From Gemmatimonadota bacterium (lineage in GTDB: Bacteria; Gemmatimonadota; Gemmatimonadetes; Longimicrobiales; Gaopeijiaceae): a stretch of DNA of 47,861 nt. Location of the stretch: NCBI GenBank assembly GCA_024638325.1, contig JAHEKM010000006.1, positions 1 through 47,861 of the forward strand, read 5' to 3'. Positions 1 to 47,861 of the stretch are shown piece by piece. The number at the start of each line of letters is the position of its first letter. The stretch's first letter is position 1. Made by a program: the position numbers and the translations under genes. The notes beneath the pieces were generated by a model. The model had not been told where the DNA came from and did not search any database. It saw only the letters and a program-made list of their open reading frames with translations.

Positions 1-63
1 AACTCCGATCCCGACGGAGAGCGCCAGGAACAGCGAGGCTGAGTGGTGATGGGTTTCGGCCAT
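1..63 (-). CDS. Possible start of a small membrane protein (partial)
   Basis: A minus-strand frame opens at ATG 63 and reads MAETHHHSASLFLALSVGIG to the window edge. The start is polar and His-rich, followed by a hydrophobic stretch, as in the first membrane segment of a small inner-membrane protein. It overlaps the open NHL frame by 63 bases, more than normal here, so either this start is false or the NHL frame is shifted near base 110. No clear ribosome binding site precedes it. Only 21 codons are visible, so no family can be named. Confidence 0.25.
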   Translation of the reverse strand, partial: MAETHHHSASLFLALSVGIGV

Positions 64-1142
64 ACGCCTGGTGGATACCGTACCCCGGACTTCATGGTCG
101 ACCTCACCATGGCCCCGCCGCTGGAGACGACGGCGCCGTAGACGTTGCCGAGGGCGTCCACGGCCACCCCCTCCGGATTCGACCCGCTCGGGTACGCATC
201 GACTTCGCCCAGGATCAGGTGATCGACGATGCCGTCGCGGAGGCTGCCGACCCGGATGCCGGGTGTCCAACCGGGGTTACGGACCTCGTCGAAGGCGGAC
301 TCCGAGTCGGCGACGTAGATCAGGTCGTCGTCCGTGATGTAGATCCCGCTCGGACGGCTGAACTGCTTCAGCTCGCCGATGTACGTGCCGTCCAGCTCGA
401 AGATCTGTAGCCGATTGTTGCCGCGGTCACCGACGATGAGTCGGTTTTGCGAGTCGATGTCGACGGCGTGGGGCGTGCGCATCTGGCCGGCGCCCATGCC
501 CCATCCGCCCCAATGCGTGACGTAGTTGCCGTGACGGTCGAACTTGACGATGCGCGCCACGGTCTCGGGACCTGCGTCACCGTTCTGGCCGCTGTGGCCA
601 TCGCCGACGTAGATGTTGCCGGCCAGGTCGGTCACCACGTCGCACGGCGTCTCGAGGAGGTGGTCGGTGCCGTCCCCGCCGACACCAGGTTGGCCGAGCG
701 TCAGCAGTACGTCGCCCGTAGGACTGAACTTGATGACCACGTGGCCGCGCCCGTCGCGGCCCTGGGCGTCCGTCACCCAGACGTTGCCCTCGCGATCGAC
801 GTGGATGCCGTGGGGAAAGAGGAAGATGCCCGCACCGAAGCTCTGCACGACCCGGCCGGTCGGGTCGATCTTCACGATCGGGTCCAGGTCGGAATCCGCG
901 CACGAATTGGCGCCACAGCGGTCTATGGCCCACAGATGCACGCCATCGGGGTCGATGTCGACGCCCGCGGTGGAGCCCCATTCCCGACCGTCCGGTAGGT
1001 CGCCCCATTCGGCGCTCTCGTAGGGATTCGGCAAGTCGTTGAGTGGCTTGGGGATCTGGGCGTCCGCCGGCGATGCGGAGGCGAACGCGCCGCCCGCCAG
1101 GACGACGGCCAAGATCGTGCCCACCGCACGTGCTGCCTTCAT
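1..1142 (-). CDS. Exported NHL-repeat beta-propeller protein, PAL-like (partial)
   Basis: Starts at ATG 1142 behind a GGAGG-like site and stays open for 380 codons to the left edge. Residues 1-28 form a signal peptide ending ADA-Q. NHL blades follow, with motifs such as FPHGIHVDREGNVWVTDA, DLAGNIYVGDG and GDRGNNRLQIFE. The blade spacing and GNxxxTHWGGWG segment resemble the peptidyl-alpha-hydroxyglycine amidating lyase branch, so a periplasmic ligand-binding or lyase-like propeller is likely; the substrate is unknown. Propeller similarity ends near base 110 (NVYGAVVSSGG). The remaining about 35 codons look non-propeller, and another plausible start (MAETHHH) lies in a second frame at 63, so the true end may be near base 104 with a frameshift. 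Divergent from the quinoprotein gene across about 200 bases. Confidence 0.8.
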   Translation of the reverse strand, partial: MKAARAVGTILAVVLAGGAFASASPADAQIPKPLNDLPNPYESAEWGDLPDGREWGSTAGVDIDPDGVHLWAIDRCGANSCADSDLDPIVKIDPTGRVVQSFGAGIFLFPHGIHVDREGNVWVTDAQGRDGRGHVVIKFSPTGDVLLTLGQPGVGGDGTDHLLETPCDVVTDLAGNIYVGDGHSGQNGDAGPETVARIVKFDRHGNYVTHWGGWGMGAGQMRTPHAVDIDSQNRLIVGDRGNNRLQIFELDGTYIGELKQFSRPSGIYITDDDLIYVADSESAFDEVRNPGWTPGIRVGSLRDGIVDHLILGEVDAYPSGSNPEGVAVDALGNVYGAVVSSGGAMVRSTMKSGVRYPPGVWPKPITTQPRCSWRSPSGSE

Positions 1143-1342
1143 CTCGCCTCCTCGATTCATCGGTCTATGGAACCATGGACCCCAGCGAACGGGGCCGGTT
1201 AGGAGTCGTGAGAGTACGGCGGGATGCGCAACGCTGGCAACGTCCCTCTTGTCGGGACAGACGCCGGCCCGTAGCCTTTCCCCCCACTATACCTGGCGGC
1301 GGCCCTCTCGCGGGGCCGAAACCCCGGAGAGGACAGAGGATT

Positions 1343-3430
1343 ATGCAGAAACAGAGTCGGTTCGCCCGGCAGCTATTCGTCATCGCGCTGGGAGTTCTGA
1401 TCGGCGCGCCGGCGATGCTGTCGGCACAGGGCCCTGGCGTGGAGAACGGCCAGTGGACCTATCTGGGCGGAGACGCCTGGCACACCCGCTACACGCCGGC
1501 CAATGAGATCACGGCCGACAACTTCGACGAGCTCACCATGCTGTGGCGCTTCAACGCCGGAGGCTTCGGACCCTCGACGCCCCGTGCGACGCCTTCGTAC
1601 GTCGATGGCAAGCTGATCACGGTTACCGGCGAGCGCCGTCATGTGATCGCGCTCGATCCGACGACGGGCGAGCTGCTGTGGAGCTTCACGGAGCCGAACA
1701 CGCACCGCTACGAGTACTCCATGCGGAAGGGCTACGGGAAGGGCGTCGGTTACGCCGAGGTCCCCGGCCGCGGTGGCGTCGTCTTCATCGCCAGCCCAGG
1801 CTTCTTCCTGTGGGCGCTCGACGCCGACACGGGTCAGCCGCTCGAGGATTGGGGTGAGCCGATCGATATTCCCGGGTTCAGCCAGACGGGTGGCGTCGAC
1901 TTGGTCGCCGACCTCATCGAGGGTTGGGGTCCGTGGGAGAACTGGGACGGGGAGTACGATCCGTACCAGGGCATTCCTCTGGAGCTCGGCTACATCACAG
2001 CCTCTTCGCCGCCCATCGTGGTGAACGGCACCGTGATCGTGAACAACTCGGCGGAGCAGGGCTACCTGCAGACGCGCATCGAGAACGTGCCGGGCGACAT
2101 CCTCGCCTACGACGCGGCCACGGGCGACTTCAAGTGGAAGTTCCACGTGATTCCGCGGCCAGGCGAGTTCGGTCACGACACGTGGGAGAACGACGCTTGG
2201 GAGTGGACGGGCGACGTGAGCTCGTGGGCGCCGATGGCGGCCGATCCGGAGCTCGGACTCGTCTACATCGTCACGAACGGTGTGACCATCGACTACTACG
2301 GCGGTCACCACCCGGGCGACAACCTGTTCAGCACAAGCGTCATCGCGCTCGACGCAGAGACAGGTGAGCGCCGCTGGCACTACCAGCTGGTGCACCATGA
2401 TATCTGGAACTACGACACGCCGACGGCTCCGGTCCTCTTGGACGTGAACGTCGACGGTCGTGAGGTGAAGGGTCTGTACCAGGCGACCAAGCAGGTCTTC
2501 CTGTACGCGCTCGACCGCGAGACGGGCGAGCCCATCTGGCCCATCGAGGAGCGGCCGGTCCCGCAGTCGACCGTGCCCGGCGAGCAGCTCTCGCCGACGC
2601 AGCCGTTCCCGACGCTCCCGGCGGCGTACGACCTCCAGGGTCGTCAGCCGGAGCACCTCATCGACTACACGCCCGAGATTCGTCAGCGGGCTTTCCAGCT
2701 GGCCGACGAGGCCGGTGTCTGGTCGGCACTCTTCGAGCCGATCCGGACCATGGACGATCCGCGTGGCGCCACCTGGATGTGCCCGGGTGACGGCGGTGGA
2801 TCGAACATCCCCGGGCCGACGGTAGCGGATCCGGTCAGCGGCGTCGTCTTCGTGACCTCGACGGGCAACTGCTCGCCGAACACGGTGATGCCGGCCACCG
2901 AGTCGCCGCTCGATAGCCCGAGTCAGTCGGGCGTCACGTACTCGCAGTTCTCTGCGGGACAGGGCGGCGCTCGTCCGCGCTTCCCGACGCTCGAAGGTCT
3001 CGACATCTGGAAAGGACCCTCGGGTCGCATCACGGCGATCGACATGAACACGGGCGAGCACCTCTGGGTGATCCCCAGCGCCGACACGCCGGCCAATGAT
3101 CAGGAAATGATGCGGAACCATCCGCTGCTGCGTGATCTCCCGAACCTGGACGAGATCATCGAGGAGCGAGGACGTTCGTACCTGGCGCCCATGACGGTGA
3201 CGCCGAATATGCTGCTCGCCGCGAGCATGAACGCGGACGGTGAGCCGGTCCTGCGCGGCATCGACAAGATGACGGGCGAGATCATCGGCGAGGCCGAGAT
3301 TCCGGGCCTCAGCCGCTATGGAATGTCGAGCTGGGAGCACAACGGACATCAGTACATCATCATCCAGCTGCAGGACGGCATCGCGGCCTACGGGCTGCCG
3401 GCCGCCGTCCCGGCGTCGAGCGGCTACTAG
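1343..3430 (+). CDS. PQQ-type quinoprotein dehydrogenase, exported
   Basis: A 695-residue protein starting at ATG 1343, just behind GGAGAGGA; the frame is open 100 codons further upstream, but that part has no signal peptide or homology. Residues 1-28 are a signal peptide (MLSAQ cleavage). The body is an eight-bladed PQQ propeller with repeated tryptophan-docking motifs (GELLWSF, GDFKWKF, GERRWHY, GEPIWPI, GEHLWVI). The HHDIWNYDTPTAPVLLDV segment carries the Asp used as base, and TKQVFLYALDRETG is typical of the glucose/quinate dehydrogenase branch. No cytochrome c CxxCH domain and no adjacent-Cys ring of methanol dehydrogenases is seen, so electrons must leave through a separate carrier. Periplasmic alcohol or sugar oxidation is the family role; the substrate cannot be read from sequence. 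Confidence 0.88.
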   Translation: MQKQSRFARQLFVIALGVLIGAPAMLSAQGPGVENGQWTYLGGDAWHTRYTPANEITADNFDELTMLWRFNAGGFGPSTPRATPSYVDGKLITVTGERRHVIALDPTTGELLWSFTEPNTHRYEYSMRKGYGKGVGYAEVPGRGGVVFIASPGFFLWALDADTGQPLEDWGEPIDIPGFSQTGGVDLVADLIEGWGPWENWDGEYDPYQGIPLELGYITASSPPIVVNGTVIVNNSAEQGYLQTRIENVPGDILAYDAATGDFKWKFHVIPRPGEFGHDTWENDAWEWTGDVSSWAPMAADPELGLVYIVTNGVTIDYYGGHHPGDNLFSTSVIALDAETGERRWHYQLVHHDIWNYDTPTAPVLLDVNVDGREVKGLYQATKQVFLYALDRETGEPIWPIEERPVPQSTVPGEQLSPTQPFPTLPAAYDLQGRQPEHLIDYTPEIRQRAFQLADEAGVWSALFEPIRTMDDPRGATWMCPGDGGGSNIPGPTVADPVSGVVFVTSTGNCSPNTVMPATESPLDSPSQSGVTYSQFSAGQGGARPRFPTLEGLDIWKGPSGRITAIDMNTGEHLWVIPSADTPANDQEMMRNHPLLRDLPNLDEIIEERGRSYLAPMTVTPNMLLAASMNADGEPVLRGIDKMTGEIIGEAEIPGLSRYGMSSWEHNGHQYIIIQLQDGIAAYGLPAAVPASSGY

Positions 3431-3464
3431 GCGGTTGCTCTAGCCGGACTCCGCTTCGGCGGAC

Positions 3465-3505
3465 GAAGAGGCCCTCGGGGAGAGCGACTCCCCGGGGGCT
3501 TCTTC
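3465..3505. terminator. Hairpin terminator after the quinoprotein gene
   Basis: An 18-base arm at 3465-3482 pairs with 3488-3505 around a 5-base loop. The pairing is nearly complete, with a G-U or mismatch at two places. It lies between the stop of the quinoprotein (3430) and the stop of the converging ArsR gene (3526), so it can serve both strands. No T tract follows on either side, so this is a strong hairpin rather than a textbook intrinsic terminator. Confidence 0.55.
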
Positions 3506-3525
3506 ACGTCCAGTTGGTCCGGGGG

Positions 3526-3846
3526 CTACTCCTCGACCTGCCGTCGAAGCCGCTCGAGTGCCCGGTCCCAGCCGGCCGAGATCGCGTCCAGATCATGTCG
3601 GGCTCGTGCCAGCGGCTCGGCGTCGAGCTCGAACAAGCGCTCCCGTCCGTCGCGCCGATCGTTGACGAGTCCGGCGTGTGCGAGCACGTCGAGGTGCTTG
3701 GTCACGGCCTGCCGTGTCACGCCGGAGCCCTGCGTGAGCGTCTGGATGGAGAGTGGCCCCTCCGATGCGAGTCGCTTCAGCATCCACATCCTCCGCTCGT
3801 CGCCCAGCGCGGCGAAGACCGTCGGTGCCCGACCTGGTCGGCTCAC
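3526..3846 (-). CDS. ArsR-family winged-helix repressor
   Basis: A 106-residue protein with a GTG start at 3846 sharing one base with the TAG stop of the upstream SRPBCC gene (TAGTG). The fold is a single winged helix: FAALGDERRMWMLKRLASEG (helices 1-2), then the recognition region SGVTRQAVTKHLDVLAHAGL, and a wing with RRDGRERLFELD. The last 25 residues form a helix likely used for dimerization. No Cys-based metal site is visible, so it is not an arsenic-sensing type; it matches the ArsR members routinely paired with AHSA1/SRPBCC proteins. The perfect inverted repeat at 4303-4326 is its probable operator, making the pair self-regulated (inference). Confidence 0.88.
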   Translation of the reverse strand: MSRPGRAPTVFAALGDERRMWMLKRLASEGPLSIQTLTQGSGVTRQAVTKHLDVLAHAGLVNDRRDGRERLFELDAEPLARARHDLDAISAGWDRALERLRRQVEE

Positions 3847-4304
3847 TAGGCTTCCCCCTCCACGTGGGTACTGATCCGCTGAGCCTGGATCTCCCAGCCC
3901 CCGGCGTTCCGTTCACGGGCCGCCCGACCGTCGGGCAAGGCATCGAAGCCGGACTCGGCGATGCGGAGAAGCGTGCCGTCCGCGGCGTCCTCCAGGTCGA
4001 AGGTCACCAGCGTGGTGGGCTCGTCGGCGAAGTCGCCATCGGGGTCCACCTCGTGCTGATGCCATCTGAAGGACAGATGGTGCTCGGGCTCCACGCGCTC
4101 GACATACACGACGAACGGGACACCGTCCCACTCCGCGCCGGGCTCCGTGATGGCTGCACGCACCCACCTCCCAACCTCGAAGGCGCCCTCGAAGCGACAG
4201 TGGAACCAGGTCCCGAACTCCTTCGAGTCTGCGATCGCGGCCCACACTCGCGACCGAGGAGCCCGAATGACGACTTCCTTCTCGATGCGATCCGAATCCG
4301 ACAT
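3846..4304 (-). CDS. SRPBCC/AHSA1-domain protein
   Basis: A 152-residue protein starting at ATG 4304 (MSDSDRIEKEVVIRAPRSRV); AGGAGG lies 6 bases upstream inside an inverted repeat. The frame extends 17 codons further, but that part has no fitting ribosome site. It is one AHSA1-type START-like domain: the EKEVVIRAPRSRVWAAIAD opening, WFHCRFEGAFEVG, and the LSFRWHQHEVD strand. These cavity-forming proteins bind hydrophobic ligands or chaperones; no ligand is known here. It is first in a two-gene unit with the ArsR gene, a widespread arrangement in which the regulator controls its own pair. Confidence 0.85.
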   Translation of the reverse strand: MSDSDRIEKEVVIRAPRSRVWAAIADSKEFGTWFHCRFEGAFEVGRWVRAAITEPGAEWDGVPFVVYVERVEPEHHLSFRWHQHEVDPDGDFADEPTTLVTFDLEDAADGTLLRIAESGFDALPDGRAARERNAGGWEIQAQRISTHVEGEA

Positions 4305-4326
4305 ATGCAACCTCCTGGTTGCATAT
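4303..4326. promoter_or_regulatory. Perfect 10-bp inverted repeat, likely ArsR operator
   Basis: The arms ATATGCAACC (4303-4312) and GGTTGCATAT (4317-4326) are exact reverse complements separated by TCCT. Read on the minus strand, the spacer and second arm supply AGGAGG, and the repeat ends within the ATG of the SRPBCC gene. Protein bound here would cover the ribosome-binding region and sit just downstream of, or over, the promoter. Such palindromes are the usual DNA target of ArsR dimers; the assignment to this ArsR is inference from position. Confidence 0.65.
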
Positions 4327-4386
4327 ACTCTATGCCGGCTGGAGTCGACAGGCAAGCGAGGGAGGATCGTGCGGTCGGGTGTCCGG

Positions 4387-5856
4387 CTACGGTACCGAGG
4401 GGGTCGGCTCGATCTGGTGTCGCTCGAGCTCGTTCAACCCATCGATGATCTTCGCGTACGCCCGCGTGATCTGCTCCAGCCCGACCGCGGGAATCCACTC
4501 GGGCGTGTCCTGCTCGGTGTGCTTGATCTCGGGCGACGTGATGACCTGCATCGATGGCACCAGGCGGGCCATCCGACTCATTTCGCCGGACGCGCCGTTC
4601 TCCATGTCTCCGGTCACACCCACGTTGAAGCGGTTGAACGCGTCGAGAACGACATCCAGGACGGCGGGGCTGGAGTTGAGCCACCAGCGCATGGGCGACA
4701 CCGCGTTCATGAGGCGGAGCCGGGGTCCCCAGTACTTCGTGCGTGCGACCGCGACGTGCTCGAGGTTGATGGCGAAGACGGTGTTGGCGAGCCTCGTCTC
4801 CGGGTCGTCCGACAGCTGCCGGGTGCCGGGGCCACCGTGGTGCCCCACCGACCCCAAGAACCTGATCGTCCTCGGCCGCTCGCTTTCGGGGATCTTCGCG
4901 AAATGGTCGACGAGACCGATCATGACGGCGAGGCCGGAGCCGTTGTCCAAGGCCGCCTGGAAGTACCCGTCCATATGCGCGATGACGAGGATCTCCTCGT
5001 CGCTCCGACCCGGCAGCGTGCCCCAGACACTGGCCGCTGTCTGGCCTGTGAGCTCCTCGCTCTGCATTTCGAGCCGGACCGTCACGCGTTGGCCCTCGCC
5101 GAGCATGTCGCGCAGGCGGACGCCGTCTTCGTAGCCTAGGTTGAAGCCCGGACGTGCGGCGGTCCGTTGCCACACGGCGAAGTTGTCGGAGATGCCGTAC
5201 ACGATGCCCACGGCGGCCGCGCCCCTGTCGTAGGCACGCTGGACTGATCCCTCGATCTGGATGGTATGGCGGAGCGTGCCCGGGAGGGGCACGTCCTGGA
5301 TGAGGACGGCCTTGCCGGCCACGTCGCGTCCGAGGTAGTCGGCGTCACTGCCGCCGCCGACCCAGACCAAGTCGTACTCGAGTCCACCGGGCGGCGTCGA
5401 CTCCATGCCCTGGGGCGGGCGCGCGGACTCGAGGCTGAAGGTCGGCCCCCCGGCCGTGAACGAGATGCTCCAGCTCGACGGGTTCCAGACCGGACTCACC
5501 TCGAACTCCTCGTGGTGGACGTCCTCGAGACCGTACTGGCGGAAGTAGCGCTCGACCCAGGCCTGCGTCTGCTCGTGCCCCCAGGTCCCTACGTTACGTC
5601 CCCAGAACAGGTTGCCCCGGTCGCGATCGGCTAGCGAGATCGCGTCGATCTCCATGAGCCAGCTCTTGAGCCGGTCGGCCTGGATGTCTCCGTAGCGACC
5701 GTCCTCCGGACGCAGCGGGATGTGGATGAAGGCGTCGTCCCGAAGGTGGCCGTCGCCATCGAGCAACGGCTGGCCGAGGGGGTTGTCCTGTGCGGAGGCC
5801 GGGGAGACGAAGAGCAGCAGTGTAGCCGCGCCCAGTGTCGTCGCACGTATCTTCAT
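4387..5856 (-). CDS. Exported M28-type metallopeptidase with PA insert, altered active site
   Basis: A 489-residue protein, ATG 5856 behind GGGAGG, with a signal peptide ending near residue 22 (SPASAQ). An M28 aminopeptidase fold is interrupted by a protease-associated (PA) domain at about residues 140-260 (GKAVLIQDVPLPG, RGAAAVGIVYG). Metal-site motifs are AHMDGYF, ALDNGSGLAV, INLEHV and IKHTEQDTP. Where M28 enzymes normally have the Glu-Glu pair (catalytic base plus zinc ligand), this reads SVGHHGGPG, and the usual Asp of NLD is Glu. It may use altered metal coordination, have another activity, or be inactive. It lies about 80 bases downstream of the ArsR/SRPBCC start on the same strand. 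Confidence 0.82.
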   Translation of the reverse strand: MKIRATTLGAATLLLFVSPASAQDNPLGQPLLDGDGHLRDDAFIHIPLRPEDGRYGDIQADRLKSWLMEIDAISLADRDRGNLFWGRNVGTWGHEQTQAWVERYFRQYGLEDVHHEEFEVSPVWNPSSWSISFTAGGPTFSLESARPPQGMESTPPGGLEYDLVWVGGGSDADYLGRDVAGKAVLIQDVPLPGTLRHTIQIEGSVQRAYDRGAAAVGIVYGISDNFAVWQRTAARPGFNLGYEDGVRLRDMLGEGQRVTVRLEMQSEELTGQTAASVWGTLPGRSDEEILVIAHMDGYFQAALDNGSGLAVMIGLVDHFAKIPESERPRTIRFLGSVGHHGGPGTRQLSDDPETRLANTVFAINLEHVAVARTKYWGPRLRLMNAVSPMRWWLNSSPAVLDVVLDAFNRFNVGVTGDMENGASGEMSRMARLVPSMQVITSPEIKHTEQDTPEWIPAVGLEQITRAYAKIIDGLNELERHQIEPTPSVP

Positions 5857-5954
5857 GGGTCCGCCTCCCTTGATCGACCATCACCTCGGCTAGCCAAGAG
5901 AGAGCGGCCGGAAGCCGTGGGCAAGATCGTCGCGCGGTCCAGCAGGCCGCCGCT

Positions 5955-7580
5955 TCAGGTCGCCGACGTCTGCCTAGCTGTCACTCGCCGGTCCGCACGC
6001 CGGAGCTTCTCGCCGAGCCCGCGGGCCATGTTCCGGTAGACCACGGTTCCGATGTCCGGTCGACGGCGCACCAGGGCCTCCATGCGGTCCCGAGTCAGCA
6101 CTCCGACCTCCATGTCGATCTCCGCGACGGCGCTCGCCGACCGGGCAGTGTCGCTCAGGAACGATACCTCACCCAGGGTCTCGCCCGCGCCCACGGCGCC
6201 GATCCGCTCGCCATCGATCGAGACGCCGGCCCGCCCACTCACGACCAAGACCATGCGATCCGGCGGGCCGCCCTGAGCGAAGATCACGCGGCCCGCTTCG
6301 ATTGCGTCCGTGCTGAACTCACCCAGGAGTCGGGCCGTCTGCTCCGCGCTCAACCCTCGGCACAGATCGAGCCGCCCCATGGCTCGCGCGAGTCTGGGGA
6401 GGACCTGTCGGGCGGCGAACGTGTCGAGCACATCGAGACCCACCGAGAGTGTGGGTTCGGGTGCGTCGAAGGTGAGATCCTGAAGGGGACCTCGGAGGCG
6501 CATCATCTTCACCACGTCGAGTCGCTCCACCTCGTGAAAGGCGAGGGCGGGCACGTAGGCCGCAGGGAGGTACTCCATTCCCAGCAGGGTCCGCTGCATG
6601 CGGGGCGCGTATGCGCTCACGTCCACCTCGACGATCTCGGTGCCCTCGGCCTCGCAGCGCTCCTCGAGCGCCTCGAAGAGCTGGTGGATGGCGTCCTCCT
6701 CGGCGTGGATCACCTCGAAGACCCGAGCGGTACGTTCGATGTCGTCCCGGCTGTAGCCCAATGCTCCTACAATGCGCCCCTCGTCTTTGGCCACGATGTA
6801 GTGGGCGTGGGACGCCGCCAGCTTGTACAGGCCATAATGCAGCCGTTGGGGCCCGAAGATCTCCCGGTGGCGGATCCTGCCCCTTTCGATGCGCAGGAGC
6901 GAGGTGTAGGCCTCGTCCTCGAGTTCCGCGATTGCGTACGTAGACCCGGCGGGGTAGGGCGCGGCGTCTTCGTCCACGACCGCATCAGGCTCGAGACCGA
7001 CTGCACTGAGCGCTCGCTCGGCGAGTCGATGAGCTTCAGGCACGATGCGTGGGTGGTTCCGCCGTAGCGACAGCGCGTTGCCGAAGTGCTTCACGAGATA
7101 GGCCCCGTGCTCGCGAGTGTCGCCGAAGACCAGCTTCTGGGGCAGGGCTCCGACCGGCACGAAGCCGTGCCGCTGCGAGATCCTCGGCGAGTGCTGGTTG
7201 CAGACCCGCACCTCGGCGAAGCCGATGTGCAGCCGACCGTCCAGGCGGGCTAGCCTTTCCTTCATGAGGCGTGTACCGATGCGCCGACCCCGGAAGTCGG
7301 GGTGGACGACCAGCCTGCCGAATTCACCCACGAGATCCGAATACGCACCCTTCGTGAAGAGCACGGAGGCGGCGCCGACGATTCGTCCCGTGCCCGCCTC
7401 TTCGGCCACCAGCATGAGCGTGTCGTGGCCGTGGACCATGCGCTTGACCTCCTGCTCGTCGTAGAAGCGCGGGTGCACGTATCCCGTGCCATAGACGATG
7501 CGGTAGAGCTCGGTAATGCGAGGTGCGTCTGTATCCACGGCCTCACGAACGCGAACGGATTCACCAGCCGGCGACGGCAT
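5955..7580 (-). CDS. GNAT-GNAT-cyclic nucleotide-binding fusion protein
   Basis: A 541-residue protein starting at ATG 7580 (MPSPAGESVRVREAVD), 8 bases after the stop of the cytochrome gene; the frame is open further upstream inside that gene. Residues 8-175 form a GNAT domain with the acetyl-CoA loop VHPDFRGRRIGTRLMKERL and a HGFVPVG strand. Residues 195-400 look like a second, diverged GNAT-like half (YIVAKDEGRIVGALGYS, GMEYLPAAYVPALAF). Residues 415-525 are a cNMP-binding barrel with GETLGEVSFLSDTARSAS, keeping the Gly-Glu and the Arg that contact ribose and phosphate. It is probably an acetyltransferase gated by cAMP or cGMP, analogous to mycobacterial PatA but with the sensor at the C terminus and an extra GNAT half. 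The acceptor is unknown. Confidence 0.82.
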   Translation of the reverse strand: MPSPAGESVRVREAVDTDAPRITELYRIVYGTGYVHPRFYDEQEVKRMVHGHDTLMLVAEEAGTGRIVGAASVLFTKGAYSDLVGEFGRLVVHPDFRGRRIGTRLMKERLARLDGRLHIGFAEVRVCNQHSPRISQRHGFVPVGALPQKLVFGDTREHGAYLVKHFGNALSLRRNHPRIVPEAHRLAERALSAVGLEPDAVVDEDAAPYPAGSTYAIAELEDEAYTSLLRIERGRIRHREIFGPQRLHYGLYKLAASHAHYIVAKDEGRIVGALGYSRDDIERTARVFEVIHAEEDAIHQLFEALEERCEAEGTEIVEVDVSAYAPRMQRTLLGMEYLPAAYVPALAFHEVERLDVVKMMRLRGPLQDLTFDAPEPTLSVGLDVLDTFAARQVLPRLARAMGRLDLCRGLSAEQTARLLGEFSTDAIEAGRVIFAQGGPPDRMVLVVSGRAGVSIDGERIGAVGAGETLGEVSFLSDTARSASAVAEIDMEVGVLTRDRMEALVRRRPDIGTVVYRNMARGLGEKLRRADRRVTARQTSAT

Positions 7581-7588
7581 CGTGTCGC

Positions 7589-8107
7589 TCAGTAGGCGTG
7601 CGGATGCATGATGCCCTCGCTCGGCAGCGCGGGCTTGTACTCCTGGTGGCACCCCTCGCACGACATGATCAGACTGTCCCCTGCCGTGAGCACCCCGTTC
7701 AGGTCCCGGCGTACGGCTGCGTCGTACGCGGCGACACCTGCGTCGGCCAGGTCCTGAGAGTACGCCCGCCAGCCGTCCTGTTCGACCCAGTTGGCGTCCA
7801 TGGACCCGGTGCCCCCGAAGGTGATCGAGCTCCCCGCCGCAATGAGCTGAATCGCGTGGTGCTCCACCTCACGCCAGTCGGCGTCCGACACGGGCGCCAT
7901 GCCCTCCCGGCCGAGGTCCCAGAGGTTGTGCGCCGCGTGATCGACCAGCCCGACCATGACCGCATTGAGGCTTGTCTGGGGCTCGATCGTGGTGAGATCG
8001 ACTGCCATCCCGCCGCCTCCCGAAACAGGCTGTTGTTCACCGCCACATGCGTAGACCAGTAGAAGGCCAGCTCCGAGCGCGGTCGCAACCCTCCATGGCT
8101 TCATCAT
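7589..8107 (-). CDS. Cytochrome c'-like (class II) lipoprotein
   Basis: A 172-residue protein; two adjacent ATGs at 8107 and 8104 are possible, with GAAAGAGGGG upstream. A lipobox (LLLVYAC, Cys21) follows a short hydrophobic stretch, so the mature protein should be membrane-anchored outside the cytoplasm. The chain is helical with several His residues (DHAAHNLWDL, EHHAIQL). One heme attachment site, CEGCHQEY, lies near residue 150, close to the C terminus, as in cytochromes c' and related four-helix class II cytochromes. Possible roles are electron transfer or gas binding. It precedes the GNAT/cNMP fusion by 8 bases, so they are probably co-transcribed. Confidence 0.75.
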   Translation of the reverse strand: MMKPWRVATALGAGLLLVYACGGEQQPVSGGGGMAVDLTTIEPQTSLNAVMVGLVDHAAHNLWDLGREGMAPVSDADWREVEHHAIQLIAAGSSITFGGTGSMDANWVEQDGWRAYSQDLADAGVAAYDAAVRRDLNGVLTAGDSLIMSCEGCHQEYKPALPSEGIMHPHAY

Positions 8108-8241
8108 CGCGTCACCCCTCTTTCGGATGGAACGCCGCGAGCGCACCACGGCCTCCCGGGTGCGCCCGGCCAACCGAACGTTGTCTGAACCGCGAGCCAC
8201 CGTCTGTCGGGAGGGGGATGAACCTCAGGTAGGGAAGAGCC

Positions 8242-8730
8242 TCAGGGATCCAAGGACTTCGTGAGGAAGCGCGTCGGCGCCGAGCTGCCGACGACGAAGT
8301 CCGTGAACCCGAAGCTCTCGTACAGACCGCGCGCGCGCAGGTTATCCTCCTGGACCTCGAGCGTCAGCTTGCAGCAGCCGTCCCTGCGAGCGCGCTCTTC
8401 AGCCGCCAGGAGGAGGGTTCTCCCCACGCCCTTGCCCCGCCAATCGGGCACGACGGCGAGGTCGTGGACGTTCAGGAGCGGTCGCGCGCTGAAGGTCGAG
8501 AGCCCGACGAAGCAAACGGCGATGCCGACCGGATCGTCTCCTGCGAACGCGAGCAGGACCCGCGCGCAGGGATGGTCACCAAGCGCTGCCACCAGTTGTT
8601 GGCGCACCTCCGGGGCGAGGGGCTCACCGCCGCCGACCGGGTCGCTCGCGTACGAGTCGAGGACATCGACGATCGCTCGGCCGTGCACAGGGTCGTCGTA
8701 GTCGGCGTCCAGCACTCGTAATTCGGCCAT
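8242..8730 (-). CDS. GNAT family N-acetyltransferase
   Basis: A 162-residue single GNAT domain. The acetyl-CoA signature is VVPDWRGKGVGRTLLLAAEE, followed by LEVQEDNLRARGLYESFGF, the usual motif B of small-molecule or peptide acetyltransferases. The order and length fit the GNAT norm. The acceptor cannot be predicted. Its ATG lies only 3 bases after the stop of the EEP lipoprotein gene (8734), so it is the second gene of that unit. Confidence 0.88.
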   Translation of the reverse strand: MAELRVLDADYDDPVHGRAIVDVLDSYASDPVGGGEPLAPEVRQQLVAALGDHPCARVLLAFAGDDPVGIAVCFVGLSTFSARPLLNVHDLAVVPDWRGKGVGRTLLLAAEERARRDGCCKLTLEVQEDNLRARGLYESFGFTDFVVGSSAPTRFLTKSLDP

Positions 8731-8733
8731 CGG

Positions 8734-10353
8734 CTACTCCCGTGGCTGGGGTCGTGTCGGCGCGCCGGCAGGTTGTGGCACCGCAAAGAGGAGATCGGCG
8801 ACGACCACGAGATGGTCCGAGAGCTCCAGCATGAGCTGCCGTTCGAGGCCGAGGCGCACGAGCGTCGACCCATCCAGATCTTCCGTGGCGAATACGAAGG
8901 CGTTCGTCACAGCGACCGCCGCGTCCGGCACCAGTAGGAAGTCGAGGCGGCCAGGCGCGAATGCGTCGCGCGGGCTTCGCCACGTCACGAGCGTTCGTTC
9001 GCCCAGTCGCTCGGCGTCCACGGTGAGCAGGTCCGTGCCGTCCACGTCGAGACCTCGGGTGAGCCGGAACAGCGGTGTTCGAGAGCCCACCAGGTTGAGA
9101 TCTCCACCCATGACGACCGGGGCGGGGCGGCCGGCGAGCTCGGAAACAACGCGCTCACGGATGGCTGCCGCCTCGATGATCCGAACGCGATCCCGCGGCG
9201 AACCGGCCCAGCCGGCGGCCTGCAGATCCATGGCCACGAAGAGCACCTGGGTCCCTTCCACTGCGACCCAGGCGCCTGCCGTAGAGAGGCCACGGCCCTG
9301 CGTCGCGGTCATGTCGATCATGGCATCGAGCCACGGCGAGTCGACGTTGGCCCGCAGCGCTTCCAGCGAGCCCGCAGGGTAGGGGATGTCGAGCAGACCC
9401 TCGGCAGGCGTGACTGCCACGTCGCGCACGGCGACCGCGGATCTTTGGCCGACCCCCGGGCCACCCAGAACGAAGCTCCACGCACCCAGCGCTCCGAGTG
9501 GCCCCGACGCGAGGAAGGAGGAGAGCAACTCCTCGGTGCCGTCAGGAGGGAGCTCGTCCAGCAGCAGGACGTCGGGGCGGACCGCTGCCAGGACCCTGGC
9601 GAAATCCTGTGGGCGCTCGAAGGCATTTCGGGAGACGTTCCACGCCGCGACGCGTACTGCACCCGCGCGGGGTCGCATGCGGTCCTGAATGACCCCCGCG
9701 TCGCGTGCGTCGACGGCGGCCGCAGCGGCCCGCGACGCGAAGAGGTACGAGCCCACGTCCGTCTCGTCGAGCACGGCGTCGCCCTCAACGTACACGGCCT
9801 TGAGCCGAACCTGGTCCCCGAGCGCGGGTAGGCCGCCGACTCCGCGGCGGGCGAGGCGGAGCTCGAAGCGGGGGGCGGACCAGGTGGGCTGCGCGATGAG
9901 CCCGAGGCCGTGCCGCGGGCCCACCTCGAAGCGGCCGGAGTAGTCGGCCACCCGTACGCCGAAGCCGAGCTTACGGTCTTCGGAGATCGCCGAGACGACG
10001 GTCTGTGCCAGGTCGACCACGAGGTCGACACCGTCCATGCCGTGCTGCGTCAGGCCGCTGCTGCGGTCGCCGTCGGCGTCCACCAGGAGGTGGAGCGTGC
10101 CCGGCAGCGCCTGGAGCGACACCTCGTTGCCGACGTCCAAGGCCAGATAGAGCCAACGCCCGTCGTCGAGGGCCTGGATCGACAAGATGTCGACCGACGC
10201 CTCCGGTGCATCCGGTGGGTCGTCGATGAGCGTCGCGGCCTCGCGCCATTCGTCGAACAGGCCGTCCAGGAGTACGGCCGCGCCGTCCGCCTCCGGGTCC
10301 GAGCAGGCCGCGACGATCAAGAGGGCGGCGAGCGCTGCGGGCACCGCCCTCAC
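8734..10353 (-). CDS. Lipoprotein with N-terminal DOMON/CBM9-like domain and EEP phosphatase domain
   Basis: A 539-residue protein with a GTG start at 10353. A lipobox (LIVAAC) at residues 12-17 anchors it. Residues 28-210 form a beta-sandwich opening (LLDGLFDEW, LYLALDVG, LVDADGDRSSG) like the CBM9/DOMON-type domains of secreted enzymes. From about residue 230 comes an endonuclease/exonuclease/phosphatase domain: VAAWNVSR, LLLDELPP, VVMGGDLNLVG and LSDHLVVVADL, giving the Asn, Glu, Asp-Asn and Asp-His of the active site. The hydrolase looks complete. Its substrate (nucleic acid, lipid or sugar phosphate) is not evident. First gene of a two-gene unit with a GNAT, divergent from the amidase. 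Confidence 0.78.
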   Translation of the reverse strand: MRAVPAALAALLIVAACSDPEADGAAVLLDGLFDEWREAATLIDDPPDAPEASVDILSIQALDDGRWLYLALDVGNEVSLQALPGTLHLLVDADGDRSSGLTQHGMDGVDLVVDLAQTVVSAISEDRKLGFGVRVADYSGRFEVGPRHGLGLIAQPTWSAPRFELRLARRGVGGLPALGDQVRLKAVYVEGDAVLDETDVGSYLFASRAAAAAVDARDAGVIQDRMRPRAGAVRVAAWNVSRNAFERPQDFARVLAAVRPDVLLLDELPPDGTEELLSSFLASGPLGALGAWSFVLGGPGVGQRSAVAVRDVAVTPAEGLLDIPYPAGSLEALRANVDSPWLDAMIDMTATQGRGLSTAGAWVAVEGTQVLFVAMDLQAAGWAGSPRDRVRIIEAAAIRERVVSELAGRPAPVVMGGDLNLVGSRTPLFRLTRGLDVDGTDLLTVDAERLGERTLVTWRSPRDAFAPGRLDFLLVPDAAVAVTNAFVFATEDLDGSTLVRLGLERQLMLELSDHLVVVADLLFAVPQPAGAPTRPQPRE

Positions 10354-10491
10354 GGTAGGCCTCGGGGCGCCGTCACGATGTGATGCGGTGCTCGTTTCAC
10401 GATGGCGTGGTGGGTCGCGTGAAAGCGGTCGGGACGCAACTCTAACTGCGCACGGTAGGGATCGCGATGGCAGCCGGGGCCTCGGGCTCCG

Positions 10492-10520
10492 TTGCCGCCC
10501 TTCCGAACAGCGGATAGCAT
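10492..10520 (+). promoter_or_regulatory. Candidate sigma70-type promoter for the amidase gene
   Basis: TTGCCG at 10492-10497 and TAGCAT at 10515-10520 are separated by 17 bases. They lie 49 bases before the GTG start at 10569, in the 215-base divergent region that otherwise shows no gene. The match to consensus is moderate and the call rests on spacing and position only. Confidence 0.35.
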
Positions 10521-10568
10521 GGTCGTCGTGTCAGCAGCGGGACCGCCCCCCCGAGCAGTGAGGTCGTC

Positions 10569-11459
10569 GTGAGATTGAGAGGAGCCATCGTGATGGCCGC
10601 CCTCGTCGGGGGCCTCGTGCTGTCGCGGGCGCCGGCCGAGTCCGAGGAGGCGGTTCCGACGATCTCCCTCGACCCGGTCTACGCGGCGGTCCCTTCGGTC
10701 CTCCGCGAGGAGCCCGTACTCCAGGTTCAGTCGCAGGAGCTGCGCGCGCCGGAGCCGGACCAGGAGGCTCCGCGTCGGTATCGTCGCCGCTACCGCAACA
10801 TCTACCCGGGCCCGATCCCGACGCCTGCCGACTGGGAGCCGCCCGAGGGTCCCATTCGCGTCGCCCTCCAGGCCGGGCACTGGCGCGCGAACGAGGCTCC
10901 CGACGAGCTGCGGGGGCTGCGCGACAACGGCACGCGCGCCCGAGGCATGGCCGAATGGGAGGCCAACCTCCAGATCGCGCGCAGCGCGGCCGCCATGCTC
11001 GAGCCCATGGGCTACGAGGTCGACATTCTCCCGGCTGTGGTCCCCCCTGGCTACCGCGCGCACCTCTTCATCTCGATCCATGCCGACGGGAGCAACGACC
11101 CTCGGGCCACGGGCTACCGAGTCGCTCCGCCACGTCGCGACGCCACGGGACGGGCGGCCGCCGTGGCGAGCCTACTCGAGCGGACGTACGGCGAGGCGAC
11201 CGGGATCCGCCGGCTTCCCGCGGCCACTCGGCGCATGAGCAACTACTACGCGTTCAACTTCCGCCGATATCGGCACGCGCTGCACCCGATGACCATCGCG
11301 GTCATTCTCGAGACGGGCTTCCTCACCAGCGCGCGTGACTGGGAAGTGATCGTGAACGAGCCGGACCGCGCGGCGCGGGGCATCGTGGAGGCCGTCACGG
11401 CCTTCCATGTGACTGCGCTGCCCGAGGCTCCAGCCGTACTGGTCCAAGAGCTGGACTGA
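10569..11459 (+). CDS. N-acetylmuramoyl-L-alanine amidase (Amidase_3), exported
   Basis: A 296-residue protein with a GTG start after a GAGG site. A signal peptide spans about residues 1-24, followed by a Pro/Arg-rich linker to residue 95. The zinc amidase domain keeps all its key residues: His104 (QAGHW), Glu131 (EWEANL), His171 (SIHADG) and the catalytic Glu248 (VILETGF). It should cleave the amide between MurNAc and L-Ala during cell separation or wall turnover in the periplasm. It lacks an AMIN domain or SPOR repeat, so targeting must come from elsewhere. The regulatory helix seen in some AmiC-type enzymes is not obvious. Confidence 0.87.
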   Translation: MRLRGAIVMAALVGGLVLSRAPAESEEAVPTISLDPVYAAVPSVLREEPVLQVQSQELRAPEPDQEAPRRYRRRYRNIYPGPIPTPADWEPPEGPIRVALQAGHWRANEAPDELRGLRDNGTRARGMAEWEANLQIARSAAAMLEPMGYEVDILPAVVPPGYRAHLFISIHADGSNDPRATGYRVAPPRRDATGRAAAVASLLERTYGEATGIRRLPAATRRMSNYYAFNFRRYRHALHPMTIAVILETGFLTSARDWEVIVNEPDRAARGIVEAVTAFHVTALPEAPAVLVQELD

Positions 11460-11492
11460 GGGCACGTAGCCCGGCGCTGATCCCGCGAACGC

Positions 11493-12440
11493 TCAGTGCG
11501 TCCGCTTGTTCGCGTACATGTCGTCGTCCGCCTCGGCGAGCAGCTCGGCCAACGACTCGTGGCGTGCGGCATCGTACGGGGCGACCCCGACGCTGAACGA
11601 TGCCGTCACCTCCTCGTCGGCGTCGTCCATCAACTCCCTCAGCTGAGCGAGCGGGCGGTCGATGTCGGGGACCGCGGCACCGCTGAGAAGGACACAGAAC
11701 TCGTCCCCTCCCAGCCGGGCCACCACGTCGGAGTCCCTGAAGGTCGACTGCAGGTTGCGGGAGAACAGCTGAAGGAGCTGATCACCGGCGGCGTGCCCGA
11801 GCGAGTCGTTCACGCTCTTGAACTCATCCAGATCGAAGAGGAGCAGGGTGGCAGGACGCTCGACGCGCATGCACACGGCGAGCGTGTGCATGGCGATGGC
11901 CTCGAAGCCCCGTCGGTTCGACAAGCCCGTGAGGTCGTCCGTGGTGGCGAGCGCCAGCGACTTGAGCTCCTGCTCGACGAGCTCGGCCAGATCCCGAAGT
12001 ACGGTTGCGTCGTCGGCGTCGAGATCGCGTGGCTCGTGGTCGATCACGCAGATGGTGCCGAGCGCGCTGCCGTCGGGCGCTCGAACCGGGCAGCCGGCGT
12101 AGAACCGGAACTCCGGCGCGTGCTGCACCAGCGGGTTCTCGTGGAAGCGCTCGTCGCTCGTCGCGTCGGGCACCACGAGGAGCTGGTCGGCGTCCATGAT
12201 CGCATGCGCGCAGAAGGAATGCTCTCGCGGGATCTCGGCCGCTCCATTCCCGTTGCCGGACTTGAACCAGAGCCGGTCCTCGTCGACGAGCGAGACCACG
12301 GCGATAGGCACGCGAAAGAACCGGCGCGCGATGCGCGTGAGCCGGTCGAACCGCTCTTCGGGCGCTGTGTCGAGGATGCCCAGAGCGTGCAGGCTCTTCA
12401 GGCGCTCGGCTTCGTTGTCGGGGATGGGAGCAGGGGGCAT
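11493..12440 (-). CDS. GAF-GGDEF diguanylate cyclase, soluble
   Basis: A 315-residue protein without signal or membrane segments. Residues 15-160 form a GAF domain of the common type that follows NEAERLKSLHALGILDTAPE and contains SFCAHAI and FYAGCPVRAPDG. Residues 163-315 form the GGDEF domain, with an intact GGDEF at 244-248 and an inhibitory-site RDSD at 235-238, five residues before it. It should make cyclic di-GMP with product inhibition, under control of an unknown GAF ligand. It follows the methyltransferase gene by 31 bases on the same strand and converges with the amidase gene. Confidence 0.9.
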   Translation of the reverse strand: MPPAPIPDNEAERLKSLHALGILDTAPEERFDRLTRIARRFFRVPIAVVSLVDEDRLWFKSGNGNGAAEIPREHSFCAHAIMDADQLLVVPDATSDERFHENPLVQHAPEFRFYAGCPVRAPDGSALGTICVIDHEPRDLDADDATVLRDLAELVEQELKSLALATTDDLTGLSNRRGFEAIAMHTLAVCMRVERPATLLLFDLDEFKSVNDSLGHAAGDQLLQLFSRNLQSTFRDSDVVARLGGDEFCVLLSGAAVPDIDRPLAQLRELMDDADEEVTASFSVGVAPYDAARHESLAELLAEADDDMYANKRTH

Positions 12441-12471
12441 TTCAGAAGGTAAGGTTGGACGGTGGCTGGCG

Positions 12472-13239
12472 TCACCTCAGGCTGCCCAGGAAGAGTTGCG
12501 TGTCGTAGTGGAAGTGGACAACCCCTCCCTCCGCTCGCCGCGCGAAGAGCTCCGCGAGCGCGAATAACATGGGCTCGTGGTCCGGGTGTCCGGTCGCCGG
12601 GACGTACGACGAGGAAAGGAGACGGCCGCGCAATCCCTCGAAGTCGAAGACCTGGGCGTTGGGCATGATGCGTTCCACAGGGACGGCGCCGAAGAAGGCG
12701 GTCATCTCCACGGGGTCGATCCGGCGCGCGCGATATCGGGCGTAGTCCGTGCCCCACCGCTCGAGCAGTGCCTCGTACTCGCGCGCGAAGTCGTCGGCGT
12801 CCGTCCGGCGCACGTTCCACACGACGGCGCCCCAGCGCGGCTCCCGCAGAATGCGCAAGCACTCGGAGCGGACGGCGCTCCTTTCGAACCAGTGGAAGGC
12901 CTGCGCCGCGAGCACGAGATGGACGCTGGCATCGGCGATCCCGGTGGACTCCGCGCTTCCGGGCACACTGCGGAAAAGCGGGTGGTCCGCGAGGTCGGCG
13001 TCAGCAGCGGCGCGCATCTCGTCGTTCGGCTCGACCGCCACCACCGCGCACCCCCGCTCGAGAAACGGCTTGCTCGAAAGGCCCGTGCCCGCTCCGAGGT
13101 CGGCCACGGTCCAACCCGCGCGAAGGCCCGTGTGCTCCGCGACAACGTCCACGAGCTCGTCGGGGTACCCGGGGCGCCAGCGGACGTAGTCCGCGACCCG
13201 GCCCGAGAAGCGGAGCTTCGGGTCAGGTCCCGAGATCAT
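12472..13239 (-). CDS. Class I SAM-dependent methyltransferase
   Basis: A 255-residue Rossmann methyltransferase. Motif I is VADLGAGTGLSS (residues 45-56), motif II has VVAVEPNDEM, and motif IV is LVLAAQAFHWF. The opening FSGRVADYVRWRPGYPDEL is typical of the YCGT/UbiE-like family acting on small molecules. The C-terminal third (VEMTAFFGAVPVERI) is the variable substrate cap. The acceptor is unknown. It is upstream of the GAF-GGDEF gene on the same strand and divergent from the DUF2277 gene. Confidence 0.88.
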   Translation of the reverse strand: MISGPDPKLRFSGRVADYVRWRPGYPDELVDVVAEHTGLRAGWTVADLGAGTGLSSKPFLERGCAVVAVEPNDEMRAAADADLADHPLFRSVPGSAESTGIADASVHLVLAAQAFHWFERSAVRSECLRILREPRWGAVVWNVRRTDADDFAREYEALLERWGTDYARYRARRIDPVEMTAFFGAVPVERIMPNAQVFDFEGLRGRLLSSSYVPATGHPDHEPMLFALAELFARRAEGGVVHFHYDTQLFLGSLR

Positions 13240-13339
13240 GTGCGACTTCCGAATGGCGCATCAGCAGGACTTGCACCGAGTCTGGGGCGTGGTTCAGATG
13301 TGAGAGCCGTGCCACTGACGTTTCTGCGAGGTACACGCC

Positions 13340-13615
13340 ATGTGTCGCAACATCAGGACCCTCTTCAACTTCGAGCCCCCAGCCACCGACGATGAGGTGA
13401 GGGCGGCGGCGCTTCAATACGTCCGCAAGATCAGCGGATACAACAAGCCGTCGCAGGCGAACCAGGAGCCGTTCGAACGCGCGGTCGATGCGGTCACCGC
13501 CGTGTCACGCGAGCTACTCCGAGCGCTCACGACGAACGCACCACCAAAGGATCGCGAAGCAGAGGCCGCCAAAGCACGGGCTCGCGCCGAAAAGCGGTTC
13601 GGCGCAGTAGCGTAG
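13340..13615 (+). CDS. DUF2277 family small protein
   Basis: A 91-residue protein beginning MCRNIRTLFNFEPPATDDEV, the hallmark opening of DUF2277. The body is helical (ALQYVRKISGYNKPSQANQE), and the C-terminal 25 residues are an Ala/Lys/Arg-rich helix seen in many members. The family has no assigned function that I know of. Ends 9 bases from the stop of the converging VOC gene. Confidence 0.9.
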   Translation: MCRNIRTLFNFEPPATDDEVRAAALQYVRKISGYNKPSQANQEPFERAVDAVTAVSRELLRALTTNAPPKDREAEAAKARARAEKRFGAVA

Positions 13616-13624
13616 ACTCCGTCG

Positions 13625-14053
13625 TCAGTCGCCCGACGAGATCGTCAGCTTGAAGCCGTCGGGGTCGGTGAGGCGGAACGCCCGCGCACCCCACGGCATG
13701 TCCGTCGGCTCCTGGTCCAGAGAGCCGCCTCGTGACTTGATGGCGGCTGCGACCTCGTCGACGTCCTGTGCCGTGGTGATGTACAGTGAAAAGCCCTCGC
13801 CCTTGGCTCGGTCCCAGCCTTTGGCGCCGTCGTCCTGACCCACGATCAATCGCACGCCCCCGGCGACCAGGGAAACGGCCCCCAGCTTCCCGTCGCGCAT
13901 GTGCTCCTCCTGGACCGTGAAGCCCACCACGTCGCGCCACCAGGCGAGGCTCTTGTGGAGGTCGTTCGCGGTCAGAGAGGCCGACATGGCCCGTCCGCGG
14001 AAAGACTCGGGCTGTGCCCGGGTCGTGGCTTGTTCAGAGAGTGCATCGCTCAT
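13625..14053 (-). CDS. VOC/glyoxalase-fold protein
   Basis: A 142-residue protein; ATG 14053 (MSDALSEQATT) fits a GGAG site better than the upstream in-frame codons. A single vicinal-oxygen-chelate unit starts at about residue 27 (LTANDLHKSLAWWRDVVGF) and ends with ARAFRLTDPDGFKLTISSGD. Such proteins include metal-dependent lyases, dioxygenases and drug-binding resistance proteins; the usual metal His/Glu set is incomplete here. It is last in the MarR-DinB-SnoaL-VOC run, with an 84-base gap before it. Confidence 0.83.
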   Translation of the reverse strand: MSDALSEQATTRAQPESFRGRAMSASLTANDLHKSLAWWRDVVGFTVQEEHMRDGKLGAVSLVAGGVRLIVGQDDGAKGWDRAKGEGFSLYITTAQDVDEVAAAIKSRGGSLDQEPTDMPWGARAFRLTDPDGFKLTISSGD

Positions 14054-14137
14054 GCGGAGACTCCAGGGCGTCAGGGTTGAGGTGCTCAAGAGGCGGATGG
14101 GGCCGGCCACCCGCAAGGAGCGACGGGCCCGCCCAGG

Positions 14138-14509
14138 CTACATCGAGTAGAAGAACTCCTCCTGCACGATTTTCCCGTCTGCCACCGTGTATAGTGCCAC
14201 CTCCTCCATCTCGAAGCGCTGGCCCATGGGCTTGTTCGTGACGTCGTACGAGTAGATCACACAGAAGCGGTCCTCGCCGTGGGGGTAGGGGCCCTTCACC
14301 GAGGCGCCGTGCACCTCGTGGTTCTCGGCCCACCACTTGTTCTTTCCCTCGACGGCTTCGACGCCCTTCATGACTCGGGCGCCCCCGGCGGGTGGCTCGG
14401 CCGCCTCGATGCTCGCGATGTCCTTCCCGTAGAGCTCGTAGATGGCTTCGAGGTTCTTCCCCTGCTTCACCAGCTCGACGAGCCTCTCACCGATCTCTTT
14501 CAGCTTCAT
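14138..14509 (-). CDS. SnoaL-like (NTF2-fold) protein
   Basis: A 123-residue NTF2-fold protein. The N-terminal helices read LVELVKQGKNLEAIYELYG, followed by IASIEAAEP, VMKGVEAVEGKNKWW and a sheet ending EEVALYTVADGKIVQEEFFY. The pattern matches the SnoaL-like polyketide-cyclase/isomerase superfamily, in which small cone-shaped folds bind hydrophobic ligands or act as isomerases. No catalytic residue can be assigned safely. Upstream is the DinB gene (35-base gap) and downstream the VOC gene; all run under the MarR gene. Confidence 0.78.
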   Translation of the reverse strand: MKLKEIGERLVELVKQGKNLEAIYELYGKDIASIEAAEPPAGGARVMKGVEAVEGKNKWWAENHEVHGASVKGPYPHGEDRFCVIYSYDVTNKPMGQRFEMEEVALYTVADGKIVQEEFFYSM

Positions 14510-14544
14510 CTTCTTTCCTCCGTTGAGTGATCTTCGCGTTGGGT

Positions 14545-15045
14545 TCAGCTGCTGGCGCTCGATGGGTTGCCAATGGCGCCGGGCAGGCCTACCAGCCGGC
14601 GGGACAGGCCGAGTTGGCCGGTGTGGTAGTTCTGATGGACCGCCAGCAGGTTCAGCAGCTCGCCGCGGGTCGTGGCGTTGCCGAAAGGGTCCGTGAAGCC
14701 GTCCTCGTCGAGGTCCGACTCCTCGAGCGCGTCGAGTCCGGCCATGAAGCGCGCCTCCGAGTCGATGAGCTTCGAGACCATGGTGTCCCAGTCGTAGGCG
14801 TCGCCCGGACCCGCGACGGGTTCCGTCCTGCCCAGCAGCGCCTCGTGGTCCCAGACGGGCTCCTGGTTCACGAGGCCCATGGCCGCGTTGTGGACCGACA
14901 CCGTGTGGGCGAGGATCCAGTTCGCGCAGTTCCCGCCGGGGTTCGGCTGCTCCAGCGACTGCTCGGCGCCGAACCCGTCCAGGTTCAGCTTGAGGGTTAG
15001 GTAGAAGAAGCCGTACTGCTGCTTCAGTGCGTCTTTTCCCGTCAT
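14545..15045 (-). CDS. DinB-family protein
   Basis: A 166-residue four-helix DinB fold. His residues at the expected helices (WILAHTVSVHNAA and LLAVHQNYHTGQLG) can form the metal site typical of DinB and mycothiol- or bacillithiol-dependent transferases. The start ATG overlaps the MarR stop by 4 bases (ATGA), so it is translationally coupled to the regulator. Thiol transfer or detoxification is a family-level possibility only. Confidence 0.82.
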   Translation of the reverse strand: MTGKDALKQQYGFFYLTLKLNLDGFGAEQSLEQPNPGGNCANWILAHTVSVHNAAMGLVNQEPVWDHEALLGRTEPVAGPGDAYDWDTMVSKLIDSEARFMAGLDALEESDLDEDGFTDPFGNATTRGELLNLLAVHQNYHTGQLGLSRRLVGLPGAIGNPSSASS

Positions 15046-15494
15046 CGTCCCCCCTCGTGTTCGTTCCTGAGCTGCACTCGAGTGATGTCGCCGAGTGCGG
15101 ACATCACCGCGGCGAAGCCGTCCATGTCTCGCGTCGCCACACGATCCACGACCTGAGCTTCGAGGTCCTCCAGTCGCGCCCTCAACTCGGTCGCGACGCG
15201 GGCGCCGCGATCAGTCGATCGGATCAGGAAGGAGCGCCGGTCGTCCCGATTGGGTTCACGGAGGAGAAGCCCGCCGGTCTCGAGCCGGTCGAGCATGCCC
15301 GTCAGCGTCGACGGTTTGTAGCCGAACACACGCGTGAGCTCGGAGGGTGGGCACGGCCCGTACAGCGTTGTATACGACAGGAGATGGCCCTCGTAGGGCT
15401 CGACTCCGAGCGCCCGTGAAGCGGTCATCATGTACTCCTGGATCTGTCGTGTCCCCTTGTGGACCGGTGATACGATCCGCAGCGGTTGGGCCAT
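15042..15494 (-). CDS. MarR-family transcriptional regulator
   Basis: A 150-residue winged-helix regulator. Helices 3-4 are SELTRVFGYKPSTLTGMLDRLE and the wing reads LREPNRDDRRSFLIRSTDRG, with the conserved D-R pattern of MarR wings. The start is ATG 15494. It heads a run of DinB, SnoaL-like and VOC genes, all small ligand-binding or detoxifying folds, and probably controls them along with itself. The AT-rich divergent region just upstream holds short palindromes that may be its operator. Confidence 0.87.
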   Translation of the reverse strand: MAQPLRIVSPVHKGTRQIQEYMMTASRALGVEPYEGHLLSYTTLYGPCPPSELTRVFGYKPSTLTGMLDRLETGGLLLREPNRDDRRSFLIRSTDRGARVATELRARLEDLEAQVVDRVATRDMDGFAAVMSALGDITRVQLRNEHEGGR

Positions 15495-15530
15495 CGAGCC
15501 GGCACCCCCTGAGCGTCGTGGGCGGGAACC

Positions 15531-15603
15531 ATATTACGGGATCGAATATTTCGCAATCGAACAATCAGGGCGCGAATGCCCACGGCGCAGACCACTTCGC
15601 GCC
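15531..15603. promoter_or_regulatory. Divergent control region of MarR and lysC-dapE operons
   Basis: An unusually AT-rich island (15531-15565) in GC-rich DNA. It contains CGAA-TAT-TTCG, an 11-base palindrome at 15543-15553, and a TAATAT on the minus strand that could be the MarR -10 box. Further toward lysC, GGCGCGAA (15569-15576) and its exact complement (15596-15603) can form a hairpin with a 19-base loop in the operon leader. No lysine-riboswitch (L-box) pattern is seen. Operator and leader roles are inferred from position. Confidence 0.35.
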
Positions 15604-15667
15604 AGAGGCGCTCGTGCTACCTTTTCAGGCTCTGTTGGAAGGCCCCGAACTTGCGACTGACCGAGAC

Positions 15668-18157
15668 ATGAGCACGCGCACCGCAGGAGCGAACGATCAA
15701 GCCGCCGACGCCGGTTCAGCCCGGCGAGTGCTGAAGTTCGGAGGCACGTCGGTCACGGGCGCCAGTCGGCTCGACGTGATCGCCGACGTGGTCAGGGAGC
15801 GGCTACAGGAGTGTCACCCCGTGGTCGTCGTCTCGGCGCTGTCCGGGATCACGGAGCAGCTCCGGCGGGCGTCCGAGCTGGCGACCCGGGGCGAAGCGGG
15901 CGAGCTCCTGGCCGAGATCCAACAGCGACACCGTGACGCCGTAACCGAGATGACGGGCGACCACCCGGAGGCCGTCGAGAGTATCGAGCGCGTGCTCAAG
16001 GACGCGGCGAGGCTGATCCAGGGCATCGAGCTGGTGGGGGAGTGCTCGCCCCGCACGCTCGACCAGGTGCTCTCTCTCGGTGAGCGCCTGTCGGTGCAAC
16101 TCGTCTCCGCCGGCCTCTGCCAGCGCGGTATCCAGGCCCGTGCGGTCGACTCGTCCGACATCATCGTAACCGACGAGAACCACGGGGAGGCGGAAGTCGA
16201 CTTTCCCGCGACCGAAGAGCGCGCGCTCCGGGTGCTCGCGCCCGACGGCACCGTCCCGATCGTCACCGGATTCCTGGGCGCCACGCAGTCGGGGGAGCGG
16301 ACTACGCTGGGCAAGGGAGGCTCCGACTACTCGGCCGCAGTCCTCGGCTGGGCACTCAGGGCCGAAGAGGTAGAGATCTGGACGGACGTGTCGGGCGTCA
16401 TGACCGCGGACCCGCGTACGGTCCCGAGCGCGCGGCCGCTGCGGAACCTGGGCTTCAGCGAGTTGCTCGAGCTCTCCCACTGGGGCGCGCGTGTCGTGCA
16501 CCCAAAGACCGTGCGGCCCCTGCGCGACCGGGACATCCCGCTCTCGATCCGCAACACCATGGCGCCGTCGGATCCCGGAACGCTCGTGACGCCGAGAGCG
16601 CCCAAGACGAACCTGGGCCCCGTGCGAGGGATCGCGTCGATCGACCAGGTCGGGCTCCTTCAGCTCACGGGCGTGGGACACGGCAGCGAGTCGATGACGG
16701 GCCGCTTCGTGCACGCGCTCGACGAGGCCAAATGCCCGATCCTGTTGCTCAGTCAGGGCTGCAGTGAACGGTCCGTCTGCGTCGCGCTCGCGCCCCGGTC
16801 CGTTCGACCTGCGCTGCGCGCGATCGACCGGACGTTCGCGCTGGAACGGCGAGCGGGCTTGCTCGACGACCCGTCGGTCGAGGAGGACTGCTCGATCATC
16901 GCGGTCGTCGGCGAGGGCATGAAGGACATGCCCGGCATCGCGGGCAAGGTCTTCGGCGTTCTGGGCGAACACGGTATCAGCATCCGAGCCATCGCTCAGG
17001 GCTCGTCCGAGTTGAACATCTCGTTCGTCGTTCGTAGCGAGGACGTGCACGAGGGCGTGCGAGCGCTCCACGATGCCTTCTTCGGATCAGGCGTCCAGCC
17101 GGCGCCGGCCCGCGAGGAGGCGGTGCCCACGCCGACCGGGTTCGAGCCGGCGGCCCCGGGCCCGATCGACGTCGTCTCCCTGGCTACCGAGATGATCGCG
17201 ATCCCGTCGCTTTCCGGTCACGAGCACGCCGTGTGCGACTTCGTGCAGGACCTGCTCGCGGCCAAGGGATGGGAGGTCCGCACGCAGCCCGTGTCGGGTG
17301 GGCGGGTCAACATCTGGGCGACGCGCGGTGGCGGCGAGGTGACGCTCACCACCCACTTGGACACGGTACCCGGCTTCTTCCCTCCCCGAGTCGAGGACGG
17401 GAAGCTCTTCGGGCGGGGCTCGTGCGACGCCAAAGGCATCGCGGCAGCGATGATCTGCGCGGCACAGCGACTGGCCGACGCGGGTGAGGAGCGCGTGGAC
17501 CTGCTCTTCGTCGTCGGCGAGGAGGCCAGTTCCGACGGTGCGCGGGCGGCCGCGTCCCTGCCGGCGACGAGCCGATGGATGGTGAACGGCGAGCCGACCG
17601 AGAGCGGCCTGGTGAGCGCTTCCAAGGGCTCGCTACGCGTGGTCATCCGCGCTCGCGGCCAGGAGGCCCATTCGGCCTACCCGGAGCTCGGACGTTCGGC
17701 GGTGGATGGAATGGTCGCGCTGCTCAACGAGCTGCGCGAACTCGATCTTCCGAGCGACCCGGAGCTGGGCCAGACGACGGTCAACGTCGGCCTGATCCGG
17801 GGGGGCTCGGCGGCGAACGTTTTCGCTGGCGAGTGCGAGGTCGAGCTCATGATCCGACTCGTCGGCGACGCCGAACCCGTGAAGTCGGCGATCACCGAGC
17901 TGGTGGGCGGGCGCGCCGAGCTCGTGTGGGGGAGTCACATCCCTCCGCAGCGTTTTCACGTGGTCGACGGTTTCGAGACCACCACAGTGGCCTACACGAG
18001 CGACGTTCCCATCTTGGCGGCGTGGGGTACGCCACTGATGTTCGGGCCCGGATCCATACATCACGCACATACGGCGGGGGAGCACGTGTCTCTGGATGAG
18101 CTCCAAGGGGCGGTGGATGCGTACGAGGGCATCGTACGCGGGTTGGTGACGCCGTGA
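15668..18157 (+). CDS. Aspartokinase-succinyl-diaminopimelate desuccinylase fusion (LysC-DapE)
   Basis: One 829-residue frame from ATG 15668 to TGA 18157. Residues 20-300 are an aspartate kinase (VLKFGGTSVTGASRLD, TTLGKGGSDYSAA, WTDVSGVMTADPR, SHWGARVVHPKT). Tandem ACT-type regulatory domains follow to about residue 470 (MPGIAGKVFGVLGEHGISI). After a Pro/Ala-rich linker, an M20 peptidase domain runs from residue 498 to the end with a complete two-metal site: THLDTVPG (His563), GRGSCDAKG, VVGEEASSDG, NGEPTES and a C-terminal HHAHTAGEH. Linkage to dapD favours DapE over ArgE or carboxypeptidase. One protein would catalyse the committed step from aspartate and a late step to LL-DAP. It heads the asd-dapB-dapA-dapD operon and overlaps asd by 4 bases. 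LysC-LysA and AK-HSDH fusions are known; I know of no described LysC-DapE. Confidence 0.85.
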   Translation: MSTRTAGANDQAADAGSARRVLKFGGTSVTGASRLDVIADVVRERLQECHPVVVVSALSGITEQLRRASELATRGEAGELLAEIQQRHRDAVTEMTGDHPEAVESIERVLKDAARLIQGIELVGECSPRTLDQVLSLGERLSVQLVSAGLCQRGIQARAVDSSDIIVTDENHGEAEVDFPATEERALRVLAPDGTVPIVTGFLGATQSGERTTLGKGGSDYSAAVLGWALRAEEVEIWTDVSGVMTADPRTVPSARPLRNLGFSELLELSHWGARVVHPKTVRPLRDRDIPLSIRNTMAPSDPGTLVTPRAPKTNLGPVRGIASIDQVGLLQLTGVGHGSESMTGRFVHALDEAKCPILLLSQGCSERSVCVALAPRSVRPALRAIDRTFALERRAGLLDDPSVEEDCSIIAVVGEGMKDMPGIAGKVFGVLGEHGISIRAIAQGSSELNISFVVRSEDVHEGVRALHDAFFGSGVQPAPAREEAVPTPTGFEPAAPGPIDVVSLATEMIAIPSLSGHEHAVCDFVQDLLAAKGWEVRTQPVSGGRVNIWATRGGGEVTLTTHLDTVPGFFPPRVEDGKLFGRGSCDAKGIAAAMICAAQRLADAGEERVDLLFVVGEEASSDGARAAASLPATSRWMVNGEPTESGLVSASKGSLRVVIRARGQEAHSAYPELGRSAVDGMVALLNELRELDLPSDPELGQTTVNVGLIRGGSAANVFAGECEVELMIRLVGDAEPVKSAITELVGGRAELVWGSHIPPQRFHVVDGFETTTVAYTSDVPILAAWGTPLMFGPGSIHHAHTAGEHVSLDELQGAVDAYEGIVRGLVTP

Positions 18158-19260
18158 GCGGCGGAGGCTGGAGCAGCAGCCCGACCGGTAGGGACCGGAT
18201 TCCGGTCGCCGTCCTCGGCGCCACGGGTGCGGTGGGTCAGACGTTCATTCGACTTCTCGACGGGCACCCGCTCTTCAGGGTCGCCGAGGTGGCCGCCTCG
18301 GAGCGTTCCGCCGGCAAGAGCTTCCGTGAGGCGATGACCTGGCACGAAGGCGTGCTGCCAACCGAGGTCGCAGACCTGATCGTCACCACCTGCGACCCGT
18401 CCGATGTCGAGGCGAAGATCGTCTTCAGTGCGCTCGACTCATCCGTCGCGGGTGACGTGGAGAAGGCGTTCGCCAAGGCCGGGGCCATGGTGCTCAGCAA
18501 CGCCAAGAACCACCGCATGGACCCCGACGTGCCCCTGGTCATCCCCGAGGTGAACTCGGATCACTTGGCGCTCATCGACGTTCAGCGGGAAAAGCGCGGC
18601 TGGGAAGGTTCGATCGTCACCAACGCCAACTGCGCGAGCACCGTGGTCGCCGTCGCGCTGGCTCCGCTGCACGAGGCGTTCGGTTGCAGGAAGGCGATGG
18701 TCGCCACGATGCAAGCCGTCTCCGGGGCGGGCTATCCCGGCGTGCCTTCGATGGACATTCTGGGGAGCGTGATCCCCTACATCGGCGGTGAGGAAGAGAA
18801 GATCGAGAGCGAGTCGAACAAGATCCTCGGCGTGCTCGGAGACGAAGGACTGACGTTCGCCGACATCACCTTCAGCGCGCACGCCAACAGGGTGCCGGTG
18901 GAGCACGGTCACACTGCGTGTATCTCGCTGGGCTTCGACCGGGAGGTCTCGCCACAGGAGGCGATCGAGGTGCTGTCGGCATGGAAGGGCGACGAGATCA
19001 GCCACGGACTGCCGAGCTCGCCGGAGGAGGCCCTGGTCGTGTGCCCCGAGCCGGACCGGCCGCAAGCGCGGCGAGACGTATACCGCGGCCGCGGAATGAC
19101 GACACTCGTCGGCCGCGTCCGCTCGGATCCGCTCCTGCACCTGCGGCTGGTCGCTTTGTCTCACAATACGGTACGAGGCGCGGCCGGTGGGTCCGTGCTC
19201 AATGCCGAGGTGCTGGGTCGGATGGGTCGTCTGCCCGGCGTCGCGGAGGGGGCCTGGTGA
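18154..19260 (+). CDS. asd: Aspartate-semialdehyde dehydrogenase
   Basis: A 368-residue protein, GTG start at 18154 overlapping the upstream stop (GTGA). An N-terminal NADP fold (VAVLGATGAVGQTFIRLL) is followed by the catalytic Cys in TNANCASTVVAVAL, SGAGYPGVPSMDI and the His of SAHANRVPVEHGHTACI. The sequence around the Cys and the ESESNKILG region resemble the archaeal/fungal-type ASADH branch rather than the E. coli type. It reduces aspartyl phosphate, made by the kinase domain of the preceding fusion, to aspartate semialdehyde for DapA. It overlaps dapB by 4 bases. Confidence 0.92.
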   Translation: MSGGGWSSSPTGRDRIPVAVLGATGAVGQTFIRLLDGHPLFRVAEVAASERSAGKSFREAMTWHEGVLPTEVADLIVTTCDPSDVEAKIVFSALDSSVAGDVEKAFAKAGAMVLSNAKNHRMDPDVPLVIPEVNSDHLALIDVQREKRGWEGSIVTNANCASTVVAVALAPLHEAFGCRKAMVATMQAVSGAGYPGVPSMDILGSVIPYIGGEEEKIESESNKILGVLGDEGLTFADITFSAHANRVPVEHGHTACISLGFDREVSPQEAIEVLSAWKGDEISHGLPSSPEEALVVCPEPDRPQARRDVYRGRGMTTLVGRVRSDPLLHLRLVALSHNTVRGAAGGSVLNAEVLGRMGRLPGVAEGAW

Positions 19261-19973
19261 CGTCAGACTCGACGCGGGGCACCCCGCGGCTGGCGATCAT
19301 CGGCATGGGCCGCATGGGCCGCGAGGTCGAGGCCGCCGCGCAGGAGCGGGGCGTCGAGGTCGTCGCCCGGCTCGATATCGGGGACGTCGAGGACCGCGAG
19401 GCCGCTGTCGCCACCCTGGGCGAGGCCGACGTGGCGATCGCGTTCACCGTACCCGAGGCCGCCGTCGGTGACGTGGACCTCTGCCTGGAGGCCGGTGTCC
19501 CTCTGGTGCTCGGTACCACGGGCTGGTATGACCATCTTGAGGCGGTGCAGGCCAAGGTCGCGGATCGCGGCGGAACGCTGCTCTACGCACCCAACTTCTC
19601 GATGGGGGTCGCGCTCATGAAGGCGCTGCTCGAGCGGGCGGCGGAGCTCCTCCCGCAGCTCGAGGGCTTCGACGTGTCGATGTCCGAAACGCACCACGTG
19701 GCCAAGAAGGACGCCCCCTCCGGCACCGCGCTCCTGCTCAAGGACGCTCTGGCCGGGAGTGGGCGCGACGTCCCGATCACGTCCATTCGCGTGGGTCACG
19801 TTCCGGGCCGGCACGAGGTATGCATGGACGGTACATACGAGCAGGTCGTCGTGAGCCACGAGGCACGCAACCGCCGGGTCTTCGCCGACGGCGCGCTCAC
19901 GGCGGCGCTTTGGCTGCGCGGTCGATCGGGTGTGTACACGTTGGACGACGTCTTGGGTTTGGAGGGGTCATGA
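19257..19973 (+). CDS. dapB: 4-hydroxy-tetrahydrodipicolinate reductase
   Basis: A 238-residue protein; GTG 19257 overlaps the asd stop (GTGA) and begins just before the Rossmann motif LAIIGMGRMGREV, so the longer open frame upstream is not needed. The substrate-site hallmark ETHHVAKKDAPSGTA is intact and the C-terminal barrel strand pattern is normal. It is slightly short (usually 240-270). It reduces the DapA product with NAD(P)H in the cytoplasm. The stop overlaps the dapA start by 4 bases. Confidence 0.93.
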   Translation: MTSDSTRGTPRLAIIGMGRMGREVEAAAQERGVEVVARLDIGDVEDREAAVATLGEADVAIAFTVPEAAVGDVDLCLEAGVPLVLGTTGWYDHLEAVQAKVADRGGTLLYAPNFSMGVALMKALLERAAELLPQLEGFDVSMSETHHVAKKDAPSGTALLLKDALAGSGRDVPITSIRVGHVPGRHEVCMDGTYEQVVVSHEARNRRVFADGALTAALWLRGRSGVYTLDDVLGLEGS

Positions 19974-20857
19974 GCGAGGTGGTGGTGAGGGGATGTGGGA
20001 CGGCGCTCGTGACCCCTTTCACGGTGAACGGAGCCGTGGACGAGGACGCGTACCGCGCGCTCGTGGACTGGCAGATCGAGGAGGGCATCCACTTCCTCGT
20101 GCCCTGTGGCTCGACCGGAGAAGCCGCCACGCTGACCCCGGAGGAGCACCTCAGGGTCGTGCGACTGGCCGCTGAGCAGGCCGCCGGACGCGTGCCGACG
20201 CTCGGCGGTGTCAGCGGGAACGACACACGCGCGACCATCGAGCAGGCCAAGGCAGTCGCAGACCAGGGCGTCTCGCACCTCATGGTCGTGGGTCCCCCGT
20301 ACAATCGGCCACCTCAGCGCGGCTTCATCGCCCACTTCGAGGCCGTCGCGGACGCCGTCGATGTCCCCATCGTCCTGTACAACGTGCCCGGTCGCACGGG
20401 CTCCAATATCGTGTCCAAGACGACGCTCACGCTGGCCGAGCACCCCAACATCTGTGGGGTGAAGGAGGCGTCGGGGAACATGGACCAGATCCTCGACGTC
20501 ATCCTCCATCGACCGACGGGCTTCGTGGTGCTCTCGGGCGACGACCCGCTCACCGTGCCCATCATGGCGCTCGGGGGGGACGGAGTCGTGTCGGTCGTCA
20601 GCAATGCGGTACCCGGCCCGATGGCCAAACTGACCGAGGCGATGGACCGGGGCGACCTCGCAGAGGCACGTCGCCTCATGGGTACGCTCCAGCCGATCAT
20701 GATCGCAGGATTCGTGGAGAGCAATCCGATGCCAATGAAGGCCGCCATGGCCGAGCTCGGCCGCATGGAGGACATCGTTCGCCTGCCCCTCGTTCGGCTC
20801 GCGGACGAGCATCGCGGGAAGATCAGGGACGCCCTGTCCGCGGCGGGTGCGCTATGA
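19970..20857 (+). CDS. dapA: 4-hydroxy-tetrahydrodipicolinate synthase
   Basis: A 295-residue TIM barrel; ATG 19970 overlaps the dapB stop (ATGA) behind GGAGGGG. Key motifs are GTALVTPF, the GSTGEAATL loop, YNVPGRTG and the Schiff-base lysine in GVKEASGNM. It condenses pyruvate with aspartate semialdehyde. Length and motifs are typical, and nothing is missing. Its stop overlaps dapD by 4 bases. Confidence 0.95.
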   Translation: MSEVVVRGCGTALVTPFTVNGAVDEDAYRALVDWQIEEGIHFLVPCGSTGEAATLTPEEHLRVVRLAAEQAAGRVPTLGGVSGNDTRATIEQAKAVADQGVSHLMVVGPPYNRPPQRGFIAHFEAVADAVDVPIVLYNVPGRTGSNIVSKTTLTLAEHPNICGVKEASGNMDQILDVILHRPTGFVVLSGDDPLTVPIMALGGDGVVSVVSNAVPGPMAKLTEAMDRGDLAEARRLMGTLQPIMIAGFVESNPMPMKAAMAELGRMEDIVRLPLVRLADEHRGKIRDALSAAGAL

Positions 20858-21729
20858 GCCTGGTCGATTACGAGGACTTGCAGGGGAAGGTCGAGTGGCT
20901 CTCAGAGCGGCCGGCGGGCGAGGATCTGCCAGAGGCCGCGGCCGAGGTGGTGGAGGACCTGCTCGACGGACTCGAGACCGGCGAGCTGCGGGCTGCGCGC
21001 AGGACGGCCGACGGAGCGTGGGAGGCCGTGCCGTGGGTGAAGCGCGGCATCCTGCTCGCGTTTCGACTCGGGGTGATCGCGCCCACAGCCGGCACCGAAG
21101 GCGGCGTGCCCGAGGGCGAGAGGGCGGCCTTCTTCGACAAGCACACGCTTCCACTCCGGCGCTTCGCGCTGAGCGACGGCGTGCGCCTCGTGCCGGGCGG
21201 CTCAGCCGTACGGCGCGGTGCGCATGTGGCACGGGGCGTCGTGTGCATGCCTCCCATGTACGTCAACGTCGGGGCCTTTGTCGGCACCGGCACCATGATC
21301 GACTCGCACGCCCTCGTGGGTTCGTGCGCACAAGTCGGTGAGCGGGTGCATGTGAGCGCGGCCGCCCAGCTCGGCGGCGTGCTGGAGCCGATCAACGCTT
21401 CGCCCGTCGTGATCGAGGACGAGGCCGTAATCGGCGGCAACGTGGGCGTGTACGAGGGCACCATCGTGCGCCGCCGCGCCGTCCTGGGCGCCGGGGTGGT
21501 GCTCACTCGCGGCACTCCCGTCTTCGACCTGGTGAACGAGACGGTGCATCGGGCGACCGACGGGCGGCCGTTGGAGATCCCGGAAGACGCCGTGGTGGTG
21601 GGCGGCTCGCGCGCGGTGAGCTCCGATTGGGGCACCATGCAGGGCATCGCGCTCTACACGCCGGTCATCGTGAAATACCGCGACGAGAAGACGGACCTGG
21701 CGACTGCCCTGGAGGGGTGGTTGCGGTAA
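20854..21729 (+). CDS. dapD: Tetrahydrodipicolinate N-succinyltransferase
   Basis: A 291-residue left-handed beta-helix acyltransferase. N-terminal helices lead into AFFDKHTLPLRRF, then the hexapeptide coils VVCMPPMYVNVGAFVGTGTM and SAAAQLGGVLEPINASPVVI. The MPPMYVNVGA signature is diagnostic of DapD. It transfers succinyl from succinyl-CoA, committing the cell to the succinylase branch whose deacylation step is supplied by the DapE half of the first gene. Last gene of the overlapping operon; a weak hairpin region follows. Confidence 0.92.
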   Translation: MSLVDYEDLQGKVEWLSERPAGEDLPEAAAEVVEDLLDGLETGELRAARRTADGAWEAVPWVKRGILLAFRLGVIAPTAGTEGGVPEGERAAFFDKHTLPLRRFALSDGVRLVPGGSAVRRGAHVARGVVCMPPMYVNVGAFVGTGTMIDSHALVGSCAQVGERVHVSAAAQLGGVLEPINASPVVIEDEAVIGGNVGVYEGTIVRRRAVLGAGVVLTRGTPVFDLVNETVHRATDGRPLEIPEDAVVVGGSRAVSSDWGTMQGIALYTPVIVKYRDEKTDLATALEGWLR

Positions 21730-21787
21730 CCGTACCGCTAGCCGCCGCCGCCCCAGCGGCGCGCGTGCCGTCCCACACGCGGTGTTG

Positions 21788-21840
21788 GCTCCCTCGGGGG
21801 AGCGCGTACATTCTGGGGCCCGCGGCCGTGCCGAGGCCGC
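21788..21840. terminator. Two short hairpins after dapD
   Basis: GCTCCC (21788-21793) pairs with GGGAGC (21798-21803) over a 4-base loop. GCGGCC (21822-21827) pairs with GGCCGC (21835-21840) over a 7-base loop. Both sit in the 137-base gap before the RnfD-like gene. There is no T tract, so termination is possible but weakly supported. Confidence 0.25.
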
Positions 21841-21866
21841 GCCAGGAGTAGCCCGCACGAGGATTC

Positions 21867-23462
21867 ATGGCAGCAAGACGACGACGCAGCACCCGGTCCG
21901 GCCCGGCCCGAGAGCCGGCCGAGCGCACGGTGTCCCGCAACGCCCTCTATCTACCCCTCGCCCTGACCGGGCTGCTGGGTCTGCTCTCGTTCATGCCGCG
22001 CGTGCAGGGGAGCGTCCGCCTTACGTGGTCCTTCTGGGGAGCCATCGCGGTCCTCCTCGTGTGGCAGGCGGCGCTGTCGCTCCGCCTGAGGGGAGCGGGC
22101 GTCGGTCGGTCCCTGACGACCGTCTTCCGCAAGCAGCACTACGTCCAGGCGATGGTCCAGCTCGCCGTCTTTGCCTACTGGGGCTGGTACTGGCGGCCAG
22201 TGTACGAGTTCGGCGGCCTGCTGTTGGCGCAGCTCGTGTTCGCGTACACGGTGGACATGCTGGTGCAGTGGTCGCGGCGCGAGAGCTATGTGCTCGGCTT
22301 CGGCCCATTCCCGATCATCTTCTCGATCAACCTCTTCCTGTGGTTCAGGGACGACTGGTTCTACCTCCAGTTCCTGATGATCGCCGTCGGCTTTCTGGGG
22401 AAGGAGTTCGTCCGCTGGCAGAGAGATGGAAGGCGCGTCCACATCTTCAACCCGTCGGCGTTCGCGCTGGGCCTCTTCTCGCTGGTCCTCATCGCGACGG
22501 GTACGACCGAGCTGACGTGGGGGTCGGAGATCGCGTCAACGCTGACGTTGGCGCCGTTCATCTACACGCACCTGTTCCTGCTGGGCCTGATCGTGATGTA
22601 CTTCTTCTCGATCACGCTGGTCGCGGCATCGGCGGCGGCGGTGCTCTTCGGTGGAAGCGCCCTCTACTCGGCGTGGACCGGCGTCCCGTACTTCATCGAC
22701 TCGGACATCCCGGCCGCGGTGTTTCTCGGCCTGCACCTGTTGATCACAGATCCGTCGACGTCGCCCCGGACTCCGCCGGGTAAGATGGTCTTCGGGGCCC
22801 TCTATGGCGCTGGCGTGTTCGCGCTCTACTGGATTCTGGGCTCGGCGGGCGCTCCCACGTTCTACGACAAGCTGCTCTGCGTGCCGCTCCTGAACCTGAG
22901 CGTTCGCGGCATCGACACGCTCATCCACCGACTGAAGGCGAGTCCCGCCTGGGACGCGTTCAGGGTCGACTGGGTCTTCTCGCGTCCGAACCTCGCGCAC
23001 ATGGCCGTCTGGGTCGTCCTGTTCGGCTCGATGTCCGCGCTCGGCAGGACGGACGGGACGCATCCCGGTGACCGCCTGCCCTTCTGGATCGAGGCGTGTC
23101 AGGAAGGGCGGCGCAACGCGTGCGACCGGCTCATGCAGCTCGAGGCGACGTACTGCGGCGACGCGTCTGCGTGGGCCTGCAACGAGCTCGGTGCCGCCTA
23201 TGCGGAGGGGACCATCACCGAGCCCGACGCCGAGCTCTCCGCGGCCTACTTCGCCCGTGCGTGCGAGCTCCGCTTCCAGGCCGCCTGTCTGAACTTGTTG
23301 GAGTCCGACGAAGTCGCACGGGCCAGCCCGCGCACGCTGGACCTCAGGCTGCTGCTACGCGCGGGCGGTCGCAATCTCATGGAGACCCCCGAGCCGGAGC
23401 TGCTCGACCGCGCGTGCATGCACGGCTGGGGCTTCGCCTGCGAGCGGATGGCCGCCCTTTGA
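21867..23462 (+). CDS. RnfD/NqrB-like membrane protein with C-terminal Sel1-like Cys-rich domain
   Basis: A 531-residue protein. Residues 26-390 contain about 11-12 membrane segments with the RnfD/NqrB-family features: FGPFPIIFSINLFLW, HIFNPSAFALG (near 192) and LITDPSTSPRTPPGKMVFGA (near 293). I do not find a clear SGAT-type motif for covalent FMN. Residues 405-531 carry Sel1/TPR-like repeats with regularly placed Cys (411, 419, 430, 438, 466, 474 and two near the end). No other Rnf or Nqr subunit gene is adjacent. Its stop TGA is embedded in the TTG start of the SUMF1-domain gene, so the two are coupled. UnbU-type RnfD homologues outside ion-pumping complexes are a possible relative. Function unknown. 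Confidence 0.75.
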   Translation: MAARRRRSTRSGPAREPAERTVSRNALYLPLALTGLLGLLSFMPRVQGSVRLTWSFWGAIAVLLVWQAALSLRLRGAGVGRSLTTVFRKQHYVQAMVQLAVFAYWGWYWRPVYEFGGLLLAQLVFAYTVDMLVQWSRRESYVLGFGPFPIIFSINLFLWFRDDWFYLQFLMIAVGFLGKEFVRWQRDGRRVHIFNPSAFALGLFSLVLIATGTTELTWGSEIASTLTLAPFIYTHLFLLGLIVMYFFSITLVAASAAAVLFGGSALYSAWTGVPYFIDSDIPAAVFLGLHLLITDPSTSPRTPPGKMVFGALYGAGVFALYWILGSAGAPTFYDKLLCVPLLNLSVRGIDTLIHRLKASPAWDAFRVDWVFSRPNLAHMAVWVVLFGSMSALGRTDGTHPGDRLPFWIEACQEGRRNACDRLMQLEATYCGDASAWACNELGAAYAEGTITEPDAELSAAYFARACELRFQAACLNLLESDEVARASPRTLDLRLLLRAGGRNLMETPEPELLDRACMHGWGFACERMAAL

Positions 23463-24418
23463 GCGAACCCGAGCAGGCTCGCGCCGGTCGCCGTTGGGGC
23501 GTACCGGTCGCTGAGGTGGCGCTGATCGCGGCCGTCTGGATCTCCCTCCGCCTCGCCGGTTCCGCGCCCGGCCTCGACGTAGGCACGACCGACCGCACCG
23601 TTCCGCTCCCGCCCGAGGTGCCGGGTTTTTCTGCGGATGCTTGGTACCTCCCCGACGACCACTTGTTGGGCTTCGTTGAGATCCCGGGGGGAGCCTTCAC
23701 CATGGGGAGCGACCCCGCGCTCGATCGACTGGCGTACGACATCGAGCGGTGGTCGCCGCGCGTCGCCCAGGGCAGCGTCGATGTGCCGACGTTCTACATG
23801 GGGCGCTACGAGGTGACCGTGGCACAGTACGCGGCGTTCGTGCGGGCGACAGGGCGGGCGGTGGTGGAGCCCAGCGCCTTGGCCCCCCCGCCCGACCACC
23901 CGGTGAGCAACGTGTCTTGGACCGACGCCCTGGCGTACGCGCGGTGGTTGGACGACGAGCTCGCGCGAGGCGAGGCCACGCCGCCCGGGCTCCGGGCGCT
24001 GCTCGACGAGGGCTGGCGCGTCGCGCTGCCGACCGAGGCTCAGTGGGAGAAGGCCGCGAGGGGCGACGACGGACGCGTCTACCCCTGGGGCGACGAGCCG
24101 CGTCAGGATCGGGCGGTCTTCGGGGCGCGAGGCACGGCGCCCGTGGGCACCTTGGAGTGTCCGGAGTGCCCGTACGGGCTCTCGGACATGAGCGGAAACG
24201 TTTGGGAGTGGACCCGCTCGCCGTATCAGCCGTACCCCTACGACGAGTCGGACGACCGAGAGGGTCTCGACGCCGAGGCGCTCTGGATCATGCGCGGTGG
24301 AGCGTTCAACGACGGGCCTCAGAACATCCGAGCGGCCAGCCGGGGCGGCGCCGACCCGGGGGCTCGGCGTCCGTTCATCGGCTTCAGGGTCGCGCTCGTG
24401 CGCTCGGCCGCTCGTTGA
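23459..24418 (+). CDS. Membrane-anchored SUMF1/FGE-fold protein lacking the GFRC cysteine
   Basis: A 319-residue protein. TTG 23459 overlaps the upstream stop (TTGA); an ATG-less open frame upstream lies inside the RnfD-like gene. One membrane segment (about residues 18-36, VALIAAVWISLRLA) precedes a SUMF1-type domain at 70-316: FVEIPGGAFTMGSD, GRYEVTVAQYAAFV, LPTEAQWEKAARG, YGLSDMSGNVWEW and RPFIGFRVAL. True formylglycine-generating enzymes have Cys after GFR; here it is Val, so a sulfatase-maturing role is unlikely. The fold also serves in binding or oxidation proteins. Coupling to the RnfD-like gene suggests a periplasmic partner. Confidence 0.78.
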   Translation: MSEPEQARAGRRWGVPVAEVALIAAVWISLRLAGSAPGLDVGTTDRTVPLPPEVPGFSADAWYLPDDHLLGFVEIPGGAFTMGSDPALDRLAYDIERWSPRVAQGSVDVPTFYMGRYEVTVAQYAAFVRATGRAVVEPSALAPPPDHPVSNVSWTDALAYARWLDDELARGEATPPGLRALLDEGWRVALPTEAQWEKAARGDDGRVYPWGDEPRQDRAVFGARGTAPVGTLECPECPYGLSDMSGNVWEWTRSPYQPYPYDESDDREGLDAEALWIMRGGAFNDGPQNIRAASRGGADPGARRPFIGFRVALVRSAAR

Positions 24419-24430
24419 AGGAGGAATTCG

Positions 24431-25648
24431 ATGTGCCCTGAGCGCCGCAAACACGTGCCAGGCCCCCTGTCCGACATCCGCGTCTGCGACCTGACACAGA
24501 ACCTGGCGGGTCCGTACTGCAGCCAGATTCTCGCCGATCTAGGCGCCACGGTCATAAAGATCGAGCCTCCGGGCGGCGACATGGCACGGCCGTGGGGTCC
24601 GCCGTTCTGGGGCACCGGTGGCGCGCTCTTCCTTTCGGTCAACCGCGGCAAACGGAGTGTAGTGTTGGACCTGAAGTCGGAGGCGGGGATGGACGTCGTG
24701 CGGCGCCTCGCACGCGACTCCGACGTCTTCCTGCAGTCGTCGCGCCCAGGCGTCGCGGAGCGGCTCGGCTTCGACTACGAAGCGATTCGCGCGTTGCGGG
24801 CCGATGTCGTGTACGCGTCGGTGAGCGCGTTCGGGAAGACTGGACCACTCCAGAGCGCGCCCGGTTACGACCCACTCATCCAGGCCTACACCGGCCTGAT
24901 GTCCACCACGGGCCACCCAGACTCACCGCCCACACGAGTCGGGGGCGCCGTAGTCGACTACGGGACGGGCATGTGGGCCGCGATCGGGGTCCTCGCGGCG
25001 CTCCGCGAACGGGACCGGACTGGCGTCGGACGCGAAGTCGACGTCGCGCTGCTGGACACGTCGCTCGGTTGGGTCTCCTACCACATCACCGGCTACATGG
25101 CGACAGGCGAGGTCCCCGGGCCCATGGGCTCCGGAGTGCCCGCCATCGCCCCATACGAAGCGTTCCCGACGTCGGACGGCAACGTGATGATCGTCGCGGG
25201 CAACGACGCGCTCTTCGCGCGGCTGTGCGAGGCCTTGGGGCTGCACGAGCTCACTGAAGACCCCCGTTTTCTCACGAATCCGCTCCGCTCGCGGCACCAC
25301 GACGAGTTGATCCCGATCATCGCCGAGAAGACGCGTGCGATGTCCACCGATGCGGTCCTCGTGCTGGGCCGCCGATACCAGGTGCCGTGCTCCGCCATCC
25401 ACGACATCGCGCAGGTGCTCGAGGACGAGCAGATCGCCGCGTCGGAGATGATCGCGCCGCACCCCAACCCGGAGGTCGACGACTACCGGGACCTGTCGTT
25501 GCCCGTACGGCTGGACCGTGAGCGGCCCAGGGCGCCCGGCGCGCCTCCGCGGGCGGGCGAACATACACGCGAAGTACTCGGCGAGCTGGGTCTGAGCGAC
25601 GCCGAGATCGGGGCCCTCCTCGACGCCGGAGTGGCGGAGCAGTTCTAG
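24431..25648 (+). CDS. CaiB/BaiF-type (class III) CoA transferase
   Basis: A 405-residue protein behind a strong GAAGGAGG site; ATG 24431. The N-terminal signature is ADLGATVIKIEPPGGDMAR, then NRGKRSVVLDLKS and a class III active-site region with SAPGYDPLIQAYTGLMS, where the Asp is the expected covalent nucleophile; GREVDVALLDTSLGW follows. It moves CoA between organic acids; the pair of acids is unknown. It starts 12 bases after the SUMF1 gene, so it may share its transcript, and it ends 1 base from the converging gene. Confidence 0.9.
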   Translation: MCPERRKHVPGPLSDIRVCDLTQNLAGPYCSQILADLGATVIKIEPPGGDMARPWGPPFWGTGGALFLSVNRGKRSVVLDLKSEAGMDVVRRLARDSDVFLQSSRPGVAERLGFDYEAIRALRADVVYASVSAFGKTGPLQSAPGYDPLIQAYTGLMSTTGHPDSPPTRVGGAVVDYGTGMWAAIGVLAALRERDRTGVGREVDVALLDTSLGWVSYHITGYMATGEVPGPMGSGVPAIAPYEAFPTSDGNVMIVAGNDALFARLCEALGLHELTEDPRFLTNPLRSRHHDELIPIIAEKTRAMSTDAVLVLGRRYQVPCSAIHDIAQVLEDEQIAASEMIAPHPNPEVDDYRDLSLPVRLDRERPRAPGAPPRAGEHTREVLGELGLSDAEIGALLDAGVAEQF

Positions 25649-25649
25649 G

Positions 25650-27926
25650 CTACGACGTCGGGGCGGCGGCGCTCTGGAATCCCCACTTCTGCACGGACAG
25701 CAGGTCGGAGAAATCGTCCGTCCATGCGCGCACGTCGCCGACCGGCTGCAAGGGCTGCCAGCCGGCGCGCGGAACGTAGGCGAGATCCTGGGCGTCCCGT
25801 GTCAGCATCACCCAGTGTGACCCGAAGATCCCCTGTTCCACGGCCTCGTCCGGCCGCACGTCGATCCACTCGTACGCGGCGAGCCCTCGATCCCGTGCGT
25901 GCGCACCCAGAACTGGCGCGAGCTCCAGGTGCCGATTGGAGATGTGGAAGATGAGAATGCCGCCTTCCGCCAGGCGCTCCATGTAGAGGTCGAAAGCCTC
26001 TACGGTGAGGAGGTGGAGGGGAATGGTCCCCGACGAGAACGCGTCGAGCACGATCAGGTCGTAGCGTCGGTTCGACCGGGCGAGAGACAAGCGTCCGTCG
26101 CCGACGACGGTCTCGTGGGTGGCGCGCGTGTTCTGTAGGTAGGTGAAGTACTCCGGATCGTTCGCGATGCGCACGACCTCCGGATCGATCTCGAACAGCG
26201 TCACGTGCTGGTGAGGCGCCGCGAGCACGGCCAACGCGCCGGTCCCGGCTCCCACCAGGCCGATGTTCGTCTTCGACTCCTGCGTCGCGACCGCCTGCAC
26301 CACGCTCCCCGACGGACCGCTGGGGTGGTAGTAGCCGAGGGGCTCCCGCTCGCGCGCCGGATCCAGGCTCTGGACGCCGTGCACGGTGGAACCGTGGTAG
26401 AGGATGTTCACGCTGTTGCCGGGATCACGCGTGACGCGGTGAACTCCGAAGAAGGTGCGCTCCTGGTGGAGAATGTCGCCGCGGTACATCTGGCCTGACT
26501 CCGCCGTGCCGAGCAGGACGGCCACGCCGAGCGCGAAGCGCACGGGCCGGGGCGAGAAGACGAAGCAGAGCAGGGTAGGCACGACTGCGACGAGCAGCAC
26601 GGCCCAACCGTCCGAGAACCCCTCGATCGCCCGCGTCGCCGCCGACGCCCCGAGCACGTAGGCGAGGAGGAGCGCTGGTAGTGCGAAGTCGAGCGCCTTG
26701 CCATGGAAGAGCGCGCGCGTCAGGGCTGACTGCTGGCTCGAGCCCGAGAAGGGAATCCGGAACAGGCACGCCAGCACGACCGCGATGGGGTACTCGGCGA
26801 TGAAGTTGAACACCACCGGGGCGACCAGGGCGCCGAACGATCCGCCGAGCGCACCGCCGACCGAAATGAGCAGGTAGTATTCCGTGAGGTGGCTCGTCGC
26901 GGGACGTCGCTCGGCGAGGCGCATGTGGCAGAGCAGGCCCGCGAGAGCGAGTAGCGCCAGGTGCAGCAGCGCGATCGCCCACGCGGGGTCGAACATGCGA
27001 GCGAGCAGCGTGAGCGCCGTCACCACCGTGACGATCGCGAGCAAGCGCGAGACCTTCGCGGTCGACACCAGCTGACGACGTGCGAAGGCGACGATGAACG
27101 TGGCCAGATAGACCGCGAGGGGTAGCACCCAGAGCAACGAGATCGGCGCGATCTGGCTGGTCAGGTACTGCGTCACGCCCATCAGGAGGGCGGACGGCAC
27201 CGCCGCGCAGAAGAGCCAGAACAGGCGGTCGTTGCGGGTCACGTCGGAATCGTCTCCGGCGCGCGCCGGCACGGCGGCGGGACCGGCCAGGGACTGCTCG
27301 TGGGCGGGGGAGGCCTTGCCCGACCCGAGCGCCGCGACGAGCGCACACGCGCCCCCGAGCAGGACGAAGCCGGCGTACCCGAACATCCACAGGCTCGCCT
27401 GCCGTGTGACCGGAAGGAGTGGCTCGAGCAGGAACGGGAAGACCACGAGGCCCACCAGGCTGCCCGCGTTGCTCCCCGCGTAGAGGAAGTACGGGTCCTC
27501 GCCGGTCTCGTGCGTGGTCGCCGCGAGCCAGCTCTGGATGAGCGGGCTGGCGGAGGCCAGTACGAAGAAGGGGGCACCGACGCCCAGGGTGAGCGCTGTC
27601 AGGATCCACCACGACTGCCCGCCGTCGACGGCGGGGTTGCCATCCGGCAGGGCGATGGGAAGCACGAGGAGCGGCAGCGCCAGGACCACGATGTGCACCA
27701 GCGCTTGCACCCGCACGCCGAGCCACCTCACGGAGAGGTGCGCGTACAGGTATCCGCCCAGGAGCGCGGTCTGGAAGAACACCAGCGACGTGTTCCAGAC
27801 CTGAGGGCTCCCACCCGCCCTGGGCAGGACCATCTTGCCGACCATGGGCTGGATGACGAACAGGAGCGCGGCCGCCACGAAGATGGCTACCGTGAAGAGC
27901 ACCGGCACCCAGCGCCCCGGCTTCAT
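25650..27926 (-). CDS. Fused transporter-like/spermidine synthase-like membrane protein
   Basis: A 758-residue protein. Residues 1-470 carry about a dozen membrane segments (VAIFVAAALLFVIQPMVG, LGVGAPFFVLASASPLIQSW, EYYLLISVGGALGGSFGALV), matching the N-terminal part of fused MFS/spermidine synthases. Residues 490-745 form a polyamine-synthase-type Rossmann domain: IGLVGAGTGALAVLAAP, LFEIDPEVVRIA and LIVLDAFSSGTIPLHLLT. The Asp needed for decarboxylated SAM/putrescine chemistry is plausible in LDAFSS but substrate motifs are diverged, so the small molecule is uncertain. It lies 15 bases after the GMC gene and is probably the last gene of that operon. An arginine decarboxylase is 11 kb away. 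Confidence 0.85.
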   Translation of the reverse strand: MKPGRWVPVLFTVAIFVAAALLFVIQPMVGKMVLPRAGGSPQVWNTSLVFFQTALLGGYLYAHLSVRWLGVRVQALVHIVVLALPLLVLPIALPDGNPAVDGGQSWWILTALTLGVGAPFFVLASASPLIQSWLAATTHETGEDPYFLYAGSNAGSLVGLVVFPFLLEPLLPVTRQASLWMFGYAGFVLLGGACALVAALGSGKASPAHEQSLAGPAAVPARAGDDSDVTRNDRLFWLFCAAVPSALLMGVTQYLTSQIAPISLLWVLPLAVYLATFIVAFARRQLVSTAKVSRLLAIVTVVTALTLLARMFDPAWAIALLHLALLALAGLLCHMRLAERRPATSHLTEYYLLISVGGALGGSFGALVAPVVFNFIAEYPIAVVLACLFRIPFSGSSQQSALTRALFHGKALDFALPALLLAYVLGASAATRAIEGFSDGWAVLLVAVVPTLLCFVFSPRPVRFALGVAVLLGTAESGQMYRGDILHQERTFFGVHRVTRDPGNSVNILYHGSTVHGVQSLDPAREREPLGYYHPSGPSGSVVQAVATQESKTNIGLVGAGTGALAVLAAPHQHVTLFEIDPEVVRIANDPEYFTYLQNTRATHETVVGDGRLSLARSNRRYDLIVLDAFSSGTIPLHLLTVEAFDLYMERLAEGGILIFHISNRHLELAPVLGAHARDRGLAAYEWIDVRPDEAVEQGIFGSHWVMLTRDAQDLAYVPRAGWQPLQPVGDVRAWTDDFSDLLSVQKWGFQSAAAPTS

Positions 27927-27941
27927 TGGGCGCCCCCTAGG

Positions 27942-29648
27942 CTACTCGGCGATGTCCCTCCAGGCGTCCACCAGATGCTGGGCCGTCCGCCAGGCCAGCG
28001 CCTGTACGGTGAGGGTCGGGTTGCGGGCCCCGCTGGTGCCCATGACCGACGCACCGAGGACTCCGAGATTGGGAGCCTCGTGAGCGAAGCCCCACCGATC
28101 GACGACGTTGGTCTCCGGGTCGTCTCCCATGCGTGTGCCCCCGTAGGCGTGTGTCGAAGCGCCCATCGTGTTGCCGAGTCCACCGCGGGTGATCTCGAGG
28201 GCGCCCAGCTCGCGGTACCACTCCTCCGCGCGGTCCTGCATGTAAGCGGCGATCGCTCGCTCATTGTCCTTGTATTGGGCGGTAATGCGAATGACCGGGA
28301 GGCCGAGTTCGTCCGTGTACTGCGGGTCCAGGTCGAGATAGTTGTCCTCGTACGGTAGCGTCGTCTTCTGGATGTAGAAGGAGTGCGTGCGATCCACGTT
28401 CTCGCGGATGAAGCGCTTCCAGGCCGATCCCCAGTTCCGCCCCCGCCCGTACGTGCCCATGCTCGCCGCCGAAATCGGGCGTCGGTCGGACATGGCCCAG
28501 AGGTTGCCACCTCCGATGAAATCGAGACCCGAGTGGTCGAAGTTGTCGTCCGCGAAGTCGTCGACCGCCACGCCCTGAGCAGGCAGGCCGTACCACGCTC
28601 CCGTGTCGTAGGGGAGTAACGCCCCGACCCCGGCACCCTGGTGGTGGCTGAGGTAGTGCCGGCCCACCTGACCGTGGTTGTTCGCGAGCCCTTCCGGATA
28701 CGCGCGCGACTTCGACAACAAGAGCAGGCGCACGTTCTCGTACGTGTATCCGGCAATGAGCACGACGCGCGCCGGTTGGAAGAACTCCTCGTTGCCGGTC
28801 ACGTAATTGACCCCGGTCGTGCGGCCGCTCGAATCGACCTCGATGGTGGTCACGTGCGCGCGCGGGACGACGCGGAGGTTCCCGGTCTCGAGCGCGCGCG
28901 GGATGGTGGTGAGGTGCGGGCTGTTCTTTGCATCGAGCGGGCACCCGCCCGAGCTGCAGAAGCCGTGGTATCCACAACCCGGCCGACCCTGATAGGCCTC
29001 GGAGTTGATGGCGGCCGGGCCGGGGAACGCGTGCCAGCCGAGGCTTCTCGCGGCGTCCGCCATGCGCTCGAGGTAGGCGGTCCAGCGCAGCGGCCGCATG
29101 GGGTACGCACGCTGTCGCGGACCCTCGAAGCGGTTGCCGCGCCGGTCGATGTCCCCGCGCACGTTGCCGGCCTGTCCGGACACACCGATCTCACGCTCGA
29201 CACGGTCGTAGTAAGGCTCGAGCTCCTCGTACCCGAAGGGCCAGTCCTCGACCGTCGAGCCGGCGGGGAGGCGCCCGGCGCCGTAGCGACGCCTCGTCTC
29301 GCTCACGACGCGGAAGTCCCAAGGGTTGAGACGCCAGCTCTGCGCCCAGTAGTGGAGGGTCGTGCCTCCCACCGCGTTCATCATCGGGTGGCCGCCGATG
29401 CGGTTGGCCGACTGCTCTTCCGTGGCGCGCGACGTCATGCGCTCGTTGAAGGTCTTCTTCACGAGCATGGGCCAGTCGCGGTAGTTGTTGCGGATCTCGT
29501 CGGGCGCGAAGTCGCGCCGGTCGAGCCAGGTGCCGGCCTCGAGCCCGACGACGTCGAGTCCCGCCTCGGCCAGGGGCTGCACGGAGACGCCGCCGGCGGC
29601 TCCCAGACCCACCACGACCACGTCCGCGGAGCGCAGCTGTCTGGGCAT
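27942..29648 (-). CDS. GMC-family flavoprotein oxidoreductase, gluconate 2-dehydrogenase type
   Basis: A 568-residue FAD enzyme. The FAD-binding motif is VVVVGLGAAGGVSVQPLA (residues 10-27), and EAVG-type glycine loops include NAVGGTTLHYWAQS. The catalytic His lies in STHAYGGTRMGDD and the Asn in GTSGARNPTLTVQALAWRTA near the C terminus. A Cys-rich segment CGYHGFCSSGGCPLD resembles members partnered with a Tat-exported small subunit. It likely oxidizes a sugar acid or alcohol at the outer face, being carried out with its Tat partner. The start overlaps that partner's stop by 4 bases. Confidence 0.9.
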   Translation of the reverse strand: MPRQLRSADVVVVGLGAAGGVSVQPLAEAGLDVVGLEAGTWLDRRDFAPDEIRNNYRDWPMLVKKTFNERMTSRATEEQSANRIGGHPMMNAVGGTTLHYWAQSWRLNPWDFRVVSETRRRYGAGRLPAGSTVEDWPFGYEELEPYYDRVEREIGVSGQAGNVRGDIDRRGNRFEGPRQRAYPMRPLRWTAYLERMADAARSLGWHAFPGPAAINSEAYQGRPGCGYHGFCSSGGCPLDAKNSPHLTTIPRALETGNLRVVPRAHVTTIEVDSSGRTTGVNYVTGNEEFFQPARVVLIAGYTYENVRLLLLSKSRAYPEGLANNHGQVGRHYLSHHQGAGVGALLPYDTGAWYGLPAQGVAVDDFADDNFDHSGLDFIGGGNLWAMSDRRPISAASMGTYGRGRNWGSAWKRFIRENVDRTHSFYIQKTTLPYEDNYLDLDPQYTDELGLPVIRITAQYKDNERAIAAYMQDRAEEWYRELGALEITRGGLGNTMGASTHAYGGTRMGDDPETNVVDRWGFAHEAPNLGVLGASVMGTSGARNPTLTVQALAWRTAQHLVDAWRDIAE

Positions 29649-30373
29649 CAGTCCTCCTCTCCGCGGATGAGCTGGAACTGACCGTAGTCGTATGCGGACC
29701 TGCGTGCGGGCGGCAGCTGACCGGCTTCCAACTCCCGCTGGTCCTGCTCGCTGACGCGCATGCGCGCGCCCGGGTAGCCGATCAGGTCCCAGCCGATGAA
29801 GTCGATGTTTCCGCCGTACATCGGGTCGCCGAACACGCCTTGCCAGGTGTGGCTCTTCACCATGTTGAAGAACGCGCCGGAGCTGCCGACGAAGCCCACG
29901 CCGGCGCCCGTGGCGCCACCGAGCTGAACGTCGATGAGCACCGAGTCCTTGTCCTCGTCCGAGAGCTCCAGAAAGGGCGCCCCCCTGCTGTACCGCGCGT
30001 AGCGGTCGAGCGCCGCCAGGCCGATGCGGTATGCCTCGACGGAGTCCGATTCGGCCTCGCTGAGCGCCCGGTCGATGTAGCGGAGCGCGCCCGCCTCCAG
30101 CGCCCCTGGGCCCATGTCGTCGGACGGGATGAGGCGGTCCACCATGGCGCTGAGGAGCTCGGTCTCGGCGGCCGTCAGGTTCATGAGCGGACCCGCAGGC
30201 GCGGCGGCGGCAGCAGCGGGTCCCGCCCGCACCGCGGCGGTGTCGGCGACGCTCGCGGGGGCTTCCTTTGCGCCCGCAGCGCCCGGAATCAAGGCAGCCG
30301 CTCCGGCGGCGCCGGCGGTCTTGAGCAGGTCCCGGCGTGAAATGGCGCGACGGTCGATGGGCTTGTCGCTCAT
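29648..30373 (-). CDS. Tat-exported small subunit, gluconate 2-dehydrogenase subunit 3 type
   Basis: A 241-residue protein. ATG 30373 begins MSDKPIDRRAISRRDLLKTA; a longer open frame upstream lies inside the YbhB gene. The twin-arginine motif SRRDLLK precedes a hydrophobic stretch and an Ala-rich spacer up to about residue 60. The body is the subunit-3 domain (LLSAMVDRLIPSDDMGPGAL, FFNMVKSHTWQGVFGDPMYG, IGWDLIGYPG). This subunit carries the signal for exporting the folded FAD subunit and helps bind it. Its start overlaps the YbhB stop and its stop overlaps the GMC start, each by 4 bases. Confidence 0.88.
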   Translation of the reverse strand: MSDKPIDRRAISRRDLLKTAGAAGAAALIPGAAGAKEAPASVADTAAVRAGPAAAAAAPAGPLMNLTAAETELLSAMVDRLIPSDDMGPGALEAGALRYIDRALSEAESDSVEAYRIGLAALDRYARYSRGAPFLELSDEDKDSVLIDVQLGGATGAGVGFVGSSGAFFNMVKSHTWQGVFGDPMYGGNIDFIGWDLIGYPGARMRVSEQDQRELEAGQLPPARRSAYDYGQFQLIRGEED

Positions 30374-30975
30374 GGATCGATTTCCTGGTTCTCGGGGTGA
30401 CGCCTGTAGTGCGGGGTCATCGAGCCCAGCCCGATGACGTGGCCGTCGATCGCTTCGAGTAACTCGTCTCGGGTCAGTCCGGGCGGCAGGTCGAGCTCGG
30501 CGTCGAGCGCGAACACGGCGAAGTGGTAGTGATGGAGGCTCGTGCCCGGAGGGGCAGGGCCCCGATACATCGGCATGCCCCAACCATTGGCTCCCTGAAC
30601 CGCGCCTTCGAGGCCGGGCGGCATCGGTCGCGATTCGTCGAACGGGATGCCTTCAGGCAGGCCCGTCGCGCTGCCCGGGATGTTATAGATGATCCAGTGC
30701 ACCCACGGGGGCGGATTCCCGGCGCCGTGGTCCTGGCAGATGACGGCGATCTGTCTGGTTCCGTCGGGGAGGCCTCGCCATGCGAGGGGAGGCGACACGT
30801 TGCGACCATCCGGCGAGTAGTCGCGCGGCATCATCTCACCGGCGCGCATGGTCGGGCTTTCGACGACGAAGGTGGCCTGGGCCTCGGCGGCGAGGGGCAG
30901 GCACACCGTGAAGGCGAGCGCGCACAGCGCGGAGCGCGCGGACATCTGCGTGCGCGAGGAGGCGGCGGCGCTCAT
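30370..30975 (-). CDS. Exported YbhB/YbcL PEBP-fold protein
   Basis: A 201-residue protein starting at ATG 30975; the frame extends 24 codons upstream into the cupin gene. A signal peptide ends near residue 36 (PLAAEAQA). The PEBP signatures are present: DGRNVSPPLAW, PPWVHWIIYNIP and GPAPPGTSLHHYHFAVFALD. These proteins bind phosphorylated or small anionic ligands; the bacterial role is unclear. It overlaps both neighbours by 4 bases, so it is translationally coupled between the cupin and Tat subunit. Its partner role in the flavin oxidoreductase system is unproven. Confidence 0.88.
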   Translation of the reverse strand: MSAAASSRTQMSARSALCALAFTVCLPLAAEAQATFVVESPTMRAGEMMPRDYSPDGRNVSPPLAWRGLPDGTRQIAVICQDHGAGNPPPWVHWIIYNIPGSATGLPEGIPFDESRPMPPGLEGAVQGANGWGMPMYRGPAPPGTSLHHYHFAVFALDAELDLPPGLTRDELLEAIDGHVIGLGSMTPHYRRHPENQEIDP

Positions 30976-31493
30976 CGCAGTGGCAGCCGGCTGTCGGGGT
31001 CCGGCCGGAAGATGAGGTACTCGATGTCCGACTCGAGTGAGCTCCACCAGTGCGGGGTGTGGCCGGGAATGACCACGACATCGCCCGGCGCGACGCGGCG
31101 ACTCACGCCGCCGTCGATGCGCGGTGCTCGCAGGCTCGTCGAGGTCGGCGACGGCTGGTAGGGATCCACCATCGTGCCGCCCGTGACCAGCGTCGCGGCG
31201 CCCGTGAGCATGTAGTAGATCTCGGTCGTACTCACGCGGTGGAGGTTGGCGTCCCCGGGTACCTCCTCAGGGCGGTACACGCCGTACACGCCGACGCGGT
31301 AGTCCCCGGTCACGTCGACGACGCGGATGGGACGGTCGCTCACGACCTCGCGCGGCAGCGCATCCAGGAACGCACGGATGTCCGCGGCGGTGACGTCGGT
31401 CGCGACGGGAGGGCGATCTGGCGGTGCCGTCTGCTGGGCACCCGCGAGGCCGGGAACGCACAGGGCAAGCGCGAAGTTCAGCGCTCTGATCAT
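30972..31493 (-). CDS. Exported cupin-fold protein
   Basis: A 173-residue protein, with ATG 31493 and a signal peptide to about residue 19 (GLAGAQ). One cupin barrel spans residues 70-165: RVSTTEIYYMLTGAATLVTG and the second motif VAPGDVVVIPGHTPHWW, with His and Glu/His residues able to bind a metal. It may be a small sugar- or acid-related isomerase or a dioxygenase; no specific function can be given. It is the first gene of the five-gene minus-strand operon ending in the fused transporter/synthase gene. Confidence 0.83.
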   Translation of the reverse strand: MIRALNFALALCVPGLAGAQQTAPPDRPPVATDVTAADIRAFLDALPREVVSDRPIRVVDVTGDYRVGVYGVYRPEEVPGDANLHRVSTTEIYYMLTGAATLVTGGTMVDPYQPSPTSTSLRAPRIDGGVSRRVAPGDVVVIPGHTPHWWSSLESDIEYLIFRPDPDSRLPLR

Positions 31494-31583
31494 GACGCCT
31501 CCTGAAGGATTGAGCGGGAGCGAATCTAGAGCGTGAGTCCGCCGTGTGCACTCCGGGGTCGCCGGAGATGCTTCAGATTCGAA

Positions 31584-31613
31584 TTGAATGCTCGGCCGGG
31601 TCGTGCCTATACT
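31584..31613 (+). promoter_or_regulatory. Sigma70-type promoter of the SH3 lipoprotein gene
   Basis: TTGAAT (31584-31589) and TATACT (31608-31613) are separated by 18 bases and stand 30 bases before the ATG at 31644. It is one of the best consensus matches in this GC-rich window and lies in the divergent gap between the cupin operon and the lipoprotein gene. Confidence 0.55.
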
Positions 31614-31643
31614 GGGGCAATCCTCTCCTTCGAGTTCGAGCGT

Positions 31644-32378
31644 ATGAGACTCTACGGCTTTGTGATCTGCGGCCTCGCCGTGCTCTCGTCCGCCTGTGCA
31701 CCGGCCACGTCCTCGGCCCCAGCGCCCGGCCCACCCGTGGTCGACACCGTCGTGAGGGTCGACACCGTCGAGATCCGAACCGAGTCCGCGGCCAACGCGG
31801 CGCTCGAGGACCAGGTGGCCCGACTCCAGATCGAGCTGCTGGAGCGGGACGTGCTCCTCTCGGATCTCCAGCGTCAGCTCGACGCGACGCGGCTCGAGCT
31901 CGTGCGTAACATGTCCCGTCTACAGACGCAGGCGACCCGTGCCGAGGCGGCGTCCGGGATGGCCGAGGCCGAGATCGCGCTCGCGACGCTGAGCCGTGCC
32001 CCCGGCGGCGAGAGCCTTCCGGAGCTCGCACGGGCCCGGGAGCTGTTCGACCAGAGCTCGACGGAGTTCGAGAACGAGAACTACGGCGGCGCGCTCTACC
32101 TCGCTACCGAAGTCCGGTCGGCTGTACGGAGCGGGCAGTCCCGGCTGGGCGGAGGCTCGCTCCTCGACGGCGAGTCCCTCTTCGCGGTCGCGGTCCCGCT
32201 GCAGACGACAGGTCGCAGCAACGTACGGTCGGGGCCCGGGCTCGACTTCGAGATCGTCTACACGGCGGACGCGGGGTCGGCGCTCACGGGTCAGTCACGC
32301 ACGAGCCAGTGGGTCCGCATCGTGGACGACCAAGGCCGTGAGGGCTGGATCTTCCACACCTTGGTGACCAGCCGGTAG
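31644..32378 (+). CDS. Lipoprotein with coiled coil and C-terminal SH3b domain
   Basis: A 244-residue protein. ATG 31644 (MRLYGFVICGL) is chosen because it sits at the signal peptide; the frame extends upstream without one. A lipobox (AVLSSAC) anchors it. Residues 50-110 form a heptad-rich coiled coil (ALEDQVARLQIELLERDVLL), followed by a helical segment (ARELFDQSSTEFENENYGGA). Residues 165-244 form an SH3b domain (GRSNVRSGPGLDFEIV, VRIVDDQGREGWIFHTLV), the type that binds cell-wall peptides. A periplasmic envelope-linker role is likely. Confidence 0.8.
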   Translation: MRLYGFVICGLAVLSSACAPATSSAPAPGPPVVDTVVRVDTVEIRTESAANAALEDQVARLQIELLERDVLLSDLQRQLDATRLELVRNMSRLQTQATRAEAASGMAEAEIALATLSRAPGGESLPELARARELFDQSSTEFENENYGGALYLATEVRSAVRSGQSRLGGGSLLDGESLFAVAVPLQTTGRSNVRSGPGLDFEIVYTADAGSALTGQSRTSQWVRIVDDQGREGWIFHTLVTSR

Positions 32379-32395
32379 CCGCCCGCCCGGCGTCG

Positions 32396-34306
32396 TCAGT
32401 CGTCGGACTTCTTGCTGGACTTGCTTGGCGGGGACTTCTGGGCGGCCGAGGACTTCTTCGTCGAGGACTTCTTCGCCGCCGTCTTCTTCGCCGCCGTCTT
32501 CTTGGAGGGCGTCTTCGCAGGCGCCTTCTTGGCGGTGGTCTTCTTTGGCGGCTTCTCTTCGGCGGACGGGGACTTCTTGGCGGCCGTCCCCCGCTTCTGC
32601 TTCAACGCCTGAGTACGCTTGGAGGCGGTGTCGCGCGCCGCGTCCTTCGGTTTGGGCGGCGCGCCCATCACCTGATCGCGTCCCGCCCCCTTCGCCTCGT
32701 ATAGAGCGGCGTCGGCCTGGGCGATGACCGCGGCCGCGGTCTCCCCGTGGGTGGGGAACTCGGCGACGCCGACACTGAGCGTCACGGCACCCCCCTCGAA
32801 GGCTTCCTTGGCCAAACGGGTGCGTATCCGCTCCCCAGCCAACACCGCGTTCTCCAGATCGCACTCCGGCAGCAGGCAGATGAATTCCTCGCCGCCATAC
32901 CTGGCGACCACGTCGAGGTCGCGGGTGGCGTCGCGCAAGACGACGCCCATCCGGCGGAGCACCTCGTCGCCCGCCGGGTGTCCGTAGGTGTCGTTGTACT
33001 GCTTGAAGCGATCGACATCCATCATGAGCACGCAGAACGGCCGTTCGTGGCGATCTGCGCGACGGATCTCCTTGTCGAACGCGTCGAGCAAGTAGCGCCG
33101 ATTGTGGAGTCCGGTCAGTAGGTCCGTGACAGACAGTAGCTCGAGCTCCCGGTTTCGCTCGTCCAGTTCCTCACGACTGCTTCGTAGGCGTTCGACCATG
33201 TCGTTGAAGACCTGCGTCAGGTATCCCACCTCGCCACGTCCTTCGGTCGGGAGGTCGACAGACAGGTCCCCGGCAGCCACGGCCCCCGCGCCTTCCGTGA
33301 GTCTCGCGAGGGGCCTGACGATCACGACCCCGAGCATGTACGCCACTCCTCCCACCAGGACGAGGATCAACGAGACGAGGAGAAACGCCGAGTTACGGAG
33401 CTGAATGACCTCGGCGTACGCCTCGGTGGCGGGCAGGCGCGCCACGACCGACCAGTCGAGACCCGGCACGGGCGTCATGGCACCGACCATGTCCACGCCG
33501 TCGGCGTCGGTATACTCGACGGCCCCGCCAGCCCCCTCCGACAGAACGTCCAGCACGTCGGTATCGACGGCCTCGTCCTGCAAGCCGCCCTGGCCGGTCG
33601 CGGACGAGCTGGCGATGACGTCGCCGGCGCCCGTGACGAGCGCCACCCGACCGGCGCCCTCCGGCGCGAATCCCTGGAGGATTTCATCTACGGCGTCGAA
33701 GCTCAGCGCCGCCGTGAGCGTCCCGAGGAAGCTCAGGGGTCCGGACTCGATGGGGACCGCGAGGGTCGCGAGTGTCCTCGCACCGGTCGCGTCCTGATAG
33801 GGCTCGCCGATGAGGGCTCCGCCTCGCTGCACACGCGTGAGCCAGTCGACGGGGAGCGTGCTCAGGGACACCTCCCGCTCCCCGGCCGAGGCCATGGGGG
33901 CGGCTGCGGTATCGGTCACGAGGAGACCCGCGTAGTCGCTCGAGCGGCCGTACACGCCGTCCAGGTAGTCGGAGAGCCGCCCCTCGGCCTCCGCGCCCAC
34001 AGTGCCGCCCTGTGGGATGCGCGCGAGGTTCTCGCTGACCTCGAACGAGCCCGTGAAGACACGCACGTCGTAGGAGCGTTGGTCCACCCACAAGTCGATC
34101 TCGCGGGCCGACTGGGACGCCACGCTCCTGAGCTCGCTGTCGAGCGTATCGGTGAGAGCCCTGCGGTTCTGACGATACGACAGCACAGCGGTCGTGAGCG
34201 CCGGAATCAGCGTCGCGAGGACCGCGAGCGCGAGGATGCGGTTCTTGATGCTGTCGAGCTTGAGCGCGTCCAGTAGCCTGGTGACGTTCTGCTCCCAGGA
34301 GCTCAC
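32396..34306 (-). CDS. Membrane diguanylate cyclase with a histone H1-like lysine-rich tail
   Basis: A 636-residue protein. GTG 34306 overlaps the serine hydrolase stop (GTGA). A membrane segment at about 24-43 is followed by a dCache-like periplasmic sensor (residues 50-300), a second membrane segment (307-330) and a HAMP domain (330-385). The GGDEF domain at 390-545 has GGEEF at 471-475 and the inhibitory site RDLD at 462-465, so it should make c-di-GMP. Residues 552-636 are a low-complexity basic tail of about 25 lysines in 85 positions, with repeated AAKK, AKK and SKK units, like the C-terminal tails of histone H1 and bacterial H1-like proteins. Coordinates of the tail are 32399-32653. 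It may bind DNA or acidic polymers; this is inference. A catalytic role is well supported, the tail's role is not. Confidence 0.85.
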   Translation of the reverse strand: MSSWEQNVTRLLDALKLDSIKNRILALAVLATLIPALTTAVLSYRQNRRALTDTLDSELRSVASQSAREIDLWVDQRSYDVRVFTGSFEVSENLARIPQGGTVGAEAEGRLSDYLDGVYGRSSDYAGLLVTDTAAAPMASAGEREVSLSTLPVDWLTRVQRGGALIGEPYQDATGARTLATLAVPIESGPLSFLGTLTAALSFDAVDEILQGFAPEGAGRVALVTGAGDVIASSSATGQGGLQDEAVDTDVLDVLSEGAGGAVEYTDADGVDMVGAMTPVPGLDWSVVARLPATEAYAEVIQLRNSAFLLVSLILVLVGGVAYMLGVVIVRPLARLTEGAGAVAAGDLSVDLPTEGRGEVGYLTQVFNDMVERLRSSREELDERNRELELLSVTDLLTGLHNRRYLLDAFDKEIRRADRHERPFCVLMMDVDRFKQYNDTYGHPAGDEVLRRMGVVLRDATRDLDVVARYGGEEFICLLPECDLENAVLAGERIRTRLAKEAFEGGAVTLSVGVAEFPTHGETAAAVIAQADAALYEAKGAGRDQVMGAPPKPKDAARDTASKRTQALKQKRGTAAKKSPSAEEKPPKKTTAKKAPAKTPSKKTAAKKTAAKKSSTKKSSAAQKSPPSKSSKKSDD

Positions 34307-35538
34307 CGAGCCGTCTCCACCGCCTCGCGCGCCAGCGCCCTGATCGTCTGCCGGAGGCCGTCCGGGTTGGCGGGCGAGTTCTGCCACATGGTGACGACGA
34401 TGGTCTCGGTGGCAGGATCGACCCAGAACTCGGTTCCCGCGCTACCGTCCCAACGGTACTCGCCGACGTGAGACCCGGGCTCGGACGACGCCGGATCGAG
34501 GACGACGGCCACGCTCGCCGGCGCCCAACCGGTCCCGCCTCGGCGCCGTGCCAGGAGCTCGTCTGAGAGGCCGTTTCGGGTCAGGTACGCGACGGCGTCG
34601 GCGCTCAGGAGGCGCGTGCCACCCAGCTCGCCCCCATTCAGCAGCATCTGGGCGAAGCGCAGGAAGTCCGGAACGGTCGAGACCAGTCCGACCGAGCCTT
34701 CCATGAGTGCCGGGCGCTGCGTGAAGGGCACCTCTTCGATCTGATAGGGCTCGAGGCCGTCGCCGCGTGACGAGTACATCGTGGCGAAGCGTCCCACGTC
34801 CTCGGGCTCGACCCAGAATCCGGTGTCGGTCATGCCCAGGGGCCACAGGATGCGCTCGGCGACGTAGGCGTCGAAGGACTCACCGGACCACACTTCCACG
34901 AGCCGACCCAGAACGGTCGGGGAGGCGCTGTAGCGATACTCGTCACCTGGATCGGCGCGCAGCGGTACCGCGACGATGTTGTCGATGAACTGCTCGAGCG
35001 TGATGTCCCGTGCGCGGACGCGGGCCTCCTGGTACTCGCGAGACGAGCGGTGGCTCAAACCCGCCGTGTGGAGCAGCAGGTGCTCGACGGTCACCGGTCG
35101 CGCCGGAGGACGGGTCGTGCCGTCTGCGTTCAGGACGACCACGCGATCGAACTCCGGCAGATATCGTGAGACCGGATCGGACAGCTCGAACCGACCTTCC
35201 TCGTGCAGCATCATCACGGCGACGGCCGTGACCGCCTTGGCCATCGAGTAGATGCGGAACAGCGTCCCTTCGGTCATCGGCGTTCCGCTCGTGACGTCTT
35301 GGACACCCACGGCCTCCAGGTACCCGACTTTCCCGTCTCGTGCGACTCCGACGACGCCTCCAGCGATGCGGCCACCCTCGACCATGTCGGTGAGGGTCGC
35401 GGTGATCTGGTCGAGAGGTCCGGCCGCGAGCCCTGCCTCAGCCGGCGACGTGCGGGGCAGGACTTCCTGCGCGCTCACACCGCCCATCCACAGAAGGGTG
35501 CACAGCAGGGCGGGGAGGATGCCCCGTGTCTTCGACAT
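34303..35538 (-). CDS. Exported serine hydrolase of the beta-lactamase/PBP4 class
   Basis: A 411-residue protein with a signal peptide to about residue 24 (GGVSAQ) and an ATG at 35538 behind a GGAG site. The SxxK motif is SMAK near residue 97 in LFRIYSMAKAVTAVAVMML; a Tyr-Ser-Ala segment (EYRYSASPTVLGRL) supplies the second motif. The C-terminal region (GEYRWDGSAGTEFWVDPAT) replaces the KTG box, as in EstB- or DD-peptidase-like esterases. It may act on peptidoglycan, esters or D-peptides. It shares its last 4 bases with the GGDEF gene start, so the two are coupled, an unexplained pairing. Confidence 0.87.
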   Translation of the reverse strand: MSKTRGILPALLCTLLWMGGVSAQEVLPRTSPAEAGLAAGPLDQITATLTDMVEGGRIAGGVVGVARDGKVGYLEAVGVQDVTSGTPMTEGTLFRIYSMAKAVTAVAVMMLHEEGRFELSDPVSRYLPEFDRVVVLNADGTTRPPARPVTVEHLLLHTAGLSHRSSREYQEARVRARDITLEQFIDNIVAVPLRADPGDEYRYSASPTVLGRLVEVWSGESFDAYVAERILWPLGMTDTGFWVEPEDVGRFATMYSSRGDGLEPYQIEEVPFTQRPALMEGSVGLVSTVPDFLRFAQMLLNGGELGGTRLLSADAVAYLTRNGLSDELLARRRGGTGWAPASVAVVLDPASSEPGSHVGEYRWDGSAGTEFWVDPATETIVVTMWQNSPANPDGLRQTIRALAREAVETAR

Positions 35539-35592
35539 GTCGCGCTCCGGTTCTTCGTGTCGGAGGATATTAGGAGCGCGCGTTGCCGCCGT

Positions 35593-35982
35593 CTACGCGG
35601 GCGCGACGTTCCCCGGACCGGCCTCGCGGTCGCGCAGCACCTCGTCGATGGCGGACAGCAACTGATCCGGCATGACCGGCTTCGAGAGCGTCTTCGCCGC
35701 GCCTACGGCCTGCGCCATGTCGAGCTGAACCTCACCGGTGCCGGAGATCGCGATGATGCCGGGCCGAGGCGAGAAGTCGCGCAGAATCGAGATCAACTCG
35801 AGGCCGTGGACGTTGCGCATCTGCAGGTCGGTCACCACGACCTCGATGCCTTTGCCCTGGTACGCCTCGATCGCCTCGTCGCCGTCCCGGGCCTCGAAGA
35901 CCTCGTGGCGGGAGCGCTCGAGAATCGTCCGGAGGACGACGCGGTCGGCTTCCTCGTCGTCGACGATGAGTACGCGTGCCAC
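35593..35982 (-). CDS. Single-domain response regulator (CheY-like receiver)
   Basis: A 129-residue receiver domain with a GTG start. Acidic residues are in LIVDDEEADR, the phosphorylation Asp in EVVVTDLQMRN, the conserved Thr/Ser in IAISGTGEV and the Lys in TLSKPVMP. No output domain is present, so it must act by protein contact or as a phosphate relay. No histidine kinase gene lies in the window. The serine hydrolase and membrane diguanylate cyclase follow on the same strand, 54 bases downstream, so a link to c-di-GMP control is possible but unproven. Confidence 0.88.
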   Translation of the reverse strand: MARVLIVDDEEADRVVLRTILERSRHEVFEARDGDEAIEAYQGKGIEVVVTDLQMRNVHGLELISILRDFSPRPGIIAISGTGEVQLDMAQAVGAAKTLSKPVMPDQLLSAIDEVLRDREAGPGNVAPA

Positions 35983-36080
35983 GAACCTCGCTCGTTCTTA
36001 GTGGGGAACGGCGAAAGAGTTAACCGTCCCGTCGGTAGAGTCAAACTTGAAGTTCCTGGGTGTCGGACGGATTCCTTTGG

Positions 36081-37412
36081 TTACGCATCGCCCAGTACCG
36101 GGCTCAGGACGTCCTTCAGGGTAGGCGTCCCCTCGACCTCCAGCTCGTACCGGACACGGGTGTAAGGCAACGGTATGTCGACGACGGCCCCGAGGTCGAT
36201 GGGCGTCCCGACGGCGATGGCTTCCACGCCGTCTGCGGCTGCATTCCGCAGGGTCGCCTCGAGGTCCTGCACCTGCTGGGCTCCGTACCCCATGGCGGGT
36301 AGCAGGGCCCCGAGGTCGGGGTACCTGTCGAAGGTCTCGCGGAGCTCACCCACCAGGTAGGAGCGCGGGTCGACGAGCTCCATCGCGCCCGCCGTCCGGG
36401 CACCGATCATCGCCGCTCCGATCGTCATGCCGCCGTGGGTGAGCGTCGGCCCATCCTCGATTGCGAGCACGCGGCGCCCCTCGAGGACGGACGGGTCGTC
36501 CACGGTGATGGGAGACGCGGCGCGGAGGACGGCGGCTTGGGGGTTCACGGAGCGTACGTTTGCGATCACCTGGTGGACGTCGCGTGAGTCGGCGGTGTCC
36601 ACCTTGTTGACCACGACCGCGTCAGCGAGGCGGACGTTGATCTCTCCGGGGTGGTACGTGAGCTCGTGGCCCGCACGATGCGGGTCGACCACTGTGATGT
36701 AGACGTCCGGCGCGAAGAAGGGGAAGTCGTTGTTGCCACCGTCCCAGAGCACGACGTCGCCGTCCCTTTGGGCCAGCCGCAGCACTTCCGCGTAGTCGAT
36801 ACCGGTGAAGACGACCGAGCCGTTCCGGAGGTGCGGTTCGTAGTCCTCGCGCTCCTCGATGGTGACCTCGTGGAGGTCCAGGTCGGCCGGCGTCTCGAAG
36901 CGCTGGACGCGTTGCTTCAACAGGTCGCCGTACGGCATGGGGTGTCGCACCACGGAGACGCGCAGCCCCGCGTTCCGGAGGACGTTCACCACGGCGCGGC
37001 TCGTTTGGCTCTTCCCGGCTCCGGTGCGTGACGCGCATACCGCCACGACGGGTTTCGTCGCCTTCAGCATCGTCCTGGCTACGCCCCCGATCTCGAAGTC
37101 CGGTCCGGCGGCCGCGACACGGCTGGCGAGGTGCATCACGTACTCATGGGAGACGTCGGAGTAGGCCATGACGCAGCGCGTCACCCGCTCCCGCGCGATG
37201 ACCTCCTCGAGCGTGTCCTCCGGCACGATCGGGATGCCGTCCGGGTAGCCCGGACCGGCCAACTCGGGTGGGTACCTCCGTTGGTCGATGTGGGGGATCT
37301 GCTGCGCCGTGAACGCGACCACCCGTGCGTGTGGGCGTTCCCGGTACGCCGTGTTGAACACGTGGAAGTCGCGCCCGGCGGCGCCCAGAATGACGACCCG
37401 CTCCGCGGACAT
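36081..37412 (-). CDS. GTPase of the cyclic 2,3-diphosphoglycerate synthetase family
   Basis: A 443-residue protein. ATG 37412 (MSAERVVILGAAGRDFHVFN) is used; the open frame further upstream crosses the divergent region without similarity. Residues 1-110 form a Rossmann-like domain, then a P-loop at 128-136 (SRTGAGKSQ) and an NKVD G-motif in VVVNKVDTADSRD. The whole pattern matches COG2403-type proteins, named for the cyclic 2,3-diphosphoglycerate synthetase of methanogens. In bacteria the substrate is unverified, so cyclization of diphosphoglycerate is only a family-level guess. Located 98 bases upstream of the receiver gene. Confidence 0.78.
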   Translation of the reverse strand: MSAERVVILGAAGRDFHVFNTAYRERPHARVVAFTAQQIPHIDQRRYPPELAGPGYPDGIPIVPEDTLEEVIARERVTRCVMAYSDVSHEYVMHLASRVAAAGPDFEIGGVARTMLKATKPVVAVCASRTGAGKSQTSRAVVNVLRNAGLRVSVVRHPMPYGDLLKQRVQRFETPADLDLHEVTIEEREDYEPHLRNGSVVFTGIDYAEVLRLAQRDGDVVLWDGGNNDFPFFAPDVYITVVDPHRAGHELTYHPGEINVRLADAVVVNKVDTADSRDVHQVIANVRSVNPQAAVLRAASPITVDDPSVLEGRRVLAIEDGPTLTHGGMTIGAAMIGARTAGAMELVDPRSYLVGELRETFDRYPDLGALLPAMGYGAQQVQDLEATLRNAAADGVEAIAVGTPIDLGAVVDIPLPYTRVRYELEVEGTPTLKDVLSPVLGDA

Positions 37413-37583
37413 GGCACCTCCCGATGCTCGACTCTCGGATGCCGGGAATCTAATGGAGGCCGGTAGCGGAGCGGGTCGAACCCGCGCGTTGCACCCGGTG
37501 CTCCCCTCCCGGCACTCTTGCGCGCAGGGAAGGGCCGGCCCTATTGCCGTCGCACAGTCCAACCGTCCCGGCAGGTAAGGAAG

Positions 37584-38108
37584 ATGAGAGCCGACCTCGA
37601 TCTTGCGGCGGTCCTGGCCGCCCTGCGCCGCAACGCTGCGGCCATCGACCAGTTGGTCGCCGACGTCACCGATGCCCAGGCCCGTTGGAAGCCTGCGCCC
37701 GACAAGTGGTCGATCCTCGAGGTCGTGACGCATCTGGCCGACGAGGAGGTCGAGGATTTCCGGGCACGAGTCCGGTCGACGCTGGAGCAGCCGGAGGCGG
37801 AATGGACCCCCATCGACCCTCCAGGCTGGGCGGTGCAGCGTCGCTACAACGAGGGCTCGTTGCCAGAGCAGCTGGCTCGGTTCACCACGGAGAGAGCCAC
37901 GTCGATGGCTTGGCTGGGGTCTCTAAAGCTCGCGGACTGGATGCTCGCACACGTTCATCCGAAGTGGGGGCCCTTCCAGGCGGGCGACCTTCTGACCGCC
38001 TGGGTCGGCCACGATCATATCCACATTCGGCAGCTCAACCGGCTCCACAGGGAGTACCTGGTGGAGGTCGTCTCCGGCTTCTCAGCGGGGTACGCGGGTG
38101 CTTGGTAG
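37584..38108 (+). CDS. DinB-family protein
   Basis: A 174-residue protein. ATG 37584 follows AAGGAAG. Four-helix DinB_2 fold: helix 1 with AAIDQLVADV, EVVTHLADEEVEDF with the first metal His, and WVGHDHIHIRQLNRLHREY with two more. A DinB-type metal site is therefore present, and these proteins often catalyse thiol-dependent transfers, but no substrate can be named. Its stop lies 6 bases before a 9-base perfect inverted repeat and the peroxiredoxin gene, so they may share a transcript or be separated by that hairpin. Confidence 0.82.
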   Translation: MRADLDLAAVLAALRRNAAAIDQLVADVTDAQARWKPAPDKWSILEVVTHLADEEVEDFRARVRSTLEQPEAEWTPIDPPGWAVQRRYNEGSLPEQLARFTTERATSMAWLGSLKLADWMLAHVHPKWGPFQAGDLLTAWVGHDHIHIRQLNRLHREYLVEVVSGFSAGYAGAW

Positions 38109-38113
38109 CAGGC

Positions 38114-38141
38114 CGCCTCTGTAAGGCTCTGGACAGAGGCG
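38114..38141. promoter_or_regulatory. Perfect 9-bp inverted repeat before the peroxiredoxin gene
   Basis: CGCCTCTGT (38114-38122) is the exact complement of ACAGAGGCG (38133-38141) across a 10-base spacer. It is in the 73-base gap between the DinB and peroxiredoxin genes. It can form a hairpin that ends or slows DinB transcription, or serve as an operator for peroxiredoxin. There is no T tract. The role is unresolved. Confidence 0.4.
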
Positions 38142-38181
38142 ATAGACTTCCGACCCAGTACCGCAGCACCACGGAGGAATC

Positions 38182-38841
38182 ATGTCCCTACGCATCAACG
38201 ACATCGCGCCCGACTTCGCGGCGGACACGACCCACGGCCCCATCAGCTTCCACGAATGGATGGGCGACGGATGGGCCGTCATGTTCTCGCACCCGAAGGA
38301 CTTCACTCCCGTCTGCACGACGGAGCTCGGAGCGGCTGCCGCGCTGCAACCGGAGTTCGAGAAGCGGAACTGCAAGATCATCGGCATCAGCGTCGACGGC
38401 GTCCGTGATCACGAGGCGTGGAAGAAGGACATCGAGTCCTTCCAGGGTTCGAGCGTGGACTATCCGCTCATCGGGGATCCCAACCTGGAGGTCGTGAAGA
38501 AGTACGACATGCTTCCGGCGGACGCCGGGGACAGCTGCGAGGGCCGGACCCCGGCCGACAATCAGACCGCTCGTTCGGTCTTCGTGATCGGTCCGGACAA
38601 GAAGGTGAAGGCGACGTTGACCTACCCCATGAGCACCGGGCGCAACTTTGCCGAGATCCTCAGGCTACTGGACTCGTGCCAGCTGACCGCCGAGAAGCAG
38701 CTGACGACCCCCGCCAACTGGAACCAGGGGGACGACGTCATCATCTCGCCGTCGGTGTCGGACGAAGAGGCGAAGCGGCGATTTCCCGGAGGGTGGGCTC
38801 AGCCCCTTCCGTACATCCGCTTCGTCAAGCAACCGCAGTAG
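38182..38841 (+). CDS. 1-Cys peroxiredoxin (Prx6 type)
   Basis: A 219-residue protein behind a GGAGGAAT site. The peroxidatic Cys lies in MFSHPKDFTPVCTTELGA. A second Cys occurs at GDSCEGR, but no resolving Cys of the typical 2-Cys kind stands near the C terminus. The C-terminal extension (LTTPANWNQGDDVIISPSVS, ending PYIRFVKQP) is diagnostic of Prx6 enzymes. It reduces hydrogen and organic peroxides in the cytoplasm, with an external thiol regenerating the Cys. Close upstream is the inverted repeat at 38114-38141. Confidence 0.93.
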   Translation: MSLRINDIAPDFAADTTHGPISFHEWMGDGWAVMFSHPKDFTPVCTTELGAAAALQPEFEKRNCKIIGISVDGVRDHEAWKKDIESFQGSSVDYPLIGDPNLEVVKKYDMLPADAGDSCEGRTPADNQTARSVFVIGPDKKVKATLTYPMSTGRNFAEILRLLDSCQLTAEKQLTTPANWNQGDDVIISPSVSDEEAKRRFPGGWAQPLPYIRFVKQPQ

Positions 38842-38861
38842 CGACGCTGAACGCCCGAGCC

Positions 38862-39092
38862 GTGCACGCACCTCTCTCCACCGGCGGGGGCCTACTGCCG
38901 CTCGTTGTGCTCGGCGCGGCCTGCACCGGTGGGGACGGCGCGCCACCGGCCGGCACCGTGGAGGGGCACGTCGCAGCGGCGGTCCGCGGCCCTGGCGATC
39001 CACACCCCTACGTGGTGGGCCAGGAGAGCGTAGGGCGGTACCTCACGGTTGCCGCAGAATGCGGCAGGGCGGGCCTCGTTGGCCTCGACTGA
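38862..39092 (+). CDS. Possible small lipoprotein
   Basis: A frame from GTG 38862 gives 76 residues with LVVLGAAC, a lipobox-like sequence, followed by a Gly/Ala/Pro-rich polar stretch. It has no charged N terminus and overlaps the speA start by 44 or 14 bases, depending on which TTG speA uses, so it may be spurious. Nothing in it identifies a family. Confidence 0.25.
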   Translation: MHAPLSTGGGLLPLVVLGAACTGGDGAPPAGTVEGHVAAAVRGPGDPHPYVVGQESVGRYLTVAAECGRAGLVGLD

Positions 39093-41010
39093 TACGTGGA
39101 CGCCGGCGGATGCCGCGCGGCTCTATCGCGTCGCCGAGTGGGGGAACGGGTATTTCGGCGTGACCGAGAAGGGGACGGTTGCGGTGTACCCCTCGGCCGA
39201 CCCTGCTCACCGGATCGACCTACACACGGTCGCGGAGGGGCTCGCGGCTCGCGAGCTGACACCACCGGTCATCGTTCGCTTTCCGGGCGTGCTGAAGCAC
39301 CGGATGGGCTCCATCCGTAGGGCGTTCGACACGGCGATCGAAGAGCACGGGTACGACGGGCGGTATCAGTGCCTCTACCCGATCAAGGTGAATCAGGAAC
39401 GGCATGTCTGTGAGGCCATCGCCGAGTACGGCGACGAGCTGGGCTTCGGCATCGAGGTGGGCTCCAAGCCGGAGCTCCTGGCCGGCCTGTCGCTCACACG
39501 TGGCAGAAACGGCATGCCGCTCGTCTGCAACGGCTTCAAGGACGCGGAGTACGTCAAGATCGCCACGCTCGCGGCGAAGATGGGACGCAACGTCCTGCCG
39601 GTCGTCGAGCAGGCGCACGAGCTGCGGCTCATTCACGCCTCGGCCAAGGCGCATCAGATCGTGCCTCAGTTCGGCATCCGAGCGAAGCTCGCGGCGAGCG
39701 GGGTCGGGCGGTGGGCCGGCTCGTCCGGGTACCGCGGCAAGTTCGGGCTGACCGTCGGTGAGATCTTGCACGCCGTGAAGTATCTCGAGGACGTGGATAT
39801 GCTCTCGGGCCTTCGCATGCTGCACTGCCACATGGGCTCGCAGATCTACGACATCCGCGCGGTGAAGACGATGGTCAGCGAGCTCGCGCACCTGTACGTG
39901 GAGCTGGTGAGAATCGGTGCCCCCGTCACCGTGCTCGACATCGGAGGTGGGCTCGGGGTCGACTACGACGGCACGCAGTCCGCGTCCGGCTCCTCGGTCA
40001 ACTACACACTCGAGCAGTACGCGAGCGACGTGGTCCACCGGGTGAAGGCGATCTGCGACGAGGCGGGCGTGCGGCATCCGGAGTTGATGACGGAGTCGGG
40101 GCGCGCCCTGGTCGCCCACTCGAGCGTACTGGTCTGCGAGGTGATCGGTAGCCGCGCCTTTCCGAGCAGCCCCGACGCTCGCTTGCTGGAGGCCGCGCTC
40201 TCCAAGCCCGAGCCGCCCCAGCCGCTGCTGGATGCCCACGACGCGTACCAGCGCCGCGGCGAAGGAGACCTGCTCGAGGCGTACGCCGACGTCGAGCATG
40301 CGCTGGCCGAGGCTACGGCGCTCTTCAGCTTGGGATACATCGACCTGCAGGCCCGGGCCGCGTGCGAGGAGATCTTCTGGGCGATGGGCTGGGACGTGCT
40401 GCAGGCGTACAAGGACGAGCTGCCCGAGGGGCTAGACGGCCTGCCCGATCAGCTCGCTGATCTCTACTTCTTGAACCTGAGCATCTTCCAGTCCCTGTTG
40501 GACTCCTGGGGCATCGAGCAGCTCTTCCCGGTCATGCCGATCCACCGGCTCACCGAGGAGCCGACGCGCCAAGGCGTCCTGGCCGATATCACCTGCGACT
40601 CGGACGGCCGGGTGGACCGGTTCCCCGGCGAGTGGGCGCCGAAGACTACGCTCGAGCTACACGAGCCCGAGCAGGGTCCGGACGGTGCGCAGCTGCCGTA
40701 CTACCTCGCGTTCTTCCTCACCGGTGCGTACCAGGAGACGCTGGGCGACCTCCACAACCTCCTGGGTGACACGCACGCCGTGCACGTCACGCTCGGCGCC
40801 GACGGCAAGTGGCGCATCGACACTGTGATCGAAGGGGATACCGTGAGCGAGGTGCTGTCGTTCGTGCAGTTCGATCCGGAGGCGATGCGGGCGGCGCTCC
40901 GGCAGGACATCGAGGTCGCCCTCGAGGAGGAGCGCCTCACGCTCCAAGAGGGTGCCAGCCTGAGGCGTTTCCTCGACGAGAGCCTCCAGGGCTACACCTA
41001 CCTGGAGTAG
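39049..41010 (+). CDS. speA: Biosynthetic arginine decarboxylase
   Basis: A 653-residue PLP enzyme of the SpeA (fold III) family. The PLP lysine lies in CLYPIKVNQERHVCEAI near residue 112, and the family's active-site C-terminal motif is MPIHRLTEEPTRQGVLADIT followed by CDSDG. The frame has only TTG start codons near its beginning (39049 and 39079); an in-frame TAG at 39031 limits the start. It converts arginine to agmatine for polyamine synthesis; no agmatinase gene is present in the window. The fused spermidine-synthase-like gene at 25650 could share the pathway, but this is not shown. Confidence 0.92.
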   Translation: MPQNAAGRASLASTDTWTPADAARLYRVAEWGNGYFGVTEKGTVAVYPSADPAHRIDLHTVAEGLAARELTPPVIVRFPGVLKHRMGSIRRAFDTAIEEHGYDGRYQCLYPIKVNQERHVCEAIAEYGDELGFGIEVGSKPELLAGLSLTRGRNGMPLVCNGFKDAEYVKIATLAAKMGRNVLPVVEQAHELRLIHASAKAHQIVPQFGIRAKLAASGVGRWAGSSGYRGKFGLTVGEILHAVKYLEDVDMLSGLRMLHCHMGSQIYDIRAVKTMVSELAHLYVELVRIGAPVTVLDIGGGLGVDYDGTQSASGSSVNYTLEQYASDVVHRVKAICDEAGVRHPELMTESGRALVAHSSVLVCEVIGSRAFPSSPDARLLEAALSKPEPPQPLLDAHDAYQRRGEGDLLEAYADVEHALAEATALFSLGYIDLQARAACEEIFWAMGWDVLQAYKDELPEGLDGLPDQLADLYFLNLSIFQSLLDSWGIEQLFPVMPIHRLTEEPTRQGVLADITCDSDGRVDRFPGEWAPKTTLELHEPEQGPDGAQLPYYLAFFLTGAYQETLGDLHNLLGDTHAVHVTLGADGKWRIDTVIEGDTVSEVLSFVQFDPEAMRAALRQDIEVALEEERLTLQEGASLRRFLDESLQGYTYLE

Positions 41011-41025
41011 CCTCCCGGCGCGTGC

Positions 41026-42801
41026 CTACATGCCCAGCCTTCCGGAGGCCATCGGACCCATCATGCCGTGGCCGCGGCCGGTGAGGTGCATGCGCCAGAA
41101 GTCGCGGGCCTCCTGCATGCCCGGAAGATCCTCACGGCCCGCCCACATCTCCGCGATCGTCTCGTAGGCGAACCCGGCCATCATCGGCGCGCCGAGCGCT
41201 ACGTAGGCGCGACCGAGGCCCAGCAGTGAGCGGGCCCGGTTCGGCATTCGGAGCAGGGACTGCTCGAACTTGACCGCGGCCTCGGCCGGTCGACCGAAGT
41301 CCAGGAGGAGCTCGCCGTAGAGCTCGTGCACCGGCTTGACAGGTGTCGCGGCGCCCCGCGGTGGCGGGAGCGCTTCGTCGGCAGCCTGTGCCCGGTCCAT
41401 GAATCCGGTCGCGACGTCCTGGTGGCCCATGGAGGCATGGAGCAGCGCGCTGACCTCGAGATGCATGATCTCGTTCTGGGCGCCGCCCCGCTCACCGAGA
41501 AGGGCCTCCGTCTGGGTGAGGGCCTCCGCGTCCCCGAGGTGATAGGCGCTCAGGGCCGTGGCGAGCAGCTCGGGCGACGAAGTCTCGGCCGTGGGCGCCT
41601 GGATGGCCCATCGTTCCGACTCCACGACCAAGCGGGCCTTGAGCAGGCCCAGCGAGTTGACCGCCCGTGGGAAGCCGGGCTCGCCGCGATCGCGCTTGCC
41701 CCAGAAGCCACCTTCGTTCGCCATGACCTCGAGCCGGCGTATCCAAGTCTGAGCCTTCGTATAGTCGCCGAGCTGGAGGTCCCCGTACTGGCCCCAATCG
41801 AGCGCATGCACCGCGGCGCTCATGTTGTCGTCGTCGCCTGGCACCCACAGCTCCTTGGCGGCGTCGTACGCCGACTGGTTGCTCGTGGAGACGTCGTCCC
41901 ACATGCCCAGCTGAATGAAGATGTGACTCGGCATGTGCCGCGCGTGCGAGACCGCCGCCGCGATGTCGGCGAAGCGGTTGGCCGCGTCGAGGGCCAGCGG
42001 AGCGTGCAGCGGGTCGTCGAAGGCATGGATGATGTAGTGCGGAGCGCCGGGGTGGTTCGGGTTGGCGGTGAAGAGCCGCTGCGCGATCGCCCCCGCGTGG
42101 ATGCTCAGACGCTCGGCAACCTCCGCGCCCGTGCCGAGCGGTCGGCGCCGGGGCGCTTCGGCCATCACGCCCATCTGTGAGTGATTCATTCGATCCGCGT
42201 CGCCAGACTGGGCGTCCGGCATCGGCATGGGCATCGGCATGGGGGCGGGCGCCGGCACGCCGCCCGACCGCACGGCCGCGGCGGCGCTCAGCATCGACAG
42301 CGCGTAGAACGCCGCGATCTCGGAGTCGTTCGGGTAGCCGAGGTGGAGCGACTCCATCGCCGCCATGTAGTCGAGGCGACGCGAGACGTGGTCACCCTCG
42401 CCCCAGAGCACCTCGACCGCCGCCAGCAGCCCCTTCTCGCGCGGCGTGGGCGCCTTGGCCAGGCGCTCCTCCGGAGTCGGGGCCAGTCGAGCGAGTGCGG
42501 ACCTGGGCGCGGCCGGGTCCATGTTCGACACCAGCGGGTGGTTGTACGCGAGCGACTCGGCCCAGTAGGCGAGCGCAAAGTCGGGATCGATGGCCTGGGC
42601 CGAGTGGAACGCCTCGCGCGCCTGGGTCCAGCCGAAGCTGTGCAGGATGGCCACCCCGCGGAGGAAGTGATACTGGGCCTCGTCGCTGGTTGCGGAGGTC
42701 GGGAAGTCGATGGAGCCGACGTTCTCGAACTGGGCGGCCGCCGGCCTTGTGCCGACGGTCAGGAGGGTTGCAACCAGAACCAGCGTGCGCGTCGCCGTCA
42801 T
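41026..42801 (-). CDS. Exported TPR-repeat protein
   Basis: A 591-residue protein. ATG 42801 (MTATRTLVLVATLL) is preferred over the one 6 bases upstream, whose GGAG site would be too close. A signal peptide runs to about residue 23. TPR-like helix pairs lie in AYWAESLAYNHPL, ALSAYHLGDAEALTQTEALL, ELYGELLLDFGRPAEAAVKF and ARSLLGLGRAYVALGAP. A low-complexity MPMPMPMP tract lies near residue 190, and conserved His motifs (HARHMPSHIFIQLGMWD) recall a family of secreted TPR proteins. It probably scaffolds proteins in the periplasm. Converges with speA. Confidence 0.8.
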   Translation of the reverse strand: MTATRTLVLVATLLTVGTRPAAAQFENVGSIDFPTSATSDEAQYHFLRGVAILHSFGWTQAREAFHSAQAIDPDFALAYWAESLAYNHPLVSNMDPAAPRSALARLAPTPEERLAKAPTPREKGLLAAVEVLWGEGDHVSRRLDYMAAMESLHLGYPNDSEIAAFYALSMLSAAAAVRSGGVPAPAPMPMPMPMPDAQSGDADRMNHSQMGVMAEAPRRRPLGTGAEVAERLSIHAGAIAQRLFTANPNHPGAPHYIIHAFDDPLHAPLALDAANRFADIAAAVSHARHMPSHIFIQLGMWDDVSTSNQSAYDAAKELWVPGDDDNMSAAVHALDWGQYGDLQLGDYTKAQTWIRRLEVMANEGGFWGKRDRGEPGFPRAVNSLGLLKARLVVESERWAIQAPTAETSSPELLATALSAYHLGDAEALTQTEALLGERGGAQNEIMHLEVSALLHASMGHQDVATGFMDRAQAADEALPPPRGAATPVKPVHELYGELLLDFGRPAEAAVKFEQSLLRMPNRARSLLGLGRAYVALGAPMMAGFAYETIAEMWAGREDLPGMQEARDFWRMHLTGRGHGMMGPMASGRLGM

Positions 42802-42863
42802 GAACATCTCCTTCCTTGGGCGCGGCCTCCATCAACTGTCGGGGCCGAGCTCGCGATACCTGT

Positions 42864-42879
42864 GCACTCTATATAGTGC
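42864..42879. promoter_or_regulatory. Short inverted repeat with TATATA upstream of the TPR gene
   Basis: GCACT (42864-42868) and its complement AGTGC (42875-42879) flank CTATAT. On the minus strand this gives a TATATAG-like -10 sequence about 65 bases before the TPR start, in an otherwise gene-free 98-base gap. No convincing -35 is seen. A promoter with overlapping operator is possible. Confidence 0.25.
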
Positions 42880-42899
42880 CCCGCGGCGAATCCCGCAGG

Positions 42900-43223
42900 T
42901 CAGGGAGCCGGCGCCAGCACGGCCAGCACCACGAGGCGCTCCGGCCTGTCGTTCCGGATCCCATGAGGCACGCCCTCGGGCGCCACCAGCATCGTGCCGG
43001 CTTCCATCCGAACCTCGCCGTCGGCGACCAGGAAGAGTCCGCTCCCCGATAGCACGTGGTAGACCTTGTCCTGGCCCGCGTGCGAGTGGAGGCGGTGCTC
43101 CTGGCCGGGCTCGAAGCAGTTGAGGCCGACCAACAGGCGGTCCGATCGGAAGAGCGTGCTCTTGCCCATCTTCTCGGCCTTGAAGTCGGCGAGTTCCTCG
43201 GGGCGTAGCACCGTGTATTCCAT
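42900..43223 (-). CDS. Single-domain cupin
   Basis: A 107-residue cupin starting at ATG 43223 (MEYTVLRPEELADF). The metal motif 1 is CFEPGQEHRLHSHAGQDKVYH, with several His, and the second is EAGTMLVAPEGVPHGIRND. It matches the small RmlC-type cupins, which bind a divalent metal and serve as small isomerases, oxygenases or sensors. The family cannot be narrowed further. It starts 23 bases after the DUF3187 gene and probably shares its transcript. Confidence 0.87.
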   Translation of the reverse strand: MEYTVLRPEELADFKAEKMGKSTLFRSDRLLVGLNCFEPGQEHRLHSHAGQDKVYHVLSGSGLFLVADGEVRMEAGTMLVAPEGVPHGIRNDRPERLVVLAVLAPAP

Positions 43224-43246
43224 CTTGTTCTCCGTGGTTTGCTGGC

Positions 43247-44242
43247 TCAGTGCCAACGGCGAGTCAGGCGCACTCCGAGTGTGAAGTCGATGGCCGGCGC
43301 GTCCGCCGGCAGGTCTTCCTGGAAGCTCACGTCCCAGCGCCAATCCTCGCCGAAGCGGCCAGCCACACCGAAGACCACGTTGCTCAGCGGCCAGTCGAGC
43401 TCGCGATGGTCGAAGCCCGTGAGAGCGGGAGTCGACAGCTGGTATTGGAAGATGCCGGACACGCTCGACCAGAGTGCCCGCTCGACGGCGAACGAGAAGA
43501 ACGCGGACGGCTTCACCATGACCGACCCGATGACCCCTGCCGCGCGGACGGTGGAGGCGCCGAGCATTCCGTGGAGGTGCCAGGCGTCACCCATGCCGAC
43601 GCGGCCGAGGGCCAGGAGCGCCACGTCGGTCCGCTCTTCCCCCACGGGATTGGTGCTGGTGGGAATGCGGGTGACCGCTCGCAGGCTGAGCACGCTCCGG
43701 CCGTCTGCGGAGGCCGCCACACGCCACTTGCCGAACAGCCGAACGTCCTCGAGGACCAGGGACCGCGGCTCCACTTCGACGTAGGTACGGCCCGAGCCGT
43801 TCCCCAATTCGTATCGGTAGGCCTCTTCCGGGAAGAGGTCGCGGTTGGCCTGGCCGAAGCCCAGGACTCCGTGATACCAGCGGACGAAGGGGTCGAGAAA
43901 GCCTCCGCTCCGAGTCTCGAGCGTGAGGCGGCCGCCGATCTCGAAGCCCTCGGCGATGCCCCAGCGGACGGTCGGGGCCGTGATGAGCCGCTCCATATCC
44001 ACGAAGATCAGGTGGGAGGCGGTCGAATCGTGCTCGAACATGTTCGACAGGCCCATGTAGAGCGTCGCCTCGATCGAGCCCGCCGGCACGACGTCGGCGG
44101 ACTCCATCATGGCGGTGTACGCCATTCGGTTGATCGGGCTGCCTTCCTCGAAGGCGAGTGGACCGAAAGAGGGTTGTTGGGCGTAGACGTTCGTTACCCC
44201 TACCACGAGTAGGCTCGCCAGGGCCAATCCAACGATCCTCAC
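43247..44242 (-). CDS. DUF3187 family outer-membrane-type protein
   Basis: A 331-residue protein; a GTG at 44242 (VRIVGLALASLLVVGVTNVY) begins at a signal peptide, while a longer frame starts at TTG 44308 and lacks one. The mature chain is beta-rich, with aromatic-ended strands (EIGGRLTLETRSGGFLDPFV, VRWYHGVLGF, FGVAGRFGEDWRWDVSF) and a C-terminal RRWH. The FLDPF and YHGVLGF spacing matches DUF3187, exported proteins of unknown role that look like beta-barrel porins. Divergent from the molybdenum hydroxylase operon. Confidence 0.7.
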   Translation of the reverse strand: MRIVGLALASLLVVGVTNVYAQQPSFGPLAFEEGSPINRMAYTAMMESADVVPAGSIEATLYMGLSNMFEHDSTASHLIFVDMERLITAPTVRWGIAEGFEIGGRLTLETRSGGFLDPFVRWYHGVLGFGQANRDLFPEEAYRYELGNGSGRTYVEVEPRSLVLEDVRLFGKWRVAASADGRSVLSLRAVTRIPTSTNPVGEERTDVALLALGRVGMGDAWHLHGMLGASTVRAAGVIGSVMVKPSAFFSFAVERALWSSVSGIFQYQLSTPALTGFDHRELDWPLSNVVFGVAGRFGEDWRWDVSFQEDLPADAPAIDFTLGVRLTRRWH

Positions 44243-44333
44243 CTTGTGCGAGTCAGTGAGAGGGGACTCGCCAAGAAGGCGGGTGGTCCATATCTTGGCG
44301 TGATCCAAAGTGCCTCATCCGGAGGAGTGCTCG

Positions 44334-44966
44334 ATGGCGGAATTGGAATCCGTGGGTGTCCTGGAGAAGAAGTACTCCAGGAGAACCTTCATCAAGGGTG
44401 TGATCGCGACCGGAGCTACGGTCTCGTCGGCCAGCTACATCGTGCCCGGTCCGAACGGTCTGCGCGCGGCCACGGTACAGAGCTCGACCGAGCGTCTCAT
44501 CACCCTCCGCGTCAACGGTCAGGATCGTCGCGTCGACGTTCTGCCGCACGAAACGCTGGCCATGACGCTGCGCTACAAGCTCAACCTCACGGGCACCAAG
44601 CTCGGTTGCGACCGCGCCGAGTGCGGAGCGTGCACGGTGCTGATCGACGGGGTCAACCAGTACGGTTGCTCCATCCTGACGCATCAGGTGCGCGGCCGGG
44701 AGGTGACCACCATCGAGGGCCTCGAGGACGCCGACACCGGCGAGCTGAGTGTGGTTCAGCAGGCGGTGATGGACGAGGGGGGCTTCCAGTGCGCTTTCTG
44801 CGCGCCGGGATTCATCATGAGTATGACCGCGATGGTCAACCAGAATCCGAACGTGACGCGCGAGGAGGCCAGGCACGCACTGTCGGGCAACCTCTGCCGC
44901 TGCGCGGACTACGACAAGATTCTTACTTGCGCGATGCGAGCTGCCGAGCTCGCTCGCAGCGTTTAA
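44334..44966 (+). CDS. Tat-exported 2Fe-2S subunit of a molybdenum hydroxylase (PaoA/CoxS type)
   Basis: A 210-residue protein starting at ATG 44334 right after GGAGGAG. A twin-arginine signal (YSRRTFIKG, residues 13-21) precedes a plant-type ferredoxin cluster (GCDRAECGACTVLIDGVNQYG, with C further on) and the helical second cluster (CAFCAPG, NLCRCADYDK). The fold matches CoxS/PaoA small subunits of the xanthine dehydrogenase family. A Tat signal on the small subunit is a feature of the periplasmic aldehyde oxidoreductase PaoABC, so the assembled enzyme probably works in the periplasm. Confidence 0.9.
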   Translation: MAELESVGVLEKKYSRRTFIKGVIATGATVSSASYIVPGPNGLRAATVQSSTERLITLRVNGQDRRVDVLPHETLAMTLRYKLNLTGTKLGCDRAECGACTVLIDGVNQYGCSILTHQVRGREVTTIEGLEDADTGELSVVQQAVMDEGGFQCAFCAPGFIMSMTAMVNQNPNVTREEARHALSGNLCRCADYDKILTCAMRAAELARSV

Positions 44967-44975
44967 GGGGGCACC

Positions 44976-47375
44976 ATGGCTGAGAGACTTGTAGGCGCCG
45001 ACATTTCGCCGCCGGATCTTCGCGCGAAGATCACAGGTCGTGCCCGGTACGCGGAGGACTTCCGCGCCCCTGGCATGGTCTTCATGAAGCTGCTCCTGAG
45101 CCCGATGCCGCACTGCCGTGTGCGCAACGTGGACACCTCCCGTGCGATGGCCCTACCCGGCGTCATCGATATCATGCGGGCGAGCGAGGTCGGCGAGCCG
45201 AGCGACCGGCCGTCCGAGGAGATGCTCACGGACGAGCCCAAGTACGAGGGTGAGCCGATCCTGGCCGTCGCGGCGGTCGACGAGGAGACAGCGGCTGCCG
45301 CGATCGAGTTGATCGATCTCGATCTGGAGCCGCTTCCTTTCGTACTCGACCCGCTCGACAGCCTCCGTCCCGGTGGGCCGAACGCCTACGTCGGCGGCAA
45401 CCAGTTCTCGGGTCAGGATGGTTGGACCGAGTACAAGTGGAGCCAGGCCGAGTTCGACGCCATCGAGCGCGGCGAGATGCCGAACCCCCTGGACATGCCG
45501 GTCCAGTGGGAGAAGGGTGACGTCGACGCCGCGTTCGCCGAGGCCGACTACATCCTCACGGAGCCGGTCGTCCATCAGTCGCTGACGCACCATCCCATGG
45601 AGCCCCGCTCCACGATGGCGTACTGGGAGAACGGACGTCCGTTCGTGTACGTGTCCACGCAGAGCGCCCAGCGCACCAAGATGAGCATGGCGGGCGCACT
45701 CGACGTGGATCCGGAAGAGATGACCTTCGTCGCCGAGTACTGCGGCGGCGGGTTCGGGTCCAAGATTCCCGGCCACACACACATGGCCCTGGCACCCCGG
45801 ATGTCGCAGAAGATCGGGCGTCCGGTCATGCACCGCGTCACCCGCTACGAGGAGAACTACATCGGTCGTGCCCGCCCCGGCTTCCAGTCCTGGGTCAAGA
45901 TGGGCTTCCGCGCCGACGGTAAGGTCACGGCCATCGACCTGATCATCGTGCAGGAGAGCGGAGCCTACGGCGCGAGCGATTACAACTCGGCCGCCAACAT
46001 CGCGGACCTGGCGTTCACGCCGGAGAACATGCGCTTCCGTGGCGTGTCGATGTACACGAACACGCCGCCCAAGGCCGCGCAGCGCGGACCGGGTGGTGCG
46101 CAGATCATCTCCATGCTCGAGCCGCTACACGACAAGGGCATGCGCGAGGTCGGCGTCGACCGCCTGCAGGGTCGGTTCCTGAACGCTCCGGTCGAGGGCG
46201 CGACGTTCGGTCCTCGCAACAGCGAGCTCACGAGCATTCACGCTCGTGAAGCCCTCATGGAGGGCGCCGAGGCGTTCGACTGGGAGACCAAGATCGCGAT
46301 GTCCGGCCAGCGCGAGGGCTCGAAGGTCTACGGCGTTGGCTTCGGCCTGTCGCCGTTTACGGCCGGCTCACGCGGCTACGATGGCCTCATGGTCATCCGG
46401 CCCGACGGACGACTCTACGTCTATCAGGGCGTCGGCAACCTGGGCACGCACTCCATCGCCGACACGGTCCGTCCGGGAGCCGAGCTCCTGGGTCTGAACT
46501 GGGACCAGGTCGAGGTCATCTGGGGTGACTCCAGCCGCGGGATGCCGCGCACCTCGATTCAGGCCGGCAGCCAGACGACCCACGCTCACACGCGGGCGAA
46601 CTATGCTGCCGCCGAGGACGCGCTCCGGAAGATTCGCCTTGTCGCCTCGCGGCGACTGGGTGGTTCACCGAACGCGTACAACGTCGACAACGGCGTGGTC
46701 TCCGGACCGGGTGGGCGGATGTCCTTCGCCCAGGTCGCCGAGGCAGCCATCCAGATGGGTGGCGAGCTCGACGGCTCCACGCTGCCGGACACGATCAGTG
46801 AGCGCGAGACGGTTCCGGCCGCTCAGCGCCTCGCGGGTCAGGGTCTCATGGGTGTCGCGACCGACAACTACGGCGGAAGCGGTAGCATCTACAGCTGGCA
46901 GTCGGGCTTCGCGCTGATCCAGCTCGACCACGAGACGGGCGTCGTCGATATCCTCGAGTACGTCGGCTGGGCCGACTGCGGTGTGGTGATTCACCCGAGG
47001 AGCCTCAACGCGCAGCAGCTCGGAGGCAGCATTCAGGGCATGGGCATGGCGATGACGCAGCGCTGGGTCTTCGACTCGCGCTACGGAGTTCCGTTCGCGA
47101 ACCGGCTCTACACGGCCCGGCCCCCGGGCTTCCACGACGTGCCGCTGCAGATGACTGCGGGCGCGGTGGGTATTCCGGACCCGCAGACCCCCATCGGGGC
47201 CAAGGGTATCGGTGAGCCGTCGGTCGGCGCGGGAGCGGCCGCGTTGAACATGGCTGTCATGGACGCCATGGGAGGCAACTGCCTCTGCAGGACCCCGCTC
47301 ACACCCGACATCATCCTCGCGGAGCTCGAGGGTCGTCCGGGACCGTGGAACCGCCTCGAACAACTCGTCGGCTAG
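44976..47375 (+). CDS. Molybdopterin-binding subunit of a molybdenum hydroxylase (PaoC/CoxL type)
   Basis: A 799-residue large subunit starting at ATG 44976, 9 bases after the 2Fe-2S gene. The N-terminal half has the xanthine-dehydrogenase fold (ARYAEDFRAPGMVFMKLL, LTHHPMEPRSTMAYWENG, YCGGGFGSKIPGHTHMA). The cofactor region includes PKAAQRGPGGAQII, and the catalytic Glu is in GAKGIGEPSVGAG near the C terminus. It should hydroxylate an aldehyde, purine or aromatic substrate; the identity is not evident. The exit route is through the 2Fe-2S and FAD subunits. Confidence 0.92.
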   Translation: MAERLVGADISPPDLRAKITGRARYAEDFRAPGMVFMKLLLSPMPHCRVRNVDTSRAMALPGVIDIMRASEVGEPSDRPSEEMLTDEPKYEGEPILAVAAVDEETAAAAIELIDLDLEPLPFVLDPLDSLRPGGPNAYVGGNQFSGQDGWTEYKWSQAEFDAIERGEMPNPLDMPVQWEKGDVDAAFAEADYILTEPVVHQSLTHHPMEPRSTMAYWENGRPFVYVSTQSAQRTKMSMAGALDVDPEEMTFVAEYCGGGFGSKIPGHTHMALAPRMSQKIGRPVMHRVTRYEENYIGRARPGFQSWVKMGFRADGKVTAIDLIIVQESGAYGASDYNSAANIADLAFTPENMRFRGVSMYTNTPPKAAQRGPGGAQIISMLEPLHDKGMREVGVDRLQGRFLNAPVEGATFGPRNSELTSIHAREALMEGAEAFDWETKIAMSGQREGSKVYGVGFGLSPFTAGSRGYDGLMVIRPDGRLYVYQGVGNLGTHSIADTVRPGAELLGLNWDQVEVIWGDSSRGMPRTSIQAGSQTTHAHTRANYAAAEDALRKIRLVASRRLGGSPNAYNVDNGVVSGPGGRMSFAQVAEAAIQMGGELDGSTLPDTISERETVPAAQRLAGQGLMGVATDNYGGSGSIYSWQSGFALIQLDHETGVVDILEYVGWADCGVVIHPRSLNAQQLGGSIQGMGMAMTQRWVFDSRYGVPFANRLYTARPPGFHDVPLQMTAGAVGIPDPQTPIGAKGIGEPSVGAGAAALNMAVMDAMGGNCLCRTPLTPDIILAELEGRPGPWNRLEQLVG

Positions 47376-47387
47376 GGAGACCGAAGA

Positions 47388-47861
47388 ATGGCCACAATCA
47401 AGGACATGATTCCGGCGTTCGATCTGCTGCAGCCGACGTCCGTAGCGGACGCGGTGGCGCTGCTGAAGGAGCACGGCAGCCAGGCGTGGGTCCTCGCCGG
47501 TGGACTCGATTCTTTCGATTGGTTCAAAGATCGCGTGAAGCGTCCGAGTGTCGTCGTGGATATCGGCGGCATCGAGGAGATTCACGGTATTCGTGACGCC
47601 CAGGGCGGCCTCGAGATCGGCGCGATGACGACGCTGACCGAGGTGATCAACCACCAGCGCGTGAGGTCAGAGTACTCTGTCCTCGCGACCGCGGCCGACC
47701 ACGTCGCGACGCCCCAGATCAGGAATCAGGGCACGCTGGGTGGCAACGTCTCTCAGGACACGCGTTGCTGGTACTACCGCAGCGGTTGGCCCTGCTACAG
47801 GGCGGGCGGCAACGTCTGCTATGCGTCGGCGCCGACGGCCATGAATCGCGAGCACGCGATC
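47388..47861 (+). CDS. FAD-binding subunit of a molybdenum hydroxylase with extra Cys cluster (partial)
   Basis: 158 codons from ATG 47388 to the right edge. The fold matches CoxM/PaoB FAD subunits: FDLLQPTSVADAVALL, VLAGGLDSFDWFKD and ATPQIRNQGTLGGNVSQDT. Directly after it come CWYYR, CYRAGGN and VCYA, the spaced Cys set found in PaoB-type subunits that hold a 4Fe-4S cluster, absent from ordinary xanthine dehydrogenase subunits. Along with the Tat signal on the small subunit, this points to a PaoABC-like enzyme. The C-terminal domain is outside the window. Confidence 0.85.
   Translation, partial: MATIKDMIPAFDLLQPTSVADAVALLKEHGSQAWVLAGGLDSFDWFKDRVKRPSVVVDIGGIEEIHGIRDAQGGLEIGAMTTLTEVINHQRVRSEYSVLATAADHVATPQIRNQGTLGGNVSQDTRCWYYRSGWPCYRAGGNVCYASAPTAMNREHAI

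Follow-up and report, generated by a model that had tools for sequence, protein, structure and literature searches.

What kind of enzyme is encoded by a reading frame that begins as an aspartokinase (AK) and ends as an M20 amidohydrolase, and why should the two be joined at the head of a lysine operon? Fusions of aspartokinase are textbook cases of control at the entry to a pathway. Two such fusions are already known, with homoserine dehydrogenase (AK-HSDH) and with diaminopimelate decarboxylase (AK-LysA) (PMC1885841; PMC2705460), the AK-LysA fusion being known from Xanthomonadaceae (PMC1885841). The present frame lies in a stretch of 47,861 nucleotides, referred to here as the window. Our preferred reading, to which we assign a probability of about 0.78, is that of a gene for a bifunctional lysine-pathway enzyme with a DapE-type M20 half, both activities being assigned from sequence and gene context.

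The gene, which like the genes that follow it in the operon and the element upstream is on the forward strand, is a single open frame from an ATG at 15668 to a stop at 18155–18157 and specifies 829 residues in the order AK-ACT-ACT-linker-M20 (15668–18157), an arrangement backed by Pfam and by full-length orthologues. A GTG at 15347 could in principle act as an upstream start; the ATG at 15668 is the one common to the genus. The AK catalytic domain, of the ThrA type, covers residues 20–296 (15725–16555) on the strength of Pfam AA_kinase (residues 19–296, 163 bits), the tree and a structure match. Alignment to 3c1m reveals its KFGGTS, GER and GGSD motifs, which are invariant among the aligned fusions of the window's own family. 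Two ACT domains follow at residues 318–472 (16619–17083), recognised by ACT_9 in two stretches (114 bits), the tandem arrangement of an aspartokinase, and by alignment of the motifs LLSQGCSE and IAQGSSELNIS to 6mx1 and 3c1m. A hypervariable linker rich in Ala, Pro and Glu (residues 473–499; 17084–17164) leads into the M20 metallo-amidohydrolase domain at residues 500–827 (17165–18148), the putative DapE, which contains a Peptidase_M20 match (residues 560–823, 74 bits) and an M20_dimer match (63 bits) that defines the dimerisation insert with its invariant H668 (residues 651–739; 17618–17884). All four Pfam families score above their gathering cut-offs. The two-metal site is complete, with H563, D587, E619, E642 and H801 providing the H, D, E, E/D, H ligand set found on the M20 fold of DapE and with D565 and E618 as catalytic acids, and these seven residues are invariant both in the aligned fusions and in 43 relatives.

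AlphaFold2 predicts two confident domains (mean pLDDT 92) separated by a disordered segment, residues 477–490, where pLDDT falls below 50; with a pTM of 0.62 the relative placement of the domains is unsure. The dN/dS values of the AK and M20 domains are mostly 0.01–0.18, the mark of purifying selection, whereas the 27 residues of the linker, the sequence of which is not conserved in the alignment of these fusions, evolve fast and give 0.5–0.8 where measurable. Such a contrast between linker and domains is expected if the linker is real.

The fusion heads asd-dapB-dapA-dapD, and successive genes overlap by 4 nucleotides. The asd gene (18154–19260), which overlaps the stop of the fusion by the same margin, encodes an aspartate-semialdehyde dehydrogenase of the asd_EA type and is followed by dapB (19257–19973; the reading frame suggests the GTG at 19257 as its start), dapA (19970–20857) and dapD (20854–21729). 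DapD is a tetrahydrodipicolinate N-succinyltransferase (280 bits against a cut-off of 204), of the succinyl rather than the acetyl type (280 versus 80 bits), and this implies N-succinyl-diaminopimelate as the downstream amide. The synteny of the fusion with asd-dapB-dapA-dapD is kept within the genus. Upstream of the fusion, the element TGCTACCTTTTC (15615–15626) is identical in all five genus genomes and absent from every other locus examined, with 0.02 chance matches expected in the window at no more than one mismatch; it is possibly an extended -10 promoter element or some other regulatory element. No riboswitch or other Rfam element reaches the gathering thresholds in the window. Further downstream, at 39049–41010, lies an arginine decarboxylase-like gene with Orn_Arg_deC_N and SpeA-type C-terminal domains.

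The preliminary description had taken the kinase for a LysC, an identity that is rejected by both the tree and the family score. The fused AK groups within the ThrA clade, alongside the AK-HSDHs of genus g29 with support of 100/99, and its best NCBIfam model is the AK-HSDH PRK09436 (435.8 bits over the AK part, below the cut-off of 726). The C-terminal homoserine dehydrogenase domain of ThrA is lacking, since the C-terminus is M20, and so is the C-terminal diaminopimelate decarboxylase of AK-LysA, with PRK08961 at 249.7 bits falling below its cut-off of 802. The closest solved structure is the threonine-sensitive AK of M. jannaschii, and the two ACT motifs align with those of this enzyme and of E. 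coli AK I. In plant AK-HSDH such glutamines bind threonine, and those of the present motifs may do the same. As the kinase is of the ThrA type and its ACT motifs are of the threonine-sensitive kind, lysine feedback is not the default expectation, and the motifs point to threonine as the first candidate ligand. The ACT domains probably regulate the kinase only, and lysine sensing more likely resides in the genome's second aspartokinase, the LysA fusion. This other AK is a single-chain AK-LysA (L039 42–2684, in G000:C194), and the same is seen in G002 and G003 (L233, L234); both aspartokinases found in G000, G002 and G003 are fused to lysine-pathway enzymes. Four of the five genus genomes (G000–G003) encode homoserine dehydrogenase as a gene of its own; none was found in G004, which is 89% complete.

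The fusion is full-length and without stops in all five genomes of the genus (G000, that of the window, and G001–G004, at 75–86% identity), and the same family has it full-length in three further genera, represented by G119 (64% identity), G011 (57%) and G136 (54%). A missed stop or frameshift at the linker was looked for and none was found, the five independent genus assemblies staying in frame across the junction. Taken with the single frame, the Pfam domains and the orthologues across genera, this bears out the proposal of a single-chain AK/M20 fusion at the head of asd-dapB-dapA-dapD. Two variants were observed besides. The second ACT motif in the fused AK of G136 (L158 6799–9246) is degenerate, reading GMARGSEAPSLS where AIAQGSSELNIS is usual, and feedback has possibly been lost in this protein. 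In its congener G133 an AK remnant and an M20 lie in different frames at a contig end (L164 3–1780), which may be read as a broken or mis-assembled fusion.

A clue to the origin of the fusion comes from the Gemmatimonadaceae, where the M20 is the separate first gene of M20-asd-AK-dapB-dapA-dapD in dozens of loci. These M20 proteins are about 60–64% identical to that of the window, and the operon AK is mostly 33–37% identical to the fused AK. The genus of the window lacks this operon AK, and its M20 is fused instead to an AK of the ThrA type. A separate M20 within the lysine operon, as these relatives have it, accounts for the fusion and points to DapE as the likely role of the M20. A second family, f4, also has AK and M20 in one frame, but rarely, in 5 of 101 genomes (G298, G249, G203, G255 and G289), four of which have the order [AK-M20]-dapB-dapA-dapD. 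In several f4 relatives the AK and M20 genes are adjacent and overlap in another frame, plausibly the precursor state of the f4 fusion. Here the fused AK is of the operon, or lysine, type, being 45–49% identical to operon AK versus 37–40% to the window AK, and its ACT motif MLGAYGFL...VDVVATSEVSVSL aligns with the lysine-binding AKs 2cdq and 2j0w. With a lysine-type ACT motif in f4 and a threonine-type one in the window, the ligand sensed is expected to differ between the two fusions. The AU test rejects one common origin for every AK-M20 fusion (p 5e-5, delta lnL 226), whilst a single origin is compatible with the tree within the first family (83/70) and is not rejected within the second (p 0.24). 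AK and M20 have thus been joined on at least two separate occasions, starting from different types of kinase.

The assignment of the M20 half as DapE stands in part. Operon context and pathway logic favour it, and on these grounds the M20 very likely performs the DapE step, yet the domain stays below the cut-off of every curated equivalog model for DapE or ArgE. Against models for DapE or ArgE/DapE it scores 82–141 bits where the cut-offs are 217–362, including dapE_proteo (82 against 362), dapE-gram_pos (122 against 304) and PRK13009 (96 against 284). The top NCBIfam model is the acetylornithine deacetylase TIGR01892, at 154 bits also well short of its cut-off of 298. The closest match to the predicted model of the domain is E. 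faecium DapE (E 4.7e-32), followed by E. coli ArgE, and whilst the YTSD of the domain lines up with the DapE and LysK motif TSD, the C-terminal GPGSIHHAHT is ArgE-like (GPGSI..AH). The pathway nonetheless calls for a DapE, given a succinyl-type DapD, a DapF in all genomes tested and no other obvious conserved candidate, the scan being a partial one for the other M20 proteins of two genus members. Some members have further ArgE/DapE-family M20s (PRK13013 in G004, L254 in G003), one of which might conceivably be the DapE instead.

In the mechanism that we propose, the N-terminal ThrA-type AK would make aspartyl phosphate in step 1 and the C-terminal M20 would very likely hydrolyse N-succinyl-LL-diaminopimelate. 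The gene would have arisen when an AK domain related to that of AK-HSDH was joined ahead of the operon's first gene, the M20, the operon's own AK being lost. The most likely benefit would be co-expression of the first and a late step at fixed stoichiometry, with independent active sites. Direct channelling is unlikely because the steps are not consecutive and several enzymes lie between them. A shared dimerisation may be a further benefit. The families of both halves oligomerise, and in M20 enzymes like DapE the dimer is required for a conserved His of the dimerisation domain, which we take to be H668, invariant among the 43 relatives. Given this need for a dimer, dimerisation of the AK could help the M20 to assemble.

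That the fusion is an artefact of assembly or frameshift joining neighbouring genes is rejected as exceedingly improbable: although the source is a metagenome-assembled Gemmatimonadota genome, 80% complete, and many second-family genomes have the two genes separate, adjacent and overlapping, the same fusion is conserved in the independent genus assemblies and in three more genera, where the linkers have diverged yet contain no stop, and those relatives with a separate M20 gene have no ThrA-type AK directly upstream. A real fusion could still carry an M20 that acts on some other N-acyl amino acid, such as N-acetyl-diaminopimelate, N-acetylornithine or acetylcitrulline, alone or besides succinyl-diaminopimelate, as might be suggested by the acetylornithine deacetylase model, by the C-terminal motif and by the arginine genes of the genus, where ArgG and ArgH occur and ArgJ is absent, so that some deacylase could serve arginine synthesis. 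ArgH is indeed present in G000–G004, with ArgG in G000, despite the absence of ArgC and ArgJ. We consider this unlikely. No ArgC above cut-off and no ArgJ was found in the five genus genomes, which are 80–97% complete, and this leaves the N-acetylornithine route incomplete and a role in it unlikely; the M20 as the ArgE of the genus is disfavoured on the same ground. Moreover, the M20 travels with lysine genes throughout the phylum, even in genomes that have ArgJ, and DapD prefers the succinyl over the acetyl model.

If the preferred reading of a bifunctional lysine-pathway enzyme is followed, it may be asked whether the halves stay together and whether they communicate. Translation might start anew within the linker, or the chain might be cleaved by a protease, and two enzymes would result, with the fusion serving only as a translational arrangement. 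An AGGAGG at 17115–17120 precedes an in-frame GTG (codon 486) by 2 nucleotides in the window, a GTG shortly before the M20 domain of G298 and G249 has a GGAGG 5 nucleotides upstream, and the linker is predicted to be disordered. The spacing in the window is, however, too short for a good initiation site, and no conserved internal start is found in the linker among the first-family fusions compared (G001–G004, G119, G011 and G136), which makes separation quite improbable. It has also been proposed that the ACT signal might reach the M20 domain, and the recurrence of the fusion in the same domain order, with the ACT domains adjoining the M20 and with two halves of dimerising kinds that might pack closely, would suit an allosteric device in which ACT ligand binding alters M20 activity. 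The disordered, unconserved linker and the unsure domain placement lend this proposal no support. Moreover, the ACT types of the two families differ in their expected ligand, and G136 keeps the fusion though its usual second ACT motif is lost; we regard such allostery as very doubtful. A broader form, in which the late deacylation is controlled by the state of the AK, be it ligand binding to ACT or assembly, such that entry to and exit from the diaminopimelate branch are throttled together, and in which this evolved twice, is also rather improbable; were it true, the ACT domains of the two fusions would be tuned to different end products.

Within the known bifunctional aspartokinases, M20 appears to be a new third fusion partner. 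As the preliminary description held, the partner, M20 by Pfam, lies outside the known AK fusions with HSDH and LysA, and full-text literature searches of partial coverage returned no report of an AK-M20 or AK-DapE fusion. AK-HSDH and AK-LysA have family models, whereas none for AK-M20 is among the best 25 NCBIfam matches. Like AK-HSDH (ThrA/MetL, PRK09436), the protein has an N-terminal ThrA-type AK with two ACT domains, to which another aspartate-family enzyme is joined C-terminally, and its AK domain is sister to those of the AK-HSDHs of the same bacterial family, but the C-terminal partner is a lysine-branch M20 amidohydrolase. As in AK-LysA (PRK08961), an AK is joined to a late lysine-pathway enzyme, although here this is an M20 and the AK comes from another clade with threonine-type ACT motifs. 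The M20 half shares with DapE (7uoi, 8f8o, 5vo3) the fold, the two-metal site, the dimerisation insert with its conserved His and the TSD motif, together with a lysine operon containing a succinyl-type dapD; it differs in being shorter (about 330 residues), below the DapE cut-offs, ArgE-like at GPGSI..AH and fused to an AK. ArgE and LysK (acetylornithine deacetylase and [LysW]-lysine hydrolase) are closest in sequence-model scores and C-terminal motif, but their cut-offs too are missed, the context is that of diaminopimelate rather than arginine or LysW, and no ArgC was found in the genus. The wider M20 group points to a phylum-wide candidate DapE subfamily in Gemmatimonadota that falls outside every curated DapE model.

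The two fusions from different AK classes offer a natural replicate on the joining of AK to non-consecutive enzymes, in which shared expression and stoichiometry can be separated from ligand-specific feedback. Two of the f4 members are unusual. In the fused AK of G203 (L161 7051–9441) some 45 residues that should follow KFGGTS, the VVVVSA strand among them, are missing, which may mean a dead kinase or a deletion in the sequence. G255, in which no further dap gene accompanies the fused copy in the stretch examined, combines this copy with a separate adjacent pair of AK and M20 genes in one genome (G255:C67 and G255:C8), possibly as paralogous lysine loci.
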